Shown here: in pieces, positions 1 through 64,000 of the stretch
Layout: the number at the start of each line of letters is the position of its first letter
How positions within the stretch are numbered: the stretch's first letter is position 1
Origin: Enterovibrio calviensis DSM 14347
GTDB taxonomy: Bacteria; Pseudomonadota; Gammaproteobacteria; Enterobacterales; Vibrionaceae
DNA: 64,000 nt
Assembly: GCF_000621165.1 (NCBI RefSeq)
Contig: NZ_KK211217.1
Span: forward strand, 62,001 to 126,000
Direction: 5' to 3'
Translations under genes and position numbers: made by a program
The notes under the pieces: generated by a model
Seen by the model: only the letters and a program-made list of their open reading frames with translations
The model's database searches: none
What the model was told of the DNA's origin: nothing

Positions 1-867
1 ACCGCCGTTACGGTTGATACCGTCACAGTCTTTCACTGTACCGATGTTGCCGCAAACTTCGACTTGGTGACCATCAAGAGTGATTGCTGGCAAATCTTTC
101 AGTTTTGCTAGCTCATCTTTCTCTGCGATGAATTCGTCGCGGATCGATTTGAATTTGTTTAGCTCTTCGTTGCTTGGGTTGATCACAATCTTGTTGTTGA
201 TTGCATCAAGTACCAGCATATCGCCGTTGTTCACACGCTTAGTGATATCGTTAGTACCAACGATTGCAGGCAGTTCTAGCGAACGCGCCATGATAGAGGT
301 GTGTGAAGTACGACCGCCGATATCTGTAATGAAGCCCAGAACATAATCGAGGTTGATTTGCGCTGTTTCAGAAGGCGTTAGGTCGTTAGCAACCAAAATA
401 ACTTCTTCATTGATTGAGCTCAAAGACACGATATTGATACCCAGTGCGTTTTTAATGAAACGCGAGCCAATATCACGTACATCTGTTGCGCGCTCTTTTA
501 GGTATTCGTCATCTAAAGACTCAAGCGTTACAGCTTGTTCTTCAATCACGCTATAGATTGCGTATTCAACAGAAGCGTTATTGTCTTTGATGAAAGCTAT
601 GATTTCTTCTTCTAGCTCTTCATCTTCAAGCAGCATGATGTGACCTTCAAAGATTGCTTCTTTCTCTTCACCGAAAGTCGCAAGAGCTTTTTCTTTAATC
701 ACTTCAAGTTGCTGTTTAGATAGTTCACGCGCTTCGAAAAGGCGCTTGATTTGCGCGTCTAGCTGATCAGCTGGAAGCGGGTTTTTGTTGATGACGATGT
801 CATCTTCTTGAAGTAGCAGCGCTTTGCCAAAAGCAATACCAGGAGATGCCAGGATACCTGAAATCAT
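1..867 (-). CDS. ptsI: PTS enzyme I, N-terminal part (cut by window edge)
   Basis: This is the N-terminal 289 codons of phosphoenolpyruvate-protein phosphotransferase, the cytoplasmic enzyme that passes phosphate from PEP to HPr at the start of the sugar phosphotransferase system. The frame starts at the ATG at 865-867 ([16 protein letters not shown]) and stays open to base 1, so the C-terminal PEP-binding domain lies outside. The active-site region [13 protein letters not shown], holding the phosphorylated histidine, is visible. ptsH lies 55 bases upstream on the same strand, the usual ptsH-ptsI order. It is most likely co-transcribed with ptsH. Nothing appears broken in the visible part. 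Confidence 0.97.
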
Positions 868-922
868 AGCCTTACCTTACATTTGATCAATTGAAATACT
901 AATGGAAAGAAAAAGAGCTGGA

Positions 923-1180
923 TTATTCCAGCTCGTCCATTAGCTTAACTAGGTGATCAACGGCTTCTTGAGCTTGTGCACCTTCAGCTTTGATAGTAAC
1001 CACAGTACCTTTAGTTAGACCTAGAGTTTGCAGTTTGAACAGGCTAGTTGCGCTTGCTTCTTTACCACCAGATTCAACAGTGACTTTTGCTTCAAAGCTT
1101 TTTGCTTCTTTAACAAACTGAGCAGCAGGACGAGTGTGTAGACCGTTTTCAGCAGTGATTTCTACTTGCTTTTGATACAT
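923..1180 (-). CDS. ptsH: Phosphocarrier protein HPr
   Basis: HPr is an 85-residue cytoplasmic phosphocarrier that takes phosphate from enzyme I and hands it to sugar-specific EIIA domains. The motif around the phosphorylated histidine, [16 protein letters not shown] (residues about 11-26), is intact, and so is the conserved [11 protein letters not shown] segment around the regulatory serine region. Length matches the family (85 residues). It is the first gene of a ptsH-ptsI unit and is separated from cysK by about 317 bases containing the cysK terminator and presumably its own promoter. Confidence 0.98.
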
Positions 1181-1497
1181 GTTTTACCCCGGTACATTAT
1201 TTATTTAGGTTTATGTATTAAATCTGTGGATAGCTTAAACCGTATGGCCTGTTTTGGCTATCAATGGACGTTAAACTAACCAAGATTTACATGCCCTAGC
1301 TTAATCCAAGTCAATTTTTTGTGACATTTTTCCGTAAATCGATACCTGACTCACTATCGAGTCGAGGATTAAATTCGAGCTGGAAAATAAAAGGCTGGGA
1401 ATTTTTACTAGAGCAGGCAGAAAAAATCAAATAAAAAAGCCCTGTTAGGGCTTTTTTGTTATCGACAATACGATTGTATTTAGGTCAAGAATACCGA
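1181..1497. other. Intergenic region between cysK and ptsH
   Basis: This 317-base stretch has no credible gene. It contains the terminator hairpin behind cysK (about 1434-1457) and an AT-rich part toward ptsH that must hold the ptsHI promoter. I looked for a CRP site; the only half-site (TGTGA near 1319) has no good partner half. Confidence 0.6.
1434..1457. terminator. Bidirectional-looking terminator behind cysK
   Basis: AAAAAGCCC and GGGCTTTTT form a stem around a short TGTTA loop, with an A tract on one side and a T tract on the other. It lies 40 bases beyond the cysK stop codon and would act as the intrinsic terminator of cysK on the minus strand. Confidence 0.85.
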
Positions 1498-2466
1498 TTA
1501 TTGTTGGTTCTCTAGCTCTGTAAAGATGCCGGCAAACAGTGCAGTACTCAGGTAACGCTCACCAGAGCTTGGCAGTATTGTGACAATGTTCTTGTCTGCA
1601 AATTCAGGCAATTCAGCGATTTTATTGGCAGCGACAACAGCAGCACCTGATGAAATACCCGCCAGAATACCTTCTTCTTCCATCAAACGACGAGCCATGG
1701 TGATCGCTTCGTCTGATGTCACCAATACCGTCTTGTCAATCAAAGACAAATCTAGGTTGCCAGGTACGAAGCCTGCGCCGATACCTTGGATTTTGTGTGG
1801 TGCAGGTTGCACGTCATCACCGTTGACTGTTTGCGTGATAACTGGAGACTCAGCGGGCTCAACCGCAACCGTTGTGATTGCTTTGCCTTTGGTGTTTTTA
1901 ATGAAACGGCTAACACCTGTTAGCGTACCACCGGTACCAACACCAGCAACGAATACGTCGATTTCACCTTCAGTATCTTCCCAAATTTCTGGACCAGTGG
2001 TCTTTTCGTGGATTTCTGGGTTTGCTGGGTTATCAAACTGTTGTAGCAACAGATACTTCGCTGGATCAGTAGCAGCAATTTCTTCTGCTTTAGCAATAGC
2101 ACCTTTCATGCCTTTTGCTGCTTCAGTTAGAACAAGATTCGCACCTAGTGCTTTAAGCAACTTACGACGCTCAAGGCTCATTGACTCAGGCATGGTTAGC
2201 GTCAGTTTGTAACCGCGAGCGGCTGCAACATATGCCAATGCGATACCTGTATTACCACTGGTTGGCTCAACCAGCTCAACGCCTGGCTTCAGTGTGCCTT
2301 TTTTCTCGGCATCCCAAATCATGTTTGCACCGATACGGCATTTGACGCTGAAGCTAGGGTTACGCGCTTCAATTTTAACCAACACTTTTCCATTAGATAC
2401 GCGATTTAGGCGTACGAGAGGAGTGTTGCCAATGGTGGTTGTATTGTCTTCGTAAATTTTACCCAT
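1498..2466 (-). CDS. cysK: Cysteine synthase A (O-acetylserine sulfhydrylase)
   Basis: This PLP enzyme makes cysteine from O-acetylserine and sulfide in the cytoplasm. The 322-residue protein from MGKIYEDN carries the PLP lysine motif [10 protein letters not shown], the substrate loop [12 protein letters not shown], the glycine-rich phosphate cup [10 protein letters not shown] and the C-terminal [12 protein letters not shown] segment, all typical of CysK. I chose the ATG ending at 2466 because it has a purine-rich AAGGAA upstream and matches family starts. An in-frame upstream start at 2532 would add 22 non-conserved residues. The gene lies between ptsH and cysZ, a synteny common in gammaproteobacteria. 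Confidence 0.97.
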
Positions 2467-2619
2467 CTTCTTCGTTCCTTCGGTTTGTTGGGGAGTACGA
2501 TTAAGAGCATAACTTTCTTTCTGAAATTGCAAAGGAATCGTTAGTTATATCTTATTGTTATCGATTTGGTTTCAGATGAAGTTCTCAAAAAAAGGCGAAA
2601 TCTTAGTCAAAACACCTTG

Positions 2620-2655
2620 TTGCGTCGTTGTTCATGATGATGAACAACGACGCAA
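2620..2655. repeat. Perfect 16-bp inverted repeat between cysK and cysZ
   Basis: Two exact 16-base arms (2620-2635 and 2640-2655, starting TTGCGTCGTTG) are separated by 4 bases. The hairpin follows the cysZ stop codon on the minus strand and could end transcription, but the following sequence has only a short T run some bases later. It could also be a dispersed palindromic element. Confidence 0.7.
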
Positions 2656-2694
2656 GTAACGTTGAAAGGCAATTTATTGGTGTCGGTGAGGGGA

Positions 2695-3456
2695 TTAGTA
2701 GCGAGCGAGTTGATCTCGATACTTGTCTACCCACATGGCTGTAGCGCCACAAACGGCGGCTGGCATGACGAACAGGTTCAGTATTGGAGTCATAGTGAAC
2801 ACCATGACTAATGCGCCAAAGCTCATGGTTGCACCTTTTTGTTCGCGCAATGTGGCTTTCATGTTCTGAAACGGCACGCGGTGATTGTCGAACGGGTAAT
2901 CGCAATACTGGATCCCCATCATCCATGCACTAAATAGAAACCACAGCACTGGGCCTAGCGTTTGACCGACAACGGGTATCCACATGAGCAACAGTAAGCC
3001 GAGGGCTTTTGGCAGGTAGTACCAAAGTTTTTGCCATTCGCGTTTAAACACACGAGGCAGATCTTTAACCACGTCAGTAATACCGTCATCAGGAGGGCGC
3101 TTCCCTGTTAACTTAGCTTCTAAGTGTTCTGCAAGAAGGCCGTTAAATGGGGCGGCAATCCAGTTGGCAACGGTACTAAAGAAATAAGAACAGATCACAA
3201 GCACGGCGATGGCAAGTAATGGCCAAAGCAGATAGGAAAGCCAGCTAAGTATATCGGGTAGGTAGGCTAACCATCCGTTGATCCAATCACTAAGCTGTGA
3301 AAGCACTACGCCAATCAAGGTTCCCATGAGCAGTAAGTTGACCAGCAGTGGAATGATCACAAAGCGGCGAACGCCGGGTGTGAATGCCAATGAAAAGCCG
3401 CGCAAAAAATAACTGGCGCCAGAGGCGGGCTGTTTGGCGAATTGAGTGGGTGTCAT
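2695..3456 (-). CDS. cysZ: Sulfate transporter CysZ
   Basis: CysZ is an inner-membrane protein that brings sulfate into the cell for cysteine synthesis. The 253-residue protein has the characteristic N-terminal [20 protein letters not shown] segment, several long hydrophobic stretches (about residues 30-55, 70-100, 150-175 and 205-230) and the [20 protein letters not shown] region. The chosen ATG (MTPTQFAK) has a strong AGGAGA ribosome-binding site; an upstream frame start at 3498 lacks one. It sits beside cysK, as in related bacteria, and diverges from zipA. Confidence 0.93.
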
Positions 3457-3723
3457 AGTCTCTCCTAAATGTTTCTCCCACAATGTTAACGGTTTCACAA
3501 TGAGATTGGCAATTTACGTTTTGGATGAATTTTTGGGTCAGCTTATTGTCAAAACCTCGAAAGAACAGTGACTTTTTGAGTGTTCTGGCGGTATGGACGT
3601 TAACTTTTATACACTTTTTGGTACAGTAGTCAGCTAATGGTATGTGCGACATTGCCAAAGGTTGTACCAAGGTGTTTAGATGGGTACTCCGTTCGTCGTT
3701 AATTGGATAGATGCTGAGATTAA

Positions 3724-4716
3724 ATGATGCAGGAATTGCGCCTTGTTTTAATCATTTTGGGAGCTGTGGCTATTGCAGCATTGTTGCTTCATGGCCTATG
3801 GACCAGTAGGAAAGAAAAACCTGCCAAATTTGGTGAAAAGCCAATAGGTAAATTGTCAGATGCCGATGAGACTGGGTTCGACCAAGATGGTATTGGATCT
3901 GTTCGAGTTGTTCGTTCTGGTAGTGAAGACAAGCCAAAAGCGGATCGTAAAGAACCAGGGCTAAGCTTCGGCGATAAGTCTGAGGTGGATCCGTTGTTCG
4001 CGTCTGAATCTGGTGCGGACGTGACGCTTGAAAAAGAGCGAGACATCGATTTACCTGCTTTTTCAGCGTCTGATGTTGAAGAGTCAACGCCTGTTGCCTC
4101 AGAGAGCACTCAGCCATCGAAAACGTCGCCGCCCGTCGATTTTTATCAAACCCATGACGATGAGATTGATGTCGTGGTGAAAGATGATGCCATCACTGAA
4201 CGTGAAACGGGCACAGATGCGCATGCTATGATTGATGATGCTTCTGATGTGGTTGACGATGGTGATTTAGCGGCAGAGGAAGAAAGCCCTAAAGCGCCAG
4301 AGCAGCAAGTGTTGATCATCAACGTTCAATCCGGTGCCAATAAAGAGTTCAACGGCGAGGAGCTGATTAATTGTCTCGAACAACACGGGATGATTTTTGG
4401 TGAGATGGAAATTTATCATCGTCATGCTGATCTTGCTGGAACGGGGCAGGTGCTGTTTAGCGCTGCCAACATGTTTAACCCGGGTAGTTTCCCATTGGCG
4501 ACCATTCACCATTTCACCACACCGGGTATTACGCTATTCATGACGTTGCCGTGTTATGGCGAGGCGGAGCAGAACTTCAAGCTGATGCTTCAAACCGCTC
4601 AACAAGTCGCGGATCAACTGGGCGGCTTAGTTACCGATGATAACCGTTCAATGATGACGCCACAGCGTTTAGACAGCTACAGAGACAAGATTAAGCAGTT
4701 TCACTCTCATGCTTAA
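3724..4716 (+). CDS. zipA: Cell division protein ZipA
   Basis: ZipA anchors FtsZ to the inner membrane at the division site. The 330-residue protein shows the expected layout: an N-terminal membrane anchor (MMQELRLVLIILGAVAIAAL), a long acidic and serine/proline-rich linker (about residues 30-190), and the C-terminal FtsZ-binding domain starting EQQVLIINVQSG and including the FGEMEIYHRH and TPGITLFMTLP segments. Two adjacent ATG codons are possible starts (3724 and 3727). It diverges from cysZ. In many relatives ligA follows zipA directly; here ligA is about 9.6 kb away with unrelated genes between. Confidence 0.95.
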   Translation: MMQELRLVLIILGAVAIAALLLHGLWTSRKEKPAKFGEKPIGKLSDADETGFDQDGIGSVRVVRSGSEDKPKADRKEPGLSFGDKSEVDPLFASESGADVTLEKERDIDLPAFSASDVEESTPVASESTQPSKTSPPVDFYQTHDDEIDVVVKDDAITERETGTDAHAMIDDASDVVDDGDLAAEEESPKAPEQQVLIINVQSGANKEFNGEELINCLEQHGMIFGEMEIYHRHADLAGTGQVLFSAANMFNPGSFPLATIHHFTTPGITLFMTLPCYGEAEQNFKLMLQTAQQVADQLGGLVTDDNRSMMTPQRLDSYRDKIKQFHSHA

Positions 4717-4739
4717 TCAATAAAAGTGCTCATAAAAAA

Positions 4740-4764
4740 CGCCCCTATTGCTAGGGGCGTTTTG
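4740..4764. terminator. Terminator between zipA and the AA10 gene
   Basis: CGCCCC and GGGGCG arms (4740-4759) around an ATTG-type loop are preceded by an A run and followed by TTTT. Placed between two convergent genes, it could serve both zipA and the monooxygenase gene. Confidence 0.85.
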
Positions 4765-4808
4765 CGTTTAAGGTTTGTTGAATAAAGTTCTTGTTTACCT
4801 AGGTGCTA

Positions 4809-6377
4809 TTACTTCACTTCGCCCCATGGACCGCCGTTAGTCGGTAGGTCGCCTTTCGTCCACCACTTCGCTTTGTAGCTCTTGCCACTGTATTCAACAA
4901 TGTCACCACCAGAGTATGCCACGCCTTTACTCCAGCTTTGATTCACGCCACTTTCTGATGTCCACACTGCGGATGCGCCAGGCTCTTCGCCTTTGTTCCA
5001 CCACTGTGCCGTGTAGTTAGTGCCAAGGTGTAAAACCGTATCCCCAGCGACATAAACTTTCGATGCATCCCAGTCGCTTTCACCAACTGGAGCTGATGCT
5101 TTCACGTTGATGGTGATAGTGGTTTGTGATGTCGCATTGCCATCGGTTGCGATCACGGTAATTACCTCTGTTAGGTCTATCGTGGTGTTTGGCGCAACAT
5201 AGGACAAGGTTGCAGCGTTGCCGTTGACGGTCAGTGTTCCAGCACTTGCGGTAAAGCTAATCGCATCATTTTCTGCATCTGTCGCTGAAATTGAGATACT
5301 AGTACTTTTCCCGCTATCGACAGTGACTGACGACGGTGCGTTGATGACGGGCGCAGTGTTTGCAACCGGCTTTTTCACTTCAAGTTGGAAGCTGGCATCT
5401 TTGTCTTTTACAAAGACCAGGTTGCCGTAAAGGTCGCTGTTGTCCCAAGCGACAACGCCATTCGGATCGATCTTGCCGACTTTTGCCGAACTTGATGATG
5501 CATTCACTGAGTCAGCGATTTGCTGTGCCCATACCGATTCGACGTCGTTATTCGCATCAATAGGAAGCTTTTCAAACACAGTCTCTGAACCATTACCGTC
5601 AAATACACGGAACCAAACGGTATCGCCTTGAACTGCATCGGTTGTGGATTTCACAAAGCCGCCAATGCTTGACCATGTAGGCGCGATAACATCGCCACCA
5701 AAGCTTAAGTCGCTACAGTTGTAGAAGCCTTCGCCTGCTGGGTCATCTCGCTGCCATCGTGAATACAGAACTGCATTGCCTGTACGCTCTGTCGGTAGCG
5801 TGATCTGCATTTGGTAGTATTTCTTTTCATTGATCACAACCACAGGAACATTGCCGAACTCGGCAATGAGATCCAAATCTGACCATGCCAATGCATCGGT
5901 GGCTGAGTTGTAGCCTGCATTTGATAGATAGATTTTCCAAATGCTTGGGTTATGTGGGGTGGATGCGCGATAGAGTAAAGTTAATTTGCCGTTGGCAGCG
6001 GGATCTATCGGGGTGGTTTGCCATTCAGATGACGGAATGTCGAGACCCGCTTTTTTAGGGTCGGCCGCCGCACACAATGTGCCATCAGGAATAGCGGCCT
6101 CTACTGCAGCTTGACTATTGAAATTGGAAACCAGCTTGGCAAATTCAGGTTTTTGAACAAACGGAAACCAGCCAGATTCTTTAAATGCGGCGCGACAAGC
6201 GGCATTAGGAATGGTTGAACCGCTGGTTGAGTCCCAGTATCCGCCATCGCGGTCACAGACTTCCTGACGCGCCGGCGGATAGTCCATATAACCATGCGCA
6301 GCGGCGAATTGTGACACCATTGCTGATGATATTGCGGTGAGCACGGCGACATAGGGTAAGTGTCGAGTTCGTGACAT
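4809..6377 (-). CDS. Secreted AA10 lytic polysaccharide monooxygenase with two CBM5/12-like modules
   Basis: This is a 522-residue secreted copper enzyme that cleaves chitin, or possibly cellulose, oxidatively. A signal peptide ends in QFAAA, so the mature chain begins with His28 (HGYMDYPPARQ), the N-terminal histidine of the copper brace. The second copper ligand is probably the His in STPHNPSIW, and an axial Phe/Tyr is seen in GEGFYNCSDLSF. After the catalytic domain (about 28-230) come an intermediate region, an Ig/cadherin-like domain (about 343-428) and two tandem carbohydrate-binding modules with the AQWWNKGEEPG and AKWWTKGDLP motifs. The aromatic WW pairs favour chitin binding. The chitoporin-like gene at 16.9 kb supports a chitin role. 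Confidence 0.92.
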   Translation of the reverse strand: MSRTRHLPYVAVLTAISSAMVSQFAAAHGYMDYPPARQEVCDRDGGYWDSTSGSTIPNAACRAAFKESGWFPFVQKPEFAKLVSNFNSQAAVEAAIPDGTLCAAADPKKAGLDIPSSEWQTTPIDPAANGKLTLLYRASTPHNPSIWKIYLSNAGYNSATDALAWSDLDLIAEFGNVPVVVINEKKYYQMQITLPTERTGNAVLYSRWQRDDPAGEGFYNCSDLSFGGDVIAPTWSSIGGFVKSTTDAVQGDTVWFRVFDGNGSETVFEKLPIDANNDVESVWAQQIADSVNASSSSAKVGKIDPNGVVAWDNSDLYGNLVFVKDKDASFQLEVKKPVANTAPVINAPSSVTVDSGKSTSISISATDAENDAISFTASAGTLTVNGNAATLSYVAPNTTIDLTEVITVIATDGNATSQTTITINVKASAPVGESDWDASKVYVAGDTVLHLGTNYTAQWWNKGEEPGASAVWTSESGVNQSWSKGVAYSGGDIVEYSGKSYKAKWWTKGDLPTNGGPWGEVK

Positions 6378-6709
6378 GATATTTCCTCTAGTGTTGGTTG
6401 TTTTTAGTATTTTTTTGTTTGTGCACTAGAGGTTGTGTCATTTTTTTGGCGAGGTTCAATTTGAGTTTCATACAAATTAAGGGTCACTCGAAAAAGAAAC
6501 TGACTTGTTACAAAATGGTGAAAAAACACCATTAAAACAGGAAGGTAAATCACTAAAAGCGTGTATTTCCGTTTTAATGACTGACAGCTTAACTTGTTGA
6601 GCTATATAGACTAAATGGCATTGCGGTGTAGGTGAGGGCAGGGCTGTGGGAATACAGAGGAAGTGAGAAGGAAAGCCCTTCTCACTTCTCGTTTAGTCAA
6701 ATAGAGTTA
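6378..6709. other. Intergenic region upstream of the AA10 gene
   Basis: No gene is apparent in these 332 bases. The part nearest 6377 should hold the promoter of the AA10 gene; no operator was recognised with confidence. The part nearest 6710 holds a hairpin behind scsC. Confidence 0.6.
6661..6687 (-). terminator. Hairpin behind the scs cluster
   Basis: Arms AAGTGAGAAGG and CCTTCTCACTT form an 11-bp stem with a 5-base loop just beyond the ScsC stop codon. There is no strong T tract on the minus strand, so it may be an RNA-stabilising hairpin as much as a terminator. Confidence 0.5.
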
Positions 6710-7450
6710 TTAGGACTTATTGAGTGCTGATTCAATCAGAGGGGCAAGTTTCTCTGCGGGTAAGTAACCTGGAACCACTTCATCACCAATGATCATGGCA
6801 GGCGTGCCACGAAGACCTAATTGTTGAAACAAGGTGTAGTTTTTCTCGACCATCTCATCGGTCGCTTCCTGATGCTTGAGTTGATCTCGTGTACCTGTTT
6901 TATCTGCAATACGTGCTAACGAGCGCTGATCATGAGCACTTGGTTTGGTGAGGAGTAATTGGTGAACATCGAAAAACTTTTCACGATCTTGCTGCCAAAC
7001 GTTGAGCGCATACGCCGCTGAGTTCATGTCCGACAAAGGCGCGCCCATTTCTTTCAATGGTACATAAATATTGACCACTTTAACGTCTGGGTAGGCTTTG
7101 GCCATGTCTAGGAGAACGGGATCAAGGCGTTTACAGAACGGACAGTTGTAGTCTGTAAAGTTGATGATCGTTAGCTTAGGTTCCGTTGCGCCAAACTGCG
7201 TGTGTTTTGGATTGCGATAGAGATAGTCATCATTGGCAGCTATTATGCTCTTGAAGCCTTGTTGCTGGGCCACATATTGGGTCAGGCTTTGATGCAAGCC
7301 TGAAATGATATCTGGGTTTTGTTCCAACAATACATTGATGTCATTGAGTTGCTGCTGCTGTGCTTCGTTCAATGACGCTTCAGACAGTGCGTTGAAAGAT
7401 GTCAGTGTGGTGAACATCGCCAAAAGCGCGGAAAATAGTTTATTTTTCAT
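6710..7450 (-). CDS. scsC: ScsC-like periplasmic thiol oxidoreductase (DsbA/DsbG fold)
   Basis: This 246-residue periplasmic thioredoxin-fold protein probably exchanges or isomerises disulfides. A signal peptide (MKNKLFSALLAMFTTLTSFNALSEA) is followed by a helical, Gln-rich N-terminal extension (about residues 27-75), then the thioredoxin domain with the CPFC active site (DYNCPFCKRLDP) and the cis-proline loop GTPAMIIG. Trimerising ScsC proteins such as that of Proteus have an N-terminal extension of this kind. It is the last gene of the unit and lies downstream of ScsD and ScsB, its likely reductase. I took the ATG at 7450; the upstream in-frame start would spoil the signal peptide. Confidence 0.87.
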   Translation of the reverse strand: MKNKLFSALLAMFTTLTSFNALSEASLNEAQQQQLNDINVLLEQNPDIISGLHQSLTQYVAQQQGFKSIIAANDDYLYRNPKHTQFGATEPKLTIINFTDYNCPFCKRLDPVLLDMAKAYPDVKVVNIYVPLKEMGAPLSDMNSAAYALNVWQQDREKFFDVHQLLLTKPSAHDQRSLARIADKTGTRDQLKHQEATDEMVEKNYTLFQQLGLRGTPAMIIGDEVVPGYLPAEKLAPLIESALNKS

Positions 7451-7467
7451 TTTGTACTCATCAATTA

Positions 7468-8004
7468 TTAGGAAAACCACAGGCGAGCCAGCAGACCCGG
7501 CGGCGTAGTAATACCTGTGGTTATAGATTCAATCTTGCCATCTTTGATAATGACGATGGTGGGTGTTGCTTGGACTCCCCATTGCTGTCCAATCGCGCCT
7601 CTCTCATCATTGACGGTATCAAACTCAAGATCATGACTATTGAGATAACCGCTGACTCGTCGGTTGTCGCCAGACGTCATGGCAATGGATACCACTTGAT
7701 AAGAATCGGACAGCCAATCAACGGTTGGCGTGACAAACTTGCACGCTGGACACCATGTCGCCCAGAAATAAAGCACGACGGGTTCATCACGACTGGCTGT
7801 GATTAAGTCGATGGTGTCTCCCGATATTGTGGTCAGTACCGTGGGTGGCACAGTGCCTTTTGGCATGTCTTGGGTTCGCCACCAATCTATCGCGAACGTC
7901 ATGATGCTGAAGAGTACGATCAAGGTCGCCAACTCTTTCAGCCACCACGTTGGGTTCTTCCATTTGCTTTTGGGTTTCACTTGTTGCGGCGTGTTGTCAC
8001 TCAT
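7468..8004 (-). CDS. scsD: ScsD-like membrane-anchored thioredoxin
   Basis: The 178-residue protein has one N-terminal membrane anchor (about residues 28-46, LATLIVLFSIMTFAIDWW) and a periplasmic thioredoxin/TlpA-like domain with the WCPAC active site (FWATWCPACKFVTP) and a GVQATPTIVII cis-proline loop. It probably receives electrons from ScsB and reduces periplasmic partners. The start codon (MSDNTPQQ) overlaps the end of scsB by a few bases, so the two genes are translationally linked; ScsC starts 17 bases after its stop. The gene order ScsB-ScsD-ScsC differs from the Salmonella order scsB-C-D. Confidence 0.88.
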   Translation of the reverse strand: MSDNTPQQVKPKSKWKNPTWWLKELATLIVLFSIMTFAIDWWRTQDMPKGTVPPTVLTTISGDTIDLITASRDEPVVLYFWATWCPACKFVTPTVDWLSDSYQVVSIAMTSGDNRRVSGYLNSHDLEFDTVNDERGAIGQQWGVQATPTIVIIKDGKIESITTGITTPPGLLARLWFS

Positions 8005-10108
8005 AAGACGATCCTTGTGCAAACGCGATGGCGCTGAGAACGGAATCCTTAGAAAGGATCACTGGCAGAGGGATGCCATTTGGCGCATTGGGGCCATAAA
8101 CGATATTGAACGGCACGCCATATCTGCCATGGCGTTGCAGGTACTGAGTAACGGAATCGCTAGGCGAGGTCCAATCGCCTTGCATTCGAATGATGTTTTC
8201 ACCATTGAGTGCACTGTAAACTGGCTCTTGAAGCAATACGCCAATCTTGTTGGCTTTACAAGTGATACACCAATCTGCCGTCACATCCACAAAGACGGTT
8301 TTACCTTGCCCCACATAATGACTTATCTGAGGTGAGGAGAGTTTCTCCCACGTATGATCAGAAGGTAGCGGTATGGCCCATTTGGATGCTGTTAAGCTTG
8401 CGGTCACTATGCCAATCACCAGTAATACCATCACCAAAGCACTTGCCACTACGGTTGTTTTCCGTCCGTACACTCTGGCTGTACGCCATAGCAACACGGC
8501 GATAACCGCCAAGATGATGGTAATGACTCCGCCCAAAGACAGATGATTTCCTAATAGAGATATTAACCAGATGCTGGTGGCTAACATCATCACCCCAAAG
8601 GCGACTTTTAAGATGTTCATCCAGCGGCCGGGTTTGGGTAAGCGCTGGGCGATGGATGGCATTGCGGCAACCAGCAACCAAGGCATTGCCATACCGAACG
8701 CTAATGCAGTGAAAACGACAAACAGCATGAGGTAGTTTGTGGTGAGGGCAAAAGCGACGGCCGTTCCCAGAAAAGGCGCAGAGCAAGGTGTCGCGAGTAA
8801 GGTCGCAAACATGCCTTGCGTGAAATGACCTACGTAAGAGTCATCCCCTTTGCTGGCGAGCCAAGTGCTTGCTGTGCTCGGAAGGCGGATTTCAAATAAG
8901 CCGAGCATGTTGGCAGCAAAAACGGCTGTTACTGCCACCATCACACCGATAAAGAGTGGGCTTTGAAATTGAATGCCCCAACCAAATGCGTGGCCGGTAA
9001 GCTTGAGTGCGCTAATAAACGCCGCAATCACCCAGAACGAAAATAGAATTCCCAACGCAGAGGCAATGAATTGGCGTCGAATCTGAGATTTTTCTAATCC
9101 TTGCGCGGATACAACACTGCTTAGCTTCATACCGAGAACGGGAAGGACACATGGCATGATGTTTAAAATCAGTCCGCCCAATACGGCAAATAAGATCGCC
9201 GTTAAAAATGCCGGTTGCGAAGGCGAGGTTGCAATGCCTCTTTTCGCTGTCGATGCATGCTCTGCGATAAAGCTGTCATCGAGAAACGTTACATTGAGTG
9301 TTTCGTCCGTTAACTCCGGTTGTCCCATCCAACTGCTTGCGTCAAAACGTGCGCGCAAGGTATTTCCCGTGACTTGAATGTTGGGAACGGAGAAGAAGGT
9401 GTCCTTAACCGCGTCGGTGTTTCCATCAATTATCACATCCGGAGTATTCCAGCCCGTCGCTTTTTGTGCGGTAACGTCTAATTGCTGCGCACTTGGATCC
9501 CATACGACAGACAGCTCATCAATAAGCGGTGAAGGTTGAGGCACATTGCTCATGCCTTGTGCAAAAAGATGAAGGGCATTTGGGTCAGTGATTAGTGCCG
9601 AAGGGGTGACGGCTAGATCAATAGGATAGTCTGTCAGAACACATATCGTTGTGCATGAAGATATGGTGAGTGTCCCCTTGATTGTCACTGGCTTGTTGAT
9701 GTCTTCGACCGTGAACGTCAAAGGGAAAACAGCGCGACTTTGGTATCCGAGTGTATCAATGCCCAATAAATCAAAGCGCTGAGGAGCGGGCCAATGCCAA
9801 GTAATGTCTTTGATGTTTTCTGATGCTAGCCAGTCAAAACTTGGTGCAATGCCGCCTTCACCAGGCGTTCGCCAATAGGTTTTCCAATCATCCTTTAATT
9901 GGACTTCCAAAAAGCCATCAAAGGTATTGTCGTCAGGATTGGTTGAGCCCGTTAACACGATGCGAGTGCTAAGCGGCGGGTGATTGGGGTTGGTTAGCCA
10001 GCCTGTTGAAAGGCTTTCTGCGTGAGCTGTCATTGCAGCCGACAGCGCGATCACGGCACTTATAATGAGTAAAGCGAACCGTTGTGAAAATGTCTTTAGC
10101 GCGTACAT
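7997..10108 (-). CDS. scsB: ScsB, DsbD-type transmembrane electron transporter
   Basis: This 703-residue inner-membrane protein moves reducing power from the cytoplasmic thioredoxin pool to periplasmic thiol proteins. It has a signal sequence, a large N-terminal periplasmic domain (about residues 30-290) with a CTTIC cysteine pair, a central eight-helix DsbD-like channel (about 300-580) with MPCVLPVLGMK and TPCSAPFLG motifs, and a C-terminal thioredoxin domain with the DWCITCK active site. The N-domain resembles ScsB rather than the shorter DsbD N-domain. The ATG at 10108 has an AGGAA site; a longer frame from 10153 lacks a clear one. It leads an operon with ScsD and ScsC. Related Scs systems protect against copper stress. 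Confidence 0.92.
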   Translation of the reverse strand: MYALKTFSQRFALLIISAVIALSAAMTAHAESLSTGWLTNPNHPPLSTRIVLTGSTNPDDNTFDGFLEVQLKDDWKTYWRTPGEGGIAPSFDWLASENIKDITWHWPAPQRFDLLGIDTLGYQSRAVFPLTFTVEDINKPVTIKGTLTISSCTTICVLTDYPIDLAVTPSALITDPNALHLFAQGMSNVPQPSPLIDELSVVWDPSAQQLDVTAQKATGWNTPDVIIDGNTDAVKDTFFSVPNIQVTGNTLRARFDASSWMGQPELTDETLNVTFLDDSFIAEHASTAKRGIATSPSQPAFLTAILFAVLGGLILNIMPCVLPVLGMKLSSVVSAQGLEKSQIRRQFIASALGILFSFWVIAAFISALKLTGHAFGWGIQFQSPLFIGVMVAVTAVFAANMLGLFEIRLPSTASTWLASKGDDSYVGHFTQGMFATLLATPCSAPFLGTAVAFALTTNYLMLFVVFTALAFGMAMPWLLVAAMPSIAQRLPKPGRWMNILKVAFGVMMLATSIWLISLLGNHLSLGGVITIILAVIAVLLWRTARVYGRKTTVVASALVMVLLVIGIVTASLTASKWAIPLPSDHTWEKLSSPQISHYVGQGKTVFVDVTADWCITCKANKIGVLLQEPVYSALNGENIIRMQGDWTSPSDSVTQYLQRHGRYGVPFNIVYGPNAPNGIPLPVILSKDSVLSAIAFAQGSSYE

Positions 10109-10172
10109 GTATGTATTCCTAGAAAATAAAACAAATATAAAAACGTCTGGCATGTGCCAGTTTTTAATGTGT

Positions 10173-10601
10173 TTATTCTTTAAAAACGCAAAACGTGAGG
10201 TGCAATCGCCGGGGGGGCGGAATGGGTTCTATGGTCTTTGGAACAAATGTTGATGTCGATAGCAGCCAAGCAAGAATGGCAAACGCTAGCACCCACATGG
10301 TGAATGTCGCCGACTCCCAAGTAGACGATGACAACTGAACAAGGTTTTCAGAGAGCTCGCAATGACCGGCCGATGTTGGGTTGGCTTGATTGGTCATTGG
10401 CTGGGAAGTTAGGTTAGATGCCTGAGAAGTACTTTGGGTTGATGACGCGCCGTCGATAGATAGAACGGGGCTATTGATACCGCAAACATTGAACAACCCT
10501 GCGTTTTGCGACAGACACACAAACACCACCCACCATACCAAGGTAAGTGCCCACTGCGCGCGTGTGCTGGGTGTTGTTGAGGGTTTGATTTGTCGTAACA
10601 T
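10173..10601 (-). CDS. Small membrane protein preceding scsB, possibly ScsA/DUF2946-like
   Basis: The 142-residue protein has two hydrophobic segments (about residues 17-38 and 92-113) separated by a Ser/Thr/Gln-rich, probably periplasmic loop that contains two cysteines (NVCGINSP and GHCELSEN). Small proteins with this layout often precede scsB in copper-tolerance clusters and have been called ScsA or DUF2946. I cannot confirm membership by eye. It is on the scs strand, 64 bases before scsB, so it is probably in the same operon. Confidence 0.6.
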   Translation of the reverse strand: MLRQIKPSTTPSTRAQWALTLVWWVVFVCLSQNAGLFNVCGINSPVLSIDGASSTQSTSQASNLTSQPMTNQANPTSAGHCELSENLVQLSSSTWESATFTMWVLAFAILAWLLSTSTFVPKTIEPIPPPRRLHLTFCVFKE

Positions 10602-10730
10602 CTAAAGCTCTGTGTTATCGAATCTGTCGTTTATCTCTCTATTGAACACGGTTGGACGCAGATTGGGAATGTTTGTTCAGTATTTTTTTATAAAAACATC
10701 TAAATCCAAAAAGTTGCATGAGGTAAAAAG

Positions 10731-10768
10731 CTGTCAGGCCCAAAAAATTGGGCCTGACAGGTGGAACG
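10731..10768 (-). terminator. Strong terminator behind secF
   Basis: CTGTCAGGCCCAA and its exact complement form a 13-bp stem with a 4-base loop (10731-10760), about 30 bases beyond the secF stop. On the minus strand the hairpin is followed by CTTTTTA, as expected for an intrinsic terminator of the secD-secF unit. Confidence 0.88.
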
Positions 10769-10789
10769 AAACTTGTTGATGAATCGCTT

Positions 10790-11686
10790 CTATGGCGTAT
10801 CAGACACTGGCGCCGTTGCGTAGTGTTGAGGGCCAAGATGCGTCACTTCAGGAATGATGGTGGCGACTGTCATGGTTGACCATGTGCCCGCAACGATACC
10901 GATGAACATGGTGATGGAGAATCCGTACAGTGGCTCTCCGCCGAGCAACCAAAGCGAGCCCACAGAAATCAGCGTGGTACCCGATGTGATCAAGGTACGC
11001 GACAAGGTAGAAACAATGGCGCGGTTGTTCAATTCAGCAATCGGCAGACTGACGTTCGCTTTCAACAGTTCGCGAATGCGATCCGAAATGATGATGGAGT
11101 CATTGAGTGAGTAACCCAATACTGCCAACAATGCTGCTAACACGGTGAGGTTGAATTCCATTCCAGTGATGGAGAAGAAACCTAGCAGCAAGACCACGTC
11201 ATGAACCAAGGCCAGTAATGCACCTGAAGCCAGTCGCCATTCGAAACGCATGCTTAAGTAGCCAAGGATCACCAACAGCGTAATCAATACTGCTAATCCC
11301 CCTTGCTCTGCGAGTTCTTGCCCCACTTGTGGGCCAACCAAACTGACGTTGAGCATTTCAACGTTGTCTGAAAAACCACTGAGTAGCGTTTTGATTTCAG
11401 GCTGATCGCTTAGCGTCTCAGGTGCGGCATAACGAAGTACCCACTGACCTGGGTCACCGGCTTCTACCACCGACACGGGTTGGTTTAATGCGGTTTCTAA
11501 GTGAGATTGGATCTCTTTGGCTGTCAGGGTTTTATCCAGTCTGACTTCACTGATCATACCGCCCGTGAAATCGAGCCCGTAGTTCAAGCCTTTCGTGGCG
11601 AGTGTGAAAATGGAAATCAGCATCACCACGCAAGAGATGATGCTGCCTGCGTGGCGCAATTTGGTCATATTTTTCATTGTCATCAT
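10790..11686 (-). CDS. secF: Protein translocase subunit SecF (VemP-linked copy)
   Basis: SecF pairs with SecD in the inner membrane and uses an ion gradient to pull preproteins through SecYEG. The 298-residue protein has the six-helix layout: helix 1 near the N-terminus, a periplasmic domain (about residues 35-125, GLDFTGGMISEVRL), then five helices including VLGYSLNDSIIISDRIRE, the SecF signature. It begins 2 bases after the secD stop codon. No yajC precedes this pair; instead a VemP-like ORF does, which marks it as the secDF2 type known from Vibrio alginolyticus. A second, constitutive secDF copy would be expected elsewhere in the genome. Confidence 0.93.
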   Translation of the reverse strand: MMTMKNMTKLRHAGSIISCVVMLISIFTLATKGLNYGLDFTGGMISEVRLDKTLTAKEIQSHLETALNQPVSVVEAGDPGQWVLRYAAPETLSDQPEIKTLLSGFSDNVEMLNVSLVGPQVGQELAEQGGLAVLITLLVILGYLSMRFEWRLASGALLALVHDVVLLLGFFSITGMEFNLTVLAALLAVLGYSLNDSIIISDRIRELLKANVSLPIAELNNRAIVSTLSRTLITSGTTLISVGSLWLLGGEPLYGFSITMFIGIVAGTWSTMTVATIIPEVTHLGPQHYATAPVSDTP

Positions 11687-11688
11687 GG

Positions 11689-13503
11689 TTATACCCTCAC
11701 ATCACGGCGCGCATCTTTACCCCAAAATAGGTTAATCACCGCGCGAGAAGCGAAAATACCCGTGAACATGCTGGTCAATAGACCTAGCCCCAATGTGAGG
11801 GCGAAGCCCTGAATCGGACCATTACCGATTGCGTACAAGGTTGCGGCGGAAATTAGCGTGGTGATGTTTGAGTCCAAAATGGTGGCAAACGCACTGCTAA
11901 AGCCAAGATCGATTGATTGCGCGAAGCTTCGTCCTTCCCGCATTTTTTCTTTTATTCGCTCGAAGATAAGCACGTTGGTATCAACGGCCATACCGATGGT
12001 GAGAACCAGACCCGCAATACCCGGAAGCGTCAGAACGGCCCCTGGCAGTAATGCGATAAGACCTAGCAACATCACCATGTTGATGACAAGAGCAAGGTTC
12101 GCCACCCAACCCAGTTTGCGATACCACACCGCCATGAACAACAAGGTCAAACCCATGCCAAGAGCCAGCGCCGCGAAACCGTTTTGAATGTTTTCAGCGC
12201 CCAAAGAAGGGCCAATGGTGCGTTCTTCAACAATGGTGACCGGCGCAGTCAGTGAGCCTGCGCGCAGCAATAGCGCCAAGTCTTGGGCTTCATCAAGTTG
12301 GCCGACACCCGTAATGCGAAAGCGATTACCCAGTTGAGATTGAATCGTCGCAATGCTGATGATGGTGTTGGTTTGCTCGACATTGCCTTTGCTATCGCGG
12401 CTGTATTCGCTATAAGCCGTGCCCATTGGGTCGCCGATGTGCTTCGCCGAGTAATCTGACATCATTTTGCCGCCAGAGGCATCCAGTGAAATGTTCACTT
12501 CTGGCGTGCCCATTTCGCCCATTCCAGCTCGCGCATCCACAATGTGTTCGCCAGAAAGAATCGGTTTACGGCTCACGTAAACAGGGGCACCTTTGTCATC
12601 GGGGATCATCATTGAGCCCGGTGTCGGTGATGTTTTCACTTCATAGAAAGCCAAACTTGCCGTTGCGCCGATAACATTTTTTGCCGCAGCTGGGTCTTGA
12701 ACGCCTGGCAATTCAATGCGAATGCGGTGCTCTCCTTGACGTTGAACGGCCGCTTCAGTGATCCCCAATTCTTCGATGCGGCTGCGCATGGTTTGCAGGT
12801 TTTGTTGAACAGTCAGGTTGGTCAGTGTTTGTTTTTCAGCCTCTTTCAAGCGGACTGACAAGCCCAAATCACCTTCACCTTGCACATTCCATTGCGGGAA
12901 TTGCTCGCGAATATATTGTCGCACGGCACTTTGCGCCTCATCAGAGGGCGCATTTACCACGAAACCATCGGTGCTGGACTGGTGAACACGTAAGCCACGA
13001 ATGCGGCTTTCGCGGGCAAAGGTTTTGACGGATTCTGCTGCCTGATCGGCGTGAGAGCGGAATACCTGCTGCATATCCACATCGAGCAGGAACTGCACAC
13101 CACCACGTAAATCTAGTCCAAGCTTGATGGGTTTAAAGCCCATTTCAAGCAACCAACTTGGCGCGGCGGGTACCATACCGAGGGTGACAATGTCATCTTT
13201 GTTCGAGAACTCCGTCAGGATACCTTTGGTTTTGTTCTGATCGGCGGCATCTTGCAGAACAACGGTGGTGCTGTTGCCTTTTTGGTCAATGCGTTTTATG
13301 TCGATACTGTGAGCATCTAACTGATGTTTGAGGGTGACAGGGGCAGCGCCATTGTCTTTATGCTTGATGAAAACTGCGGCTTCTTCACCAAACCAAGAAG
13401 GGAGGGCGCTGAGAAGCATAATAATGATGGTCGTAACAAGAACGACGTATTTCCATGCTGGATAATGGTTCAGCACGGTCTTTCGTTTCGATTTTAACTG
13501 CAT
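11689..13503 (-). CDS. secD: Protein translocase subunit SecD (VemP-linked copy)
   Basis: SecD is the large inner-membrane partner of SecF. The 604-residue protein has an N-terminal helix, the DLRGGVQFLLDVD motif of the periplasmic P1 domain (about residue 125), a long periplasmic part, and five C-terminal helices with LTIGMAVDTNVLIFERIKEKMREG, the conserved acidic signature. I chose the ATG at 13503 (MQLKSKRK), preceded by GTGAGACG. The frame stays open to an ATG at 13566 that would run through the leader hairpin. In Vibrio the secDF2 genes are induced when export through Na+-driven SecDF1 is poor; the upstream VemP-like ORF suggests the same control here. Confidence 0.92.
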   Translation of the reverse strand: MQLKSKRKTVLNHYPAWKYVVLVTTIIIMLLSALPSWFGEEAAVFIKHKDNGAAPVTLKHQLDAHSIDIKRIDQKGNSTTVVLQDAADQNKTKGILTEFSNKDDIVTLGMVPAAPSWLLEMGFKPIKLGLDLRGGVQFLLDVDMQQVFRSHADQAAESVKTFARESRIRGLRVHQSSTDGFVVNAPSDEAQSAVRQYIREQFPQWNVQGEGDLGLSVRLKEAEKQTLTNLTVQQNLQTMRSRIEELGITEAAVQRQGEHRIRIELPGVQDPAAAKNVIGATASLAFYEVKTSPTPGSMMIPDDKGAPVYVSRKPILSGEHIVDARAGMGEMGTPEVNISLDASGGKMMSDYSAKHIGDPMGTAYSEYSRDSKGNVEQTNTIISIATIQSQLGNRFRITGVGQLDEAQDLALLLRAGSLTAPVTIVEERTIGPSLGAENIQNGFAALALGMGLTLLFMAVWYRKLGWVANLALVINMVMLLGLIALLPGAVLTLPGIAGLVLTIGMAVDTNVLIFERIKEKMREGRSFAQSIDLGFSSAFATILDSNITTLISAATLYAIGNGPIQGFALTLGLGLLTSMFTGIFASRAVINLFWGKDARRDVRV

Positions 13504-13661
13504 AGCAATCGTCTCACTGGCAACAGGCCAGCAACTTTGTCTTATACCAATCAGATTGGTATTCATTCATGACACGTAGAGACCCGCCAATACGACAAGT
13601 TCGCGTATGACTAAGTTTTCAAACGTGCAAAAGCGGTGAGCGAGGCGCTCAAACAAAAGAA
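13504..13661 (-). promoter_or_regulatory. vemP-secD intergenic leader with hairpins
   Basis: On the minus-strand RNA, between the VemP-like stop codon and the secD start, three short hairpins can be drawn. They are GAGCG/CGCTC just after the stop, a palindrome ACCAATC/GATTGGT (13546-13560), and CTGGC/GCCAG directly before the secD ribosome-binding site. In Vibrio alginolyticus, VemP stalling opens a stem that hides the secDF2 ribosome-binding site. The last hairpin here is a candidate for that role, but the true fold may involve the vemP 3' coding end. Confidence 0.55.
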
Positions 13662-14144
13662 TTAAGACGTGGCGTCAGATTGGCTAGCAAACCGATAGAG
13701 AAGGTTGGATTCCTTCCATCCTGAAATCCGATGGGAAGAAGGTAGGGCTCTTAGCGTCCAATCGTGCCAATAACGCGAAGAAACATACACATGGTGCAAT
13801 CGAGAGGGAATGCTTGAAGGTTCAAAATCGAAAACGAGTTCGTAGTTTGGTTCCGCATTGTGCAATCTCTCGGGTAAGAAAGAGCCATTTCGAAGCGTGG
13901 ATGCTAAATCGGGCGCGATGGATTTTGCGGGAGCGCGATGTTCTAGATGAGCATCGTTTTGTGATTGTGAGGTATCTTGCTGATGTTGGTGTTGGTGAGT
14001 CGCGGGAGACAGAACAACGCGCGAAAGATCTGAAGCGGCTGTTTGTTGGTCAAAAGATGTTGATGCACTAGCGGAAAAACAGACGAGCAGAAAACTGAGC
14101 AAAACGCCCAATAGACTTCGTTGTTTATTCCAAGAACGGCACAT
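13662..14144 (-). CDS. vemP: VemP-like export-monitoring arrest peptide
   Basis: VemP is a secreted nascent chain that stalls its own ribosome when Sec export is slow, thereby allowing translation of secDF2. From the ATG at 14144 (MCRSWNKQ) the protein has 160 residues, close to the 159 I recall for V. alginolyticus VemP. It has a positively charged signal peptide with a hydrophobic core (SLLGVLLSFLLVCFSASAS), a His/Gln-rich middle, and near the C-terminus VYVSSRYWHDW followed by HRISGWKESN, which matches the arrest core of VemP. A Gln lies at residue 155, near the stall site reported at Gln156. It directly precedes secD on the same strand. The tail (LLYRFASQ) differs from the Vibrio form as I remember it. 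A longer start at 14174 is possible. Confidence 0.85.
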   Translation of the reverse strand: MCRSWNKQRSLLGVLLSFLLVCFSASASTSFDQQTAASDLSRVVLSPATHQHQHQQDTSQSQNDAHLEHRAPAKSIAPDLASTLRNGSFLPERLHNAEPNYELVFDFEPSSIPSRLHHVYVSSRYWHDWTLRALPSSHRISGWKESNLLYRFASQSDATS

Positions 14145-14345
14145 ACAAGGACTCACCCATAAATTCGGTTTCATATTACTGGCGAGGACGGCTTTCAACA
14201 AGCAATGAATGCGGCTTTCTGCGGGATACTGTGATTGGTGAATCTTGTTCATCATCGATGAATTTCGACACGGCTTAACTGCAACGAACGTAAGCTTGAG
14301 GTTATACTAGCGCCTTATTCTATTTATCCTTTACTCGCAGTTTGA

Positions 14346-16385
<2,040 letters not shown>

Positions 16386-16407
16386 TTTAAACATTCATAG
16401 ACGTGAT

Positions 16408-16436
16408 AAAACGCCAGCTTATGCTGGCGTTTTTTT
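16408..16436 (+). terminator. Terminator behind ligA
   Basis: AACGCCAGC and GCTGGCGTT arms around TTAT, followed by a run of T, form a clear intrinsic terminator 25 bases after the ligA stop. Confidence 0.9.
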
Positions 16437-16535
16437 ATGTGTCTTAGGTCAGTTGCGATCCAGATCTAATATTTCACGAAGAGAATTATGGTGCCAAATT
16501 AACCAATTGTTGGATGTTTTATGAGAATAATTATA

Positions 16536-16551
16536 TGTGATCTTGATCGCT
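16536..16551. promoter_or_regulatory. Candidate CRP site upstream of the chitoporin-like gene
   Basis: TGTGATCTTGATCGCT matches 13 of 16 positions of the CRP core TGTGATCTAGATCACA. It is about 360 bases before the porin start. CRP control is known for chitin genes in Vibrio and for chiP in enterobacteria. Confidence 0.45.
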
Positions 16552-16647
16552 GTGATTTTTAATCAATATTTTTCTCAGTATAGAAATGAATGTAACTATA
16601 TGAAATTAATAAATTTATATTTTTAGTTTTATTGTTTTATATGAATA

Positions 16648-16663
16648 AGAGATCCTGATCACG
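16648..16663. promoter_or_regulatory. Second candidate CRP site upstream of the chitoporin-like gene
   Basis: AGAGATCCTGATCACG matches 11 of 16 positions of the CRP core and is strong in its right half (GATCAC). It lies 112 bases downstream of the first candidate. Confidence 0.35.
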
Positions 16664-16837
16664 AAGTGGTAGGGAACTTTGCACCTAGTCATATTTTTTT
16701 AACAACAAATAAAGTTCTCGTTGATGTTTTTTTGTGTGGAAGTAGGCTGATTACATCGATTGAGGGAGAGTTCAATCGGTTTCTAAAATTCTAAAGCGAT
16801 AAGGTTTACGTCGTTTTAGAAGTGCAAATAATCTGAT

Positions 16838-16860
16838 CATTGTTTTCGGCGGCCAACCTT
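16838..16860 (+). promoter_or_regulatory. Shared porin leader motif, copy 1
   Basis: The CGGCGGCCAAC motif lies about 55 bases before the start codon of the OprD-type porin. The same 11 bases occur at a similar distance before the porin at 22071. Both genes also share the start context TTTTCCATGGA. The motif is probably within the mRNA leader; its role is unknown. Confidence 0.5.
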
Positions 16861-16908
16861 TAAAACAGTGAGATGGCATTTAGATATCCCTTTTAGGAGT
16901 TATTTTCC

Positions 16909-18255
16909 ATGGAAAAAATGTTTAAGGTTTCAGCTATTGCAGCAGCAACTTTCGCGGCATTAGCAGCAACCCCTGTAGTTGCTCAAGACAACTTAGGTTC
17001 AGCTTACACCGGTCAAGTTTCAGAGTTTTTTGCTGATTCGACTATCAGCGGTAACCTTAACCTTTGGATGCGTGCGCGTGACCGTGGCGGTGTAGATGCT
17101 GATGGTAACAACACCGAAAAAGAAACGAACCTGAACCATGGCAGCATGTTTGTTAACTTGGGTTTTAACTCAGGTTATGTAGCAGATACTGTTGGTGCCG
17201 ATGTTGTGATCTACAGCACTTGGGACATGTGGAACGACGGCGGTACCGGTCACGAAATGAACTTCTTGGATTGTAATGGCCCGAATTCTTCGGACTGTTA
17301 TGCTAACCCAGAAAAAGGTGGAGTTTCTTTTGCTACGGCTGCGGCCAAGTTTAAATTTGGCGACAACGTTCGTGCAAAACTAGGTTACTTCCAGCCTTCA
17401 GTGCCTAGCGGTTTGGGTGTTAACTGGTCATTTGCTCCAGGTACTTACCGTGGTGGTGAAATCGGTGCTTCGTTTGCTGGTGTTGACCTTGGATTCGTCG
17501 TGGCAGACGAGTACAAAGCACCATGGTTCACAAATACCGATGCATTCATTGGTCAAGATGGCGGTGAAGAGACGTTGTTCTCTCTTGGCGCGCGCTACAC
17601 GCTAGGTAGTGGCATTGGTCTTGACGGTGCTTTTTCTAAACTGGATGAGCGATCTACTGCTCACTTTAAAGTGAAAGGCACAACTGACGGCGGCTTCTAC
17701 TGGTCTCCACAGCTGTACGTTGTAAAAGATGACAATCAGTATGATGACGGCGATACAGGCTACCAATTCGCTTTCTTGTCTAGCTACTCTGCAGGTCAAT
17801 ATAGCTACCGTGCTGAAGCAACTTATACATCAGCAGAAGAAGATGGCAACTGGTTTGCTTATCGCCCAACTGCTGGCTACGGCGGTTCAAACGGTGCGTA
17901 TGAAGTATGGTGGAACAACCGTTCTGACTTCAACCACCATGGTGAACTAGCTGTATTCGGTTCTGTTGCTCGTGATTTCTCTGATATTGGCGGTGAAGGT
18001 TTCAGTGCTGGTCTAAGCGCAGCATATGGCACTGGCGCTGGTGTAGATGGATATAAAGATCTGACTGAGTATGCATACAGCGCATTCGCTAACTATGCGA
18101 TTCAAAATGGTGCTTTGACTGGCGCAACTGTAGCCTTCCACTACACCAACTACTACAACGATTCAGATGCACCTGACTGGGCTGTTTACGGAAACGCATT
18201 CCAAGACGAGACTGACTTTAAACTTATCGTTGCTATCCCATTTAACGTTAAATAA
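16909..18255 (+). CDS. OprD-family outer-membrane porin, chitoporin (ChiP)-like
   Basis: This 448-residue outer-membrane channel probably takes up chitooligosaccharides. It has a signal peptide ending in ATPVVAQ and resembles E. coli ChiP along its length as I recall it. Shared blocks are NLNLWMRARDRGG, SGYVADTVGADV, AAAKFKFGDNVRAKLGYFQP, the EYKAPWF segment, EVWWNNRSDFN and the C-terminal FQDETDFKLIVAIPF. It is unlike the trimeric general porin called ChiP in Vibrio harveyi. An AGGAG ribosome-binding site precedes the ATG; another in-frame Met is residue 4. Two CRP-like sites and a strong downstream terminator frame it as a single transcription unit. Confidence 0.82.
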   Translation: MEKMFKVSAIAAATFAALAATPVVAQDNLGSAYTGQVSEFFADSTISGNLNLWMRARDRGGVDADGNNTEKETNLNHGSMFVNLGFNSGYVADTVGADVVIYSTWDMWNDGGTGHEMNFLDCNGPNSSDCYANPEKGGVSFATAAAKFKFGDNVRAKLGYFQPSVPSGLGVNWSFAPGTYRGGEIGASFAGVDLGFVVADEYKAPWFTNTDAFIGQDGGEETLFSLGARYTLGSGIGLDGAFSKLDERSTAHFKVKGTTDGGFYWSPQLYVVKDDNQYDDGDTGYQFAFLSSYSAGQYSYRAEATYTSAEEDGNWFAYRPTAGYGGSNGAYEVWWNNRSDFNHHGELAVFGSVARDFSDIGGEGFSAGLSAAYGTGAGVDGYKDLTEYAYSAFANYAIQNGALTGATVAFHYTNYYNDSDAPDWAVYGNAFQDETDFKLIVAIPFNVK

Positions 18256-18316
18256 TGTTGTTGGGCATGCAGGCAAAACTAAGCGTGTGATTGCTTGCTA
18301 GAACACAGTAAATTGA

Positions 18317-18346
18317 AAGCCCTTGATTTTGGTCAAGGGCTTTTTT
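18317..18346 (+). terminator. Terminator behind the chitoporin-like gene
   Basis: AAGCCCTTGA and TCAAGGGCTT arms with a six-base loop are followed by TTTT, 60 bases beyond the stop codon. Confidence 0.9.
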
Positions 18347-18504
18347 ATCTGCCTTAATATCTACTTTGTTACTAAGTATATTTATTTGGACGCGAATCGT
18401 TTTTTTAGTGGTACATTAATTTCCATTAAAAAATAATGAGATATTGGTCGCATTTAATTTTGTCGTCCTATACTCCAATAGACACAACATTGGAGGAATG
18501 TCAC

Positions 18505-18690
18505 ATGAAAAAAAGAACTTTGATTGCAGTTGTATTCACTGGACTTGCTTTTGTTCCTGGACTCGCGTTCGCCACTGGTGGAGTTTCTGCAGTGCCAATT
18601 TATCGATGCGTTGTTGATGATAACAACATTGATTCCACGTATGTGCCAGCATATGTTTGCCGCAACATGAACGGTAAAGTGATACTTTAG
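18505..18690 (+). CDS. Small secreted cysteine-pair protein, copy 1
   Basis: This 61-residue protein has a clear signal peptide (MKKRTLIAVVFTGLAFVPGLAFA) and a mature part of about 38 residues with two cysteines (YRCVVDD and YVCRNMNGKVIL). The ATG at 18505 has a strong GGAGG site seven bases upstream; the longer frame start at 18436 would hide the signal peptide. A protein with the same plan and the same ending, C-R-x3-G-K-[VI]-[IV]-L, is encoded about 1.2 kb away on the other strand. I do not recognise the family. It is probably exported and oxidised to one disulfide. Confidence 0.75.
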   Translation: MKKRTLIAVVFTGLAFVPGLAFATGGVSAVPIYRCVVDDNNIDSTYVPAYVCRNMNGKVIL

Positions 18691-18719
18691 CGATGTCTTA
18701 AGTATCGGTTGTATGAAAT

Positions 18720-18736
18720 CGGGGTAACTTGCCCCG
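18720..18736 (+). terminator. Hairpin behind small secreted gene 1
   Basis: CGGGG and CCCCG arms with a seven-base loop, 30 bases after the stop codon, are followed by GTTATTT. It is a weak terminator candidate. Confidence 0.45.
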
Positions 18737-18911
18737 GTTATTTCTGTCTGCAGTGAATGCTTGGATTTCTGATTTAAACCTCTTACATACCAGCCTCAAT
18801 GTGAGTTAATACATAATTCTCCGCCCAACTAACACTGTTCTATTTTCTTTTTCATGAAACACGTGTATTAGTATTTGCGCCTTATCGCGTAGTTTTTTCA
18901 TGGAGGGCTGT

Positions 18912-19625
18912 ATGAAACAGGTTTTGAAATCAGTACTAGTATTGGGAGCGTTAGTTCCATTTTTCGCTAGTGCGGCAGTTAATGTGAAGCTCCACAAAGA
19001 TGTAGAAGCGATAATTGTTAATGGTGAAGAGTTACCCATGTTGGTTATGGGGCAGAGCCAATTCTCAATGGAAAACGGAACCAACCAATTGGTTATCCGT
19101 CTGTCTAAGTTGATTGCGACAGGTTCAGAGTTCGAAAAATTCAAATCAGACCCGTTGGTGGTGACTTTTACATCCGAAAACACAGACATTTTGATCGAAT
19201 CTTCGCGCCAAATTGATCGAGAAGCTCAGGTAAAAGACTTTAAACAGTCGCCTGCTTTTACTTTGACTGACCAGTCGGGAAATTCAGTTTCTTCTCAACA
19301 AGATGTTCTTCCCCAAACACCTGGATTTTTGCGGGACTATGAAAAAGAGCTTGCTAAGTTTAATGCTAAGCAGGGAATTACCCTTGGTGTAACTTCGCAA
19401 ACAGCTTCTGTTGTTGCACAAGCCCCTAACGAAAAAGTGTCGGAAATCAATCCAGTACCCGTTGAGCAAATGATGGTTTCACCTCAAAAAAACACGTCCA
19501 TTCAACGAGTTAATGGTGTTTCATCAGAGAATTCAATCATTTTGTTACAGGCAGACTTTTTGCGAATGAGCCCAGATCAGCAGAAGCACTTTTTACAGTG
19601 GGCAGTAAAAAATGTTCGCTCTTAA
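18912..19625 (+). CDS. DUF2057 (YccT-like) secreted protein
   Basis: The 237-residue protein has a signal peptide (MKQVLKSVLVLGALVPFFASAA) and the N-terminal half of DUF2057: VNVKLHKDVEAIIVNGEE, the QLVIRLSKLI segment and FKSDPLVVTFTSE. The C-terminal half (about residues 130-215) is less conserved and Ser/Gln-rich. DUF2057 proteins are periplasmic or envelope-associated, and their biochemical role is not established. The ATG at 18912 follows a TGGAGG site; an upstream in-frame ATG at 18900 lies inside that site. It lies between the two small secreted cysteine-pair genes. Confidence 0.82.
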   Translation: MKQVLKSVLVLGALVPFFASAAVNVKLHKDVEAIIVNGEELPMLVMGQSQFSMENGTNQLVIRLSKLIATGSEFEKFKSDPLVVTFTSENTDILIESSRQIDREAQVKDFKQSPAFTLTDQSGNSVSSQQDVLPQTPGFLRDYEKELAKFNAKQGITLGVTSQTASVVAQAPNEKVSEINPVPVEQMMVSPQKNTSIQRVNGVSSENSIILLQADFLRMSPDQQKHFLQWAVKNVRS

Positions 19626-19655
19626 TACTTTCTATTGATCGACGACGTATAAAAT

Positions 19656-19682
19656 AAGAACGCCCTTGGGCGTTCTTTTTTG
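19656..19682. terminator. Terminator between the DUF2057 gene and small secreted gene 2
   Basis: AAGAACGCCC and GGGCGTTCTT form a 10-bp stem with a TT loop followed by a T run on the plus strand and an ATTTTAT run on the minus strand. It fits a shared terminator of two convergent genes. Confidence 0.88.
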
Positions 19683-19703
19683 TTTCGGCTAGAGGCAATA
19701 TCT

Positions 19704-19892
19704 CTAAAGAACGATTTTGCCATCACCATAACGGCAAAGCAGGGAAGGCATTTCATTGGTAGAGCCGTCACTGTATTCACAAGTGACTAGAGGACCCGCT
19801 TCCGTTGCTCCTGATGCGCCATTGGCTAACACTGAAAAGCTTGCTGCAGAAGTGAAACCTGACGCGGCGATAATAAGTAGTAGTTTTTTCAT
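19704..19892 (-). CDS. Small secreted cysteine-pair protein, copy 2
   Basis: This 62-residue protein has a signal peptide (MKKLLLIIAASGFTSAASFSVLA) and a short mature part with two cysteines (LVTCEYSDG and LLCRYGDGKIVL). The ending matches that of the small protein at 18505-18690, so they look like distant paralogues. A strong AGGAGA site precedes the ATG. It converges on the DUF2057 gene. No family or function is recognised. Confidence 0.72.
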   Translation of the reverse strand: MKKLLLIIAASGFTSAASFSVLANGASGATEAGPLVTCEYSDGSTNEMPSLLCRYGDGKIVL

Positions 19893-20150
19893 CAGTATCT
19901 CTCCTAATTGTTTGCTATGTCCTTCACACTTATGTTAGGAGTCATTTACATTTTTTGTTAAAAAATAAGATCTAAATCTTATTTTAGATACTAAGTGGTT
20001 GTGGTTTTAATATTTACATAGCTTTCAACTGTCGCATCTTACTTCTCCATAAAGTCTAACGTTGTTCAGGCGTAAGACTCCGCTTACAATAGTGTCTTTA
20101 CGGAGCTCACTCCGCATCACTCAAATTTTGCCAAACGTAATAGGATTAAC

Positions 20151-21572
20151 ATGAGCGTTAAAACACGTTTTGCTCCAAGCCCAACAGGTTTCTTGCATGT
20201 AGGCGGTGCTCGCACTGCACTTTATTCATGGCTTTACGCTAAACATACTGGCGGGGAGTTTGTCCTTCGTATCGAAGACACTGATATTGAGCGTTCTACT
20301 CAAGAAGCAATCGATGCGATCATTGAAGGGATGGAGTGGCTAGGTCTAGATTGGGATGAAGGTCCGTACTATCAAACCAAGCGTTTCGATCGCTATAACG
20401 AAGTGGTTGATCAGCTATTAGCTGAAGACAAAGCCTACAAATGCTATGCACCAAAAGAACTTCTCGATGAGATTCGTGAAGAGCAAATGGCTGCAGGTGT
20501 TAAGCCACGATACGATGCTAGCCATCCACGCGTGATCGCTGCAAATGCTGACGCAACAGAAAGCTCTCCTTTCTGTATTCGTTTCCGCAACCCTAAAGAA
20601 GGGACTGTGGCGTTTGACGATAAAATTCGTGGCCGGATTGAGATTGCTAACAGCGAACTCGATGACCTAATTATTCGCCGTACTGATGGCAGTCCAACCT
20701 ATAACTTCTGTGTAGTTATTGACGATTGGGATATGGGCATCACCCAGGTTGTTCGCGGTGAAGATCATATCAACAACACGCCTCGCCAAATCAATATCTA
20801 TAAAGCCATTGGTGCTGCAGTGCCCGAGTTTGCGCATTGCTCAATGATTTTGGGTGACGACGGCGCGAAACTGTCGAAGCGTCACGGCGCAGTGAGTGTG
20901 ATGCAATATCGTGATGAAGGTTACTTGCCGCAAGCGTTGCTGAACTACTTGGTGCGTTTAGGTTGGTCTCATGGCGATCAAGAAATTTTCTCTTTAGAAG
21001 AAATGATTAGTTTGTTTAGCCTTGAGTCGGTAAGCAAGTCAGCGTCAGCATTCAATACAGACAAGCTTCTTTGGTTGAACAACCACTACATTAAGACAGC
21101 AGAACCTGAGTACGTTGCCAAATATCTTCAATGGCACCTTGATGCCAAAGGCATTTCGACTGAAAACGGCCCAGCAATCACAGACGTGATTAAGTTGGTT
21201 GGTGAGCGTTGCAACTCTTTGATCGAGTTGGCTGAGCAATGTCGATACTTCTACCAAGATTTCGAAGAGTTTGAAGCGGGTGCAGCGAAGAAACATCTTC
21301 GCCCTGTTGCAAAAGAAGCCCTTGAATTGGCACTTCTTAAAGTTAAAGCGCTGGATGTGTGGACGGTTGAAAACCTGCACGCTGTTATCGCTGATACGTG
21401 CAGTGAACTCGACCTTGGCATGGGCAAAGTTGGCATGCCACTTCGGGTTGCAGTTACTGGCCAAGGGCAGTCGCCATCTGTTGATGCTGTAATGGTATTG
21501 GTTGGACAAGCGCGAGTTGTTGCTCGTATCGAACAAGCGTTAGCATTTATTGCTCAACGTGAAGCGCAATAA
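20151..21572 (+). CDS. gltX: Glutamyl-tRNA synthetase
   Basis: This class I synthetase charges tRNA-Glu. The 473-residue protein begins [27 protein letters not shown], which contains the HIGH-type signature, and has the KLSKRHG (KMSKS-type) loop near residue 240. The C-terminal anticodon-binding domain is complete, and the length is normal for gammaproteobacterial GltX. The ATG is preceded by AATAGGA. It is a single gene with its own terminator. Confidence 0.97.
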
Positions 21573-21608
21573 GCCACGAAACTCCTCTTAAGGACATCTG
21601 CTAACTGA

Positions 21609-21642
21609 AAGCCCCTCGTAGACATTACGAGGGGCTTTTTTT
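21609..21642 (+). terminator. Terminator behind gltX
   Basis: AAGCCCCTCGTA and TACGAGGGGCTT form a 12-bp stem around GACAT, followed by a run of T. Confidence 0.93.
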
Positions 21643-22009
21643 GTTCAAACCTCGAAACCGATGACGTTCCGCTGCTAGCTCAATTCTCAACCTTCCGCTC
21701 GAAAGAAATATGCGTATCAGCTCACTTTAAATCATTTAGGTTTTGGCTTTTGGTGTTTATATCTTTCTGGGATTTGGGGTGAACTGTGATTGCGGTCGTG
21801 CTTATTGGGTGTGATGTGAATGTCTACTCGTCTTTATGGTTTTTTATATTGATATAACCTTCTGTTTTTAAAGTATTTATAACCTTTTATAAGTTAAATT
21901 TGAACCAATTCAAATTTCATTCAGCAATGTGTTTTTTTTTTATCGATACGAATTAAGCTCCACTTCGTTGATAAATCGAATCAATAAATAAACACCGGTG
22001 TCGTTGCTT

Positions 22010-22022
22010 ACGGCGGCCAACT
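22010..22022 (+). promoter_or_regulatory. Shared porin leader motif, copy 2
   Basis: CGGCGGCCAAC lies about 50 bases before the porin ATG, as in the leader of the gene at 16909. The surrounding bases differ, so the conserved core stands out. Confidence 0.5.
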
Positions 22023-22070
22023 AAGAGCAGCAAACTCTCCACCGGGCTTTTAAAATTTAAGGAGTTTTCC

Positions 22071-23135
22071 ATGGACAAAACTTTTAAACGTTCACTACTA
22101 GGTATGGCTGTTGCAGTTGCTGCAATGTCTGGTTCTGCCAATGCAGCAATCGATCTGAACGGCGAAGCAGTACAAATGTACGGTCAAGCAGCTGGCTTCA
22201 TGCACATTACTAACCCAGAAGTTGGTGATGGCGCAGCGCAAGCGGTTATCGAATCACGCATTGGTTTTAAAGGCCGCGTAGCATTTGAAGAATTTGGTCC
22301 TGACTTTGTATGGCAAATTGAAAGTGGTGACGCGAACAACACTGATTACGGTGCGTTCGGTATGCGTGATACCTTCTTGGGTCTAGATTTTGACGGCGTT
22401 GGTAGCTTCAAATTTGGTCGTCAGCTTGTTGCTGCTTACAACTACGTTGACTGGCCACACTCAAACCCAGGTCTAGGTAACGTATTCGATTGGCACAACG
22501 CTATCGACGCTTCTTTTGAAGACCGCGCAAACAACAACTTCCGTTTTGACTCTGCTACTTGGAATGGCTTCAACTTCCAAGCAACGTTGAGCGGCATGGG
22601 CTCATCAACTGACGCACTAGTTGCAAGTATCGCGACATCTTACTCACAAGATATGTTCAGCGTTCATGCTGGTTACTACAACCAAAGCAAATACGACGCG
22701 ACTGTAGCTAAAACTGAAGATAGCGTTGTAGTAGAGAACGGCGTAGCTGTGGTTAAACCTGGCACTGCTGCAACTACTGAAGAAGCTGGCGATGTGTCTT
22801 ACACCATCGTTGGTGGTAGCGTATACCTAGGTGACGTGACTCTTACCGCTGCATACAAAATGATGGAAAATGGTCTAACAAATGATGACCAAGATGCATA
22901 CTCTGCAACTGCACAGTACGTTATCGACGGTACTTGGGTACTGAAAGCAGGTTACGCAGCAACAAGCGAATCTAAACTGGGTAATGACGATGATTCACAA
23001 GCAATCACTGGTCGCCTAGGTTATTTGCTTCCAAGCACTTACCTATACATGGACGTGCGTTCATATGACATGAACGGTTCTGATGAAGCATCAGACGGCA
23101 CTAACATCCTAATCGGTGCTGAGTACTACTTCTAA
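22071..23135 (+). CDS. General outer-membrane porin (Gram-negative porin superfamily)
   Basis: The 354-residue precursor has a signal peptide (MDKTFKRSLLGMAVAVAAMSGSANA) and alternating beta-strand sequence throughout. The DLNGEAVQMYGQAAG first strand, the GRIAF/EF-type turn GFKGRVAFEEFGPDF, the FGRQLVAAYNYVDW loop and a C-terminal YYF end with a terminal aromatic residue are typical of trimeric 16-stranded porins. It could be an OmpU-type porin or a chitoporin of the Vibrio harveyi type; I cannot decide between them. A strong AAGGAG site precedes the start. Its leader shares a motif with the OprD-type porin. Confidence 0.85.
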   Translation: MDKTFKRSLLGMAVAVAAMSGSANAAIDLNGEAVQMYGQAAGFMHITNPEVGDGAAQAVIESRIGFKGRVAFEEFGPDFVWQIESGDANNTDYGAFGMRDTFLGLDFDGVGSFKFGRQLVAAYNYVDWPHSNPGLGNVFDWHNAIDASFEDRANNNFRFDSATWNGFNFQATLSGMGSSTDALVASIATSYSQDMFSVHAGYYNQSKYDATVAKTEDSVVVENGVAVVKPGTAATTEEAGDVSYTIVGGSVYLGDVTLTAAYKMMENGLTNDDQDAYSATAQYVIDGTWVLKAGYAATSESKLGNDDDSQAITGRLGYLLPSTYLYMDVRSYDMNGSDEASDGTNILIGAEYYF

Positions 23136-23161
23136 TCTCCTAGAACGTTGTCCTTAGATAT

Positions 23162-23188
23162 AAACGGGCCTTTATGGCCCGTTTTTCT
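23162..23188 (+). terminator. Terminator behind the general porin
   Basis: AAACGGGCC and GGCCCGTTT arms around TTTAT are followed by TT, about 27 bases after the stop codon. Confidence 0.92.
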
Positions 23189-23273
23189 ATTTGTAGTGAA
23201 ATAAAAAACAATGGGACCAAAAGGAAGTGTATTAAGGAGTTTATGTCTAGGAGGATGCAATGAGGCCAAGAAA

Positions 23274-23349
23274 TGGCGCTCCCACAGGGACTCGAACCCC
23301 GATCGATCGCTTAGGAGGCGACTGCTCTATCCTGTTGAGCTATAGGAGC
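23274..23349 (-). tRNA. tRNA-Arg (anticodon CCT)
   Basis: Read on the minus strand, the 76-base gene folds into a full cloverleaf. The acceptor GCTCCTA pairs with TGGGAGC, the D stem is GCTC/GAGC, and the anticodon stem GTCGC/GCGAT encloses loop CTCCTAA with anticodon CCT. The T arm has loop TTCGAGT, then discriminator G and an encoded CCA. It reads AGG codons. It lies between the general porin and flgT with no partner tRNA. Confidence 0.95.
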
Positions 23350-23431
23350 GGAAGGCGCTGCAGTAGGTAATTAGCAAGCGCCGGACGATCAGTATACCTA
23401 AAAGAATCTTTAGGTTAAGGCTTTCATAACG

Positions 23432-24565
23432 TTATAGCGTGTGTTTGGTTACCATATCACCAATTTGGATGCTTGGGCTTAGCTCTGGTGGCGAAACCGA
23501 GATTTCTGCAGAACTTTCATAAACACGCGTGACGGTGAGCTTCATGTCACTTTTTCGAAGTTGTGTTCTGTTCACGCCATATTGGTCTGTGAAAGATGCA
23601 TTGTGCCAAAGTGCTAATTCATCGCCGTATTTCACGCCGTGAATACGACCGGCACTTATTTGCCCTGTTTGACCATTAATGGAAACCACTTCTGGCGTGC
23701 TTGCTCGGCAGGAAAGGTTGCTTTCCAAATCGAGGAGAATATTGCGGCTGACACGTTGAGCCATTTCCCCATAAGGCGATGTCCAAAACCTTGCTGTTTT
23801 GGTATCCACTTTGCTATGACGTTCAAATGGCCATGCGGCAATATCTCGATAGATATTTTGATAAATGACTTCACCAGACTTCCCATCCAGCACGTCGATA
23901 GACATCGCTAATTGGCGATTGGTCTTGTCTTTTGCCAATACTTTTTCATCGAGCGTGGCCGACATGTCTGTGATTGAACCGATCAGAACATATTGAGCGC
24001 CTGTATCTTCGGCAATCATAGCGGCAACATCTGGCTGCGTTGGGGAGACATTGTGAGGAGTGATCCCCTGCGCAACAAAGCTTTGTGCTTGGGTTTCAAT
24101 TTGACGCTGAAGCAACACTGTAAAGTCATCACCAAACTGAAAAATTCCGCCCAACGCTGCTTGCTGCGGAGATACAATGTCGAACCTGCTCATCAGCAGT
24201 CCTTTTTTGTACTGATTCTTGTGGCAAGCTTTTGCCGTCGGGTAGATATCAATACGGGCCGTCAATTTAGTGACGCCATCGCGATTCTTGGCATCAAGTA
24301 CCTGAATGTGTCGGATTTCATTCCCGCTGAATTGGTAGTCGCTGCGTGACTCAGCCAAATAAGGACGGATTTCTGCCAGCCCGGCAATATTTGCCCCTGA
24401 GTACCTTAAAGCCTGAAAAATGGCATCTTCCAGTGCACGTTCTCTCGCTTGCTCTTTGCTTTCTAAAATAGTGCTGGTGCCCGTCACTTCGTACCATGCG
24501 GCGTTTGCGGTGGCACTGGCCAATGCCATACAGGCAACGAGCGGCGTAATAATTTTTTTGCGCAT
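23432..24565 (-). CDS. flgT: Flagellar H-ring protein FlgT
   Basis: FlgT forms part of the outer H ring around the polar flagellar basal body of Vibrio and stabilises the Na+-motor and T ring. The 377-residue protein has a signal peptide (MRKKIITPLVACMALASATANA) followed by AWYEVTGTSTI, the DAIFQALRYSGANI segment and the C-terminal region with GRIHGVKYGDEL, matching FlgT. The ATG at 24565 was chosen since the longer frame hides the signal peptide. It diverges from flgO-flgP, the same arrangement as in Vibrio. Confidence 0.92.
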   Translation of the reverse strand: MRKKIITPLVACMALASATANAAWYEVTGTSTILESKEQARERALEDAIFQALRYSGANIAGLAEIRPYLAESRSDYQFSGNEIRHIQVLDAKNRDGVTKLTARIDIYPTAKACHKNQYKKGLLMSRFDIVSPQQAALGGIFQFGDDFTVLLQRQIETQAQSFVAQGITPHNVSPTQPDVAAMIAEDTGAQYVLIGSITDMSATLDEKVLAKDKTNRQLAMSIDVLDGKSGEVIYQNIYRDIAAWPFERHSKVDTKTARFWTSPYGEMAQRVSRNILLDLESNLSCRASTPEVVSINGQTGQISAGRIHGVKYGDELALWHNASFTDQYGVNRTQLRKSDMKLTVTRVYESSAEISVSPPELSPSIQIGDMVTKHTL

Positions 24566-24584
24566 GACCCTGACTTCCAATAGT

Positions 24585-24600
24585 AGGTACAAAAATTGCT
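24585..24600 (+). promoter_or_regulatory. Weak sigma-54 candidate promoter for flgO-flgP
   Basis: AGGTACAAAAATTGCT keeps the GG-N10-GC spacing and a good TTGCT -12 element, but the -24 box deviates (AGGTAC rather than TGGCAC). It lies about 170 bases before the flgO start. Confidence 0.4.
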
Positions 24601-24769
24601 AGACCAGATAACATCGCGGAAAAAGCGGCAATGTGGTTAACAATGACAGTCAAAATATAACCCCATTGATGCAAATTATGTTCCTAAAAGTTGAAACTAT
24701 AAATTTGTTATCGTTTCTTCTTGGTTGAGCCTTATGCCAGCCCTAAAACGTGTCCGGAGCCAGACAACG

Positions 24770-25405
24770 ATGAAAAACTGGATAGTGATATTACTGAGCC
24801 TTGCAACCGCATCTTGCGCTTACAATCCGATCTATAACGGTAAAGAACCGTATGCGGGTAGTGAGTTTTTGTTGCAGCAAACACCAAGGCATACGCTGGA
24901 TTACTTCCTCGACGGTCTTGCTAGCGAATTGTTGGAAACCAACAATTACCTGACGGCGAGAACACCACTGGCTGTGGTGTCGTTTGTCGATGTTGAAGAA
25001 ATGAATCAGACCAACTGGTTAGGGAATTCCGTTACCGAAGGGATGATTTATCAAATGCAGCGACGTGGTTTCACTCTCATCGATTTTAAAAATACCGGCA
25101 CAATTCGTGTGACGGAAGAGGGTGACTTCTCTTTAAGCCGAGACTGGAAAGAGCTGCATCCTGAACAGCAAATTGATTACGTGCTGACAGGCACGATGCT
25201 TCGCCAAGGTGGCGGTGTGCTTGTTAATGCGCGCATTGTCGGCATGCGCTCGCGGGTTGTTGTCGCGTCGGCGCAAGGCTTTTTGCCTGCAGAACGCATC
25301 GGCAGAGACATAGATACATTGAGAAAAGTGCGTATCGAAGACGGCGTGATTATTCGCGGTGATCAAAGGAAGCACTTACCTGACACCATCATTTTGAAAC
25401 CTTAA
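24770..25405 (+). CDS. flgO: Outer-membrane lipoprotein FlgO
   Basis: FlgO is an outer-membrane protein needed for stability and function of the sheathed polar flagellum in Vibrio. The 211-residue protein starts with a lipoprotein signal (MKNWIVILLSLATASCAYNP; lipobox ATASC) and has the FlgO domain (PLAVVSFVDVEEMNQTNWLG through DYVLTGTMLRQGGGVLVNAR). I chose the ATG at 24770, with GGAG upstream, because it gives a normal lipoprotein signal. flgP follows after 17 bases, so they form an operon. Confidence 0.9.
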   Translation: MKNWIVILLSLATASCAYNPIYNGKEPYAGSEFLLQQTPRHTLDYFLDGLASELLETNNYLTARTPLAVVSFVDVEEMNQTNWLGNSVTEGMIYQMQRRGFTLIDFKNTGTIRVTEEGDFSLSRDWKELHPEQQIDYVLTGTMLRQGGGVLVNARIVGMRSRVVVASAQGFLPAERIGRDIDTLRKVRIEDGVIIRGDQRKHLPDTIILKP

Positions 25406-25422
25406 AGGTTCATGGAGACACA

Positions 25423-25851
25423 ATGAAGATTTGGTTATCTTTGGCCATGCTACTGATGATTTCAGCATGTCAGCCCATCACTCAAATGCGCTCAGAAGAA
25501 ATGCTGTCAGCCGTCGGAACGGCGTCGATCAGTGCGCAACGTGGCGATACCTTTGAAGAAAAACAATTTCGAGCCATGCGTGCTTCAAAACTTGAAGCAT
25601 ATAAAGAGCTATCTGAGCAGGTGTATGGCATTCGCGTGAGTGGTCTGACACAAGTAGACGATCAGCAACTTGGGCAAGACCGAACTCATGGCGCTTCTGA
25701 CGGAATTATCCGTGCCGCCGAGGTGATAGCGAGCTATCAAGTGGGCGACAGCTATGTGACGGAACTAGAGTTAAATCTGCGAAAAATGAACAAGATGAAA
25801 GAGTATGGCGAATCCCATCATGTTCCGAGAAATGATGCGATTATCTTCTAG
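25423..25851 (+). CDS. flgP: Flagellar outer-membrane lipoprotein FlgP
   Basis: FlgP is a lipoprotein that builds a basal disk-like or H-ring-associated structure in Vibrio and is needed for motility. The 142-residue protein has a lipobox (MKIWLSLAMLLMISACQP) and the LPP20-type domain with the EEKQFRAMRASKLEAYKELSEQVYGIRV block. Length and position after flgO are as expected. Confidence 0.9.
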   Translation: MKIWLSLAMLLMISACQPITQMRSEEMLSAVGTASISAQRGDTFEEKQFRAMRASKLEAYKELSEQVYGIRVSGLTQVDDQQLGQDRTHGASDGIIRAAEVIASYQVGDSYVTELELNLRKMNKMKEYGESHHVPRNDAIIF

Positions 25852-25888
25852 CATTGAAGTTGTCGCTGATAACGTTAATCGTCGGCGT

Positions 25889-25908
25889 GAATGAATGAAT
25901 GAATGAAT
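25889..25908. repeat. Five tandem GAAT units
   Basis: Five perfect copies of the tetranucleotide GAAT lie between flgP and its terminator, outside any gene. Confidence 0.8.
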
Positions 25909-25933
25909 AAAGCTGCCCATGGCGGCTTTTTCT
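25909..25933 (+). terminator. Terminator behind flgP
   Basis: AAAGCTGCC and GGCGGCTTT form a 9-bp stem with one G-T pair and a CAT loop, followed by TTTC. Confidence 0.8.
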
Positions 25934-26047
25934 TTGCCTGTCGTTTTGTTTCGCGAACATATTCAGGTGGATGGCAAAGATAGGAGCATATTTGTTAGGT
26001 ATTGAAGGAGTAGGTGAACAGACCAACTTGAAGTGGAGCTGGAAAGG

Positions 26048-26479
26048 TTAGGCTTTTACGTTGGTGCCAAGCGTACGACTGCCAGAGGCTTTACCATCGC
26101 TGTCGTAAGTCATTTCATGTTTGCCCGCGGCTTCTTGGAATAGGTTTCTGAGCTTGTGGATGCTGAGATGGGCGCGCTGTAATGCGATACCATTGGCTTC
26201 ATTGAGTTGATGACATTGTTCCAGAACCGCTTTTATCTCACTAATGGTTTGCTTCGCATCATCAGAAGGGGATGCCGCCTCTGGGCACTTACCAATTTGG
26301 GCATCGCAAAGCTGAATCGTTTGTATGAGCGAAAGCTTTTGTTTCGCATACGATGCGATGTCTGAGGATTTTCTGGAGGCTATCGCCAACGTCTCATTTT
26401 TCATGACGTCAAGAAGCTCACTGACATTATCTGTCTGTGCTTGAAGGAATTGCTCAAAGCTTGTTACTTGGTCAGACAT
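26048..26479 (-). CDS. flgN: Flagellar export chaperone FlgN
   Basis: FlgN is a small helical cytoplasmic chaperone for the hook-filament junction proteins FlgK and FlgL. The 143-residue protein is helical with heptad-like patterns and shows the FlgN features (SFEQFLQAQTDNVSELLDVMKNE and the KLRNLFQEA segment). It follows flgM by a few bases. A TTG start at 26485 with two more residues is possible. Confidence 0.82.
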   Translation of the reverse strand: MSDQVTSFEQFLQAQTDNVSELLDVMKNETLAIASRKSSDIASYAKQKLSLIQTIQLCDAQIGKCPEAASPSDDAKQTISEIKAVLEQCHQLNEANGIALQRAHLSIHKLRNLFQEAAGKHEMTYDSDGKASGSRTLGTNVKA

Positions 26480-26487
26480 GGGCAATG

Positions 26488-26799
26488 CTAGATTCCGCGG
26501 AAGTCATCTTCATGCTTCAACATATTGCTTGCCAGTTTGTCTGCATCCACTTTATACGAGCCGTTAGCAATGGCCGCTTTGATTGCCGCAACTTTCGCGC
26601 TATCAAAGTGACTTTCACTTGCCATTTGTTGATTGAGCGCACCAATAGCTTTGCTCTCATCACTCATAGAAAATGCATCGGTGCGCTGTGTGTTAACTTG
26701 CGCTGCACCGGACTCAACTGAAGTACTTTGAGTTTTGTTTTGATTGGTTCTGTTCGTATTTATGGGTTGACCAGAACGCAAATGATCGATACTTGCCAT
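26488..26799 (-). CDS. flgM: Anti-sigma-28 factor FlgM
   Basis: FlgM binds FliA (sigma-28) and holds late flagellar genes off until it is exported through the flagellum. The 103-residue protein has the expected disordered N-terminal half (rich in Ser/Thr/Asn/Gln) and the C-terminal sigma-binding helices (VAAIKAAIANGSYKVDADKLASNML). A good sigma-28 promoter lies about 40 bases upstream. It is between flgA and flgN, as in other Vibrionaceae. Confidence 0.93.
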   Translation of the reverse strand: MASIDHLRSGQPINTNRTNQNKTQSTSVESGAAQVNTQRTDAFSMSDESKAIGALNQQMASESHFDSAKVAAIKAAIANGSYKVDADKLASNMLKHEDDFRGI

Positions 26800-26839
26800 A
26801 ATAAAGCCTTATAAATGTCCGAACCTTCTGTTGCTCACA

Positions 26840-26866
26840 GTATCGGCTGTACTCATATGAACTTTA
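26840..26866 (-). promoter_or_regulatory. Sigma-28 (FliA) promoter of flgM
   Basis: On the minus strand TAAAGTTC, an 11-base spacer and GCCGATAC match the FliA consensus TAAAGTTT-N11-GCCGATAA at 14 of 16 positions. The -10 box is about 41 bases before the flgM ATG. Confidence 0.88.
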
Positions 26867-26884
26867 GCACTTAATTGCATCAAG

Positions 26885-27583
26885 TTAGAATTTTACTGCG
26901 ACTTGGCCGACAGAGGTAATTATACCATCCACAATCCGATTCGATTTGCTGTTACGGATTTTAATTTGCTCACCGAGAGCACCATCACTTAATGCTGTGC
27001 CTTTTGCAATAATATTCAGTCCGTTACCGGAGGCCGTAATAACGACTTCGTCATTTCTGCACACCATGCAAATGTCATTGCCCTGAATAGGTTCGCCAAT
27101 TCCTACAACTCGTTTAATTCTAGACCCAATAATCGTGGAAGGGTTCGTATAGGTCTGCCCTCGCTGAAATCGAGCGTCAACCAATTGAACAATCAAGTCA
27201 CTTTGGCTAATTGTCACGCCGCGATCCATCGGACGCTTCGCCACCACGATAGGTGTCATGAGTCGAATTTGGACAGGCACGTAAACTTGCCAGTTGTCTT
27301 CTTTGCAGCTGACCAGCACGGTGACGCTTTTGTTGAGTGATTGGCGGCCAGGTACGATGGCTTGAAGAGGAGACGGGCAGTTAGACAGCGTTAATCTCGA
27401 GTCCAAATGACCCGCTTCCACTTCTAGTTTTCCGAATTCAGGCGTCGTGATTAGCGTTTCTACATGCGCCTCTGCAGCTTCTTTTACAGCTTCAAGTTGA
27501 TTTACTGGAGCAGCGGCTATAATTGAGCTAAAGCCACTGAGAAATGTGCCGATAAAGAGCCAGACTAATCGTTGATAACACAT
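26885..27583 (-). CDS. flgA: Flagellar P-ring assembly chaperone FlgA
   Basis: FlgA is a periplasmic chaperone for assembly of the FlgI P ring. The 232-residue protein has a signal peptide (MCYQRLVWLFIGTFLSGFSSIIAAA) and the C-terminal SAF-like domain (VVAKRPMDRGVTISQSDLIV, GNGLNIIAKGTALSDGA). The ATG at 27583 was preferred; a longer frame start lies at 27649 inside the divergent promoter region. Upstream on the other strand is cheV. Confidence 0.92.
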   Translation of the reverse strand: MCYQRLVWLFIGTFLSGFSSIIAAAPVNQLEAVKEAAEAHVETLITTPEFGKLEVEAGHLDSRLTLSNCPSPLQAIVPGRQSLNKSVTVLVSCKEDNWQVYVPVQIRLMTPIVVAKRPMDRGVTISQSDLIVQLVDARFQRGQTYTNPSTIIGSRIKRVVGIGEPIQGNDICMVCRNDEVVITASGNGLNIIAKGTALSDGALGEQIKIRNSKSNRIVDGIITSVGQVAVKF

Positions 27584-27629
27584 AAGTCTCAAATTGGTTA
27601 GTATGATAAATAAATAGCTGCAGTGTGCT

Positions 27630-27645
27630 TTCAACTTGCGTGCCA
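27630..27645 (-). promoter_or_regulatory. Candidate sigma-54 promoter of flgA
   Basis: On the minus strand TGGCACGCAAGTTGAA has a perfect -24 box (TGGCACG) and correct spacing, but the -12 box reads TTGA instead of TTGC. It lies about 47 bases before the flgA start. Confidence 0.5.
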
Positions 27646-27713
27646 ACATGTGGCGTCAGGTATTTGCTTGCTGCAATACGATAACAATTACAAGGCAATA
27701 TGGAGTTTATCTT

Positions 27714-28646
27714 ATGTCGGGGATTCTTGATACGGTCAATCAGCGCACACAACTTGTGGGCCAGAACCGATTAGAACTATTGACCTTCCGTTTGATGCGT
27801 AAGCAGCGTTATGGCATTAACGTATTTAAAGTAAAGGAAGTTCTCCAGTGCCCTAAGCTAACGTCCATGCCAAATCTTCACCCTTTGGTTAAAGGTGTCG
27901 CTCATATTCGTGGTCAAACGATTTCTGTCATTGACATGAGCCTCGCTACTGGCGGCTTACCGATTACAGATCCAGAGAACCGTTTTATTATTATTTCGGA
28001 ATTCAACCGTTCGACACAGGGCTTCTTAGTGGGCTCGGTTGAGCGCATTGTTAATATGCACTGGGAAGCGATTTTGCCCCCACCTGAAGGTACTGGGAAA
28101 TCGAACTACCTAACCGCAGTCACTGAAATTGAAGGTGAGTTGGTAGAAATTCTTGATGTGGAAAAAATCCTAAACGAGATTTCCCCTGTCAATGAAGCTA
28201 TCAGTGATGAAGTGCTTGCACAGAAGCCAGTGTTTGAAGAAGGTGGCGAGGAGGCAAATATTGTCCTCGTGGCTGATGACTCGAGTGTTGCTCGCCGCCA
28301 AGTGAAGCGTGCAGTAGAGACTATTGGTTATGAAGTCATGTTGGCGCATGATGGACGAGATGCACTGATTAAGCTTCAAGAGTTAGCTCAAGAGGGCAGT
28401 ATCTACGATAAAATTGCGCTTGTTATCTCTGATATTGAAATGCCAGAAATGGATGGTTACACGTTAACCACTGAAATTAAAAAGGATCCGAATCTTAAGG
28501 ATCTTCATGTAGTATTGCACTCATCTCTCAGTGGTGTATTCAATGAAGCCATGGTTAAGCGAGTAGGTGCAGACGCATTTATTCCTAAGTTTGACCCTGA
28601 TGAATTGAGTGCGGCAGTGATAAATGCGGTTAAAGGCCAAGAATAA
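27714..28646 (+). CDS. cheV: Chemotaxis coupling protein CheV
   Basis: CheV couples chemoreceptors to CheA and carries its own receiver domain. The 310-residue protein has an N-terminal CheW-like domain (about 25-165, YGINVFKVKEVLQCPKL, AHIRGQTISVIDM) and a C-terminal receiver domain with the acidic pocket (VLVADDSSVARR) and the phosphorylated Asp in ISDIEMPEMDG. It diverges from flgA and is followed by cheR after 6 bases. The chosen ATG follows a GGAG sequence. Confidence 0.95.
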   Translation: MSGILDTVNQRTQLVGQNRLELLTFRLMRKQRYGINVFKVKEVLQCPKLTSMPNLHPLVKGVAHIRGQTISVIDMSLATGGLPITDPENRFIIISEFNRSTQGFLVGSVERIVNMHWEAILPPPEGTGKSNYLTAVTEIEGELVEILDVEKILNEISPVNEAISDEVLAQKPVFEEGGEEANIVLVADDSSVARRQVKRAVETIGYEVMLAHDGRDALIKLQELAQEGSIYDKIALVISDIEMPEMDGYTLTTEIKKDPNLKDLHVVLHSSLSGVFNEAMVKRVGADAFIPKFDPDELSAAVINAVKGQE

Positions 28647-28652
28647 TAATCC

Positions 28653-29480
28653 ATGACGAATATAGCGATCACCGAGCAAGAATACCGTGATTTTTGTAAA
28701 TACCTTGAAGGCAAATGTGGCATCGTTCTTGGTGACAGCAAGCAATATCTAGTAAGAAGCAGACTCAGTCCGCTCATTAGTCGATATAAGCTCGCGTCAA
28801 TGACGGAGTTGTTTCAACTTGTGCTTACCAACAGAAACCGCGATCTAGCTGTTGCAGCCATTGATGCCATGACGACCAATGAAACGTTGTGGTTTCGCGA
28901 TACTTATCCATTTGAAGTGCTTGCTAACAAGTTACTTCCAGAAGTGGCTGAAGGTCGACGCCCAATTAAGATCTGGTCGGCGGCAAGTTCGTCTGGTCAA
29001 GAACCTTACTCAATTGCGATGACAATTCAGGAAGTTCAAGCGAAAAAGCCAGGGCTTCTGAGTAACGTTTCCATCACGGCGACAGATATTTCGTCGACCA
29101 TGCTGGAAAACTGCCGAGCGGGTGTATATGACAATCTGGCGTTAAGTCGTGGTTTGTCTCCTGAGCGAAAGCGACAGTTCTTTGAAGACGCCGGTGACAG
29201 CAGGATGGCAGTGAAAGACACACTGAAGCGTATGGTGACCTTCAAGCCTCAAAACTTGATGGACAGCTATAGCATGCTGGGTAAGTTTGACATCATTTTC
29301 TGTCGTAACGTATTGATTTATTTCTCACCAGACATGAAATCACAAGTGCTGAATCAAATGGCGGGCAGCTTAAACCCTGGCGGGTATTTGTTGTTAGGCG
29401 CTTCAGAGTCGTTGACGGGCCTAACAGACCGTTTTGAAATGATTCGCTGCAATCCAGGCATTATCTACAAATTGAAGTAG
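28653..29480 (+). CDS. cheR: Chemotaxis protein methyltransferase CheR
   Basis: CheR methylates glutamate residues of chemoreceptors using S-adenosylmethionine. The 275-residue protein has the N-terminal helical domain and the SAM-binding fold (IKIWSAASSSGQEPYSIAM, ITATDISSTML, DIIFCRNVLIYF). It is translationally close to cheV, and a hairpin terminator follows. Confidence 0.96.
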   Translation: MTNIAITEQEYRDFCKYLEGKCGIVLGDSKQYLVRSRLSPLISRYKLASMTELFQLVLTNRNRDLAVAAIDAMTTNETLWFRDTYPFEVLANKLLPEVAEGRRPIKIWSAASSSGQEPYSIAMTIQEVQAKKPGLLSNVSITATDISSTMLENCRAGVYDNLALSRGLSPERKRQFFEDAGDSRMAVKDTLKRMVTFKPQNLMDSYSMLGKFDIIFCRNVLIYFSPDMKSQVLNQMAGSLNPGGYLLLGASESLTGLTDRFEMIRCNPGIIYKLK

Positions 29481-29499
29481 CCCGACGCTACATAAGAAA

Positions 29500-29527
29500 A
29501 AGCGGCACAGAAGTTGCCGCTTTTTTT
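29500..29527 (+). terminator. Terminator behind cheR
   Basis: AGCGGCA and TGCCGCT arms (29501-29521) lie within a longer A-rich/T-rich flank and are followed by a T run. Confidence 0.88.
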
Positions 29528-29628
29528 GTGTCTGGCATTCTTAGCTAGCGCTGTGACAAATAACGGATTGTCGTTAATTGACTGAAATATATGCGCATGT
29601 CAGTGACTCAAAGGGAATAGCGTAAAGT

Positions 29629-29645
29629 TGGCATCACTATTGCTT
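29629..29645 (+). promoter_or_regulatory. Sigma-54 promoter of the flgBCDE operon
   Basis: TGGCATCACTATTGCTT has GG-N10-GC spacing and near-consensus boxes, about 35 bases before the flgB start. In Vibrio this operon depends on sigma-54 and FlrC. Confidence 0.82.
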
Positions 29646-29678
29646 TTGTTTGGGTAGTAAAGTTTAGGAGGTTGCCTC

Positions 29679-30074
29679 ATGGCGATATCGTTCGACAAAG
29701 CGCTGGGTATACATCAACACACCGTAGGGGTGCGTGGTCAAAGGGCTGAAACCCTCGCAAGTAACTTGGCGAACGCAAATACGCCGGGATACAAAGCGCA
29801 AGATGTTGACTTCGAACGCGCTCTGAAAGCGGCAACCTCTGGGGCAAATATTGGCCTAAGCAGAACGGATGGGCGGCATATAGCTGCCTCTACAAACGTG
29901 AGCGGCCAAAAAATGTATCGAATTCCAAATCAGCCCGATACCGGCGACGGCAATACAGTGGATGCGCAAGTTGAGCGTAACCTGTTTATGCAAAACGCCC
30001 TAGAGTATCAGGCATCGTTGGATTTCCTTGGGTCAAAATTTAAAAACATGTCCAAGGCATTGAAAGGGGATTAA
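29679..30074 (+). CDS. flgB: Flagellar proximal rod protein FlgB
   Basis: FlgB is a proximal rod subunit of the basal body. The 131-residue protein has the rod-family N-terminal motif (LASNLANANTPGYKA) and the C-terminal helix (NLFMQNALEYQASLDFLGSKF). It opens the flgBCDE operon and has a GGAGG ribosome-binding site. flgC follows almost immediately. Confidence 0.96.
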   Translation: MAISFDKALGIHQHTVGVRGQRAETLASNLANANTPGYKAQDVDFERALKAATSGANIGLSRTDGRHIAASTNVSGQKMYRIPNQPDTGDGNTVDAQVERNLFMQNALEYQASLDFLGSKFKNMSKALKGD

Positions 30075-30077
30075 TGG

Positions 30078-30494
30078 ATGAGTCTATTTAATGTATTTAA
30101 CGTCACTGGGTCTGCGATGAGCGCAGAGTCTGTTCGACTGAATACCACGTCCAGCAATCTGGCGAACGCGAACTCTGTCAGCAGCTCTGCTGAAGAAACT
30201 TATAAAGCGCGCCACCCAATTTTTGCTGCGGAATTAAACAAATTCACCGGCCAACAAGGCTCCAGTGTTCCTGTACGTGTTGAGGGCATTGTTGAAAGCC
30301 AAAAGCCGCTTCGCGCTGAATATAACCCTGAGCATCCGATGGCGAATGCTGAAGGTTACATTTTCAAACCGAACGTCAACGTGATGGAAGAGATGGCGAA
30401 TATGATTTCCGCATCCCGTTCCTATCAAACCAATGTAGAAGTCGCAGAAGCCAGCAAGCAAATGCTGATGCGTACCCTACAGATGGGCAAGTAA
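30078..30494 (+). CDS. flgC: Flagellar proximal rod protein FlgC
   Basis: FlgC is a second proximal rod subunit. The 138-residue protein has the SAMSAESVRLNTTSSNLANANS N-terminus and the conserved NVNVMEEMANMISASRSYQTNVEV region near the C-terminus. It starts 4 bases after flgB. Confidence 0.96.
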   Translation: MSLFNVFNVTGSAMSAESVRLNTTSSNLANANSVSSSAEETYKARHPIFAAELNKFTGQQGSSVPVRVEGIVESQKPLRAEYNPEHPMANAEGYIFKPNVNVMEEMANMISASRSYQTNVEVAEASKQMLMRTLQMGK

Positions 30495-30511
30495 GGTAGG
30501 AGGACGGCATT

Positions 30512-31264
30512 ATGAATCCGATTGATGGCGCAGGGGGAACAGGTAGCGGCAGCTACATTGACCAACTGAAAGCGCTACAAGAAAAGCAGCGCACTGAGCG
30601 CGGTGACACCGGTGAGAAAGTAACCGGTCAGACCGATCTCAATCAGGAAGATTTTCTTTCTTTGCTGACCAAGCAGCTTGCTAACCAAGACCCGTTCAAA
30701 CCGGTTGATAACGAACAAATGATCGCGCAAATGGCATCGTTTGCGACCGTTGACGGTATCGGCAAAATGAATGAGCAGTTTGGTTCATTGAACGCCGCAA
30801 TGACATCGAGCCAAGCGCTTCAAGCATCATCTTTGGTGGGGCAAGACGTGCTGGTACCTGGCAATGGCGGGTTTAAATCAGCCGAAGGTGGCATCGCTGG
30901 CATGGTGAAACTGCCGCAAGCGTTGAACGATGTCATTGTCCGAATTCAAAACGACCGAGGTGAATTGCTACGTAGCTTTAGCCTTGGTGCAAAATCCCCA
31001 GGTGACCATCGTGTTGAGTGGGATGGAAAAGACGATACAGGCAAGACACTGCCGGAAGGCAACTACAGCATGAATGTCAGCGGCAACATTGACGGCAAGT
31101 CACAAGACTTTGAACTTTCAACGTATGCCAACGTTAACAGTGTCCTCTTGGGCAATGGTGACGGCAATGTGATGTTAAACATCGCGGGTTATGCATCTCC
31201 GGTCAAACTCACCGAAGTGCTTGAAGTAGGTAAAGCTGGCGTCACCGGCGCGGGTAAAAGCTAA
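30512..31264 (+). CDS. flgD: Flagellar hook assembly scaffold FlgD
   Basis: FlgD caps the growing hook and is discarded when the hook is complete. The 250-residue protein has the N-terminal secretion/capping region (NQEDFLSLLTKQLANQDPFKPVDNEQMIAQMA) and the FlgD Ig/tudor-like domain (GDHRVEWDGKDDTGKTLPEGNYSMNV). Its place between flgC and flgE is usual. Confidence 0.96.
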   Translation: MNPIDGAGGTGSGSYIDQLKALQEKQRTERGDTGEKVTGQTDLNQEDFLSLLTKQLANQDPFKPVDNEQMIAQMASFATVDGIGKMNEQFGSLNAAMTSSQALQASSLVGQDVLVPGNGGFKSAEGGIAGMVKLPQALNDVIVRIQNDRGELLRSFSLGAKSPGDHRVEWDGKDDTGKTLPEGNYSMNVSGNIDGKSQDFELSTYANVNSVLLGNGDGNVMLNIAGYASPVKLTEVLEVGKAGVTGAGKS

Positions 31265-31285
31265 AAGGACAGAGGAGTTCCAGCA

Positions 31286-32593
31286 ATGGCATTGAATATC
31301 GCACTGAGTGGCCTAGCGGCAGCTCAAAAAGACATGAACACCACCAGTAACAACATTGCGAACGCCAACACTTTTGGTTTTAAAGAGTCGCGTGCTGAGT
31401 TTGGTGATGTTTACTCCGCGTCGATTTTTTCGAACGCGAAAACTACAACGGGTAGTGGTGTGCAAACGTCCATCGTCGCGCAGCAATTCCATGAAGGTTC
31501 AAGTATTTACACCAATAACCCGCTTGACCTGAGAATTAGTGGTAACGGCTACTTTGCCGTGGCGAATGACAATCTTGCCACCCAAACTAACCAGCTGACG
31601 CGCAACGGCGCTTTCCACCTAGATAAAAACAACAACATTGTTAACTCCGAAGGCCAATTTCTTCTTGGCTACAATGTGGACAATGAAACCCTGCAAGTGG
31701 GGTCTTTCGAACCAAAATCATTGAATGTACCGGATCAATTTGGTCAGCCTCGAGCCTCGGAAAACGTTGATATTGGCTTGAACTTGCCTGCGGGCGGTGA
31801 AGAGAAAGATCCTACGTTGTTCAACTCTGAAGACCCTGATACTTACAACAAAGCGACGTCGGCAACCATCTTTGACTCACTGGGTCAGCCTTATAAGCTC
31901 ACCACTTACTACGTCAAAGACAACGTCACCCCGAACAAGTGGGCGGTATACTATACAGCGACTGATCCTACTGGCGAAAAACCCGTCAACCTAGCGGCTG
32001 GTGAGTTTACCAATGCGACGGGTCATGTCGGTCACTCGCTGGAGTTTAACAGTGACGGCTCCGTGAACAACGTGAATGGTGGTCAACCTATTCAAACCGT
32101 TGAACTGGGTGCGAACGGTGCTGGTCTCGAAATGAATGGCGCTGATGGCACACAGTCGTTAACGCTAAACTTTGAAGACCCGACGCAGTATGCATCACCG
32201 TTTGAAATGCGTAAGTTCACCGAAGATGGTGCGACCACGGGTTATCTTGCGAAAGTGGATATCGACCCGAAAGGTACCATCATGGCGACTTACAGTAACG
32301 GTGAAAATGTCGCGCTGGGTCGTGTGGCAATGGTGCGTGTTTCGAACCAGCAAGGTTTGTCGCAAGCGGGTAATACCCAGTGGAAAGTGACGCAACAATC
32401 CGGTGAAGCAGTATGGGGCGAAGCAATGCAGGGTGCATTTGGTCAAGTGAAGAGCGGTACGATTGAGCAGTCGAACATCGACATGACCCAAGAGCTGGTG
32501 GACTTGATCACCGCACAACGCAACTTCCAAGCAAACTCGCGTTCACTGGAAGTGGGTAACCAGATGCAACAAACCATTCTTCAAATTCGTTAA
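31286..32593 (+). CDS. flgE: Flagellar hook protein FlgE
   Basis: FlgE is the hook subunit. The 435-residue protein has the N-terminal MALNIALSGLAAAQKDMNTT motif, the NTFGFKESRAEF hook signature and the C-terminal LVDLITAQRNFQANSRSLEV helix. The length is normal for Vibrio. It ends the first part of the hook/rod operon; a hairpin follows at 32629. Confidence 0.96.
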   Translation: MALNIALSGLAAAQKDMNTTSNNIANANTFGFKESRAEFGDVYSASIFSNAKTTTGSGVQTSIVAQQFHEGSSIYTNNPLDLRISGNGYFAVANDNLATQTNQLTRNGAFHLDKNNNIVNSEGQFLLGYNVDNETLQVGSFEPKSLNVPDQFGQPRASENVDIGLNLPAGGEEKDPTLFNSEDPDTYNKATSATIFDSLGQPYKLTTYYVKDNVTPNKWAVYYTATDPTGEKPVNLAAGEFTNATGHVGHSLEFNSDGSVNNVNGGQPIQTVELGANGAGLEMNGADGTQSLTLNFEDPTQYASPFEMRKFTEDGATTGYLAKVDIDPKGTIMATYSNGENVALGRVAMVRVSNQQGLSQAGNTQWKVTQQSGEAVWGEAMQGAFGQVKSGTIEQSNIDMTQELVDLITAQRNFQANSRSLEVGNQMQQTILQIR

Positions 32594-32628
32594 CTTCACG
32601 TATTTGCACATTGGTTTACGACTATTCT

Positions 32629-32655
32629 TTTGCCGCCCGATATTTGGGCGGCAAA
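32629..32655 (+). terminator. Hairpin between flgE and flgF
   Basis: TTTGCCGCCC and GGGCGGCAAA arms form a 10-bp stem with a 7-base loop, 35 bases after flgE. There is no T tract, so it may attenuate or stabilise rather than fully stop transcription. Confidence 0.6.
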
Positions 32656-32749
32656 TCTATTCCTAAATTGCCCTTCACTTTTGCCATTCTTCCTGAATGG
32701 AACGTTCAAAAATTACACTAACCTCTTGTAAATAAATAACTCTACATAT

Positions 32750-32765
32750 TGGCACTCTTCTTGCT
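32750..32765 (+). promoter_or_regulatory. Sigma-54 promoter of flgFGHIJ
   Basis: TGGCACTCTTCTTGCT matches the sigma-54 consensus (TGGCAC, GG-N10-GC, TTGCT) almost perfectly, 35 bases before the flgF ATG. It splits the hook/rod genes into two units. Confidence 0.88.
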
Positions 32766-32799
32766 TTGAATGAATCATAAGCGACAGGAGAACGTCTTT

Positions 32800-33549
32800 A
32801 TGGATCGCGCATTATTTCTTGCCATGAGTGGCGCAAAACAAGACATGCAAGCCCTTCAATTACGTGCCAACAACTTGGCTAACGTAAGTACCACGGGTTT
32901 TCGAGCAGATTTAGAACAAGCCCGTGCGATGCAAGCATATGGCGAAGGTCTGCCGACGCGCGTTTTTAACATGACTGAGCGCCCAGGGCACAGTTTTGCA
33001 CAAGGCTCCACCATTACTACAGGCCGTGAACTGGATGTTGCCGTAAAAGGTGACGGTTGGTTGGCGGTTCTCGATGGTACCGGACAAGAAGGCTACACCC
33101 GCGTAGGTAACTTGAAAGTTGACCAAACGGGCATGCTGCAAAATGGTCATGGACACTTGATCCTTGGCGAAGGTGGCGCACCGATTTTTCTTCCGCTTCC
33201 AGTGTCAAAAATTGAGATTGGCTCGGACGGCACCGTGTCTGTGTTGCCGCAAGGCGCACCACCAGACGCGATGGAAGAAGTCGACCGCATTAAGCTTGTT
33301 CGCCCTGATAATGCTGAACTATTTAAAGACAAGAATGGTGTATTCAAACCTGTGAACCCCGGTACTAATTATGCGGCGGATGCAGGTGTCACCCTTCTTA
33401 CAGGTGCATTAGAAGGCAGTAACGTTAATGCCGTCAGTGAAATGACGGGTCTTATTGACCTTCAACGTCACTTCGAAATGCAAGTAAAACTAATGAAGAC
33501 TGCAGAGGAAATGGATCAAGCATCTAATTCTCTGTTGCGCATGGGTTAA
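32800..33549 (+). CDS. flgF: Flagellar proximal rod protein FlgF
   Basis: FlgF is a rod subunit. The 249-residue protein begins MDRALFLAMSGAKQDMQALQLRANNLANVSTTGFRADLEQA and ends with the LQRHFEMQVKLMKTAEEMDQASNSLLRMG helix. The ATG at 32800 follows AGGAG; an ATG at 32770 lies within the promoter leader and is less likely. It is the first gene after the second sigma-54 promoter. Confidence 0.95.
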   Translation: MDRALFLAMSGAKQDMQALQLRANNLANVSTTGFRADLEQARAMQAYGEGLPTRVFNMTERPGHSFAQGSTITTGRELDVAVKGDGWLAVLDGTGQEGYTRVGNLKVDQTGMLQNGHGHLILGEGGAPIFLPLPVSKIEIGSDGTVSVLPQGAPPDAMEEVDRIKLVRPDNAELFKDKNGVFKPVNPGTNYAADAGVTLLTGALEGSNVNAVSEMTGLIDLQRHFEMQVKLMKTAEEMDQASNSLLRMG

Positions 33550-33565
33550 TTAAGAGGGAATTAGC

Positions 33566-34354
33566 ATGCATCCAGCTTTATGGGTAAGTAAAACCGGCCT
33601 AGACGCACAACAGACCAATATCTCGACCATTTCGAACAACTTGGCGAATGCCTCAACCGTGGGGTTCAAAAAATCTCGCGCGGTGTTTGAAGATTTGTTT
33701 TATCAAAACATCAATCAGCCGGGTGGTCAGTCTTCTCAAAATACAGAGCTGCCGAGTGGTTTGATGCTGGGTGCAGGTGCCAAAGTGGTTGCCACACAAC
33801 GTGTCCACACCAACGGCAACGCGCAAACGACCAACAATGCCTTGGACATGATGATCGAAGGCGATGGTTTTTTCCAAGTCTTGCTGCCTGACGGCAACAT
33901 TGGTTATCAACGAAACGGTCAGTTCACCTTGAACGACGAAGGCGTGCTTGTCACCACGGGTGCCGGTTATGCACTTGAGCCAGAAATCGTTGTTCCGCCT
34001 GATGCAATTCAAGTGACCATAGGTACAGATGGCGAAGTCTCTGCAAGGCTTCGTGGTCAAACTGCGAATGCGGTACTTGGGCAGATCACGACGGTTGATT
34101 TTATCAACCCGGGCGGCCTTGAGCCGATTGGTCAAAACCTTTACTTGCCAACCGGCGCAAGTGGAGACCCGCAAGAGGGTGTTCCTGGTATTGATGGCTT
34201 GGGCAGCATTCGACAATCCATGCTGGAAACGTCCAACGTGAACGTGACGGAAGAATTGGTCAACATGATCGAAGCGCAACGCGTGTACGAAATGAACTCG
34301 AAAGTGATTTCATCGGTCGACCAAATGCTTAGCTACGTTAACCAGCAGCTATAA
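33566..34354 (+). CDS. flgG: Flagellar distal rod protein FlgG
   Basis: FlgG makes the distal rod that passes through the P and L rings. The 262-residue protein has the MHPALWVSKTGLDAQQTN start, the NNLANASTVGFKKSRAVF motif and the C-terminal NVTEELVNMIEAQRVYEMNSK helix. The spacing to flgF and flgH is short, so they are in one operon. Confidence 0.96.
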   Translation: MHPALWVSKTGLDAQQTNISTISNNLANASTVGFKKSRAVFEDLFYQNINQPGGQSSQNTELPSGLMLGAGAKVVATQRVHTNGNAQTTNNALDMMIEGDGFFQVLLPDGNIGYQRNGQFTLNDEGVLVTTGAGYALEPEIVVPPDAIQVTIGTDGEVSARLRGQTANAVLGQITTVDFINPGGLEPIGQNLYLPTGASGDPQEGVPGIDGLGSIRQSMLETSNVNVTEELVNMIEAQRVYEMNSKVISSVDQMLSYVNQQL

Positions 34355-34369
34355 GGGAGTAGAGCGAGG

Positions 34370-35155
34370 ATGAAGAAGTTACTGATCACAGGCTTTTTGT
34401 TAGCAACGGTATCGGGTTGTGGCCTGATCAACGAAGAAGCCCTGCTCGCGCAGAGTGACATTGTTCAAGGCACCACAGAGACCGATGCGGTTGAAGGGAA
34501 TACTGAACAAAGTGGTGATGGCTTAATTGGTTTGCTGCGAAATCGCGAAGATGCGATCGCAGGCGACCCAAGCTGGGCGCCGCTTCATCCTACTCGTCAA
34601 CCTGAACATTACACTACCGCCACTGGCTCATTGTTTAGCGTTACTCAAGCTCAAGATCTTTATGATGACACCAAGCCACGTGGTATTGGCGACATCGTTA
34701 CCGTGCTATTAGAAGAAAAAACGCAGGCGAAAAAGAGTGCCAGCAGCGATGCCGCTAAATCCAGTGATTTGAGCATGGACCCGCTCGAAATGGGCGGACA
34801 AGAAGTCACCATCGGCGAATCCAATCTTTCTTATGCCTCGAGCCATGACAATTCAACCAGCGGTTCTACCAGTGCAGACCAAAGCAACAGCATCAGTGGT
34901 TCAATCTCGGTAGAAGTGGTCGATGTATTGTCGAATGGCAATCTTATTATTCGTGGTGAAAAGTGGCTGACGTTGAACACGGGTGACGAATATATCCGCC
35001 TGAGCGGCACGATTCGTCCAGATGATATTAGCCAAGAGAATACCGTCGCTTCGACGCGCATATCAAATGCGCGTATTCAATATTCTGGCACGGGCGATCG
35101 ACAAGATACGCAAGATCAGGGTTGGTTGGCACGATTCTTCAATGTTGTTCTATAA
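34370..35155 (+). CDS. flgH: Flagellar L-ring lipoprotein FlgH
   Basis: FlgH forms the outer-membrane L ring. The 261-residue protein has a lipoprotein signal ([19 protein letters not shown]; lipobox VSGC), the [21 protein letters not shown] block and the C-terminal [20 protein letters not shown]. Relative to classical FlgH, the N-terminal linker is longer, with an acidic stretch of about 35 residues after the lipid cysteine. Confidence 0.95.
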
Positions 35156-35182
35156 ACGTAGTGACGTTGTCGGAGATTTGAC

Positions 35183-36274
35183 GTGAAAAATTGGCTAACG
35201 CTTTTGTTTATTACTGTACTGGCAAGCCCTGTTGCCCATGCTGCCCGCATTAAAGATGTGTCGGAAGTCGCTGGTGTGCGCAGCAACCAATTGGTCGGAT
35301 ACGGCTTGGTGGTTGGCCTTGCAGGTACAGGTGAAAGCACGCCTTTTACCGATCAAAGCTTTAATGCGATGCTGAAAAATTTTGGCATCCAATTACCGGC
35401 AGGCACGAAACCGAAAACTAAAAATGTCGCAGCGGTGGCCGTGAGTGCGGAATTACCGGCTTTTTCCAAGCAGGGTCAAAAGATTGACATCACCGTGTCG
35501 TCTATCGGTTCTGCGAAAAGCTTACGCGGCGGTACGTTAGTGCAAACCTTTATGAAAGGTCTTGATGGAAAAACCTATGCCATCGCTCAAGGTAACTTGA
35601 TTGTGGGTGGCTTCAGTGCAGAAGGCGCTGATGGTTCGTCTATTGTCGGCAATACGCCGACAGTGGGTCGTATTACCAACGGTGCGACTGTCGAGCAAGA
35701 AGTGCCGAGTCCGTTTGGGCGTGGCGACCACATCACATTCAATTTATTCGAATCTGATTTCACGACAGCGCAGCGTATGTCGGATTCTATCAATAGCTTC
35801 TTAGGGCCAAATACGGCTTCGGCGATGGATTCCATGTCCGTGCGCGTGAGAGCCCCCCGTGATTTATCTCAGCGTGTCGCTTTTTTGTCGACTATCGAAA
35901 ACCTTGAGTTTGAACCTGCAGATGGCGCGGCAAAAATCATTGTGAATAGCCGAACCGGTACCATTGTTGTTGGGCAAAACGTGCGTCTTCGCCCTGCTGC
36001 GATTACCCATGGAGGTATGACGGTCACTATCAATGAAAACCTACAAGTGAGCCAACCGGGTGCTTTCTCTGGTGGTGAAACCGTCGTGGTTCCAGATTCA
36101 GGTGTGGAAGTGACTGAAGAGGATGGTCGAATGTTCCACTTCAAGCCTGGTGTGTCTTTGGACGATCTCGTTCGTGCCGTGAATGGCGTCGGCGCTGCTC
36201 CTTCTGATTTGATGGCGATCTTGCAAGCATTGAAGCAAGCTGGCGCTATCGATGGCCAACTCATAGTGATTTAA
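35183..36274 (+). CDS. flgI: Flagellar P-ring protein FlgI
   Basis: FlgI is the periplasmic P-ring subunit. The 363-residue protein starts with GTG, preceded by CGGAG, and has a signal peptide ([20 protein letters not shown]), the [20 protein letters not shown] motif and a complete C-terminus. flgJ starts two bases after its stop. Confidence 0.96.
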
Positions 36275-36276
36275 TC

Positions 36277-37278
36277 ATGAAGACACCATTAGACACCGGA
36301 TTTATCCATGACATCAGCCGTTTAGATCTACTGCGTCAAAAAGCCGCGAGTGGCGAGCAATCGGATGATGCAATGCGTGCAGCGGCGGAACAATTCGAAG
36401 CCTTGTTCACGCAAATGCTGTTTAAATCCATGCGCCAAGCTAACGAAGCATTCGAGTCTGATCTCGTCGATAACCGCACCTCCAAGTTCTATGAACAAAT
36501 GGCCGATGAACAGCTGTCCAGTGCGTTGTCTCGTGAAGGCTCATTAGGGCTAGCCGATTTGATTGTTCAGCAATTTAAAGGGTCACAAGGCAGTGAGCCA
36601 ATGGATGCAGGAGAGAACTCCGCCAGTGACCGTATTCAGCTTGGTCAGATACCACCGTTAGTTGCCCCGCCATTGGCTGAAAAGAATCCCAATGTGTTGC
36701 AAGAAGACACCTTCAATATGCTTGATAGGCCAACCGAGCAGACCATGATTCCAAGCCCGCATCTATTGGCAGAAAGAAATGCTGCTCCTAAGAGACCGGA
36801 AAGTAAGCCATTTGAAACACCAGACGAATTCGTCGAACGGTTAACGCCGTATGCGCAAAAAGCAGCTCGTGCGTTGGGCACCGATCCTGCCATTTTGATC
36901 GCACAAGCGGCACTTGAAACTGGATGGGGCAAGAAAGTGATCGCGAATGCGCGAGGCAGCAGCCATAACCTGTTTAACATCAAAGCTGATCCGCGTTGGG
37001 AAGGCAATAAAGTGGCCACTCAAACGTTAGAGTTTCACGATGATATTCCGGTTCAGGAAATGGCGTCATTTCGAGCATATTCGTCCTATGAGGATAGCTT
37101 TAATGACTATGTGCGCTTTCTTAATAAGAACCCAAGATACTCAACCGCGCTTCAAAGTACCGAGAAACCCGAGACATTTATTCGTGGTCTGCATCAGGCA
37201 GGGTATGCAACCGATCCACAGTATTCAGACAAAGTGATGAGCGTTTTTAGTCGGGTGAAAGGAATCATGGAGCAATAG
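36277..37278 (+). CDS. flgJ: Flagellar rod assembly protein/muramidase FlgJ
   Basis: FlgJ acts as rod cap and cuts peptidoglycan to let the rod through. The 333-residue protein joins an N-terminal rod-binding domain (AAEQFEALFTQMLFKSMR) to a C-terminal glucosaminidase domain (about 170-330) with the catalytic glutamate in LIAQAALETGWGKKV and the ARGSSHNLFNIKAD segment. It ends the flgF-J unit. Confidence 0.95.
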   Translation: MKTPLDTGFIHDISRLDLLRQKAASGEQSDDAMRAAAEQFEALFTQMLFKSMRQANEAFESDLVDNRTSKFYEQMADEQLSSALSREGSLGLADLIVQQFKGSQGSEPMDAGENSASDRIQLGQIPPLVAPPLAEKNPNVLQEDTFNMLDRPTEQTMIPSPHLLAERNAAPKRPESKPFETPDEFVERLTPYAQKAARALGTDPAILIAQAALETGWGKKVIANARGSSHNLFNIKADPRWEGNKVATQTLEFHDDIPVQEMASFRAYSSYEDSFNDYVRFLNKNPRYSTALQSTEKPETFIRGLHQAGYATDPQYSDKVMSVFSRVKGIMEQ

Positions 37279-37336
37279 GCTACGCTATTCATATAGATGA
37301 TGGCTTTAACCATACAGCCCTAAAAGGAATGGATTG

Positions 37337-37798
37337 ATGACGGAACCCCAACGACGCATCACAGAGCCTCAAAATGAGCGAATAGAAGCCAAGCAATCGC
37401 TCAATGAAGTTGGCTCTCTTCGTCGTGATCCCTTTATTCGTTCCTTTTTAGAAAAAGTGCCCGATGATGTAGGCGCAACGTTTACTGAATCGCAATTGCT
37501 GCAAGTGAAGTTGATGTACGGCACGCGAGGGAAGGCCAGTCACGCGGTTGATATTCGCACCGTGATGGGTGGGTTTGGTTGGAATTACTATTTAGTCTTA
37601 CTGTTTGGCCGTAACCGTCGTGAATTGTCGAAAGCGGAACAAACCGCCGCCAATGCATGGCGCGTCGTCCTATTGCTGGTTGGTACCTTTGCCTTGTTTT
37701 CCATGGCTGTCGTCGCGTTGTATTTACTTAAATCTTTCGCGGGCATCGATTTACTGCCGAAATTTTCTTTTGGCTTATGGTCTTGGCTCTCCTCCTAA
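37337..37798 (+). CDS. Small membrane protein of unknown function in the flagellar locus
   Basis: This 153-residue protein lies between flgJ and flgK on the same strand. The N-terminal half is soluble and charged (SLRRDPFIRSFLEKVPDDV, FTESQLLQVKLMYG). Next comes VDIRTVMGGFGWNYYLVLLFGRNRRELSKAEQ, then one strong membrane helix (about residues 110-132, VVLLLVGTFALFSMAVVALYLL). I recall small proteins of this type in Vibrio that carry a mistaken label as 3-phosphoshikimate 1-carboxyvinyltransferase; nothing here supports that activity. The position could mean a flagellar role, but its own terminator or promoter is not clear. The ATG at 37337 follows AAAGGA. Confidence 0.72.
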   Translation: MTEPQRRITEPQNERIEAKQSLNEVGSLRRDPFIRSFLEKVPDDVGATFTESQLLQVKLMYGTRGKASHAVDIRTVMGGFGWNYYLVLLFGRNRRELSKAEQTAANAWRVVLLLVGTFALFSMAVVALYLLKSFAGIDLLPKFSFGLWSWLSS

Positions 37799-37886
37799 CG
37801 GCAAGCTCTTGCCTACCTCGCAAAAAAACACCGCCAATCTGCTCCGTATCTACCCTATCTGTCAGATAAATAAAGAATAAATATCA

Positions 37887-37903
37887 TGGCATGATTCTTG
37901 AAT
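37887..37903 (+). promoter_or_regulatory. Candidate sigma-54 promoter of flgKL
   Basis: TGGCATGATTCTTGAAT has a good -24 box and correct spacing, with TTGA instead of TTGC at -12. It lies about 55 bases before flgK. Confidence 0.55.
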
Positions 37904-37957
37904 TAAAAGTTCAATACACACTTTTGTAGGTTATGCATTTTCGCATACGGAGGCAGA

Positions 37958-39835
37958 ATGGGGTTTGATCTGCTATCGCTCGGTTCCCAGGGCGTATTAA
38001 CAGCACAGCGTCAACTCAATACAACGGGTCACAACATCTCGAATGTGAATACTGAAGGCTATAGCCGACAGTCCGTTGAGCAGCGCTCCAACGATTCTGC
38101 CTATTGGTCTGCTAACCAATGGGGGCAAGGGGTTCATGCGGCTGCCGTAAGGCGTAACTACGACAAATTTGCGGTCAACGAATTCAACATCGCCACCTCT
38201 GCGCTTTCTCATGCAGCGACCCGTAATGGTCAGCTCACTATGCTTGACGACATGATGTCGCACTCGGCAAAAAAAATCCCCGAGAACATGAATGAATTCT
38301 ACGGCGCGGTCAAAGGCCTCACCGATAGTCCGAGTGACATGGGGGCACGTAAAGTCGTGCTCGAAAAATCTCGTTTAGTCTCTGCCGGTTTGAATGACAT
38401 TAACACCATGCTGCAGGCGCAAGAAATGGATACCACGGTTGAAATCGATGCGACGCTGACCCGCATGAATGATATTGGCCGAGAGATTGTCGATATTCAT
38501 AAGGCATTGTTGAAAAGCCAATCAGTCGATAACGATTTACTCGACCGTCATCAGCGCTTGATCAATGAGTTGTCTGAATTTACGCAGGTCAGCATTAACC
38601 AACGCGACGACGGCCTTTACAATGTCATTATTGGCAGCGGACACACACTAGTGTCTGGCCTTCACTCCAGTGAACTTCGCACGGTTCCTGGTGTGCCTGA
38701 CCATCAGAAACGACGGTTAGCCTTGGTAGAAGGTAAGGCACTTAAGCCTATTGATAACGATGATATACGCGGAAGGCTGGGCGCCATGTTCGAATATCGT
38801 GATAAGACTTTAGGTCAAGCGCGTGATGAACTTGGACGACTAGCAGCAGGCTTTGCCATGTCAATCAATGATCTTCAGCGCCAAGGTTATGATCTCAGCG
38901 GAAACGTTGGTGGCGATATCTTTGTTGACTTCAACAGTGAAAACATCGCGCGTGACCGGGTGATAAAAAGCCCTGACTCTACGGCTGACATGAAAGTGTA
39001 CATCGCCGATTTGTCGAAGCTTAAGATTGGGGACTACCAATTAAAGTATGACGGCAGTCAATATACCTTGGTTGATCCTGATAAAAATACCATGTCGGTA
39101 GCGCCATCAGGTACACCACCGACGATCAGTGTTGATGGCCTTAATATTCAACTCGACACGGGTCTAGTTGCTGGTGAGAGAGTGATCATTCGTCCTGTAC
39201 GTCAAGCGGCAGGTCAAATCGGCGTGACAATGGAAGATTCGGCAAAAATTGCCGCACAAAGTTATGTTAGTTCGAAGTCACAGTTAACCGGGCAAGGAGA
39301 CTTGAAAATTCTTCAGCCCGGCGCACAGCAAGAGTTTCAGGTCGCTATTTCACCGGATGCTTCTCAGTTTGCTGTGCTTGATATGAAGGGCAATATTTTG
39401 CTCGCCCCGCAGTCTTACCCGCCAAATACCCCCGTGAATGTGAATGGTACTGTGTTTGAGTTAACCGGGGGAGCGGCGCCAGAAGACGTTTTTTCTGTCA
39501 GTCTTGTCCCTGCAGACGGTGAGAACGGCAACTTGATCCGTATGCAGAAACTACAGACCCAAAAGCTGATGGATGGTGGGCGCTCGAGTCTGATTGATGT
39601 TTACGAAGGTTTAAACACCGACCTAGGGGTACAAAAAGCCTCTTACGTTCGTCTTGAGGACGTTAGCCGTGTTGAACACGATGCCGCATCGGGGCGCGTT
39701 GCCGAAATATCAGGGGTTAACCTTGATGAAGAAGCGGCCAACATGATGAAGTTCCAGCACGCCTACATGGCGTCGTCTCGTATCATGACGGCGGCAAATG
39801 AAACGTTTGAAACCCTGCTAAACGCAACCCGATAA
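37958..39835 (+). CDS. flgK: Flagellar hook-filament junction protein FlgK
   Basis: FlgK is the first hook-associated protein joining hook and filament. The 625-residue protein has the N-terminal MGFDLLSLGSQGVLTAQRQLNTTGHNISNVNTEGYSRQ motif (helix then GHNISN turn) and the C-terminal LDEEAANMMKFQHAYMASSRIMTAANETFETLL helix. A GGAGG site precedes the ATG. The size is in the Vibrio range. flgL follows after 11 bases. Confidence 0.96.
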   Translation: MGFDLLSLGSQGVLTAQRQLNTTGHNISNVNTEGYSRQSVEQRSNDSAYWSANQWGQGVHAAAVRRNYDKFAVNEFNIATSALSHAATRNGQLTMLDDMMSHSAKKIPENMNEFYGAVKGLTDSPSDMGARKVVLEKSRLVSAGLNDINTMLQAQEMDTTVEIDATLTRMNDIGREIVDIHKALLKSQSVDNDLLDRHQRLINELSEFTQVSINQRDDGLYNVIIGSGHTLVSGLHSSELRTVPGVPDHQKRRLALVEGKALKPIDNDDIRGRLGAMFEYRDKTLGQARDELGRLAAGFAMSINDLQRQGYDLSGNVGGDIFVDFNSENIARDRVIKSPDSTADMKVYIADLSKLKIGDYQLKYDGSQYTLVDPDKNTMSVAPSGTPPTISVDGLNIQLDTGLVAGERVIIRPVRQAAGQIGVTMEDSAKIAAQSYVSSKSQLTGQGDLKILQPGAQQEFQVAISPDASQFAVLDMKGNILLAPQSYPPNTPVNVNGTVFELTGGAAPEDVFSVSLVPADGENGNLIRMQKLQTQKLMDGGRSSLIDVYEGLNTDLGVQKASYVRLEDVSRVEHDAASGRVAEISGVNLDEEAANMMKFQHAYMASSRIMTAANETFETLLNATR

Positions 39836-39846
39836 GGATGTGAGTA

Positions 39847-41040
39847 ATGATTAGCCGCATTGCCAGTTTTCATAACTATCAATCAGTGTCGAATGACTTG
39901 ATGCGCCAGCAGGTGAAATTGCAGGATAACCAAGATCAGCTTGCGACAGGTAAGCGTGTGTTGACCTCTGGCGACGATCCTGTTGCATCCATATATATTC
40001 AGAACTTCAGTCAACAAGACAAACAACTCGATCAATACATTGATTCCATCACGTTGGCTCGAAACCGCCAAACCCGTGCCGAAATTGCCATTGATGACGC
40101 AGAGCAATTGACGGACAGCGCCAAACGAAAAACCATGGAAATGATCAATGGTTCGTTGTCGGACGATGATAGAAGCGCACACCGTCAGGATTTGAAAGGT
40201 CTCTACGATAACTTCATGAACTTGGTGAATGCCAAAGATGAGTCCGGCAATTTCTTGTTTGCGGGTACGCAATCGAGCAAGCAACCGTTTTATCGTGATG
40301 GCGCAGGTAGTGTTCGTTACGCGGGAGATAGTTATCACCGCACGGCGCAAGTGGCTCCAGCCGTGGAAGTACAAACGAGCGACCCTGGCGATGAAGTATT
40401 CATGGAAATCGAAAATCCTTTTGGGGATTACCAGCCCGAGTATGAGCTGCAAAGCGGGTCGCTATTACTGCTTTCCAGCGCCACAAACAGCAACAATGCT
40501 GATATCTCGGACTATGCGGTGACGTTCAATGTTGATACCAATGGGCAAACACAATACGAACTCATGCAAAATGGTGCGGTTGTCAGCACCGGCATGTATG
40601 ACCCGCAAGATGGCGTTCAGTTTGGTACGCTAACCATGCGTTTCGAGGGTGAAATGCTAGACGGCGACACCATTGCCCTAGAGCGCCAAGAGACCTTCAA
40701 TGTCTTTGATGCGTTCAAGCGAGGTATCGACTTGTCTCATGAAAGCATCTTTGACGCGTCCGCCACCGCCGAATTGCACCAGGTGACTGAGCAGTTCTCT
40801 GCAGCGTTTCAGCATTTGAACAAAACGCGTTCAGAAGTGGGTACACGCTTGACGACGCTTGATCGCCAAGAGAGCATGCATCGTGACTTCAAACTGGTCT
40901 TGAATCGCTCACTGGGTACCATGGAAGATTTGGATTATTCCACAGCGGTGATCGAAATGAATGAGAACCTATTGGCGTTGCAAGCGTCCCAGCAAGCATT
41001 TTCAAAAGCCAAAGATTTGACCTTGTTTAACTACATATAA
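39847..41040 (+). CDS. flgL: Flagellar hook-filament junction protein FlgL
   Basis: FlgL is the second hook-filament junction subunit. The 397-residue protein has a flagellin-like N-terminus (DNQDQLATGKRVLTSGDDPVASI) and C-terminus (ENLLALQASQQAFSKAKDLTLFNYI), with a variable middle. It ends the flgK-flgL pair. FlgN upstream is its likely chaperone. Confidence 0.95.
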   Translation: MISRIASFHNYQSVSNDLMRQQVKLQDNQDQLATGKRVLTSGDDPVASIYIQNFSQQDKQLDQYIDSITLARNRQTRAEIAIDDAEQLTDSAKRKTMEMINGSLSDDDRSAHRQDLKGLYDNFMNLVNAKDESGNFLFAGTQSSKQPFYRDGAGSVRYAGDSYHRTAQVAPAVEVQTSDPGDEVFMEIENPFGDYQPEYELQSGSLLLLSSATNSNNADISDYAVTFNVDTNGQTQYELMQNGAVVSTGMYDPQDGVQFGTLTMRFEGEMLDGDTIALERQETFNVFDAFKRGIDLSHESIFDASATAELHQVTEQFSAAFQHLNKTRSEVGTRLTTLDRQESMHRDFKLVLNRSLGTMEDLDYSTAVIEMNENLLALQASQQAFSKAKDLTLFNYI

Positions 41041-41063
41041 GGTCAAAGTCACTCCCGATCTCC

Positions 41064-41951
41064 TTATCTAAATAGCCGACGAAATGCCGTCGGCGTCATG
41101 CCTTTCGCTGCTCGAAACTGACGATTGAAATTCGACAGGTTGGTAAACCCGACTTGTTCGGACACCACAGAAACCGCAATGTTTGATCGTATCAACCATT
41201 CGCATGCTTTGCCTAAGCGATGATTTTTCAAATGATCTGAGAAGCTTTCGGCAAAGTGTTTTTCGAACATGCGATAGACCGAGCTTTCACTCATGTGGAG
41301 GTGTTTGCAGATATCTTCAACAGAAATTTGCGTGTTGTAGTTGTCGGCGATAAACTGCTGCGCTTTTTCCAGCTTGTCGAAAATCGGCGTATCTTTCGCC
41401 ACATAAAAGCAGAAGGGGCGAGAAGTCAGTGTCTGCGCTGATTTGTCTTCACATAGCAGCATAAGGATTTCCACCACCCGCAAAAATTGCGCGGAGGGTT
41501 TCAGCTGCGACGCACCATTCATCAAAGGGTACAAAGCATCGAACGTCGCTTTGGACAACTTAAGCCCTTTGTTGGCGCGTACCAATAAGTCGCTGACGGC
41601 AGACATTGCCGGCACGGTGACCATCAAGGACTGTAACCAAGACTGATCAAGCCAAAGTACATGAGAACTGCTGGGCGTTTCCGGCGTGGCCGTAGATGAG
41701 ACGCAGGTCAGCATGTGCGGTAAGCCGGGGCCTGTGAGGTAGGCATTGTTGTTTGATGCATCGCCGATGTAATCATCAATGATGATTTTGCCTGGCGACA
41801 CGTTGAGGGGATCGTAATACAGCACCAGTTCAATTTCATCGTGATAGTGCCAACCACATTGCACACCAGTCTTAGATTCTGTGCAGTGGTAATCGGCAAA
41901 GTGCCAGCTAGGGCTGACATCTTTGTGGACGCGTTCGATGATTGGTCGCAT
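41064..41951 (-). CDS. AraC-family transcription regulator
   Basis: The 295-residue protein has an N-terminal cupin-like sensor domain (WHYHDEIELVLYYDP, histidines typical of a cupin pocket) and a C-terminal double helix-turn-helix (about 195-295, ISVEDICKHLHMSESSVYRMFEKHF and VSEQVGFTNLSNFNRQFRAAKG), the AraC signature. It diverges from the MFS transporter at 42133 with a 180-base shared promoter region. It probably controls that transporter in response to a sugar or related molecule. The pair interrupts the flagellar locus. Confidence 0.9.
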   Translation of the reverse strand: MRPIIERVHKDVSPSWHFADYHCTESKTGVQCGWHYHDEIELVLYYDPLNVSPGKIIIDDYIGDASNNNAYLTGPGLPHMLTCVSSTATPETPSSSHVLWLDQSWLQSLMVTVPAMSAVSDLLVRANKGLKLSKATFDALYPLMNGASQLKPSAQFLRVVEILMLLCEDKSAQTLTSRPFCFYVAKDTPIFDKLEKAQQFIADNYNTQISVEDICKHLHMSESSVYRMFEKHFAESFSDHLKNHRLGKACEWLIRSNIAVSVVSEQVGFTNLSNFNRQFRAAKGMTPTAFRRLFR

Positions 41952-42132
41952 GGCGTTGTCTCAACGAATAAATGGTTGGAGTAGCCATACTTTTACCCAG
42001 ATTGTCAGTGGGTTAAAAGAAAATGAAGGAATAGTATCAGTGGTTGCGCGATAGATATCACATGAGATGCATATTTATCCCTAAACTGCACCACAAGTTA
42101 AAACCGAAACTCACGATTACTGAGAGATATTG

Positions 42133-43353
42133 ATGAAAAACTATGTCAGTTTTTTAACGAAGAAAGCGACAGTCAGCTATTTGCTGGTTAGCCTGTTTAG
42201 CGGGCTAAGTGGTGGCTTCTTTTATCCACTTTTAGGGATCTTTGTTGTCGATGGATTGAATGCGTCGCCGCTACAAATGGGCGTGTTTTTGGCTGTTTCA
42301 ATTTTCAGCGGTGTGATTGTGTCGCAACGCATTGCCAAACTGTCTGATTTGGGCTGGGAACGCCGTAAAATCATTATGTTGTCGCAGAGTGCTTTTGTTG
42401 TTGTGATGGCACTCTTTATGTTTATCCGCGATTTTTATCTGGCATTGGCGGTGATGGTATTCATTGCGAGTTTCACTGCTGCTGCGATGCCACAAACCTT
42501 TGCCGTCGGGCGAGAGTTTGCCGACAAAAATCTGGGGGATAAGAGCACACTGTTTGTGTCCTTGATGCGTGCCATGCTGTCGTTGTCTTGGGTGATTGGC
42601 CCTCCATTGGCTTTCATTCTTTATGATGCAGTGGGATTCAATGGCGCGTTTATGTTTGCAGCAACGACCATGGTGATTTCTGTGCTGATCGTTTGGCGTA
42701 TGTTCCCGTCAAACAAGGTGCAAGATACGGAGACCAATAGTGTTACGGACGTTCGTCAACCTTGGCGAAAAGTCCCTGGTGCGCCTCTTTATCTGATTGC
42801 GGTGTTCATGTTGTTTTTTGCAAATAACATGTACGTGATGTCGATACCGCTGTATGTCACCAAAGAACTCTCGCTAGCAGGCTCTGTGGCTGGGCAAATA
42901 TTAGGACTGGCTGCATTTATTGAAATTCCGGTGATGGTATTGGCGGGCCTTTGGGCGGCCAAAGTAGCACCGCAACGATTAATGGTGCTGAGTGCGATAT
43001 CGGCGAGTGCGTTTTACGGCTTGTTGTTTAATGCAGAAGCTTTGTGGCAAATCTATGCCTTGCAGGTACTGAATGGTTTCGCCATTGGTATCAGTGCAAG
43101 CCTTGGCATGGTGGTTATTCAAAACAAAATGCCAAACCAGATGGGGGTTGCAACGACGTTGTTTAACAACGCGATCATGATTGCGAGCCTAGCGTCGAGC
43201 GTGACTGTGGGCATTGTGGCCGAGCTTCATAACTATCACAGTGTGTTCCTTGTGATGCTGGTGGCAGGAACGATGGCCTTAGGGTTGTTGCTTGTCTCTG
43301 CGAGAGAAACGCGGCGTCCGCCATGCGTCATCAACGTGGCGGCAGAAGCTTAA
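42133..43353 (+). CDS. MFS transporter, sugar-efflux (SetA-like) type
   Basis: This 406-residue inner-membrane protein has about twelve hydrophobic segments and an MFS loop with positive charge (IAKLSDLGWERRKIIMLSQ, between helices 2 and 3). It resembles the SetA/SetB family of sugar efflux transporters, for example in MRAMLSLSWVIGPPLAFILYDAVGFNGAF and the FAIGISASLGMVVIQNKMP segment. The substrate is unknown. A TTG at 42130 could also serve as start. It is controlled, by inference, by the divergent AraC-type gene. Confidence 0.82.
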   Translation: MKNYVSFLTKKATVSYLLVSLFSGLSGGFFYPLLGIFVVDGLNASPLQMGVFLAVSIFSGVIVSQRIAKLSDLGWERRKIIMLSQSAFVVVMALFMFIRDFYLALAVMVFIASFTAAAMPQTFAVGREFADKNLGDKSTLFVSLMRAMLSLSWVIGPPLAFILYDAVGFNGAFMFAATTMVISVLIVWRMFPSNKVQDTETNSVTDVRQPWRKVPGAPLYLIAVFMLFFANNMYVMSIPLYVTKELSLAGSVAGQILGLAAFIEIPVMVLAGLWAAKVAPQRLMVLSAISASAFYGLLFNAEALWQIYALQVLNGFAIGISASLGMVVIQNKMPNQMGVATTLFNNAIMIASLASSVTVGIVAELHNYHSVFLVMLVAGTMALGLLLVSARETRRPPCVINVAAEA

Positions 43354-43371
43354 GCTATTTCTGTTAAACAT

Positions 43372-43402
43372 AAAAAGGTCAGCGAATGCTGACCTTTTTC
43401 TT
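43372..43402. terminator. Terminator between the MFS gene and the TPR gene
   Basis: AAAAAGGTCAGC and GCTGACCTTTTT form a 12-bp stem around GAAT with A and T tracts, so it can work in both directions for the two convergent genes. Confidence 0.93.
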
Positions 43403-43462
43403 TTCAATCAGCGCCTATTCAGCAATTGTAGAGCAGGTGAAGTGCTGTGTTGAGCTAGCACG

Positions 43463-45559
43463 CTAGTTTGCTTGAATCTGACGGGCAATCGATTCCAGCA
43501 GCCGGTACTTGTTCTCCAACATTGGTGGGTAGAAATAGCCAAATTCATTGTCACAATACAGGGGGTGTGGTGTCGAGTAATCCGAATCCTTTTGCCCTGC
43601 AAAGAAAACATGGCAAGGCGTTCCAACGGCGGTAGTGAGTCGATGAACGGCTGTACCGGCCGTGATGACAGCATCCAGTTGTTTGATGACAGCGGCCGTG
43701 CCTTCGAAGTCATCCCTCAGATCCAATCCTTCTAGCTGCAACACGTCAACGCCGGAGCGTTTGGCTATCTTTTTCAGCTCCTTTGAGCAATCGCCGTACT
43801 GAAGGTTGATAAAGAGGGCATTCGGAAACTGCTTAACCAGATGTGCGACTTCTTCTGCAATCAAATAGTGAATATTTCGGGTTGCCGCGGCTAGGCCGCT
43901 TCGCCAGCAAAGACCAATCAATTGTTTATTGGGGTGGGCTTCGCGAATCGCTTCAAGGCGAGACTGCCAGTGTTCAGACACCGCTTGGCCTAAGTCGATA
44001 TATGCGGCTTGGTAAACGTGACGACCATGTGTTTGATAACACATAGCAGCCAAACTGCCGCCAGCCACCCAGCTAGTAATATCATCCATCACATCTTTGG
44101 GGACATCGATATCTTGGTGATCAATACGCTTAATCGGCACAATGATGGCTTCTGGGAAAGCGCGACGCAAAATAGGCTCAAGACGAGGGTCACAGGCCAC
44201 ATAGACCTTTTTGCTGTTTTCTAGTACCAATTTGAGGTTATGGAAGTAAAGGATCTCATCCCCAACACCTTGCTCTGGCATCACTAAAACAATGTCATCT
44301 TTAGGGCGGGCTAAGTTCCATTGTGGCAGCGCGCCTTGGTAGCGCAATCGACGGCCACAGGCCAAGCCCAACTCGTTAGTACGATAGTAGTTTTCCCACT
44401 CTTCCAAGGTACGATAAACAAAGCAAGCATTGAACCCCGCTTCAATGTCGTCAGGGAATGCTTGCATGTGGTTTTCAAGTAATGCTTTTGATGCGAGTGC
44501 TTCGCCTTTATACCAAAGCACTTCGGCGAGATAGAGCGACAGACGTTGTTGGTTTTCTTTATTCGCCAAAGTCGACGCGGTCTCAATGTGTTTCTGGCAA
44601 TCAAGAATGGCCGTGGTGGTGAAGTTATGGCGCGATCTTAATAGATTGAAGCTTGCGGTGGCGAGACGGTATCTTAAGTCGGCATCATTCGGGTGCTGCC
44701 TGCTGTACTCGAGCGCGATGCGATACGCTTCCAACCAATTGGCGTCTTTTTCGTAGCTTTGAACCAGCAATCGGCACAGCAAAGAATTATCAGGCCAGTG
44801 CTTTAAACCTTGTCGGCAAACATCTCTTGCCGCTTTGTATTCGCCCAGCTTTATTTCGCAATGGCTGAGTAAGATAAAGAACTCGTTGTCAGAAAACTCA
44901 ACATCAAAAGCGCGAAGCAGTGTTTGTCGAGCGAGTCCGAAGTTTTCGTCTCCAAGTTGCAGCTTTGCCAGTCCGAGTAAAGCCTTGGGCACATCGCCCG
45001 CCACACTGATCACAGCTTGATAAAGTTGCTTCGCTTGTTCTTTATTACCCTCAGCGAAAAATTTGTCGGCAAGGGTCAAGGTTTCCAACACTTCGGCATC
45101 AATCGCGCTGGCAGCCTGAGACTGCACATTGGCTTGATACTTTGCCGTTCGGCGGCTTTCACCCACGTTGCCGATCGCTGCGGTAAGCTGTTGCCGCATG
45201 GTGAGCAAATCTTGGTGCTCAGGCGCGACAGCCAACAAACTGTCGACGATCTCAAGTGCTTCCTTGTTTATACCTTGTTGCAGCAGTATCTGAGCTTTAT
45301 CAAAAAGCAGAGAGCCGTCGCCCGGTTCAATGGTTAGTGCTTTATCGAGCTTATGCAGAGCGTCTTGCCAATTCCCTTTCTCAACGTCAAGCACAGCAAG
45401 CACTTGGAGCACGGGCACGGCGTCTGGTGCCAGTTGCAGTATTTGCTCAAAGATCTCACGAGCTTCATCTTTTTTCTGATGCTGATACAAGCTAACGCCC
45501 TGCTCAAAGGCTTGTTCAAGCGTTAAGGCATTGCCTTGAGATTCGGAAACTTTGGTCAT
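43463..45559 (-). CDS. TPR protein with glycosyltransferase-like C-terminal domain
   Basis: The 698-residue cytoplasmic-looking protein has no signal peptide. The first 380 or so residues carry many tetratricopeptide-like helical repeats (for example EQAFEQGVSLYQHQKKDEAREIF, QAKQLYQAVISVAGDVPKALLGLAKL). The last 280 residues look like a GT-B type glycosyltransferase-like domain, with VMPEQGVGDEILYFHNL, VYVACDPRLEPILRRAFPEA, IGLCWRSG and ITAGTAVHRLTTAVGTPCHVF. This plan is used by TPR-linked sugar transferases found next to flagellins in some marine bacteria. It lies divergently beside flagellin gene 1, so flagellin glycosylation is a reasonable guess. No enzyme activity can be proven by eye. 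Confidence 0.8.
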   Translation of the reverse strand: MTKVSESQGNALTLEQAFEQGVSLYQHQKKDEAREIFEQILQLAPDAVPVLQVLAVLDVEKGNWQDALHKLDKALTIEPGDGSLLFDKAQILLQQGINKEALEIVDSLLAVAPEHQDLLTMRQQLTAAIGNVGESRRTAKYQANVQSQAASAIDAEVLETLTLADKFFAEGNKEQAKQLYQAVISVAGDVPKALLGLAKLQLGDENFGLARQTLLRAFDVEFSDNEFFILLSHCEIKLGEYKAARDVCRQGLKHWPDNSLLCRLLVQSYEKDANWLEAYRIALEYSRQHPNDADLRYRLATASFNLLRSRHNFTTTAILDCQKHIETASTLANKENQQRLSLYLAEVLWYKGEALASKALLENHMQAFPDDIEAGFNACFVYRTLEEWENYYRTNELGLACGRRLRYQGALPQWNLARPKDDIVLVMPEQGVGDEILYFHNLKLVLENSKKVYVACDPRLEPILRRAFPEAIIVPIKRIDHQDIDVPKDVMDDITSWVAGGSLAAMCYQTHGRHVYQAAYIDLGQAVSEHWQSRLEAIREAHPNKQLIGLCWRSGLAAATRNIHYLIAEEVAHLVKQFPNALFINLQYGDCSKELKKIAKRSGVDVLQLEGLDLRDDFEGTAAVIKQLDAVITAGTAVHRLTTAVGTPCHVFFAGQKDSDYSTPHPLYCDNEFGYFYPPMLENKYRLLESIARQIQAN

Positions 45560-46030
45560 AGCGGATCCATTAAAAGTGGGTGCGTTGGGCGTGACGTCTG
45601 CAATATCAGAAAAAGCAGCAAATACCGTGCCGATTGCCTATACCTATAAGAGTGATTGTTTCATTTTTGAGCGTTTAGTTACTAATATGGGGTTTTGCCC
45701 ATGAATGGCGTTCATCTTTTTGTGTGCTGTAACGGTAAGAAGGCACATTTTATTCGCAAAACTCAGAGGCGGTGAATTGCCGTTTGGTGTGAGGCAAAGG
45801 ATGAAACCCTTTGCCGCTTTTACGAACACAATGAGAGTGTTTGTGATTAAGTTGTTGAAAATAAATAAAATAAATTATTGGCACGCAATTTGTATTAGGT
45901 TGAGCAAGTAAGTATCGCCTTGGTTGATACGTCCCTAATAACGAACTGAAGGCTGCTCCCGCTAGTAATCGGAATTATTTGTCGCGGGTAGGCTGTTTCG
46001 CAAAGTACGCGAAAGTCAAAGGAGAGCAAA
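45560..46030. other. Divergent region between the TPR gene and flagellin 1
   Basis: No gene is seen in these 471 bases. The right part holds a sigma-54-like promoter (45880-45895) and a flagellin leader of about 120 bases with a possible CCCGC/GCGGG hairpin and an AAAGGAGAG ribosome-binding site. The left part should hold the promoter of the TPR gene. Confidence 0.65.
45880..45895 (+). promoter_or_regulatory. Sigma-54 promoter candidate of flagellin 1
   Basis: TGGCACGCAATTTGTA has a perfect -24 box (TGGCACG) and correct spacing, with TTGT rather than TTGC at -12. The primary flagellin gene of Vibrio is sigma-54/FlrC dependent, which fits. Confidence 0.65.
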
Positions 46031-47173
46031 ATGGGTGTAACAGTTAACACCAACGTGTCTGCGATGACTGCGCAGCGTTACCTGAATAAGTCGACAAATG
46101 ATCTTAATACGTCGATGGAACGCTTGTCGTCTGGTAGTCGAATCAACAGCGCAAAAGATGACGCTGCGGGTCTGCAGATCTCAAACCGACTCATTGCCCA
46201 AACCCGCGGCTTAGATGTCGCCATGCGAAACGCCAACGATGGTATCTCCATCGCGCAGACCGCAGAAGGTGCGATGCAAGAATCGACCAATATCCTGCAA
46301 CGTATGCGTGACTTGTCTTTGCAGTCCGCTAACGGCGCGAATGGTAGTGCCGAGCGCGTGGCAATTCAAGAAGAAGTGGGTGCACTTCAAGATGAATTGA
46401 ACCGTATCGCTGAAACCACAGCTTTTGGTGGTCGTCGTCTTCTTAATGGTTCATTTGGTGAAGCATCATTCCAAATTGGCTCTGATTCTGGTGAAGCTAT
46501 CATCATGGGGCTGACCAGTATTCGTGCTGATGACTTCCGCATGGGTGGTGCAGAGTTCACTGGCGCGACCGCCAAATCTGCAGGTTGGGAAGTGTCTTCT
46601 GCAGCATCAACGCTGACCATGTCTTTCGTAACGAAAGCGGGCGACACCATTAACCTGAATATCGAAACCGTCGCCGGTGATGACATTGAAGAGGTCGCTA
46701 CCTTTATTAATGGTCAGTCTGATGAGAGTGTTTCAGCGTCAGTTGATGGCAACGGACAACTTCAAATTTTTATCGCTGAACAGAAATTAGAAGGCAGTAT
46801 CACGTTTGGTGGTGGGCTTGCTGCATCATTGGGCTTGGTCACAGGCGCGGGTGCCGCGATTACATCTCAAGACATTGATGTCAGCGATGTTGGTGGCGCA
46901 CAAATGGCCGTGGGCATTATTGACTCCGCCATGCAATATATTGACAGTCAGCGTGCGGATTTGGGTGCAAAACAAAACCGCCTGAGCCACACCATTAGTA
47001 ACTTGTCGAATATCCAAGAGAACGTGTCTGCATCGAACAGCCGCATTCGTGACACGGACTTTGCGAAAGAAACGACCGAACTCACCAAAGGTCAGATTTT
47101 GCAACAAGCAAGTACCTCTATACTTGCGCAAGCGAAACAGTTGCCGCAAGCAGCGCTCAACTTGCTTCAGTAG
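46031..47173 (+). CDS. Polar flagellin 1 (FlaA-type)
   Basis: This filament subunit of 380 residues has the conserved D0/D1 N-terminal region ([37 protein letters not shown]) and C-terminal region ([33 protein letters not shown]), with a variable central part (about 170-300). A strong AAAGGAGAG site precedes the ATG. Its sigma-54-like promoter suggests that it is the primary flagellin needed for filament formation, as FlaA is in V. cholerae. A second flagellin follows with a different type of promoter. Confidence 0.95.
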
Positions 47174-47208
47174 TCGCTTTATGAGCAACTAAACAATAGA
47201 GCAGCAAG

Positions 47209-47237
47209 AAGCGGCAATCAATTGCCGCTTTTTTTAT
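47209..47237 (+). terminator. Terminator behind flagellin 1
   Basis: AAGCGGCAAT and ATTGCCGCTT form a 10-bp stem with a CA loop, followed by a T run. Confidence 0.93.
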
Positions 47238-47410
47238 GCCATTTCCACGGCAATCTCCCGCTTTTTTCTCCGTATTTGTCCGCTCGTCATCACGTAATTA
47301 ATTTCATTTCTTGTTTATCAACGCCACGTAAATTCTCCCTGCAGCTCAGTCTCCATCAGGGTTTTGAGGATATGCGTATTTAGTCATAGATAAATTTTTA
47401 AATTCAATCC

Positions 47411-47437
47411 TAAAGTTTTTCTCTCCGAGGGCGAAAA
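47411..47437 (+). promoter_or_regulatory. Sigma-28 (FliA) promoter of flagellin 2
   Basis: TAAAGTTT (perfect -35), an 11-base spacer and GGCGAAAA (6 of 8 at -10) match the FliA consensus. It lies about 178 bases before the start codon. Confidence 0.78.
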
Positions 47438-47615
47438 CACTCATAGCACTATGATTTAACGGGTAAACCCAAGCATCATCAGGGTGTAAAAATATTAGGA
47501 AAAAAGGTGTAAAGGTTTTTCTTAATGTGCCGTTACATAGGGTGTGAGAGATTTAGAACTGGTTTTCCCTACATAGCTGGGCGGAAGCCGGACTTAGTAC
47601 CGAAGGAGAATAGTT

Positions 47616-48755
47616 ATGGCTATTACAGTAAACACTAACGTGCCCGCAATGACCGCTCAGCGCTACTTGAACAGTTCAACTGACTCGTTGAATGCTTCAA
47701 TGGAACGTCTGTCTTCAGGCTTCCGCATTAACAGTGCGAAAGATGATGCAGCAGGTCTTCAAATTTCTAACCGCTTGATTTCACAGAGCCGCGGTCTTGA
47801 TGTTGCAGTTCGCAACGCCAACGACGGTATCTCAATGTCACAAACTGCTGAAGGTGCGATGGAAGAAACCACCAACATCCTGCAGCGTATGCGTGACCTA
47901 TCCCTACAATCAGCTAACGGTGCTAACGGTTCTGAAGAGCGTAAAGCGATTCAAGAAGAAGTTGTTGCACTCCAAGATGAAATTAACCGTATCGCAGAAA
48001 CGACCTCTTTTGGTGGTGCGAAACTGTTGAACGGCACATTCGGCACCAAAGCATTCCAAGTGGGTGCGGACGCCGGTGAAGCTGTCATGATGGAGTTCAA
48101 AAACACCCGTGCTGATGAAGCGATGATGGGTGGTAGCACCTTCAAAGCAACAGTTGCAGCAAGTACTGACATGGCAGCATGGACAGCAACCGCTGGCTCA
48201 ACGCTAAACATGGCAATTACTAACGCCGATGGCTCAACATCAACCATTAGCATTTCTGCTAAAGATGGCGATGATGTTGAAGAAATCGCAACTTACATCA
48301 ACGGTCAAGCAGACAGCAAAATCTCTGCATCTGTGTCTGAAAATGGTGAGCTGCAAGTTGTTGCTGCATCAGGTTCTGACATTACCTTTACCGGTGCATT
48401 AGGCGCGTCTCTGGGCATGAACTCAGCGACTAAAGTGTCTGAAACCGTTAAAGATGTGGATGTGAGCACCGTGGGTGGCGCACAGAAAGCTGTTGGTCTA
48501 GTTGATAACGCAATGCAGTATATCGACTCACACCGTGCAGAACTGGGTGCGAAGCAAAACCGCTTGAGCCACACCATTGCAAACTTGGATAACGTTAACG
48601 AGAACGTGAGTGCGTCTAACAGCCGTATCCGTGACGTTGACTTCGCGAAAGAGACGACGCAGTTTACGAAATCTCAAATCCTGCAGCAGTCTGGTACGTC
48701 TATACTTGCACAAGCGAAGCAGGCTCCTTCAGCTGCATTGAGCCTGTTAGGATAA
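47616..48755 (+). CDS. Polar flagellin 2
   Basis: This 379-residue flagellin is closely similar to flagellin 1 in the N-terminal ([22 protein letters not shown]) and C-terminal parts ([33 protein letters not shown]), with a different middle. A GAAGGAGAA site precedes the ATG. The sigma-28 promoter makes it a late, FlgM-controlled flagellin, like the accessory flagellins of Vibrio. It is followed by flaG. Confidence 0.95.
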
Positions 48756-48771
48756 TAGAGATGTAGCAGAT

Positions 48772-48795
48772 GACGGTGAGTCGCCTCTCACCGTC
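48772..48795 (+). terminator. Hairpin between flagellin 2 and flaG
   Basis: GACGGTGAG and CTCACCGTC form a 9-bp stem with a 6-base loop. There is no T tract. It may reduce read-through or protect the abundant flagellin mRNA from 3' decay. Confidence 0.6.
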
Positions 48796-48820
48796 AATAG
48801 CTAACAGGAGGTGAAGAAAG

Positions 48821-49243
48821 ATGGACATATCATCCGTTTCGACGTCATCCCTGTCTCAAGTGACTCCACAGTCCGGCACAAAAGTTGCTAGCAGTAAAGA
48901 ATCTGTGGGGGGGACTAAACCCGAAATCACGAACCAGCAACAAATGGCTGAGAGTGCTGAGAAACTCGCCAAACGTCGTGTAGAACAAATCGACAGATTT
49001 GAAAGCACACAGAAGGTACAGCAGGAACAGCTTGAAATGCTGGTAGAGCGACTAGATGAGTTTGTGTCTACCTTTAACAAAGGCTTATCATTTCGATTAG
49101 ATGAGGATTCTGGAAAAAGTATTATCACTGTTTATGAAATGAGTAGTGGCGATATCATTAGACAGATCCCTGAAAAAGAAATGTTAGAGCTAGCACAGCA
49201 ACTTTCCCTTCATTCAAGGGGGCTTGTTGCAGAAAAGGTATAA
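48821..49243 (+). CDS. flaG: Flagellar protein FlaG
   Basis: FlaG affects filament length. The 140-residue protein has a polar, flexible N-terminus and the FlaG domain (FNKGLSFRLDEDSGKSIITVYEMSSGDIIRQIPEKEMLELAQQL). A strong AGGAGG site lies upstream. It is followed by fliD after 16 bases. Confidence 0.94.
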   Translation: MDISSVSTSSLSQVTPQSGTKVASSKESVGGTKPEITNQQQMAESAEKLAKRRVEQIDRFESTQKVQQEQLEMLVERLDEFVSTFNKGLSFRLDEDSGKSIITVYEMSSGDIIRQIPEKEMLELAQQLSLHSRGLVAEKV

Positions 49244-49259
49244 ACGAGGTGGGTAAGTA

Positions 49260-50627
49260 ATGGGTTTAAGCGCAACAGGCCTTGGCAGTGGAATGGACAT
49301 AGGTTCCATGGTCAGCAAAATTGTTGAGGCAGAGCGCGCGCCCAAGCAAGAGCGTATTGCTAAGAACATGAATGATGTTGAAACTAACATCAGTGCTTAC
49401 GGTAGGCTTAAAACTTCCCTCGATACGATGAAAGATCTGATGTATGACTTTCGCCGTAGCAATACCTTCGCGTCGCGGAGCACGGTTTCAGATAATCCAG
49501 AAACCGTCTCCGCTTCCGCTGACCATCAAGCCGTTACCGGCGTATATTCAATCGATGTTCAACAACTCGCCCAATCTCATAAATTGGTGTCTGACGGATT
49601 AGATGCCAAAGCAGATTTCGGCGCAGGTAAGCTTACGCTAAATCTCGGTGGACGTTCGGCGACCATTGAAATAAAGCCCGAAGAAAGCACCTTGTTGGAC
49701 ATTGTCCGTACCATTAACAAACATCCATCCAACCCAGGTATCAAAGCCTCTGTTATTAACGATGACAGTGGCGCACGTATGATCTTAGGGGGGGATAAAA
49801 CCGGCGCAGACAATCAACTCGCTGTGACAGTGAACGCGCCCATCACGAGTCCGCTGCAGGCGTTGGCGTTCAACCCAGCCAGTCAGAACAATGCGATGAA
49901 CGAAATGCAGGCCGCGAAGGATGCACGCATTTTGATTGACGGTTTGGCATTGGTGTCGAGTGAAACCAATACATTTTCTGATGCAATACGTGGTGTTGAT
50001 ATCGAAGTGTCGAAAGTGACGACGGCCGAAGATGGGCCTGTCACCGTGAACGTCGATGAAGACCGTGATACCGTTAAGGCGTCATTGGAACAATTTGTCG
50101 ATGCTTACAACGCTTTCTATCAAGTGACCAAAGCGTTGTCGAAATATGACCCTGAAACTCAGCAAGGTGGCCCCTTAGTGGGTGACAGTGTGATTCGCTC
50201 TGCAGTGAATCAAATGCGTTCTTTGTTTTCGACGCCGATAGAAGGTGCGCCTGATTCGTTGAAAACCCTGAGTGAGTTAGGGCTTTCTACGACAATGGAC
50301 GGGCGACTAGAAATTAACAACTCGATGTTAGATAAACAGCTGACGCAAAATTTTTCTGCGTTAGAAGGTTTTTTTGGCGGCAATGATGGATTTGCTCGCA
50401 AAGTCGAAGAAGCTGTTCAATCATTTACTGGTGTAGCGGGTACGATTCGAAACCGCGAGAGCAGTCTTGGTGATCAGAGAGTACGTTTGCGTGATGAGCA
50501 AGAAACACTAGATCGCCGTATGGAAGATCTCCAAAACCGTACATTGAAGCAATTTTCTGCGATGGATAACGCCATGGGCGAGATGCAATCGCAGTTATCT
50601 GCCATGATGAATATCATGCCATCGTAA
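49260..50627 (+). CDS. fliD: Flagellar filament cap FliD
   Basis: FliD caps the filament and directs flagellin folding. The 455-residue protein has the N-terminal FliD motif (GLGSGMDIGSMVSKIVEAERAPKQERI) and the C-terminal region with LFSTPIEGAPDSLKTLSELGLSTTMDGRLEIN and a coiled end (DEQETLDRRMEDLQNR). It sits in the flaG-fliD-fliT-fliS unit. Confidence 0.95.
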   Translation: MGLSATGLGSGMDIGSMVSKIVEAERAPKQERIAKNMNDVETNISAYGRLKTSLDTMKDLMYDFRRSNTFASRSTVSDNPETVSASADHQAVTGVYSIDVQQLAQSHKLVSDGLDAKADFGAGKLTLNLGGRSATIEIKPEESTLLDIVRTINKHPSNPGIKASVINDDSGARMILGGDKTGADNQLAVTVNAPITSPLQALAFNPASQNNAMNEMQAAKDARILIDGLALVSSETNTFSDAIRGVDIEVSKVTTAEDGPVTVNVDEDRDTVKASLEQFVDAYNAFYQVTKALSKYDPETQQGGPLVGDSVIRSAVNQMRSLFSTPIEGAPDSLKTLSELGLSTTMDGRLEINNSMLDKQLTQNFSALEGFFGGNDGFARKVEEAVQSFTGVAGTIRNRESSLGDQRVRLRDEQETLDRRMEDLQNRTLKQFSAMDNAMGEMQSQLSAMMNIMPS

Positions 50628-50638
50628 GGACGTAGGTC

Positions 50639-50932
50639 ATGAGTTCACCAGTCGTGCGGTTAGAAGCAATAGACGATCAGTTACTTTCAGTGCTTTCTCA
50701 AGGTCAGGTTGACCAAGATGAAATGGCACAGTTATTGAGTGATCGAAAGCAATGTCTGGCAGAAATCACGATGTTGCCGGAAGCACCGGAAAAAGAAGCT
50801 TGGTCAGTCGCGATAGCGCGCACCGAGCATATATATAGTCTGATAAAAAGACATCGTGACAGTGCTGCAGCCAATGCCAGTTCTTTTCTTAAAGGGCGTA
50901 AGTCAGTACAACTTTATAAAAAATTCGAGTAG
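50639..50932 (+). CDS. fliT: Flagellar chaperone FliT-like (FlaI)
   Basis: This 97-residue helical protein lies between fliD and fliS, where Vibrio encodes FlaI, a FliT-type chaperone for the filament cap. The sequence is short, charged and helical (LEAIDDQLLSVLSQGQVDQDEMAQLLSDRKQCL). The assignment rests mainly on position and length, since this family diverges quickly. Confidence 0.72.
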   Translation: MSSPVVRLEAIDDQLLSVLSQGQVDQDEMAQLLSDRKQCLAEITMLPEAPEKEAWSVAIARTEHIYSLIKRHRDSAAANASSFLKGRKSVQLYKKFE

Positions 50933-50944
50933 GTGAGGATTGTT

Positions 50945-51349
50945 ATGAGAGGGTCACTTCAGGCCTACAAAAAGGTATCTGTCGATAGCCAATTAAGCGC
51001 TGCTTCACCGCATAAGGTGATACAAATGCTAATGGCGGGAGCGATTGAACGCCTGATCCAAGGTAAAGCTGCGATGCTACAAGGCGATATTCCAATGAAG
51101 GGAGAGCGTCTTGGGAAAGCATTGGATATCATTATCAGCCTAAGAACCTGTCTTTCTATGGATGATGGTGGTGAAATTGCTACCAACTTAGATGCACTTT
51201 ACGATTTTATGATCCGTCAGATCTCTGAAGCTAACAGGGATAATCTCGATGCCCCGATCGATGACGTGATCGATATTTTGCGCGAAATTAAGTCTGCGTG
51301 GGATCAAATACCCGCTGAATATCACAATATTACTCAAGCAGACGCATAA
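50945..51349 (+). CDS. fliS: Flagellin export chaperone FliS
   Basis: FliS binds flagellin in the cytoplasm and keeps it unfolded for export. The 134-residue protein has the FliS core (MRGSLQAYKKVSVDSQLSAASPHKVIQMLMAGAIERL, LRTCLSMDDGGEIATNLDALYDFM). The ATG at 50945 has an AGGTGAGGA site; a GTG at 50933 is inside it. It follows fliT directly. Confidence 0.95.
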   Translation: MRGSLQAYKKVSVDSQLSAASPHKVIQMLMAGAIERLIQGKAAMLQGDIPMKGERLGKALDIIISLRTCLSMDDGGEIATNLDALYDFMIRQISEANRDNLDAPIDDVIDILREIKSAWDQIPAEYHNITQADA

Positions 51350-51521
51350 AAACGCTTCATTTTCACTACAATAGAATCTGTCTTGGCACAAGAGTCACAG
51401 CTTTATGGTGTCTCTTGTTGCCTTATACCAAGCAATAACTACAATAGCTGGATTAATCGGTCGTGGAGCGCTCGTGCTCGTCGATGTCACAGATGGTTTT
51501 TGGGGCAGATATATCTCACAC

Positions 51522-53000
51522 ATGCAAGGTTTAACGAAGATTCTTGTAATCGAAGATGATGAAAAGTTTCGTCACGATGTAGGCGTTATCTTGGAGTTTA
51601 TTGGTGAGCAATACCTGCTATGTTCAACCACTGAGCTAAATGATTCGCACTGGAAGCAGGCAGAGGGAGCCTGTTTCTTAGGTAATGTTCACTCACCTCA
51701 GCGTTTATCCCAGGTACTCGATAACCTGGCTATCAATAACCACATTCCGGTTATCGCGCTAGCAAAACATAAAACAGAATTGTCCGGCTTGCCTAACTTT
51801 GTTGGCGAGCTGGAGTTGCCGTTGAATTATCCGCAACTGTCAGATGCATTAAGACATTGTCAGGAATTCTCGGGTAAACAAGCATTTAACATTCCACAAC
51901 TTAGCCGTAAGAACACTTTGTTCCGCAGCATGGTCGGTCGCAGTTCGGCCATCAGTGATGTCCGTCATTTGATTGAACAAGTGGCAGGTACCGATGCTAG
52001 CGTGTTGATTCTTGGTGAATCAGGTACGGGTAAAGAAGTGGTTGCACGAAACATTCACTACCATTCATTGCGTGGCAAAGGGCCGTTTGTGCCTGTTAAC
52101 TGTGGAGCGATCCCACCAGAGCTACTTGAAAGTGAATTGTTTGGCCATGAGAAAGGCGCATTTACAGGAGCGATATCAGCCCGTAAAGGACGTTTTGAGC
52201 TTGCTGAAGGTGGCACACTGTTTCTTGATGAAATCGGTGATATGCCCCAGCCAATGCAGGTAAAACTGCTTCGTGTGTTGCAAGAGCGTTGTTTCGAGCG
52301 TGTGGGTGGGAATAAAACCATTCAGTCTAACGTGCGCGTTGTCGCCGCGACTCACCGTAATCTCGATACCATGATTGAAGAAGGCTCGTTCCGTGAAGAT
52401 CTCTTCTATCGTTTGAATGTTTTCCCAATTGAAATGCCAGCGCTTAGAGAGCGAATGGAAGATATTCCATTGCTGATCCAAGAATTGATGACGCGCCTGG
52501 AATCTGAAGGTGGCAATCAGGTTCATTTAACACCGCGCGCTATCGCATCGTTGGTTGAACATGATTGGCCGGGTAACGTTCGTGAGTTGGCGAATCTTAT
52601 CGAACGCATGGTTATTCTGTACCCGGGTCAAATGGTTGATGTAAACCGTTTGCCGAAGAAATACCGTTACAGTGATATTCCCGAGTTTCAGCCCGAGCAG
52701 TTTGTTCATGTTGAAGATTGTGAAGCCATGGAGCGAGAAGCGTTGCATGCGGTCTTTGCGATGGATGATTTTGAAGAAGACATGCCTGGTTTTGCGCCGA
52801 CTGCAGCACCGACAGGGTTACCTCCAGAAGGCGTTGATCTCAAAGCGTTACTTGCTGATCTCGAAGTTGATATGATTCGCCAAGCTTTGGAGGCGCAAAT
52901 GGGCATTGTTGCTCGCGCAGCGGATATGCTTGGTATGCGCCGCACGACATTGGTCGAAAAAATGCGCAAGTATAGTCTCACCAAAGAAGACATTGCTTAA
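51522..53000 (+). CDS. flrA: Flagellar master regulator FlrA
   Basis: FlrA is the sigma-54-dependent activator at the top of the polar flagellar hierarchy and a c-di-GMP target in V. cholerae. The 492-residue protein has an N-terminal FleQ-type receiver-like domain ([17 protein letters not shown]) that appears to lack the usual phosphorylation Asp (sequence CFLGNV there). Next is an AAA+ domain with Walker A GESGTGKE and the sigma-54 loop GAFTGA, and then a Fis-type helix-turn-helix ([22 protein letters not shown]). The ATG at 51522 was chosen over a start at 51405 that would add 39 unrelated residues. Confidence 0.95.
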
Positions 53001-53030
53001 CCTCACAGCGCGATAACTTGTTCAATTAAT

Positions 53031-53062
53031 AAGCGAAGTCAAAAAAATGACTTCGCTTTTTT
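53031..53062 (+). terminator. Terminator behind flrA
   Basis: AAGCGAAGTCA and TGACTTCGCTT arms around an A-rich loop are followed by TTTTTT. Confidence 0.92.
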
Positions 53063-53105
53063 ATTGCCTCAACCACTAACCTATTGATTCTATTTGTCTA
53101 TTTAT

Positions 53106-53121
53106 TGGCACATTTTCTGCT
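53106..53121 (+). promoter_or_regulatory. Sigma-54 promoter of flrBC
   Basis: TGGCACATTTTCTGCT has TGGCAC, GG-N10-GC spacing and CTGCT at -12, 46 bases before flrB. flrBC transcription depends on FlrA and sigma-54 in Vibrio. Confidence 0.83.
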
Positions 53122-53166
53122 TAGTGCTGTTCAGCGTCAGAAATATAGAGCTGAAAGTATAGGATC

Positions 53167-54216
53167 ATGGAAGCCAAAAATTCGCCACTCGGAACCGTCG
53201 ATCAACAGGTTCTACGATACAAACAAGTGCTAGATGTGATGCCTGCGGGTGTCATCTTGCTTGATCCTTTCGGCCGCGTCGCTGAAGCCAATCCCGAAGC
53301 ACACCGTTTGCTTGGTGCACCGCTAGAAGAAGAGCGGTGGGTGGATGTGATTAATCGAGCGTTTTCACCGCGAGAAGACGATGGTCACGAGGTCTCACTC
53401 CGTGATGGTCGCCGTGTGAAACTTGCCATATCAGCATCAGCCTCTGGTCAGCTGATATTGATCACTGATATGACAGAAACACGTTTACTGCAATCTCGAT
53501 TCAGTGACCTTCAGCGTTTATCGTCGCTTGGGAAAATGGTCGCGTCGTTGGCACATCAAGTGAGAACGCCACTTTCGAGCGCACTGCTATATGCCGCCAA
53601 TTTAGGTGCCGCAAATCTCAATGAGCCAACCCGAAAGCGTTTTCAGCTCAAGCTGGTGGACAGGCTTCATGATCTCGAAAAACAAGTGAATGACATGCTG
53701 TTGTTCGCGAAGGGCGGTGACAACAAAGTGGTCAGTCACTTCACCTTGGAGCATCTGCTCAACGAATTTGAACCCATGGTCGAAGCGTTGGTGAGCAACC
53801 AAAACGTCGACTTTGCAATCAATTGCGATGATGAATCTCATCAACTGCTTGGCAACGTGAATGCGCTCGCCAGTGCATTATCCAATTTGGTGGTGAATGC
53901 CATTCAAGTGGCGGGTAAAGACTGCAAAGTGGTGGTTGATGTGCGCGAGATGGGGGGACAGATATTTCTGTCCGTCGCTGATAACGGCCCGGGAATCGCC
54001 GAAGAACTACAAAGCAAAATACTTGAACCTTTTTTCACAACGCGACAGCAAGGCACTGGCCTTGGGCTTGCCGTTGTACAAATGGTCTGCCATGCGCATA
54101 AAGGCAGGCTGACATTGCAATCTCAACCGGGACAGGGTGCCTGTTTTACACTCTGTCTGCCATTGGCAGAACATATCGATATCGAGCAGCAACAGGTATC
54201 AGGAGAAGCACAATGA
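53167..54216 (+). CDS. flrB: Flagellar sensor histidine kinase FlrB
   Basis: FlrB phosphorylates FlrC. The 349-residue soluble protein has an N-terminal PAS domain (VLDVMPAGVILLDPFGRVAEANPEAHRLLG), a dimerisation/phosphotransfer helix with the H box (MVASLAHQVRTPLSSALLYA) and an HATPase domain with N, G1 and G2 boxes (ALSNLVVNAIQVA, VADNGPGIAEE, GTGLGLAVVQMV). It has no membrane segments. Its end overlaps the flrC start (ATGA). Confidence 0.95.
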   Translation: MEAKNSPLGTVDQQVLRYKQVLDVMPAGVILLDPFGRVAEANPEAHRLLGAPLEEERWVDVINRAFSPREDDGHEVSLRDGRRVKLAISASASGQLILITDMTETRLLQSRFSDLQRLSSLGKMVASLAHQVRTPLSSALLYAANLGAANLNEPTRKRFQLKLVDRLHDLEKQVNDMLLFAKGGDNKVVSHFTLEHLLNEFEPMVEALVSNQNVDFAINCDDESHQLLGNVNALASALSNLVVNAIQVAGKDCKVVVDVREMGGQIFLSVADNGPGIAEELQSKILEPFFTTRQQGTGLGLAVVQMVCHAHKGRLTLQSQPGQGACFTLCLPLAEHIDIEQQQVSGEAQ

Positions 54217-55628
54217 ATCAAAGCAAAGTACTTATCGTTGAAGATGATGAAGGATTGCGTGAAGCCTTAGTTGATACACTGGCCTTGGCGGGTTATCAGT
54301 GGGTGGAAGCAGACAGTGCGGAGCAAGCTTTACTGCTGCTTAAGCAAGAAAGCGTTGATATTGTGGTTTCTGATGTCCAAATGGCCGGTATGGATGGCTT
54401 AGGGCTGCTGAGAAATATCAAGCTTAACCATCCCAAGCTGCCTGTTCTATTGATGACGGCCTACGCGAACATTCAAGATGCGGTTGCCGCCATGAAGGAA
54501 GGCGCCATTGATTACATGGCAAAACCTTTTGCACCAGAAGTACTGTTAAACATGGTGAGCCGATACGCCCCGGTGAAAGCGGATAACACCGATGCGGTTG
54601 TGGCGGATCCAAAAAGTCAGGCTCTCATTGCGCTGGCTGACAAAGTCGCTAAGACAGATGCCAATGTGATGATATTGGGGCCAAGTGGTTCCGGTAAAGA
54701 AGTCATGGCACGTCATATTCACCGCCAATCGTTGCGAGTGAATGGCCCGTTTGTCGCAATCAACTGTGCGGCTATTCCTGAAAACATGCTTGAAGCGACC
54801 TTATTTGGTTATGAGAAAGGCGCATTCACCGGCGCTGTTCAAGCGTGCCCAGGTAAATTTGAGCAAGCGCAGGGTGGCACCATCTTGCTTGATGAAATCA
54901 GCGAAATGGACATGTCCCTGCAAGCCAAGTTGCTGCGTGTGTTGCAAGAGCGTGAAGTTGAGCGCTTGGGAAGCCGCAAGAGCATCAAGCTAGATGTTCG
55001 TGTGCTGGCAACCAGTAACCGAGATCTTCGTCAGTACGTCGAGGAAGGTAACTTCCGTGAAGATTTGTACTACCGCCTGAACGTATTCCCAATTTCATGG
55101 TTACCGCTTTGTGAGCGTCCGGGCGATATTCTTCCATTGGCCGAACACCTGCTTCAGCGCCATTGCAGCAAGCTAGGCCAACCTGCGCCAACGCTTGAGC
55201 CTTGCGCGGTAGAAAAGTTGGGGATGTACCGCTGGCCGGGTAATGTTCGTGAACTCGACAATGTCATGCAACGCGCATTGATCCTTTGTCAGCAAGACAA
55301 AATACTGGCGAACGATATTTTGCTTGAAGGCATTGATTGGCAAGACGCTGGGAGCCTACAAACCTTGGTGGCACGTAATGATGTCGCCGAACCCCGAATT
55401 CAGCCGCAAGCTATCCCAACCAAATTACCGATGGCAAACACCAGCAGCGATGCAAATGAAAGCCTGGGTGGTGAACTGCGAGAGCAAGAGTTCGCGATTA
55501 TTCTCGATACCATCCGTGCCTGTGAAGGGCGTCGGAAAGACGTCGCTGAGCGATTAGGCATCAGCCCGAGAACCTTACGTTATAAGCTCGCCAAGATGCG
55601 TGATGCGGGAATCGACATTCCGCAGTAA
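54213..55628 (+). CDS. flrC: Flagellar response regulator FlrC
   Basis: FlrC is the sigma-54 activator of hook, basal-body and primary flagellin genes. The 471-residue protein has a receiver domain (LIVEDDEGLREAL, phosphorylated Asp54 in VVSDVQMAGMDG), an AAA+ domain with GPSGSGKE Walker A and the GAFTGA loop, and a Fis-type helix-turn-helix (GRRKDVAERLGISPRTLRYKL). It is coupled to flrB by a 4-base overlap. Confidence 0.96.
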   Translation: MNQSKVLIVEDDEGLREALVDTLALAGYQWVEADSAEQALLLLKQESVDIVVSDVQMAGMDGLGLLRNIKLNHPKLPVLLMTAYANIQDAVAAMKEGAIDYMAKPFAPEVLLNMVSRYAPVKADNTDAVVADPKSQALIALADKVAKTDANVMILGPSGSGKEVMARHIHRQSLRVNGPFVAINCAAIPENMLEATLFGYEKGAFTGAVQACPGKFEQAQGGTILLDEISEMDMSLQAKLLRVLQEREVERLGSRKSIKLDVRVLATSNRDLRQYVEEGNFREDLYYRLNVFPISWLPLCERPGDILPLAEHLLQRHCSKLGQPAPTLEPCAVEKLGMYRWPGNVRELDNVMQRALILCQQDKILANDILLEGIDWQDAGSLQTLVARNDVAEPRIQPQAIPTKLPMANTSSDANESLGGELREQEFAIILDTIRACEGRRKDVAERLGISPRTLRYKLAKMRDAGIDIPQ

Positions 55629-55665
55629 AGCGATGCTTTTTAGTCAGTTAATGCGTATAATTTTT

Positions 55666-55681
55666 TGGCGCATAAATTGCA
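55666..55681 (+). promoter_or_regulatory. Sigma-54 promoter of the fliE operon
   Basis: TGGCGCATAAATTGCA has GG-N10-GC spacing and near-consensus boxes, about 75 bases before fliE. Confidence 0.82.
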
Positions 55682-55754
55682 TAAATAATAGTCAGATGAA
55701 CCGCAAGCCTTTATACGGCGTAGATTGCCAAAGTTTTGACAGTGAGGATGGACC

Positions 55755-56066
55755 ATGAAAATCAACCCGATGCAGCACGAAATGCAAGCAATGGCATTAG
55801 ACGCGCAGAATGTGGGTCGCCCTGCCACTGGCCAGCAAGTCTCACAAGATTTTGGTGAACTCTTGTCTACTGCCATTAACACGGTCAATGGCTTGCAAAA
55901 ATCGTCAGGAGAATTAGCAACGCGTTTTGATCAAGGTGACCGCAGCGTCAGCTTGGCGGATGTGATGCTAGCGAGAAACAAATCAAGCGTGGCGTTTGAT
56001 GCAACCGTCCAAACACGTAATAAGCTCGTTGAAGCTTATAAAGAATTGATGAACATGCCTGTATAA
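55755..56066 (+). CDS. fliE: Flagellar basal-body protein FliE
   Basis: FliE is the adaptor between the MS ring and the rod. The 103-residue protein has the FliE pattern (FGELLSTAINTVNGLQKSSGELATRFDQGD, LADVMLARNKSSVAFDATVQTRNKLVEAYKELMNMPV). It opens the fliEFGHIJ operon. Confidence 0.95.
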   Translation: MKINPMQHEMQAMALDAQNVGRPATGQQVSQDFGELLSTAINTVNGLQKSSGELATRFDQGDRSVSLADVMLARNKSSVAFDATVQTRNKLVEAYKELMNMPV

Positions 56067-56080
56067 GTTAGGAAGTAACC

Positions 56081-57844
56081 GTGGCAGACGATAGTGATAA
56101 AACGCAACTAGCCGTATCAGATAACGCCGCAGCATTGCCGATGGCGTCTGATGGTGGCTCTGCGTTACAAGATCCTGATTTAATGGAACGTGATGTTTCG
56201 CCCTCCAGTGGTCCACTGGGAGGCATAGATATCGCGCGTCAACTGATCTTGGTTGCATCTGTTGTAATCTGCCTAGCCTTGCTAGCACTGCTGTTTATTT
56301 GGGTGCAGGAGCCGGAAATGCGCCCGCTCGGTTCCTACGAGACCGAAGAGCTGATCCCAATCCTCGACCACCTCGACGCACAGAAAACCGACTATCAACT
56401 GGAAGGCAATACTATTCGCGTTCCAGTGAAAGAATACTCCAGCATCAAACTTAACCTCAGCCGTGCGGGTCTCAACGCAGCACGAGAAGAGGGCGACGAT
56501 ATATTGTTGCAAGACATGGGCTTTGGTGTCTCTCAACAACTTGAGCGTGAGCGTCTTAAGCTGAGTCGCGAGCGTCAACTTGCCGCCGCTATTGAAAAAA
56601 TTCGTGCTGTTAGCAAAGCACGCGTCTTGCTGGCCATGCCAAAGCAAAGTGTGTTTGTTCGCCACAACCAAGAAGCCTCTGCCACTGTTTTTCTTACCGT
56701 GCGTGGTACCACCCAGTTGGGACAAGAAGAAGTCGATTCCATTGTTGATATGGTGGCCTCTGCTGTTCCGAGCTTGAAACCTTCTCGTGTGACGGTAACA
56801 GACCAACACGGCCGTTTGCTCAGCTCTGGCAACGAAAGTTCGATGGCCTCGCAACGCCGCAAAGAATATGAGTTGGAGCGCAAGCAGGAACAAGCGCTTC
56901 GCGAGAAAATTGATTCGATTTTGATCCCCGTTCTTGGGTTGGGTAACTACACCTCACAAGTCGATGTCACCATGGATTTCAGCGCGGTCGAAGAAACCCG
57001 TAAGCGCTTTGACCCAGCGACGTCATCAACGCGAAGTGAATACACTCGTGAGAACTACAACAACAGCGATTACGTGGCGGGTATCCCAGGTGCTTTGAGT
57101 AATCAGCCGCCCGCTGACGCAGCAATTCCTGAAGATGTACAAGATTTAAAGAATGGTGGCGCAGGTGACAAAGGCTCATTGAGTCGAGAAGCTACGCGAA
57201 ACTATGAACTAGACACGACGATCAGCCACCGCCGCGCGCAAACCGGGACAGTCGCGAGACAAACGGTGTCAGTGGCAGTGGATTATATTTCAAGTGCGAA
57301 CCCTGATACGGGCGAGATCACCCGTACACCCGTCGGCGAACCTGAGCTTCAGAAGATCCGCCGTTTATTGATTGGTGGTGTTGGTTACTCAGAAATGCGC
57401 GGTGATGTGCTTGATGTGATTGCCGTACCGTTTGCGATTCCAGAAGTGGAAGCGCTGGGTGAAGTGCCGATTTGGGAACATGAGAACTTCAATGACTGGG
57501 TACGCTGGCTTGCCGCTGCGCTGGTTGTGATTGTTGTGGTCTTGGTGCTGATTCGTCCGGCCTTGTCGAAACTGATTAACCCAGCAAAAGAAGACGATTC
57601 TATGCTTGGGCCTAATGGCGAAATGCTGGGCCCTGATGGTTTGCCGCTCAGCCCTGATGATGACATCGGATTGATTGGTGCGGATTTGGATGGCTCTGGC
57701 AGCTTTGGCATGAGCTCGTCCAATCTCAATTTGCCTGATTTACATAAAGACGAAGACCTGCTCAAAGCTGTTCGAGCGTTGGTTGCTAATGAACCAGATC
57801 TTGCTGCGCAGGTCGTGAAAAGCTGGGTGAGTGAAGATGGCTAG
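56081..57844 (+). CDS. fliF: Flagellar MS-ring protein FliF
   Basis: FliF forms the inner-membrane MS ring that carries the export apparatus and C ring. The 587-residue protein starts with GTG (AGGAAG upstream). It has two membrane helices (about residues 50-72, LILVASVVICLALLALLFIW, and 468-488), ring-building motifs (RAGLNAAREEGDDILLQDMGFGVSQ) and a C-terminal FliG-binding tail (LLKAVRALVANEPDLAAQVVKSWVSED). It overlaps fliG by 8 bases. Confidence 0.96.
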   Translation: MADDSDKTQLAVSDNAAALPMASDGGSALQDPDLMERDVSPSSGPLGGIDIARQLILVASVVICLALLALLFIWVQEPEMRPLGSYETEELIPILDHLDAQKTDYQLEGNTIRVPVKEYSSIKLNLSRAGLNAAREEGDDILLQDMGFGVSQQLERERLKLSRERQLAAAIEKIRAVSKARVLLAMPKQSVFVRHNQEASATVFLTVRGTTQLGQEEVDSIVDMVASAVPSLKPSRVTVTDQHGRLLSSGNESSMASQRRKEYELERKQEQALREKIDSILIPVLGLGNYTSQVDVTMDFSAVEETRKRFDPATSSTRSEYTRENYNNSDYVAGIPGALSNQPPADAAIPEDVQDLKNGGAGDKGSLSREATRNYELDTTISHRRAQTGTVARQTVSVAVDYISSANPDTGEITRTPVGEPELQKIRRLLIGGVGYSEMRGDVLDVIAVPFAIPEVEALGEVPIWEHENFNDWVRWLAAALVVIVVVLVLIRPALSKLINPAKEDDSMLGPNGEMLGPDGLPLSPDDDIGLIGADLDGSGSFGMSSSNLNLPDLHKDEDLLKAVRALVANEPDLAAQVVKSWVSEDG

Positions 57845-58877
57845 AGATGATGATAACGGGTCGGGTAAAGAATTCGACATTACCCAACTGTCTGGGATTG
57901 ATAAAGCAGCCATTTTACTGCTGAGTCTCACTGAGCAGGATGCCGCCAGTATTATTCGACATTTAGAACCTAAGCAGGTGCAAAAGGTGGGCGGTGCCAT
58001 GACTCAGATGAAAGATCTGAGTCAGGAAATGCTTGCAGCAGTCCATCGCGGGTTTCTTGAAGATATTCAGCGCTTCACGTCTATTGGTATGGGCAGTGAA
58101 GACTTCGTGCGTAATGCCTTAATGGCGGCACTGGGCGAAGACAAAGCTAACAACCTCGTTGATCAAATCTTGTTGGGAAGCGGATCGAAAGGTCTCGACT
58201 CGCTCAAATGGATGGACCCACGTCAGGTGGCGACCATTATTCTCAACGAGCACCCTCAGATTCAAACCATCGTGCTTTCTTACCTAGAGCCCGAACAGTC
58301 TGCGGAAATCTTGACGCAGTTTGCAGAACGAGATGCGCTCGACCTTGTCATGCGTATTGCCAACCTTGAAGAAGTTCAGCCAGCGGCATTGCATGAGTTG
58401 AATGAAATCATGGAGAAACAGTTTGCGGGTCAAGCAGGCGCGCAAGCGGCCAAAATTGGTGGCCTGAAAGCAGCCGCAGACATCATGAACTACATGGACA
58501 ATGCACTGGAATCGGCGTTGATGGAGCAAATAGGCCAGAACGACGAAGAAATGGCCTCGCAAATTCAGGATCTCATGTTCGTGTTCGACAACCTGTCGGA
58601 CGTCGACGACCGTGGTATTCAGGCGATCCTCAAAGATGTTCCGCAAGAAGCCCTTCAAAAAGCCCTCAAAGGTGCAGAAGAAGGCTTACGCGACAAGATT
58701 TTTGCCAACATGTCCAAGCGTGCTGCCGAAATGCTGCAAGACGATTTGGAAGCCATGGGGCCTATTCGTGTGTCCGATGTAGAAGCAGCACAGAAAGAAA
58801 TTCTTTCTGTCGCACGTCGACTGTCCGACGCTGGCGAAATTATGCTAAGTGGCGGCGGTGCGGACGAGTTCCTCTAA
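57837..58877 (+). CDS. fliG: Flagellar motor switch protein FliG
   Basis: FliG is the C-ring protein that contacts the stators and generates torque. The 346-residue protein has the N-terminal FliF-binding part (QLSGIDKAAILLLSLTEQDAASIIRHLEP), the EHPQIQTIVLSYL middle motif and the C-terminal torque helix (MFVFDNLSDVDDRGIQAILKDV) with conserved charged residues. The ATG at 57837 overlaps fliF; a GTG at 57831 is a less likely start. Confidence 0.96.
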   Translation: MARDDDNGSGKEFDITQLSGIDKAAILLLSLTEQDAASIIRHLEPKQVQKVGGAMTQMKDLSQEMLAAVHRGFLEDIQRFTSIGMGSEDFVRNALMAALGEDKANNLVDQILLGSGSKGLDSLKWMDPRQVATIILNEHPQIQTIVLSYLEPEQSAEILTQFAERDALDLVMRIANLEEVQPAALHELNEIMEKQFAGQAGAQAAKIGGLKAAADIMNYMDNALESALMEQIGQNDEEMASQIQDLMFVFDNLSDVDDRGIQAILKDVPQEALQKALKGAEEGLRDKIFANMSKRAAEMLQDDLEAMGPIRVSDVEAAQKEILSVARRLSDAGEIMLSGGGADEFL

Positions 58878-58923
58878 TGACGCGTCATCAGTTAGAGAAA
58901 TCGTTTAACGGTAAGGTAGTAAC

Positions 58924-59988
58924 ATGGGCTTAGATCGTCGTCGTGGATACATTCGTGCTACGGAAGAGCAAGACAGCGCCTTAGAGCGTTGGTCTTTACC
59001 CAGCTATGGGGACGAAGAATGCACACCGAAAGAAACGGCGCTGAACTATGACCCAAGCTGGGAGCCACCTGAGCTTGTTGACGAAGCGGCTGAGCCAGAA
59101 TTTGAACTGACAATGCTAACCGCTGATGCGTTGGAGGAAATCCGACAATCCGCAGTTGATGAAGGCATTGAAGAAGGGCGCACAGCCGGATACAACGAAG
59201 GCCGCGAAACGGGCTACGAAGAAGGCAAGTTATCAGGCTTCGAAAAAGGCAAAGAAGAAGGCTACCAGCAAGGGCTGAGTGACGGGCAACAATTGATTGA
59301 AAATCGTTGCCAACACCTCGACGCCATGCTTGAAAAGCTGGCTTTTCCGCTGGTTCAAGTGGATCACCAAGTGCAACAACAAGTTGTCGATATGGTGGTG
59401 CACCTTGCTAAGGCCGTGATTCAAACTGAAGTGACGACCAATCCCCAAATCATCCTCAATACCTTGCGTGAAGCCGTGAACGCGCTGCCAATGGCAGGCC
59501 GACAAATCACGATTTACTTACAGCCTGAAGATCTGGATGTGGTGATGAATGCCTATAGCGAAGCATCATTACGCGATCGCGAATGGCGTTTAATTGCCGA
59601 GCCTGCTTTGAACCGTGGTGATATCCAAGTCGCGTGTGGTGACTCCATGGTCGATTACCGCATGGAAGATCGTACGAAACAGATATTGGCGCGTTTTCTT
59701 GGGCAAAATGTTTCCCGTGACCCAGAAGTACCCGACGATCAGCCCGAGGTGATTCTTGGTGCCGATAAAGTCGTGAGCGCTGACGCGACACAAGACACCC
59801 CAGAGAGTGATGTATTAGCCGAAGATTCGACGGCCGACAATGCAAAGGTTCAAGATTCAATCGTTGATGAAGAAGCACAGCCTGCAACCATTGAGGCAGA
59901 CACTTCATCGGCTGCGCCAATAGAAGAACCATCAGATAACACTTCCCCACAAGGTGACGCCGGAGAGCATGATGGCCAGCCTGTCTGA
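58924..59988 (+). CDS. fliH: Flagellar export regulator FliH with extended acidic C-terminus
   Basis: FliH links the FliI ATPase to the C ring and regulates it. The 354-residue protein has a middle region of glycine-spaced repeats ([35 protein letters not shown] style, about residues 80-120) and the FliH domain to about residue 265 ([36 protein letters not shown]). The final 85 or so residues are acidic, low in complexity and probably disordered, which makes it longer than the usual Vibrio FliH (about 260-270 residues, from memory). The end overlaps fliI. Confidence 0.92.
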
Positions 59989-61288
59989 AAGACTTGATGC
60001 ACTCAACCTCGACAATCTGTCTATGCGTCCGGTTGCCTCTGGCAAACTGGTGCGTGTGGTTGGTTTGACGCTAGAAGCCATTGGCTGCCGCGCGCCTGTG
60101 GGCAGCTTATGCAAAGTCGAAACCCTTAAAGGCAACATCGAAGCGGAAGTGGTTGGATTTTCTGGTGATACCTTGTACTTGATGCCAAGCGAACAAATAT
60201 CCGGTGTGATGCCCGGCGCACGTGTCACACCAATGACCGAAGAGCAGGGCATTCCTGTCGGTGTCGAATTGCTAGGCCGAGTCATTGACGGCGTGGGCAA
60301 TCCCCTTGATGGGCTGGGCGAGATTTTTACAGGTCAAACGGCATCGTTTACGCCTGCCGCGATTAATCCACTGGCAAGAAAACCTATCGATACACCGCTC
60401 GACGTGGGCATTAAGGCCATCAACGGTTTGCTCACTGTGGGCAAAGGCCAGCGTATAGGTTTGTTTGCCGGTTCCGGTGTTGGTAAATCGGTCACGCTTG
60501 GCATGATGACGCGAGGCACCACCGCACAAGTGGTGGTGGTGGGTTTGATTGGTGAACGTGGACGAGAAGTTAAAGAATTCATTGATGAGATTCTCGGTGA
60601 AGCGGGACGAGAGCGCGCCGTTGTGATTGCCGCGCCAGCAGATGCTTCGCCTCTTATGCGTTTAAAAGGCTGCCAAACGGCACTAACCATCGCCGAATAC
60701 TTCCGCGATCAGGGTTTAGATGTGCTGTTGCTGATGGACTCGTTAACCCGTTTTGCTCAGGCGCAACGTGAGATTGCGTTGTCGGTCGGCGAGCCGCCAG
60801 CCACAAAAGGTTATCCACCTTCTGTATTTGCAAAACTGCCTGCGCTCGTAGAACGCGCGGGAAATGGCGATGAAGGTAAAGGGTCAATCACGGCTTTCTT
60901 CACTGTGCTTACCGAAGGTGATGATTTACAAGATCCGATTGCCGATGCGTCGCGAGCGATTCTTGATGGACACATTGTCTTGTCGCGTGAAATGGCGGAT
61001 GCAGGGCATTACCCCGCAATTGACGTGGAACGTTCGGTCAGCCGAGTCATGCCAAATATCGTGACAGATGAGCATATGCTGATGGCGCGTGCCGTGCGGC
61101 AAATTCTCTCCGTTTGTCGAAAAAATCAGGATTTAGTGTCCATTGGCGCGTATAAACCGGGAACCGATCAAGGCATTGATCAGGCGTTTACGTTGAAGCC
61201 GCGCCTTGATGGTTATCTGCAGCAAGGCATGAAAGATGTGGTGCCTTATGATATGTGCGTTAACATGCTGCGCTCGTCGCTACAGTAG
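59969..61288 (+). CDS. fliI: Flagellum-specific ATPase FliI
   Basis: FliI is the export-gate ATPase, related to F1 beta. The 439-residue protein has Walker [16 protein letters not shown], Walker [13 protein letters not shown] and the [16 protein letters not shown] loop. The ATGs at 59969 and 59972 are both close to a GGAG site; the earlier GTG at 59954 is less likely. The start lies inside the fliH 3' end by 20 bases. Confidence 0.96.
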
Positions 61289-61295
61289 GTGAAAT

Positions 61296-61742
61296 ATGTC
61301 TTCTAACGCCATGAGCTTATTGATAGAACAAGCCAAAAACACTGAGCATCAGGCACATTTGACCTTGGTTTCTGCGCAGCAAGAGTTGCAAGGCTATTAC
61401 GTGCAGGTCGAGCAGATTGAACACTATCGCCTTGAGTATTTTCGCCAGATGTCAGAGCGTGGTCAGCAGGGTTTAAGCGCCAGTAGTTATGGCCACTTGA
61501 ATCGATTTATCGTTCAGCTTGATGAAACGCTGGCAAAACAACGCCAAGCGGCAAGCGAGTTTGAAGATAATGTTGAGCGTTGCCGCGAACATTGGCAGCA
61601 ATGTCGACAGAAAACGCGCTCCCTTGAATGGCTCATCGAAAAACGCCTCAACGAAGAAAAAATGCGGGCTGAGCGGTTAGATCAAAAACAAATGGATGAG
61701 TTTGCCACCCTCGCGTATGCCCGTCAGAAGGCTCGCTACTAA
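61296..61742 (+). CDS. fliJ: Flagellar export chaperone FliJ
   Basis: FliJ is a coiled-coil protein of the export ATPase complex. The 148-residue protein is helical throughout and shows the FliJ region (LQGYYVQVEQIEHYRLEYFRQMSERGQQGLSASSYGHLNRFI). It follows fliI after 7 bases and ends the fliE-J unit. Confidence 0.93.
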   Translation: MSSNAMSLLIEQAKNTEHQAHLTLVSAQQELQGYYVQVEQIEHYRLEYFRQMSERGQQGLSASSYGHLNRFIVQLDETLAKQRQAASEFEDNVERCREHWQQCRQKTRSLEWLIEKRLNEEKMRAERLDQKQMDEFATLAYARQKARY

Positions 61743-61757
61743 GTCTATTCCCCCAAT

Positions 61758-61773
61758 TGGCCTGATAATTGCT
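61758..61773 (+). promoter_or_regulatory. Sigma-54 promoter upstream of fliK
   Basis: TGGCCTGATAATTGCT has GG-N10-GC spacing with a perfect TTGCT and one deviation in the -24 box. It is about 75 bases before fliK. Confidence 0.72.
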
Positions 61774-61845
61774 TCATACTTTGTAACGAATGGTCAGCCA
61801 CTATGTGCAGGCCTCTAACAGCAAAGTTTCTGAAGCGGGATCACT

Positions 61846-63804
61846 ATGAACCAAAGCAGTTTCTTACTCTCAGGCGTTTCAAGCAGTAAAGCCCCTCTTG
61901 GCGAAGGCAAAGCCGTTTTGTCTCCGGAAGTTTCTGAAAGTGAAGGCGAAGGATTTTTCGCTCAACTTGCGCAGTTGGTTTCTGGTGATGGTGAAACGCC
62001 AGATTTAGCAAGCGATGCGGCGTTGGCGAAAGGCGATGCTGTCAGTGAGGAAGCCATTAGTGATGTCTTGCTGAAAAGCATGGCAACGGGAGAAGGTGAA
62101 ACTGCTGGTGAAGATGCCGATATTTTGGCGCTCGAGGGAGAAAATCTTGACGCTGAAGGTGAGTTGACCGATGCAGTTGACGGTAAGTTAGCAAACAGCA
62201 AGGTCAGTGAAGATGCGGCATTGGCGTTAAAAAGTGAACAGCCGAAAGAGAAATCGGATTCCCCCGCGACACAGCAATTTGCTAAGCAAGATGGCGAAGC
62301 GCTCTTAGCACGTCTTAACGAATCTAATCAGGCATTGAAAAGCAATGTTAACCCTGAGGCCAAAGGCGCTGAGTTATCCGGTGACGAAGCCAAAACCGTG
62401 CTAGAAGGCAAAAGTTTGCCGTCTGATGCTGACGCTGAAGCCGTGGCCAAGCAGGCTGTCTTTGCCCAGCAAGGCATGAAGCAAGTTAACGAACAAAATG
62501 CGCTCGTGGAAGAAACGATCGTGAATTCAGAAAAGCCCGTGATGAAAATGGAAAACGGGCAGCCAGTCGCCATGAAATCATTGGTGTCTGATGCAGAGAA
62601 AGCGGCGCTAACGGAACACGTCTTGTCTGATGCTGATCTGAAACCAGAGATGCTGAGTGAAGATAGCGTGAATCTACAATCTGGTTTGGGTGTAGCGAAA
62701 GCAGCGGTTGATACCGTCACACCTGAGCAACTGGCAGCGTCAGCACCAGACAGTTTGTCTGTCGCGGAACGTGCTGCCTTAGCCGCGGCAATGGCAGCGC
62801 CTGGCGCGATAGTGGCTAACAGTGAAGCGAAAGCGACGATACCCACGGTAGAAGGTGATGTTTCACCGGAAATGCTAGCGAAAACCGGCGTGCCGTTTGA
62901 GTTGCTGCCAAAAAGTCAGCAAGAGGCAATGATGAGAGCGCAAGCTGCTTCATTGCCCGCGGATGGTGATTCCGCTTCTTTGCTTAATGAACTCGGTCCA
63001 CGCGGTGTCGCCGCTCAATCGCAAGTGAATATGACACAAGCCGCAACAGCGGTGCAGGCGGCAGTTAACCCGATGACGGCGCAAGGGCAGGCCACGACCG
63101 CCATGTCTGCTTTTGCAGCAATTCCATGGACACCAGCAGTGCAGGGCGAGATTCAACCTAAACTCACGTCTGGTAATCCGGCGTTAGATGCAGCGACAGC
63201 AAGTGCCATTTCGGAAACGACGCGCTCTGGCCCAGAAGCGAAAACAGATCAATTGGCACAGCAACTCGCAACAAGTTTTGGTAATCAAGGTTCGACAACA
63301 GCGGCACGTTTAGACACAACCGTTGCACAGAGTCCCCTTCAAATGAGCCAAAACCAAGCAGAAGCGGCTAACGCACTGTCTGAGCGAGTGAATGTGATGC
63401 TGTCTAAAAACCTCAAGCATGTTGATATTCGCCTCGACCCACCGGAACTTGGTCGCATGCAGATCAAGCTCTCGATGAATCAAGATCAAGCCAACGTGCA
63501 ATTTACGGTGGCAAATCAGGCGGCTCGTGAATTGGTGGAGCAATCTATGCCACGCCTTCGTGAAATGATGCAGCAACAAGGTTTGCAGTTGTCGCAATCG
63601 TCTGTACAGCATCAAGATGCGGGTGGTCGACAATCCTTCGCAGGAAGCCAAACCCAGCAGGGTAATGGGCAAGGCGGTTCGGGTGGACAAAGTGATTCAT
63701 CGTCTTTAGGTCGCGGAGAAGGTGATCAAGAGATAGATCGTTCAAGTGTTAACCATGAGCTCTACGTCAACTCATCAAAAGATCGCGTTGACTATTATGC
63801 TTAA
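61846..63804 (+). CDS. fliK: Flagellar hook-length control protein FliK
   Basis: FliK measures hook length and switches export specificity. The 652-residue protein has a long, acidic and Ala-rich N-terminal and middle part with low complexity, and the conserved C-terminal FliK domain (about 500-590) with NVMLSKNLKHVDIRLDPPELGRMQIKLSMNQDQANVQFTVAN. The tail is rich in Gly, Gln and Ser. The size is in the range of Vibrio FliK. Confidence 0.94.
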   Translation: MNQSSFLLSGVSSSKAPLGEGKAVLSPEVSESEGEGFFAQLAQLVSGDGETPDLASDAALAKGDAVSEEAISDVLLKSMATGEGETAGEDADILALEGENLDAEGELTDAVDGKLANSKVSEDAALALKSEQPKEKSDSPATQQFAKQDGEALLARLNESNQALKSNVNPEAKGAELSGDEAKTVLEGKSLPSDADAEAVAKQAVFAQQGMKQVNEQNALVEETIVNSEKPVMKMENGQPVAMKSLVSDAEKAALTEHVLSDADLKPEMLSEDSVNLQSGLGVAKAAVDTVTPEQLAASAPDSLSVAERAALAAAMAAPGAIVANSEAKATIPTVEGDVSPEMLAKTGVPFELLPKSQQEAMMRAQAASLPADGDSASLLNELGPRGVAAQSQVNMTQAATAVQAAVNPMTAQGQATTAMSAFAAIPWTPAVQGEIQPKLTSGNPALDAATASAISETTRSGPEAKTDQLAQQLATSFGNQGSTTAARLDTTVAQSPLQMSQNQAEAANALSERVNVMLSKNLKHVDIRLDPPELGRMQIKLSMNQDQANVQFTVANQAARELVEQSMPRLREMMQQQGLQLSQSSVQHQDAGGRQSFAGSQTQQGNGQGGSGGQSDSSSLGRGEGDQEIDRSSVNHELYVNSSKDRVDYYA

Positions 63805-63863
63805 TGTAGCATTCTCAATGCGTATGTTTTGAAAGTGGAATTCGACTAAATAAAAGGTGAGTC

Positions 63864-64000
63864 ATGGCAGATGAAGATATCGAAGCAGGTGGCGGCGGCG
63901 GTGGTAAAAAGAAACTCATTATTATCATCCTTGCAGCGGTCTTGTTACTGGGTGGTGGTGCGGGCGCCTTTTTCTTCTTGATGGGAGATGATGGCTCAGC
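63864..64000 (+). CDS. fliL: Flagellar basal-body protein FliL, N-terminal part (cut by window edge)
   Basis: The frame begins with ATG (MADEDIEAGGGGGGKKK) and continues into a membrane helix (LIIIILAAVLLLGGGAGAFFF) before the window ends. FliL is a single-pass inner-membrane protein near the motor stators, and a Lys-rich N-terminus followed by one helix is typical. The position after fliK agrees. A GGTGAG site precedes the start. Confidence 0.88.
   Translation, partial: MADEDIEAGGGGGGKKKLIIIILAAVLLLGGGAGAFFFLMGDDGS

What the first reader, a model, noticed from the sequence alone, without database searches (positions are those of the whole stretch)
13662..14144. VemP-like translation-arrest peptide upstream of secD-secF
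The ORF ends with HRISGWKESN, the arrest core of VemP. It has a signal peptide, a length close to VemP (160 against 159 residues), and directly precedes secD-secF on the same strand. In V. alginolyticus VemP senses export through SecDF1 and controls secDF2 for life at low sodium. This window would then carry the sensor and the induced translocase. The peptide is easy to miss because only its C-terminal 25 or so residues are conserved.
Basis: partly seen in the sequence, partly recalled or inferred. Interest (0 to 1): 0.8.

Follow-up and report, generated by a model that had tools for sequence, protein, structure and literature searches.

The report
Export-sensing VemP leader before secDF
A marine bacterium carries a small leader protein that very probably stalls its own ribosome when protein export fails and so switches on a spare export motor; this is a known kind of switch, but the same genome seems to hold a second, undescribed one in front of a membrane lipid-transporter gene.

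Summary
The ORF is real: minus strand, 13662-14144, 160 codons, hydrophobic N-terminus, C-terminus HRISGWKESNLLYRFASQSDATS, directly before secD-secF. It is a VemP orthologue in an Enterovibrio: it carries the published consensus RxxxWKxxNxxY, is under purifying selection (dN/dS 0.16-0.19), and 15 of 18 same-genus genomes hold it, all upstream of secD. A second secD-secF locus exists elsewhere in the genome. VemP is a known family, so this is a new member of a known kind. Two cautions: six of 15 specified arrest-motif positions differ from V. alginolyticus, including L153A, which weakens arrest there; and the secD ribosome-binding site is predicted to be folded away, but occlusion by a stalled ribosome does not open it in this sequence. 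New, beyond the finding: VemP-like leaders also precede genes other than secDF. The window's own genome has one (RLAGWQDANLQFRFIHSR*) upstream of a DedA-family gene. Similar leaders precede 41 of 50 Vibrionaceae dedA genes inspected, yqjA in 16 of 198 genomes of another family, dedA-secDF operons, and chaA-like and S41-peptidase-like genes. My full-text searches found none of these described. Arrest by them is inferred, not shown.

The parts
13662..14144 (-). vemP orthologue, 160 codons plus stop, from MCRSW
14064..14117 (-). hydrophobic N-terminal secretion signal, about residues 10-27 (by eye)
   Evidence: sequence; conserved in sisters
13677..13733 (-). arrest core H138-S156 (HRISGWKESNLLYRFASQS)
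   Evidence: position by alignment; motif from PMC7897499 passages
13511..13596 (-). predicted stem-loop that covers the secD ribosome-binding site (5' arm 13596-13581, 3' arm 13529-13511)
   Evidence: -32.2 kcal/mol, z -2.36, 3 of 200 shuffles as good; no covariation evidence, sisters too similar
11689..13503 (-). secD2-type gene, 604 codons from MQLKSK (frame open to 13566)
10790..11686 (-). secF2-type gene

Best explanation
The ORF is the VemP orthologue of an Enterovibrio: a secreted leader peptide whose C-terminal core stalls the ribosome in the exit tunnel unless the Sec machinery with the constitutive SecDF1 pulls on it. While export works the arrest is released and the secD2 ribosome-binding site stays folded away. 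When SecDF1 fails (in V. alginolyticus, at low sodium) the stalled ribosome leads to translation of secD2-secF2. Shown here: the gene, its conservation and place, the second secDF locus, a predicted hairpin over the secD ribosome-binding site. Inferred from V. alginolyticus: arrest, release by pulling, sodium as the input. Unclear: how a ribosome stalled near codon 155 opens a hairpin whose 5' arm starts about 65 nt past the vemP stop.
For: R139, G142, W143, K144, N147, Y150 invariant in the 13 leaders that I aligned out of 23 secD-adjacent ones found without a motif filter; of the others, L027 has Q144, L028 A142 and L012 a stop. Published consensus RxxxWKxxNxxY met (PMC10987492, passages). 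15 of 18 same-genus genomes, all upstream of secD. dN/dS 0.155-0.187 against three sisters. Second secDF locus. As a group, 98 secD leaders: ribosome-binding-site unpaired probability 0.339 in full, 0.388 with 5' part shuffled, 0.437 with stalled-ribosome RNA removed.
Against: Six of 15 specified arrest positions differ (T146S, A148L, M149L, V151R, L153A, N154S). In V. alginolyticus L153A reduces stalling and N154 is the residue that clashes with U2585 and U2506. Simple occlusion opens nothing in the window's own RNA (0.213 full, 0.214 stalled). No family model hit. No expression or stalling data.
Confidence: 0.8

Rival explanations
1. The window's leader is a weakened VemP: the tunnel anchor is kept, but Ala153 and the other changes near the peptidyl-transferase centre make arrest feeble, so that secDF2 is nearly constitutive or regulated otherwise.
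For: Only the window has A153 among 15 Enterovibrio-type leaders, the other 14 have YR[FY]ISQ; A153 is found in 2 of 112 secD leaders; L153A reduces stalling in V. alginolyticus; no RNA opening predicted. Decay happens in the genus: the G004 leader has an in-frame stop in its core.
Against: dN/dS 0.155-0.187; intact frame; residues 148-156 vary widely among secD leaders, so V. alginolyticus rules need not hold.
Confidence: 0.15
2. Chance ORF or an unrelated secreted protein.
For: Weak whole-protein similarity; no family model.
Against: Core pattern in 0 of 6,189 ORFs of reversed sequences; upstream of secD in all 15 same-genus holders; purifying selection.
Confidence: 0.02

Closest known systems
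VemP of Vibrio alginolyticus (PDB 5nwy; PMC5449182, PMC11470409)
   Same: Exported leader upstream of secD2-secF2; R139, G142, W143, K144, N147, Y150 at the same residue numbers; second secDF1 set in the genome.
   Different: Six of 15 specified arrest positions differ; P-site residue 156 is Ser, not Gln; the Arg at 85 follows the hydrophobic stretch directly (by eye) where V. alginolyticus has three residues between; longer gap to secD (158 nt).
VemP-like sequences of Fujiwara et al. 2024 (PMC10987492: 339 sequences from 339 genomes)
   Same: Consensus RxxxWKxxNxxY, secDF downstream, signal, spacer over 30 residues.
   Different: Whether Enterovibrio is among the 339 could not be seen (supplements not available). 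That screen looked only upstream of secA, secDF and yidC, so leaders of dedA, yqjA, chaA-like or S41-like genes lay outside it.
SecM, MifM, ApdA/ApdP, RQH leaders
   Same: Same logic: exported or inserted leader, arrest, induction of a localisation gene (PMC7897499, PMC10987492, passages).
   Different: Unrelated arrest motifs; none is seen in this ORF (by eye).

Membership tests
VemP | uORF directly upstream of secDF, same strand | tested here: met
VemP | N-terminal export signal and a spacer over 30 residues to the core | tested here: met
   hydrophobic residues about 10-27, core from 138 (by eye; no signal-peptide predictor run)
VemP | Published consensus RxxxWKxxNxxY | tested here: met
   consensus from PMC10987492 passages
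VemP | V. alginolyticus arrest motif HRIxGWKETNAMYVxLNxx | tested here: inconclusive
   9 of 15 specified positions match; most relatives also differ in the second half, so it defines the species' protein more than the family
VemP | Second, constitutive secDF1 set in the genome | tested here: met
   G000:C9; constitutive expression not tested
VemP | secD2 ribosome-binding site in a stem-loop that a stalled ribosome opens | tested here: inconclusive
   stem-loop predicted; opening not predicted for the window
VemP | Sec-side elements: (hydrophilic)xP, short hydrophobic segment, Arg-85 three residues after it | tested here: inconclusive
   P72 invariant in A1; R70-A-P72 and R85 present, spacing differs (by eye)
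VemP | Translation arrest released by export | not testable with these tools
   needs PURE translation, toeprint, reporter
VemP (second leader of the same genome, L231) | Upstream of secDF; consensus RxxxWKxxNxxY | tested here: not met
   RLAGWQDANLQFRFIHSR*: K144 is Gln, Y150 is Phe; downstream gene is dedA. Not filed as VemP; it may still work like it

The most novel reading that the evidence does not exclude
VemP is one branch of a wider family of export-sensing arrest leaders. The window's own organism has two, one for secDF2 and one for a DedA-family gene (DedA proteins are candidate undecaprenyl-phosphate translocases, PMC9876793). One signal, failing or sodium-starved Sec export, would switch on both a spare export motor and a lipid-carrier transporter. 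This would give another reading of why loss of secD1, secF1 or ppiD suppresses loss of the DUF368 translocase in Vibrio cholerae: those losses should stabilise arrest and raise DedA. Against it: that paper reports the secDF1-deletion proteome as unchanged apart from more SecD2 and SecF2; I could not check whether that species has a dedA leader; most dedA leaders carry Gln where V. alginolyticus needs a basic residue.
Probability: 0.5. Interest if true: 0.82.

Novelty: new member of a known kind. Interest (0 to 1): 0.52.

Why it matters
For the window ORF alone: one more VemP, useful because the half nearest the peptidyl-transferase centre differs. The Enterovibrio and Grimontia leaders with YR[FY]ISQ and the window's lone Ala153 are natural variants that would show which part of VemP anchors in the tunnel and which part blocks peptide bond formation. 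For the wider family, if true: arrest leaders would couple export failure to envelope upkeep and not only to secretion genes, and the published puzzle of the secD1, secF1 and ppiD suppressors would become directly testable.

Tried and rejected
Dispersed repeat: the palindrome at 13544-13562 looked mobile, but its core ACCAATCNGATTGGT occurs at two sites in this genome and at one site in each of four of the seven related genomes searched, twice in this same gap; rejected. Rfam over 13400-14400: nothing. Occlusion model for the window: no support. Covariation of the hairpin: three sisters too similar. Plasmid collection: no match for the yqjA and dedA leaders; the one dedA found there (a Photobacterium damselae plasmid) has cysK annotated just upstream. 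E. coli yqjA-mzrA: in the one strain read there is only a 27-residue ORF before yqjA; in 5,375 of 5,426 genomes a match exists, none covering 80% of leader plus yqjA. Chance hits of the motif: L069, L079, L093, L154; G734 outside the order was not examined. Dropped before counts: 14 near-identical Vibrio regions before the RNA test (119 of 133 used); L012 with its stop was left out of the 15 Enterovibrio-type leaders. Of 70 places, 50 were read; of 104 dedA places, 50 were counted (30 returned as loci, 20 that I chose); two more (G002, G015) were read later and are not in the count. Patterns B and C for dedA leaders were written after seeing the sequences. In one search the search pattern itself demanded W, N and Y, so their invariance is by construction. 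Structure prediction was not used: the core folds in the ribosome tunnel.

Full report
WHAT IS THERE. The ORF at 13662-14144 is on the minus strand. It encodes 160 residues from MCRSW with a hydrophobic N-terminus and ends HRISGWKESNLLYRFASQSDATS. The frame is open to 14255, but a sister genome's frame opens only four codons before the same Met (L010), so the 160-residue start is likely. secD (11689-13503) and secF (10790-11686) follow on the same strand; an ORF that is ligA by eye (14346-16385, plus) diverges upstream.

WHICH ORGANISM. The window is G000:C2:62001-126000 of a 5.50-Mb genome. Its nearest named relatives by the leader are Enterovibrio sp. ZSDZ42 (83%), E. baiacu A649 (80%) and E. 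norvegicus DSM 15893 (80%).

IS IT VemP. Yes. In PDB the relevant chain is the VemP nascent chain 5nwy, matched weakly (E 8.4; 14.2 bits over the core). In the 13 leaders that I aligned, out of 23 secD-adjacent ones found by protein search, R139, G142, W143, K144, N147 and Y150 are invariant; among those not aligned L027 has Q144, L028 A142 and L012 a stop. These six fit the published consensus RxxxWKxxNxxY (PMC10987492, passages); R139, W143, K144 and Y150 contact A752, uL22, U747 and C2610 in the cryo-EM structure (PMC5449182, section 4 read). 15 of 18 same-genus genomes hold the leader, all 15 upstream of secD. The other three (G002, G013, G015; 2.6-3.7 Mb) have one secD each, 43-44% identical to the window's, like secD1. 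dN/dS against three sisters is 0.155, 0.179 and 0.187. The second locus, by eye queA-tgt-yajC-secD1-secF1, is on G000:C9; no motif leader was found there.

WHERE IT DIFFERS. V. alginolyticus needs HRIxGWKETNAMYVxLNxx (PMC7897499, passages). Of 15 specified positions 9 match; T146S, A148L, M149L, V151R, L153A and N154S differ. In the 84 distinct C-termini of 112 secD leaders, positions 151-156 vary widely, while position 139 is R in 82, 142 is G in 83 and 144 is K in 82 (W, N and Y were demanded by the search pattern, and R/K/H at 139 and K/R/Q/stop at 144 were the only letters it allowed; many loci came from a GGNTGGAAR pattern). So the family keeps a tunnel anchor and changes the segment near the peptidyl-transferase centre. 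Of 15 Enterovibrio-type leaders (one in Vibrio renipiscarius, L100) 14 have YR[FY]ISQ; the window alone has YRFASQ. Ala153 reduces stalling in V. alginolyticus and occurs in 2 of 112 secD leaders. Whether arrest is weaker here is open.

RNA. The secD ribosome-binding site lies in a predicted stem-loop (13490-13600 folded: -32.2 kcal/mol, z -2.36, 3 of 200 shuffles as good). The longer leader is less striking (z -1.52, 15 of 200). Across 98 secD leaders the mean unpaired probability of the site is 0.339 in full, 0.388 with the 5' part shuffled, 0.437 with the RNA under a stalled ribosome removed; it rises by more than 0.1 in 40 and falls by more than 0.1 in 2 (a shorter RNA is in itself more open, which the shuffled control meets only in part). 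For the window it is 0.213 and 0.214, and the 5' arm starts about 65 nt past the vemP stop. Opening is therefore mildly supported for the group and not for this sequence. Of the other targets, 3 of 3 S41-like regions, 0 of 3 chaA-like and 0 of 15 yqjA regions rise by more than 0.1.

LEADERS WITHOUT secDF. A DNA pattern for GWK[ED]xNxxY hits 68 of 394 genomes of the order, 70 places (reversed pattern 3 of 394), and 1 of 365 genomes of the class outside the order (reversed 1 of 369). I read 50 of the 70 places: 38 upstream of secD, 4 of yqjA, 2 of an S41-peptidase-like gene, 1 of a chaA-like gene, 1 at a contig end, 4 chance. Named holders upstream of secD include Shewanella, Moritella, Ferrimonas, Photobacterium, Grimontia and Vibrio.

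yqjA. A profile of four leaders (A2) finds 16 of 198 genomes of family f19, in 12 of 154 genera; all 16 lie upstream of yqjA, a DedA-family gene (VTT domain). Signal region and C-terminal core are kept while the middle is not: the last 20 residues of L073 match L074, L175 and L180 at 14, 15 and 13 positions, the next 70 or so at 20/67, 19/70 and 15/70. dN/dS is 0.09-0.40 in four pairs. In L073 yqjA is followed by an mzrA-like ORF that matches Pfam SecD-TM1 (70.4 bits); similar ORFs follow in L072, L074 and L075. A term search of the MzrA paper finds no 'SecD' (PMC2727453). E. coli has yqjA-mzrA without this leader in the strain read.

dedA IN THE WINDOW'S OWN GENOME. G000:C1:612390-612977 encodes a DedA protein 69% identical to that of G001. 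A leader with a hydrophobic N-terminus ends RLAGWQDANLQFRFIHSR*, 120 nt before it (L231). Of 104 Vibrionaceae dedA places (99 of 247 genomes) I classed 50: 18 have anchor plus tail, 16 only the tail (about L.[YF]RF.H), 7 a variant tail (NLYSR[FY]AHA or LQYRYLQA), 9 none. The same patterns hit 0 of 6,189 ORFs of reversed sequences; the two tail-only patterns hit 0 of 1,631 ORFs of 48 named loci. They were written after seeing the sequences. The last 20 residues are kept better than the 70 before (L231/L232 20/20 and 42/70; L231/L222 17/20 and 24/70); dN/dS 0.08-0.28 in five pairs. Grimontia VemP (RIAGWKDSNLQYRFIS, L014) and the dedA leader L233 (RLAGWQDSNLQYRFIHS) are nearly the same here, so common descent is likely. 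At position 144 the 18 anchored dedA leaders have Gln 14 times, His 3 times, Arg once (counted by eye). In V. alginolyticus any change of K144 other than to Arg or His relieves stalling (PMC8887479, passages), so arrest by this branch must be tested.

OPERONS AND OTHER TARGETS. In G001, G003 and G017 such a leader precedes dedA and then a third secD and a secF-like ORF; L246 (G1135) has leader, dedA and secD. DedA of G001 and YqjA of L073 are 39% identical. chaA-like genes follow leaders in G331, G687, G715 and G710. S41-like genes follow leaders in G135, G176 and the MAG Shewanella sp. DT_112 (the S41 domain is just under its Pfam cut-off, its N-terminal domain above). A small secreted ORF follows decayed-looking leaders in G690 and G680.

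DECAY. In the reduced genome G004 secD2 is kept (78%) but the leader has an in-frame stop in its core, and before dedA only a fragment resembling the N-terminus of the dedA leader is seen. G002 and G015 show dedA without a leader. That these may be luminous fish symbionts is recalled, not tested.

READING. For the window: a VemP orthologue that regulates secDF2 by export-sensitive arrest. For the wider family: export sensors with several targets. A published result fits, with a caveat. In V. cholerae, loss of secD1, secF1 or ppiD suppresses loss of the DUF368 lipid-carrier translocase, extra YghB (DedA) rescues it, and a yghB mutant cannot grow without sodium above pH 6 (PMC9876793, passages and section 9). 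SecDF and PpiD/YfgM are factors that release VemP arrest (PMC11470409, passages). Against it, the same paper reports no proteome change without secDF1 except more SecD2 and SecF2, explains the suppression by sodium flux, and does not name VemP.

IN PRINT. VemP is well described. For the other leaders: 'yqjA' + 'leader peptide' 0 papers, 'DedA' + 'translation arrest' 0, 'VemP' + 'DedA' 5, unrelated by title, two of 'DedA', 'SecDF', 'arrest peptide' 20 papers, 10 listed, of which only PMC9876793 joins DedA and SecDF in this sense and was searched, 'Enterovibrio' + 'SecDF' 0, two of 'YghB', 'upstream ORF', 'DedA' 35 papers, 15 listed, none with 'upstream ORF', 'yqjA' + 'mzrA' 5, one term-searched. 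Seen of papers: PMC10987492 outline, section 6, passages; PMC5449182 outline, sections 3 and 4; PMC7897499, PMC11470409, PMC8887479 and PMC2727453 passages; PMC9876793 outline, passages, section 9. Ishii 2015 and Mori 2018 were not seen.

Noticed in passing
L231:983-1381 + (G000 contig C1, the window's own genome): Second VemP-like leader, ending RLAGWQDANLQFRFIHSR*, 120 nt upstream of a DedA-family gene; related leaders precede 41 of 50 Vibrionaceae dedA genes inspected.
   Followed up: yes
L217, L218, L219 (G001, G003, G017): Apparent operon leader-dedA-secD-secF, a third secDF set in three Enterovibrio genomes.
   Followed up: partly
L165-L180 (family f19): VemP-like leaders upstream of yqjA in 16 of 198 genomes; the mzrA-like ORF after yqjA (L073) matches Pfam SecD-TM1, so MzrA may descend from SecD.
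   Followed up: partly
L163, L183, L184, L255: VemP-like leaders upstream of chaA-like ion exchanger genes in four genomes.
   Followed up: partly
L095, L096, L134: VemP-like leaders upstream of secreted S41-peptidase-like genes.
   Followed up: partly
L248, L254: Decayed-looking leaders (FHLxGWKQANLLYVFKH) upstream of a small secreted protein, with dedA on the other strand nearby.
   Followed up: no
L012 and L220 (G004), L244, L285, L286: In small Enterovibrio genomes the leaders are broken or missing while secD2 (G004) and dedA (G004, G002, G015) remain.
   Followed up: partly
L100 (Vibrio renipiscarius): Carries an Enterovibrio-type leader (58% identity) with a secD 79% identical to the window's; transfer or a taxonomic matter.
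   Followed up: no
window 6710-10601, minus strand: Downstream of secF on the same strand lie ORFs that by eye look like a small membrane protein, a DsbD-like protein and two thioredoxin-fold proteins.
   Followed up: no
window 13544-13562: Perfect palindrome ATACCAATCAGATTGGTAT between vemP and secD; not a dispersed repeat.
   Followed up: yes
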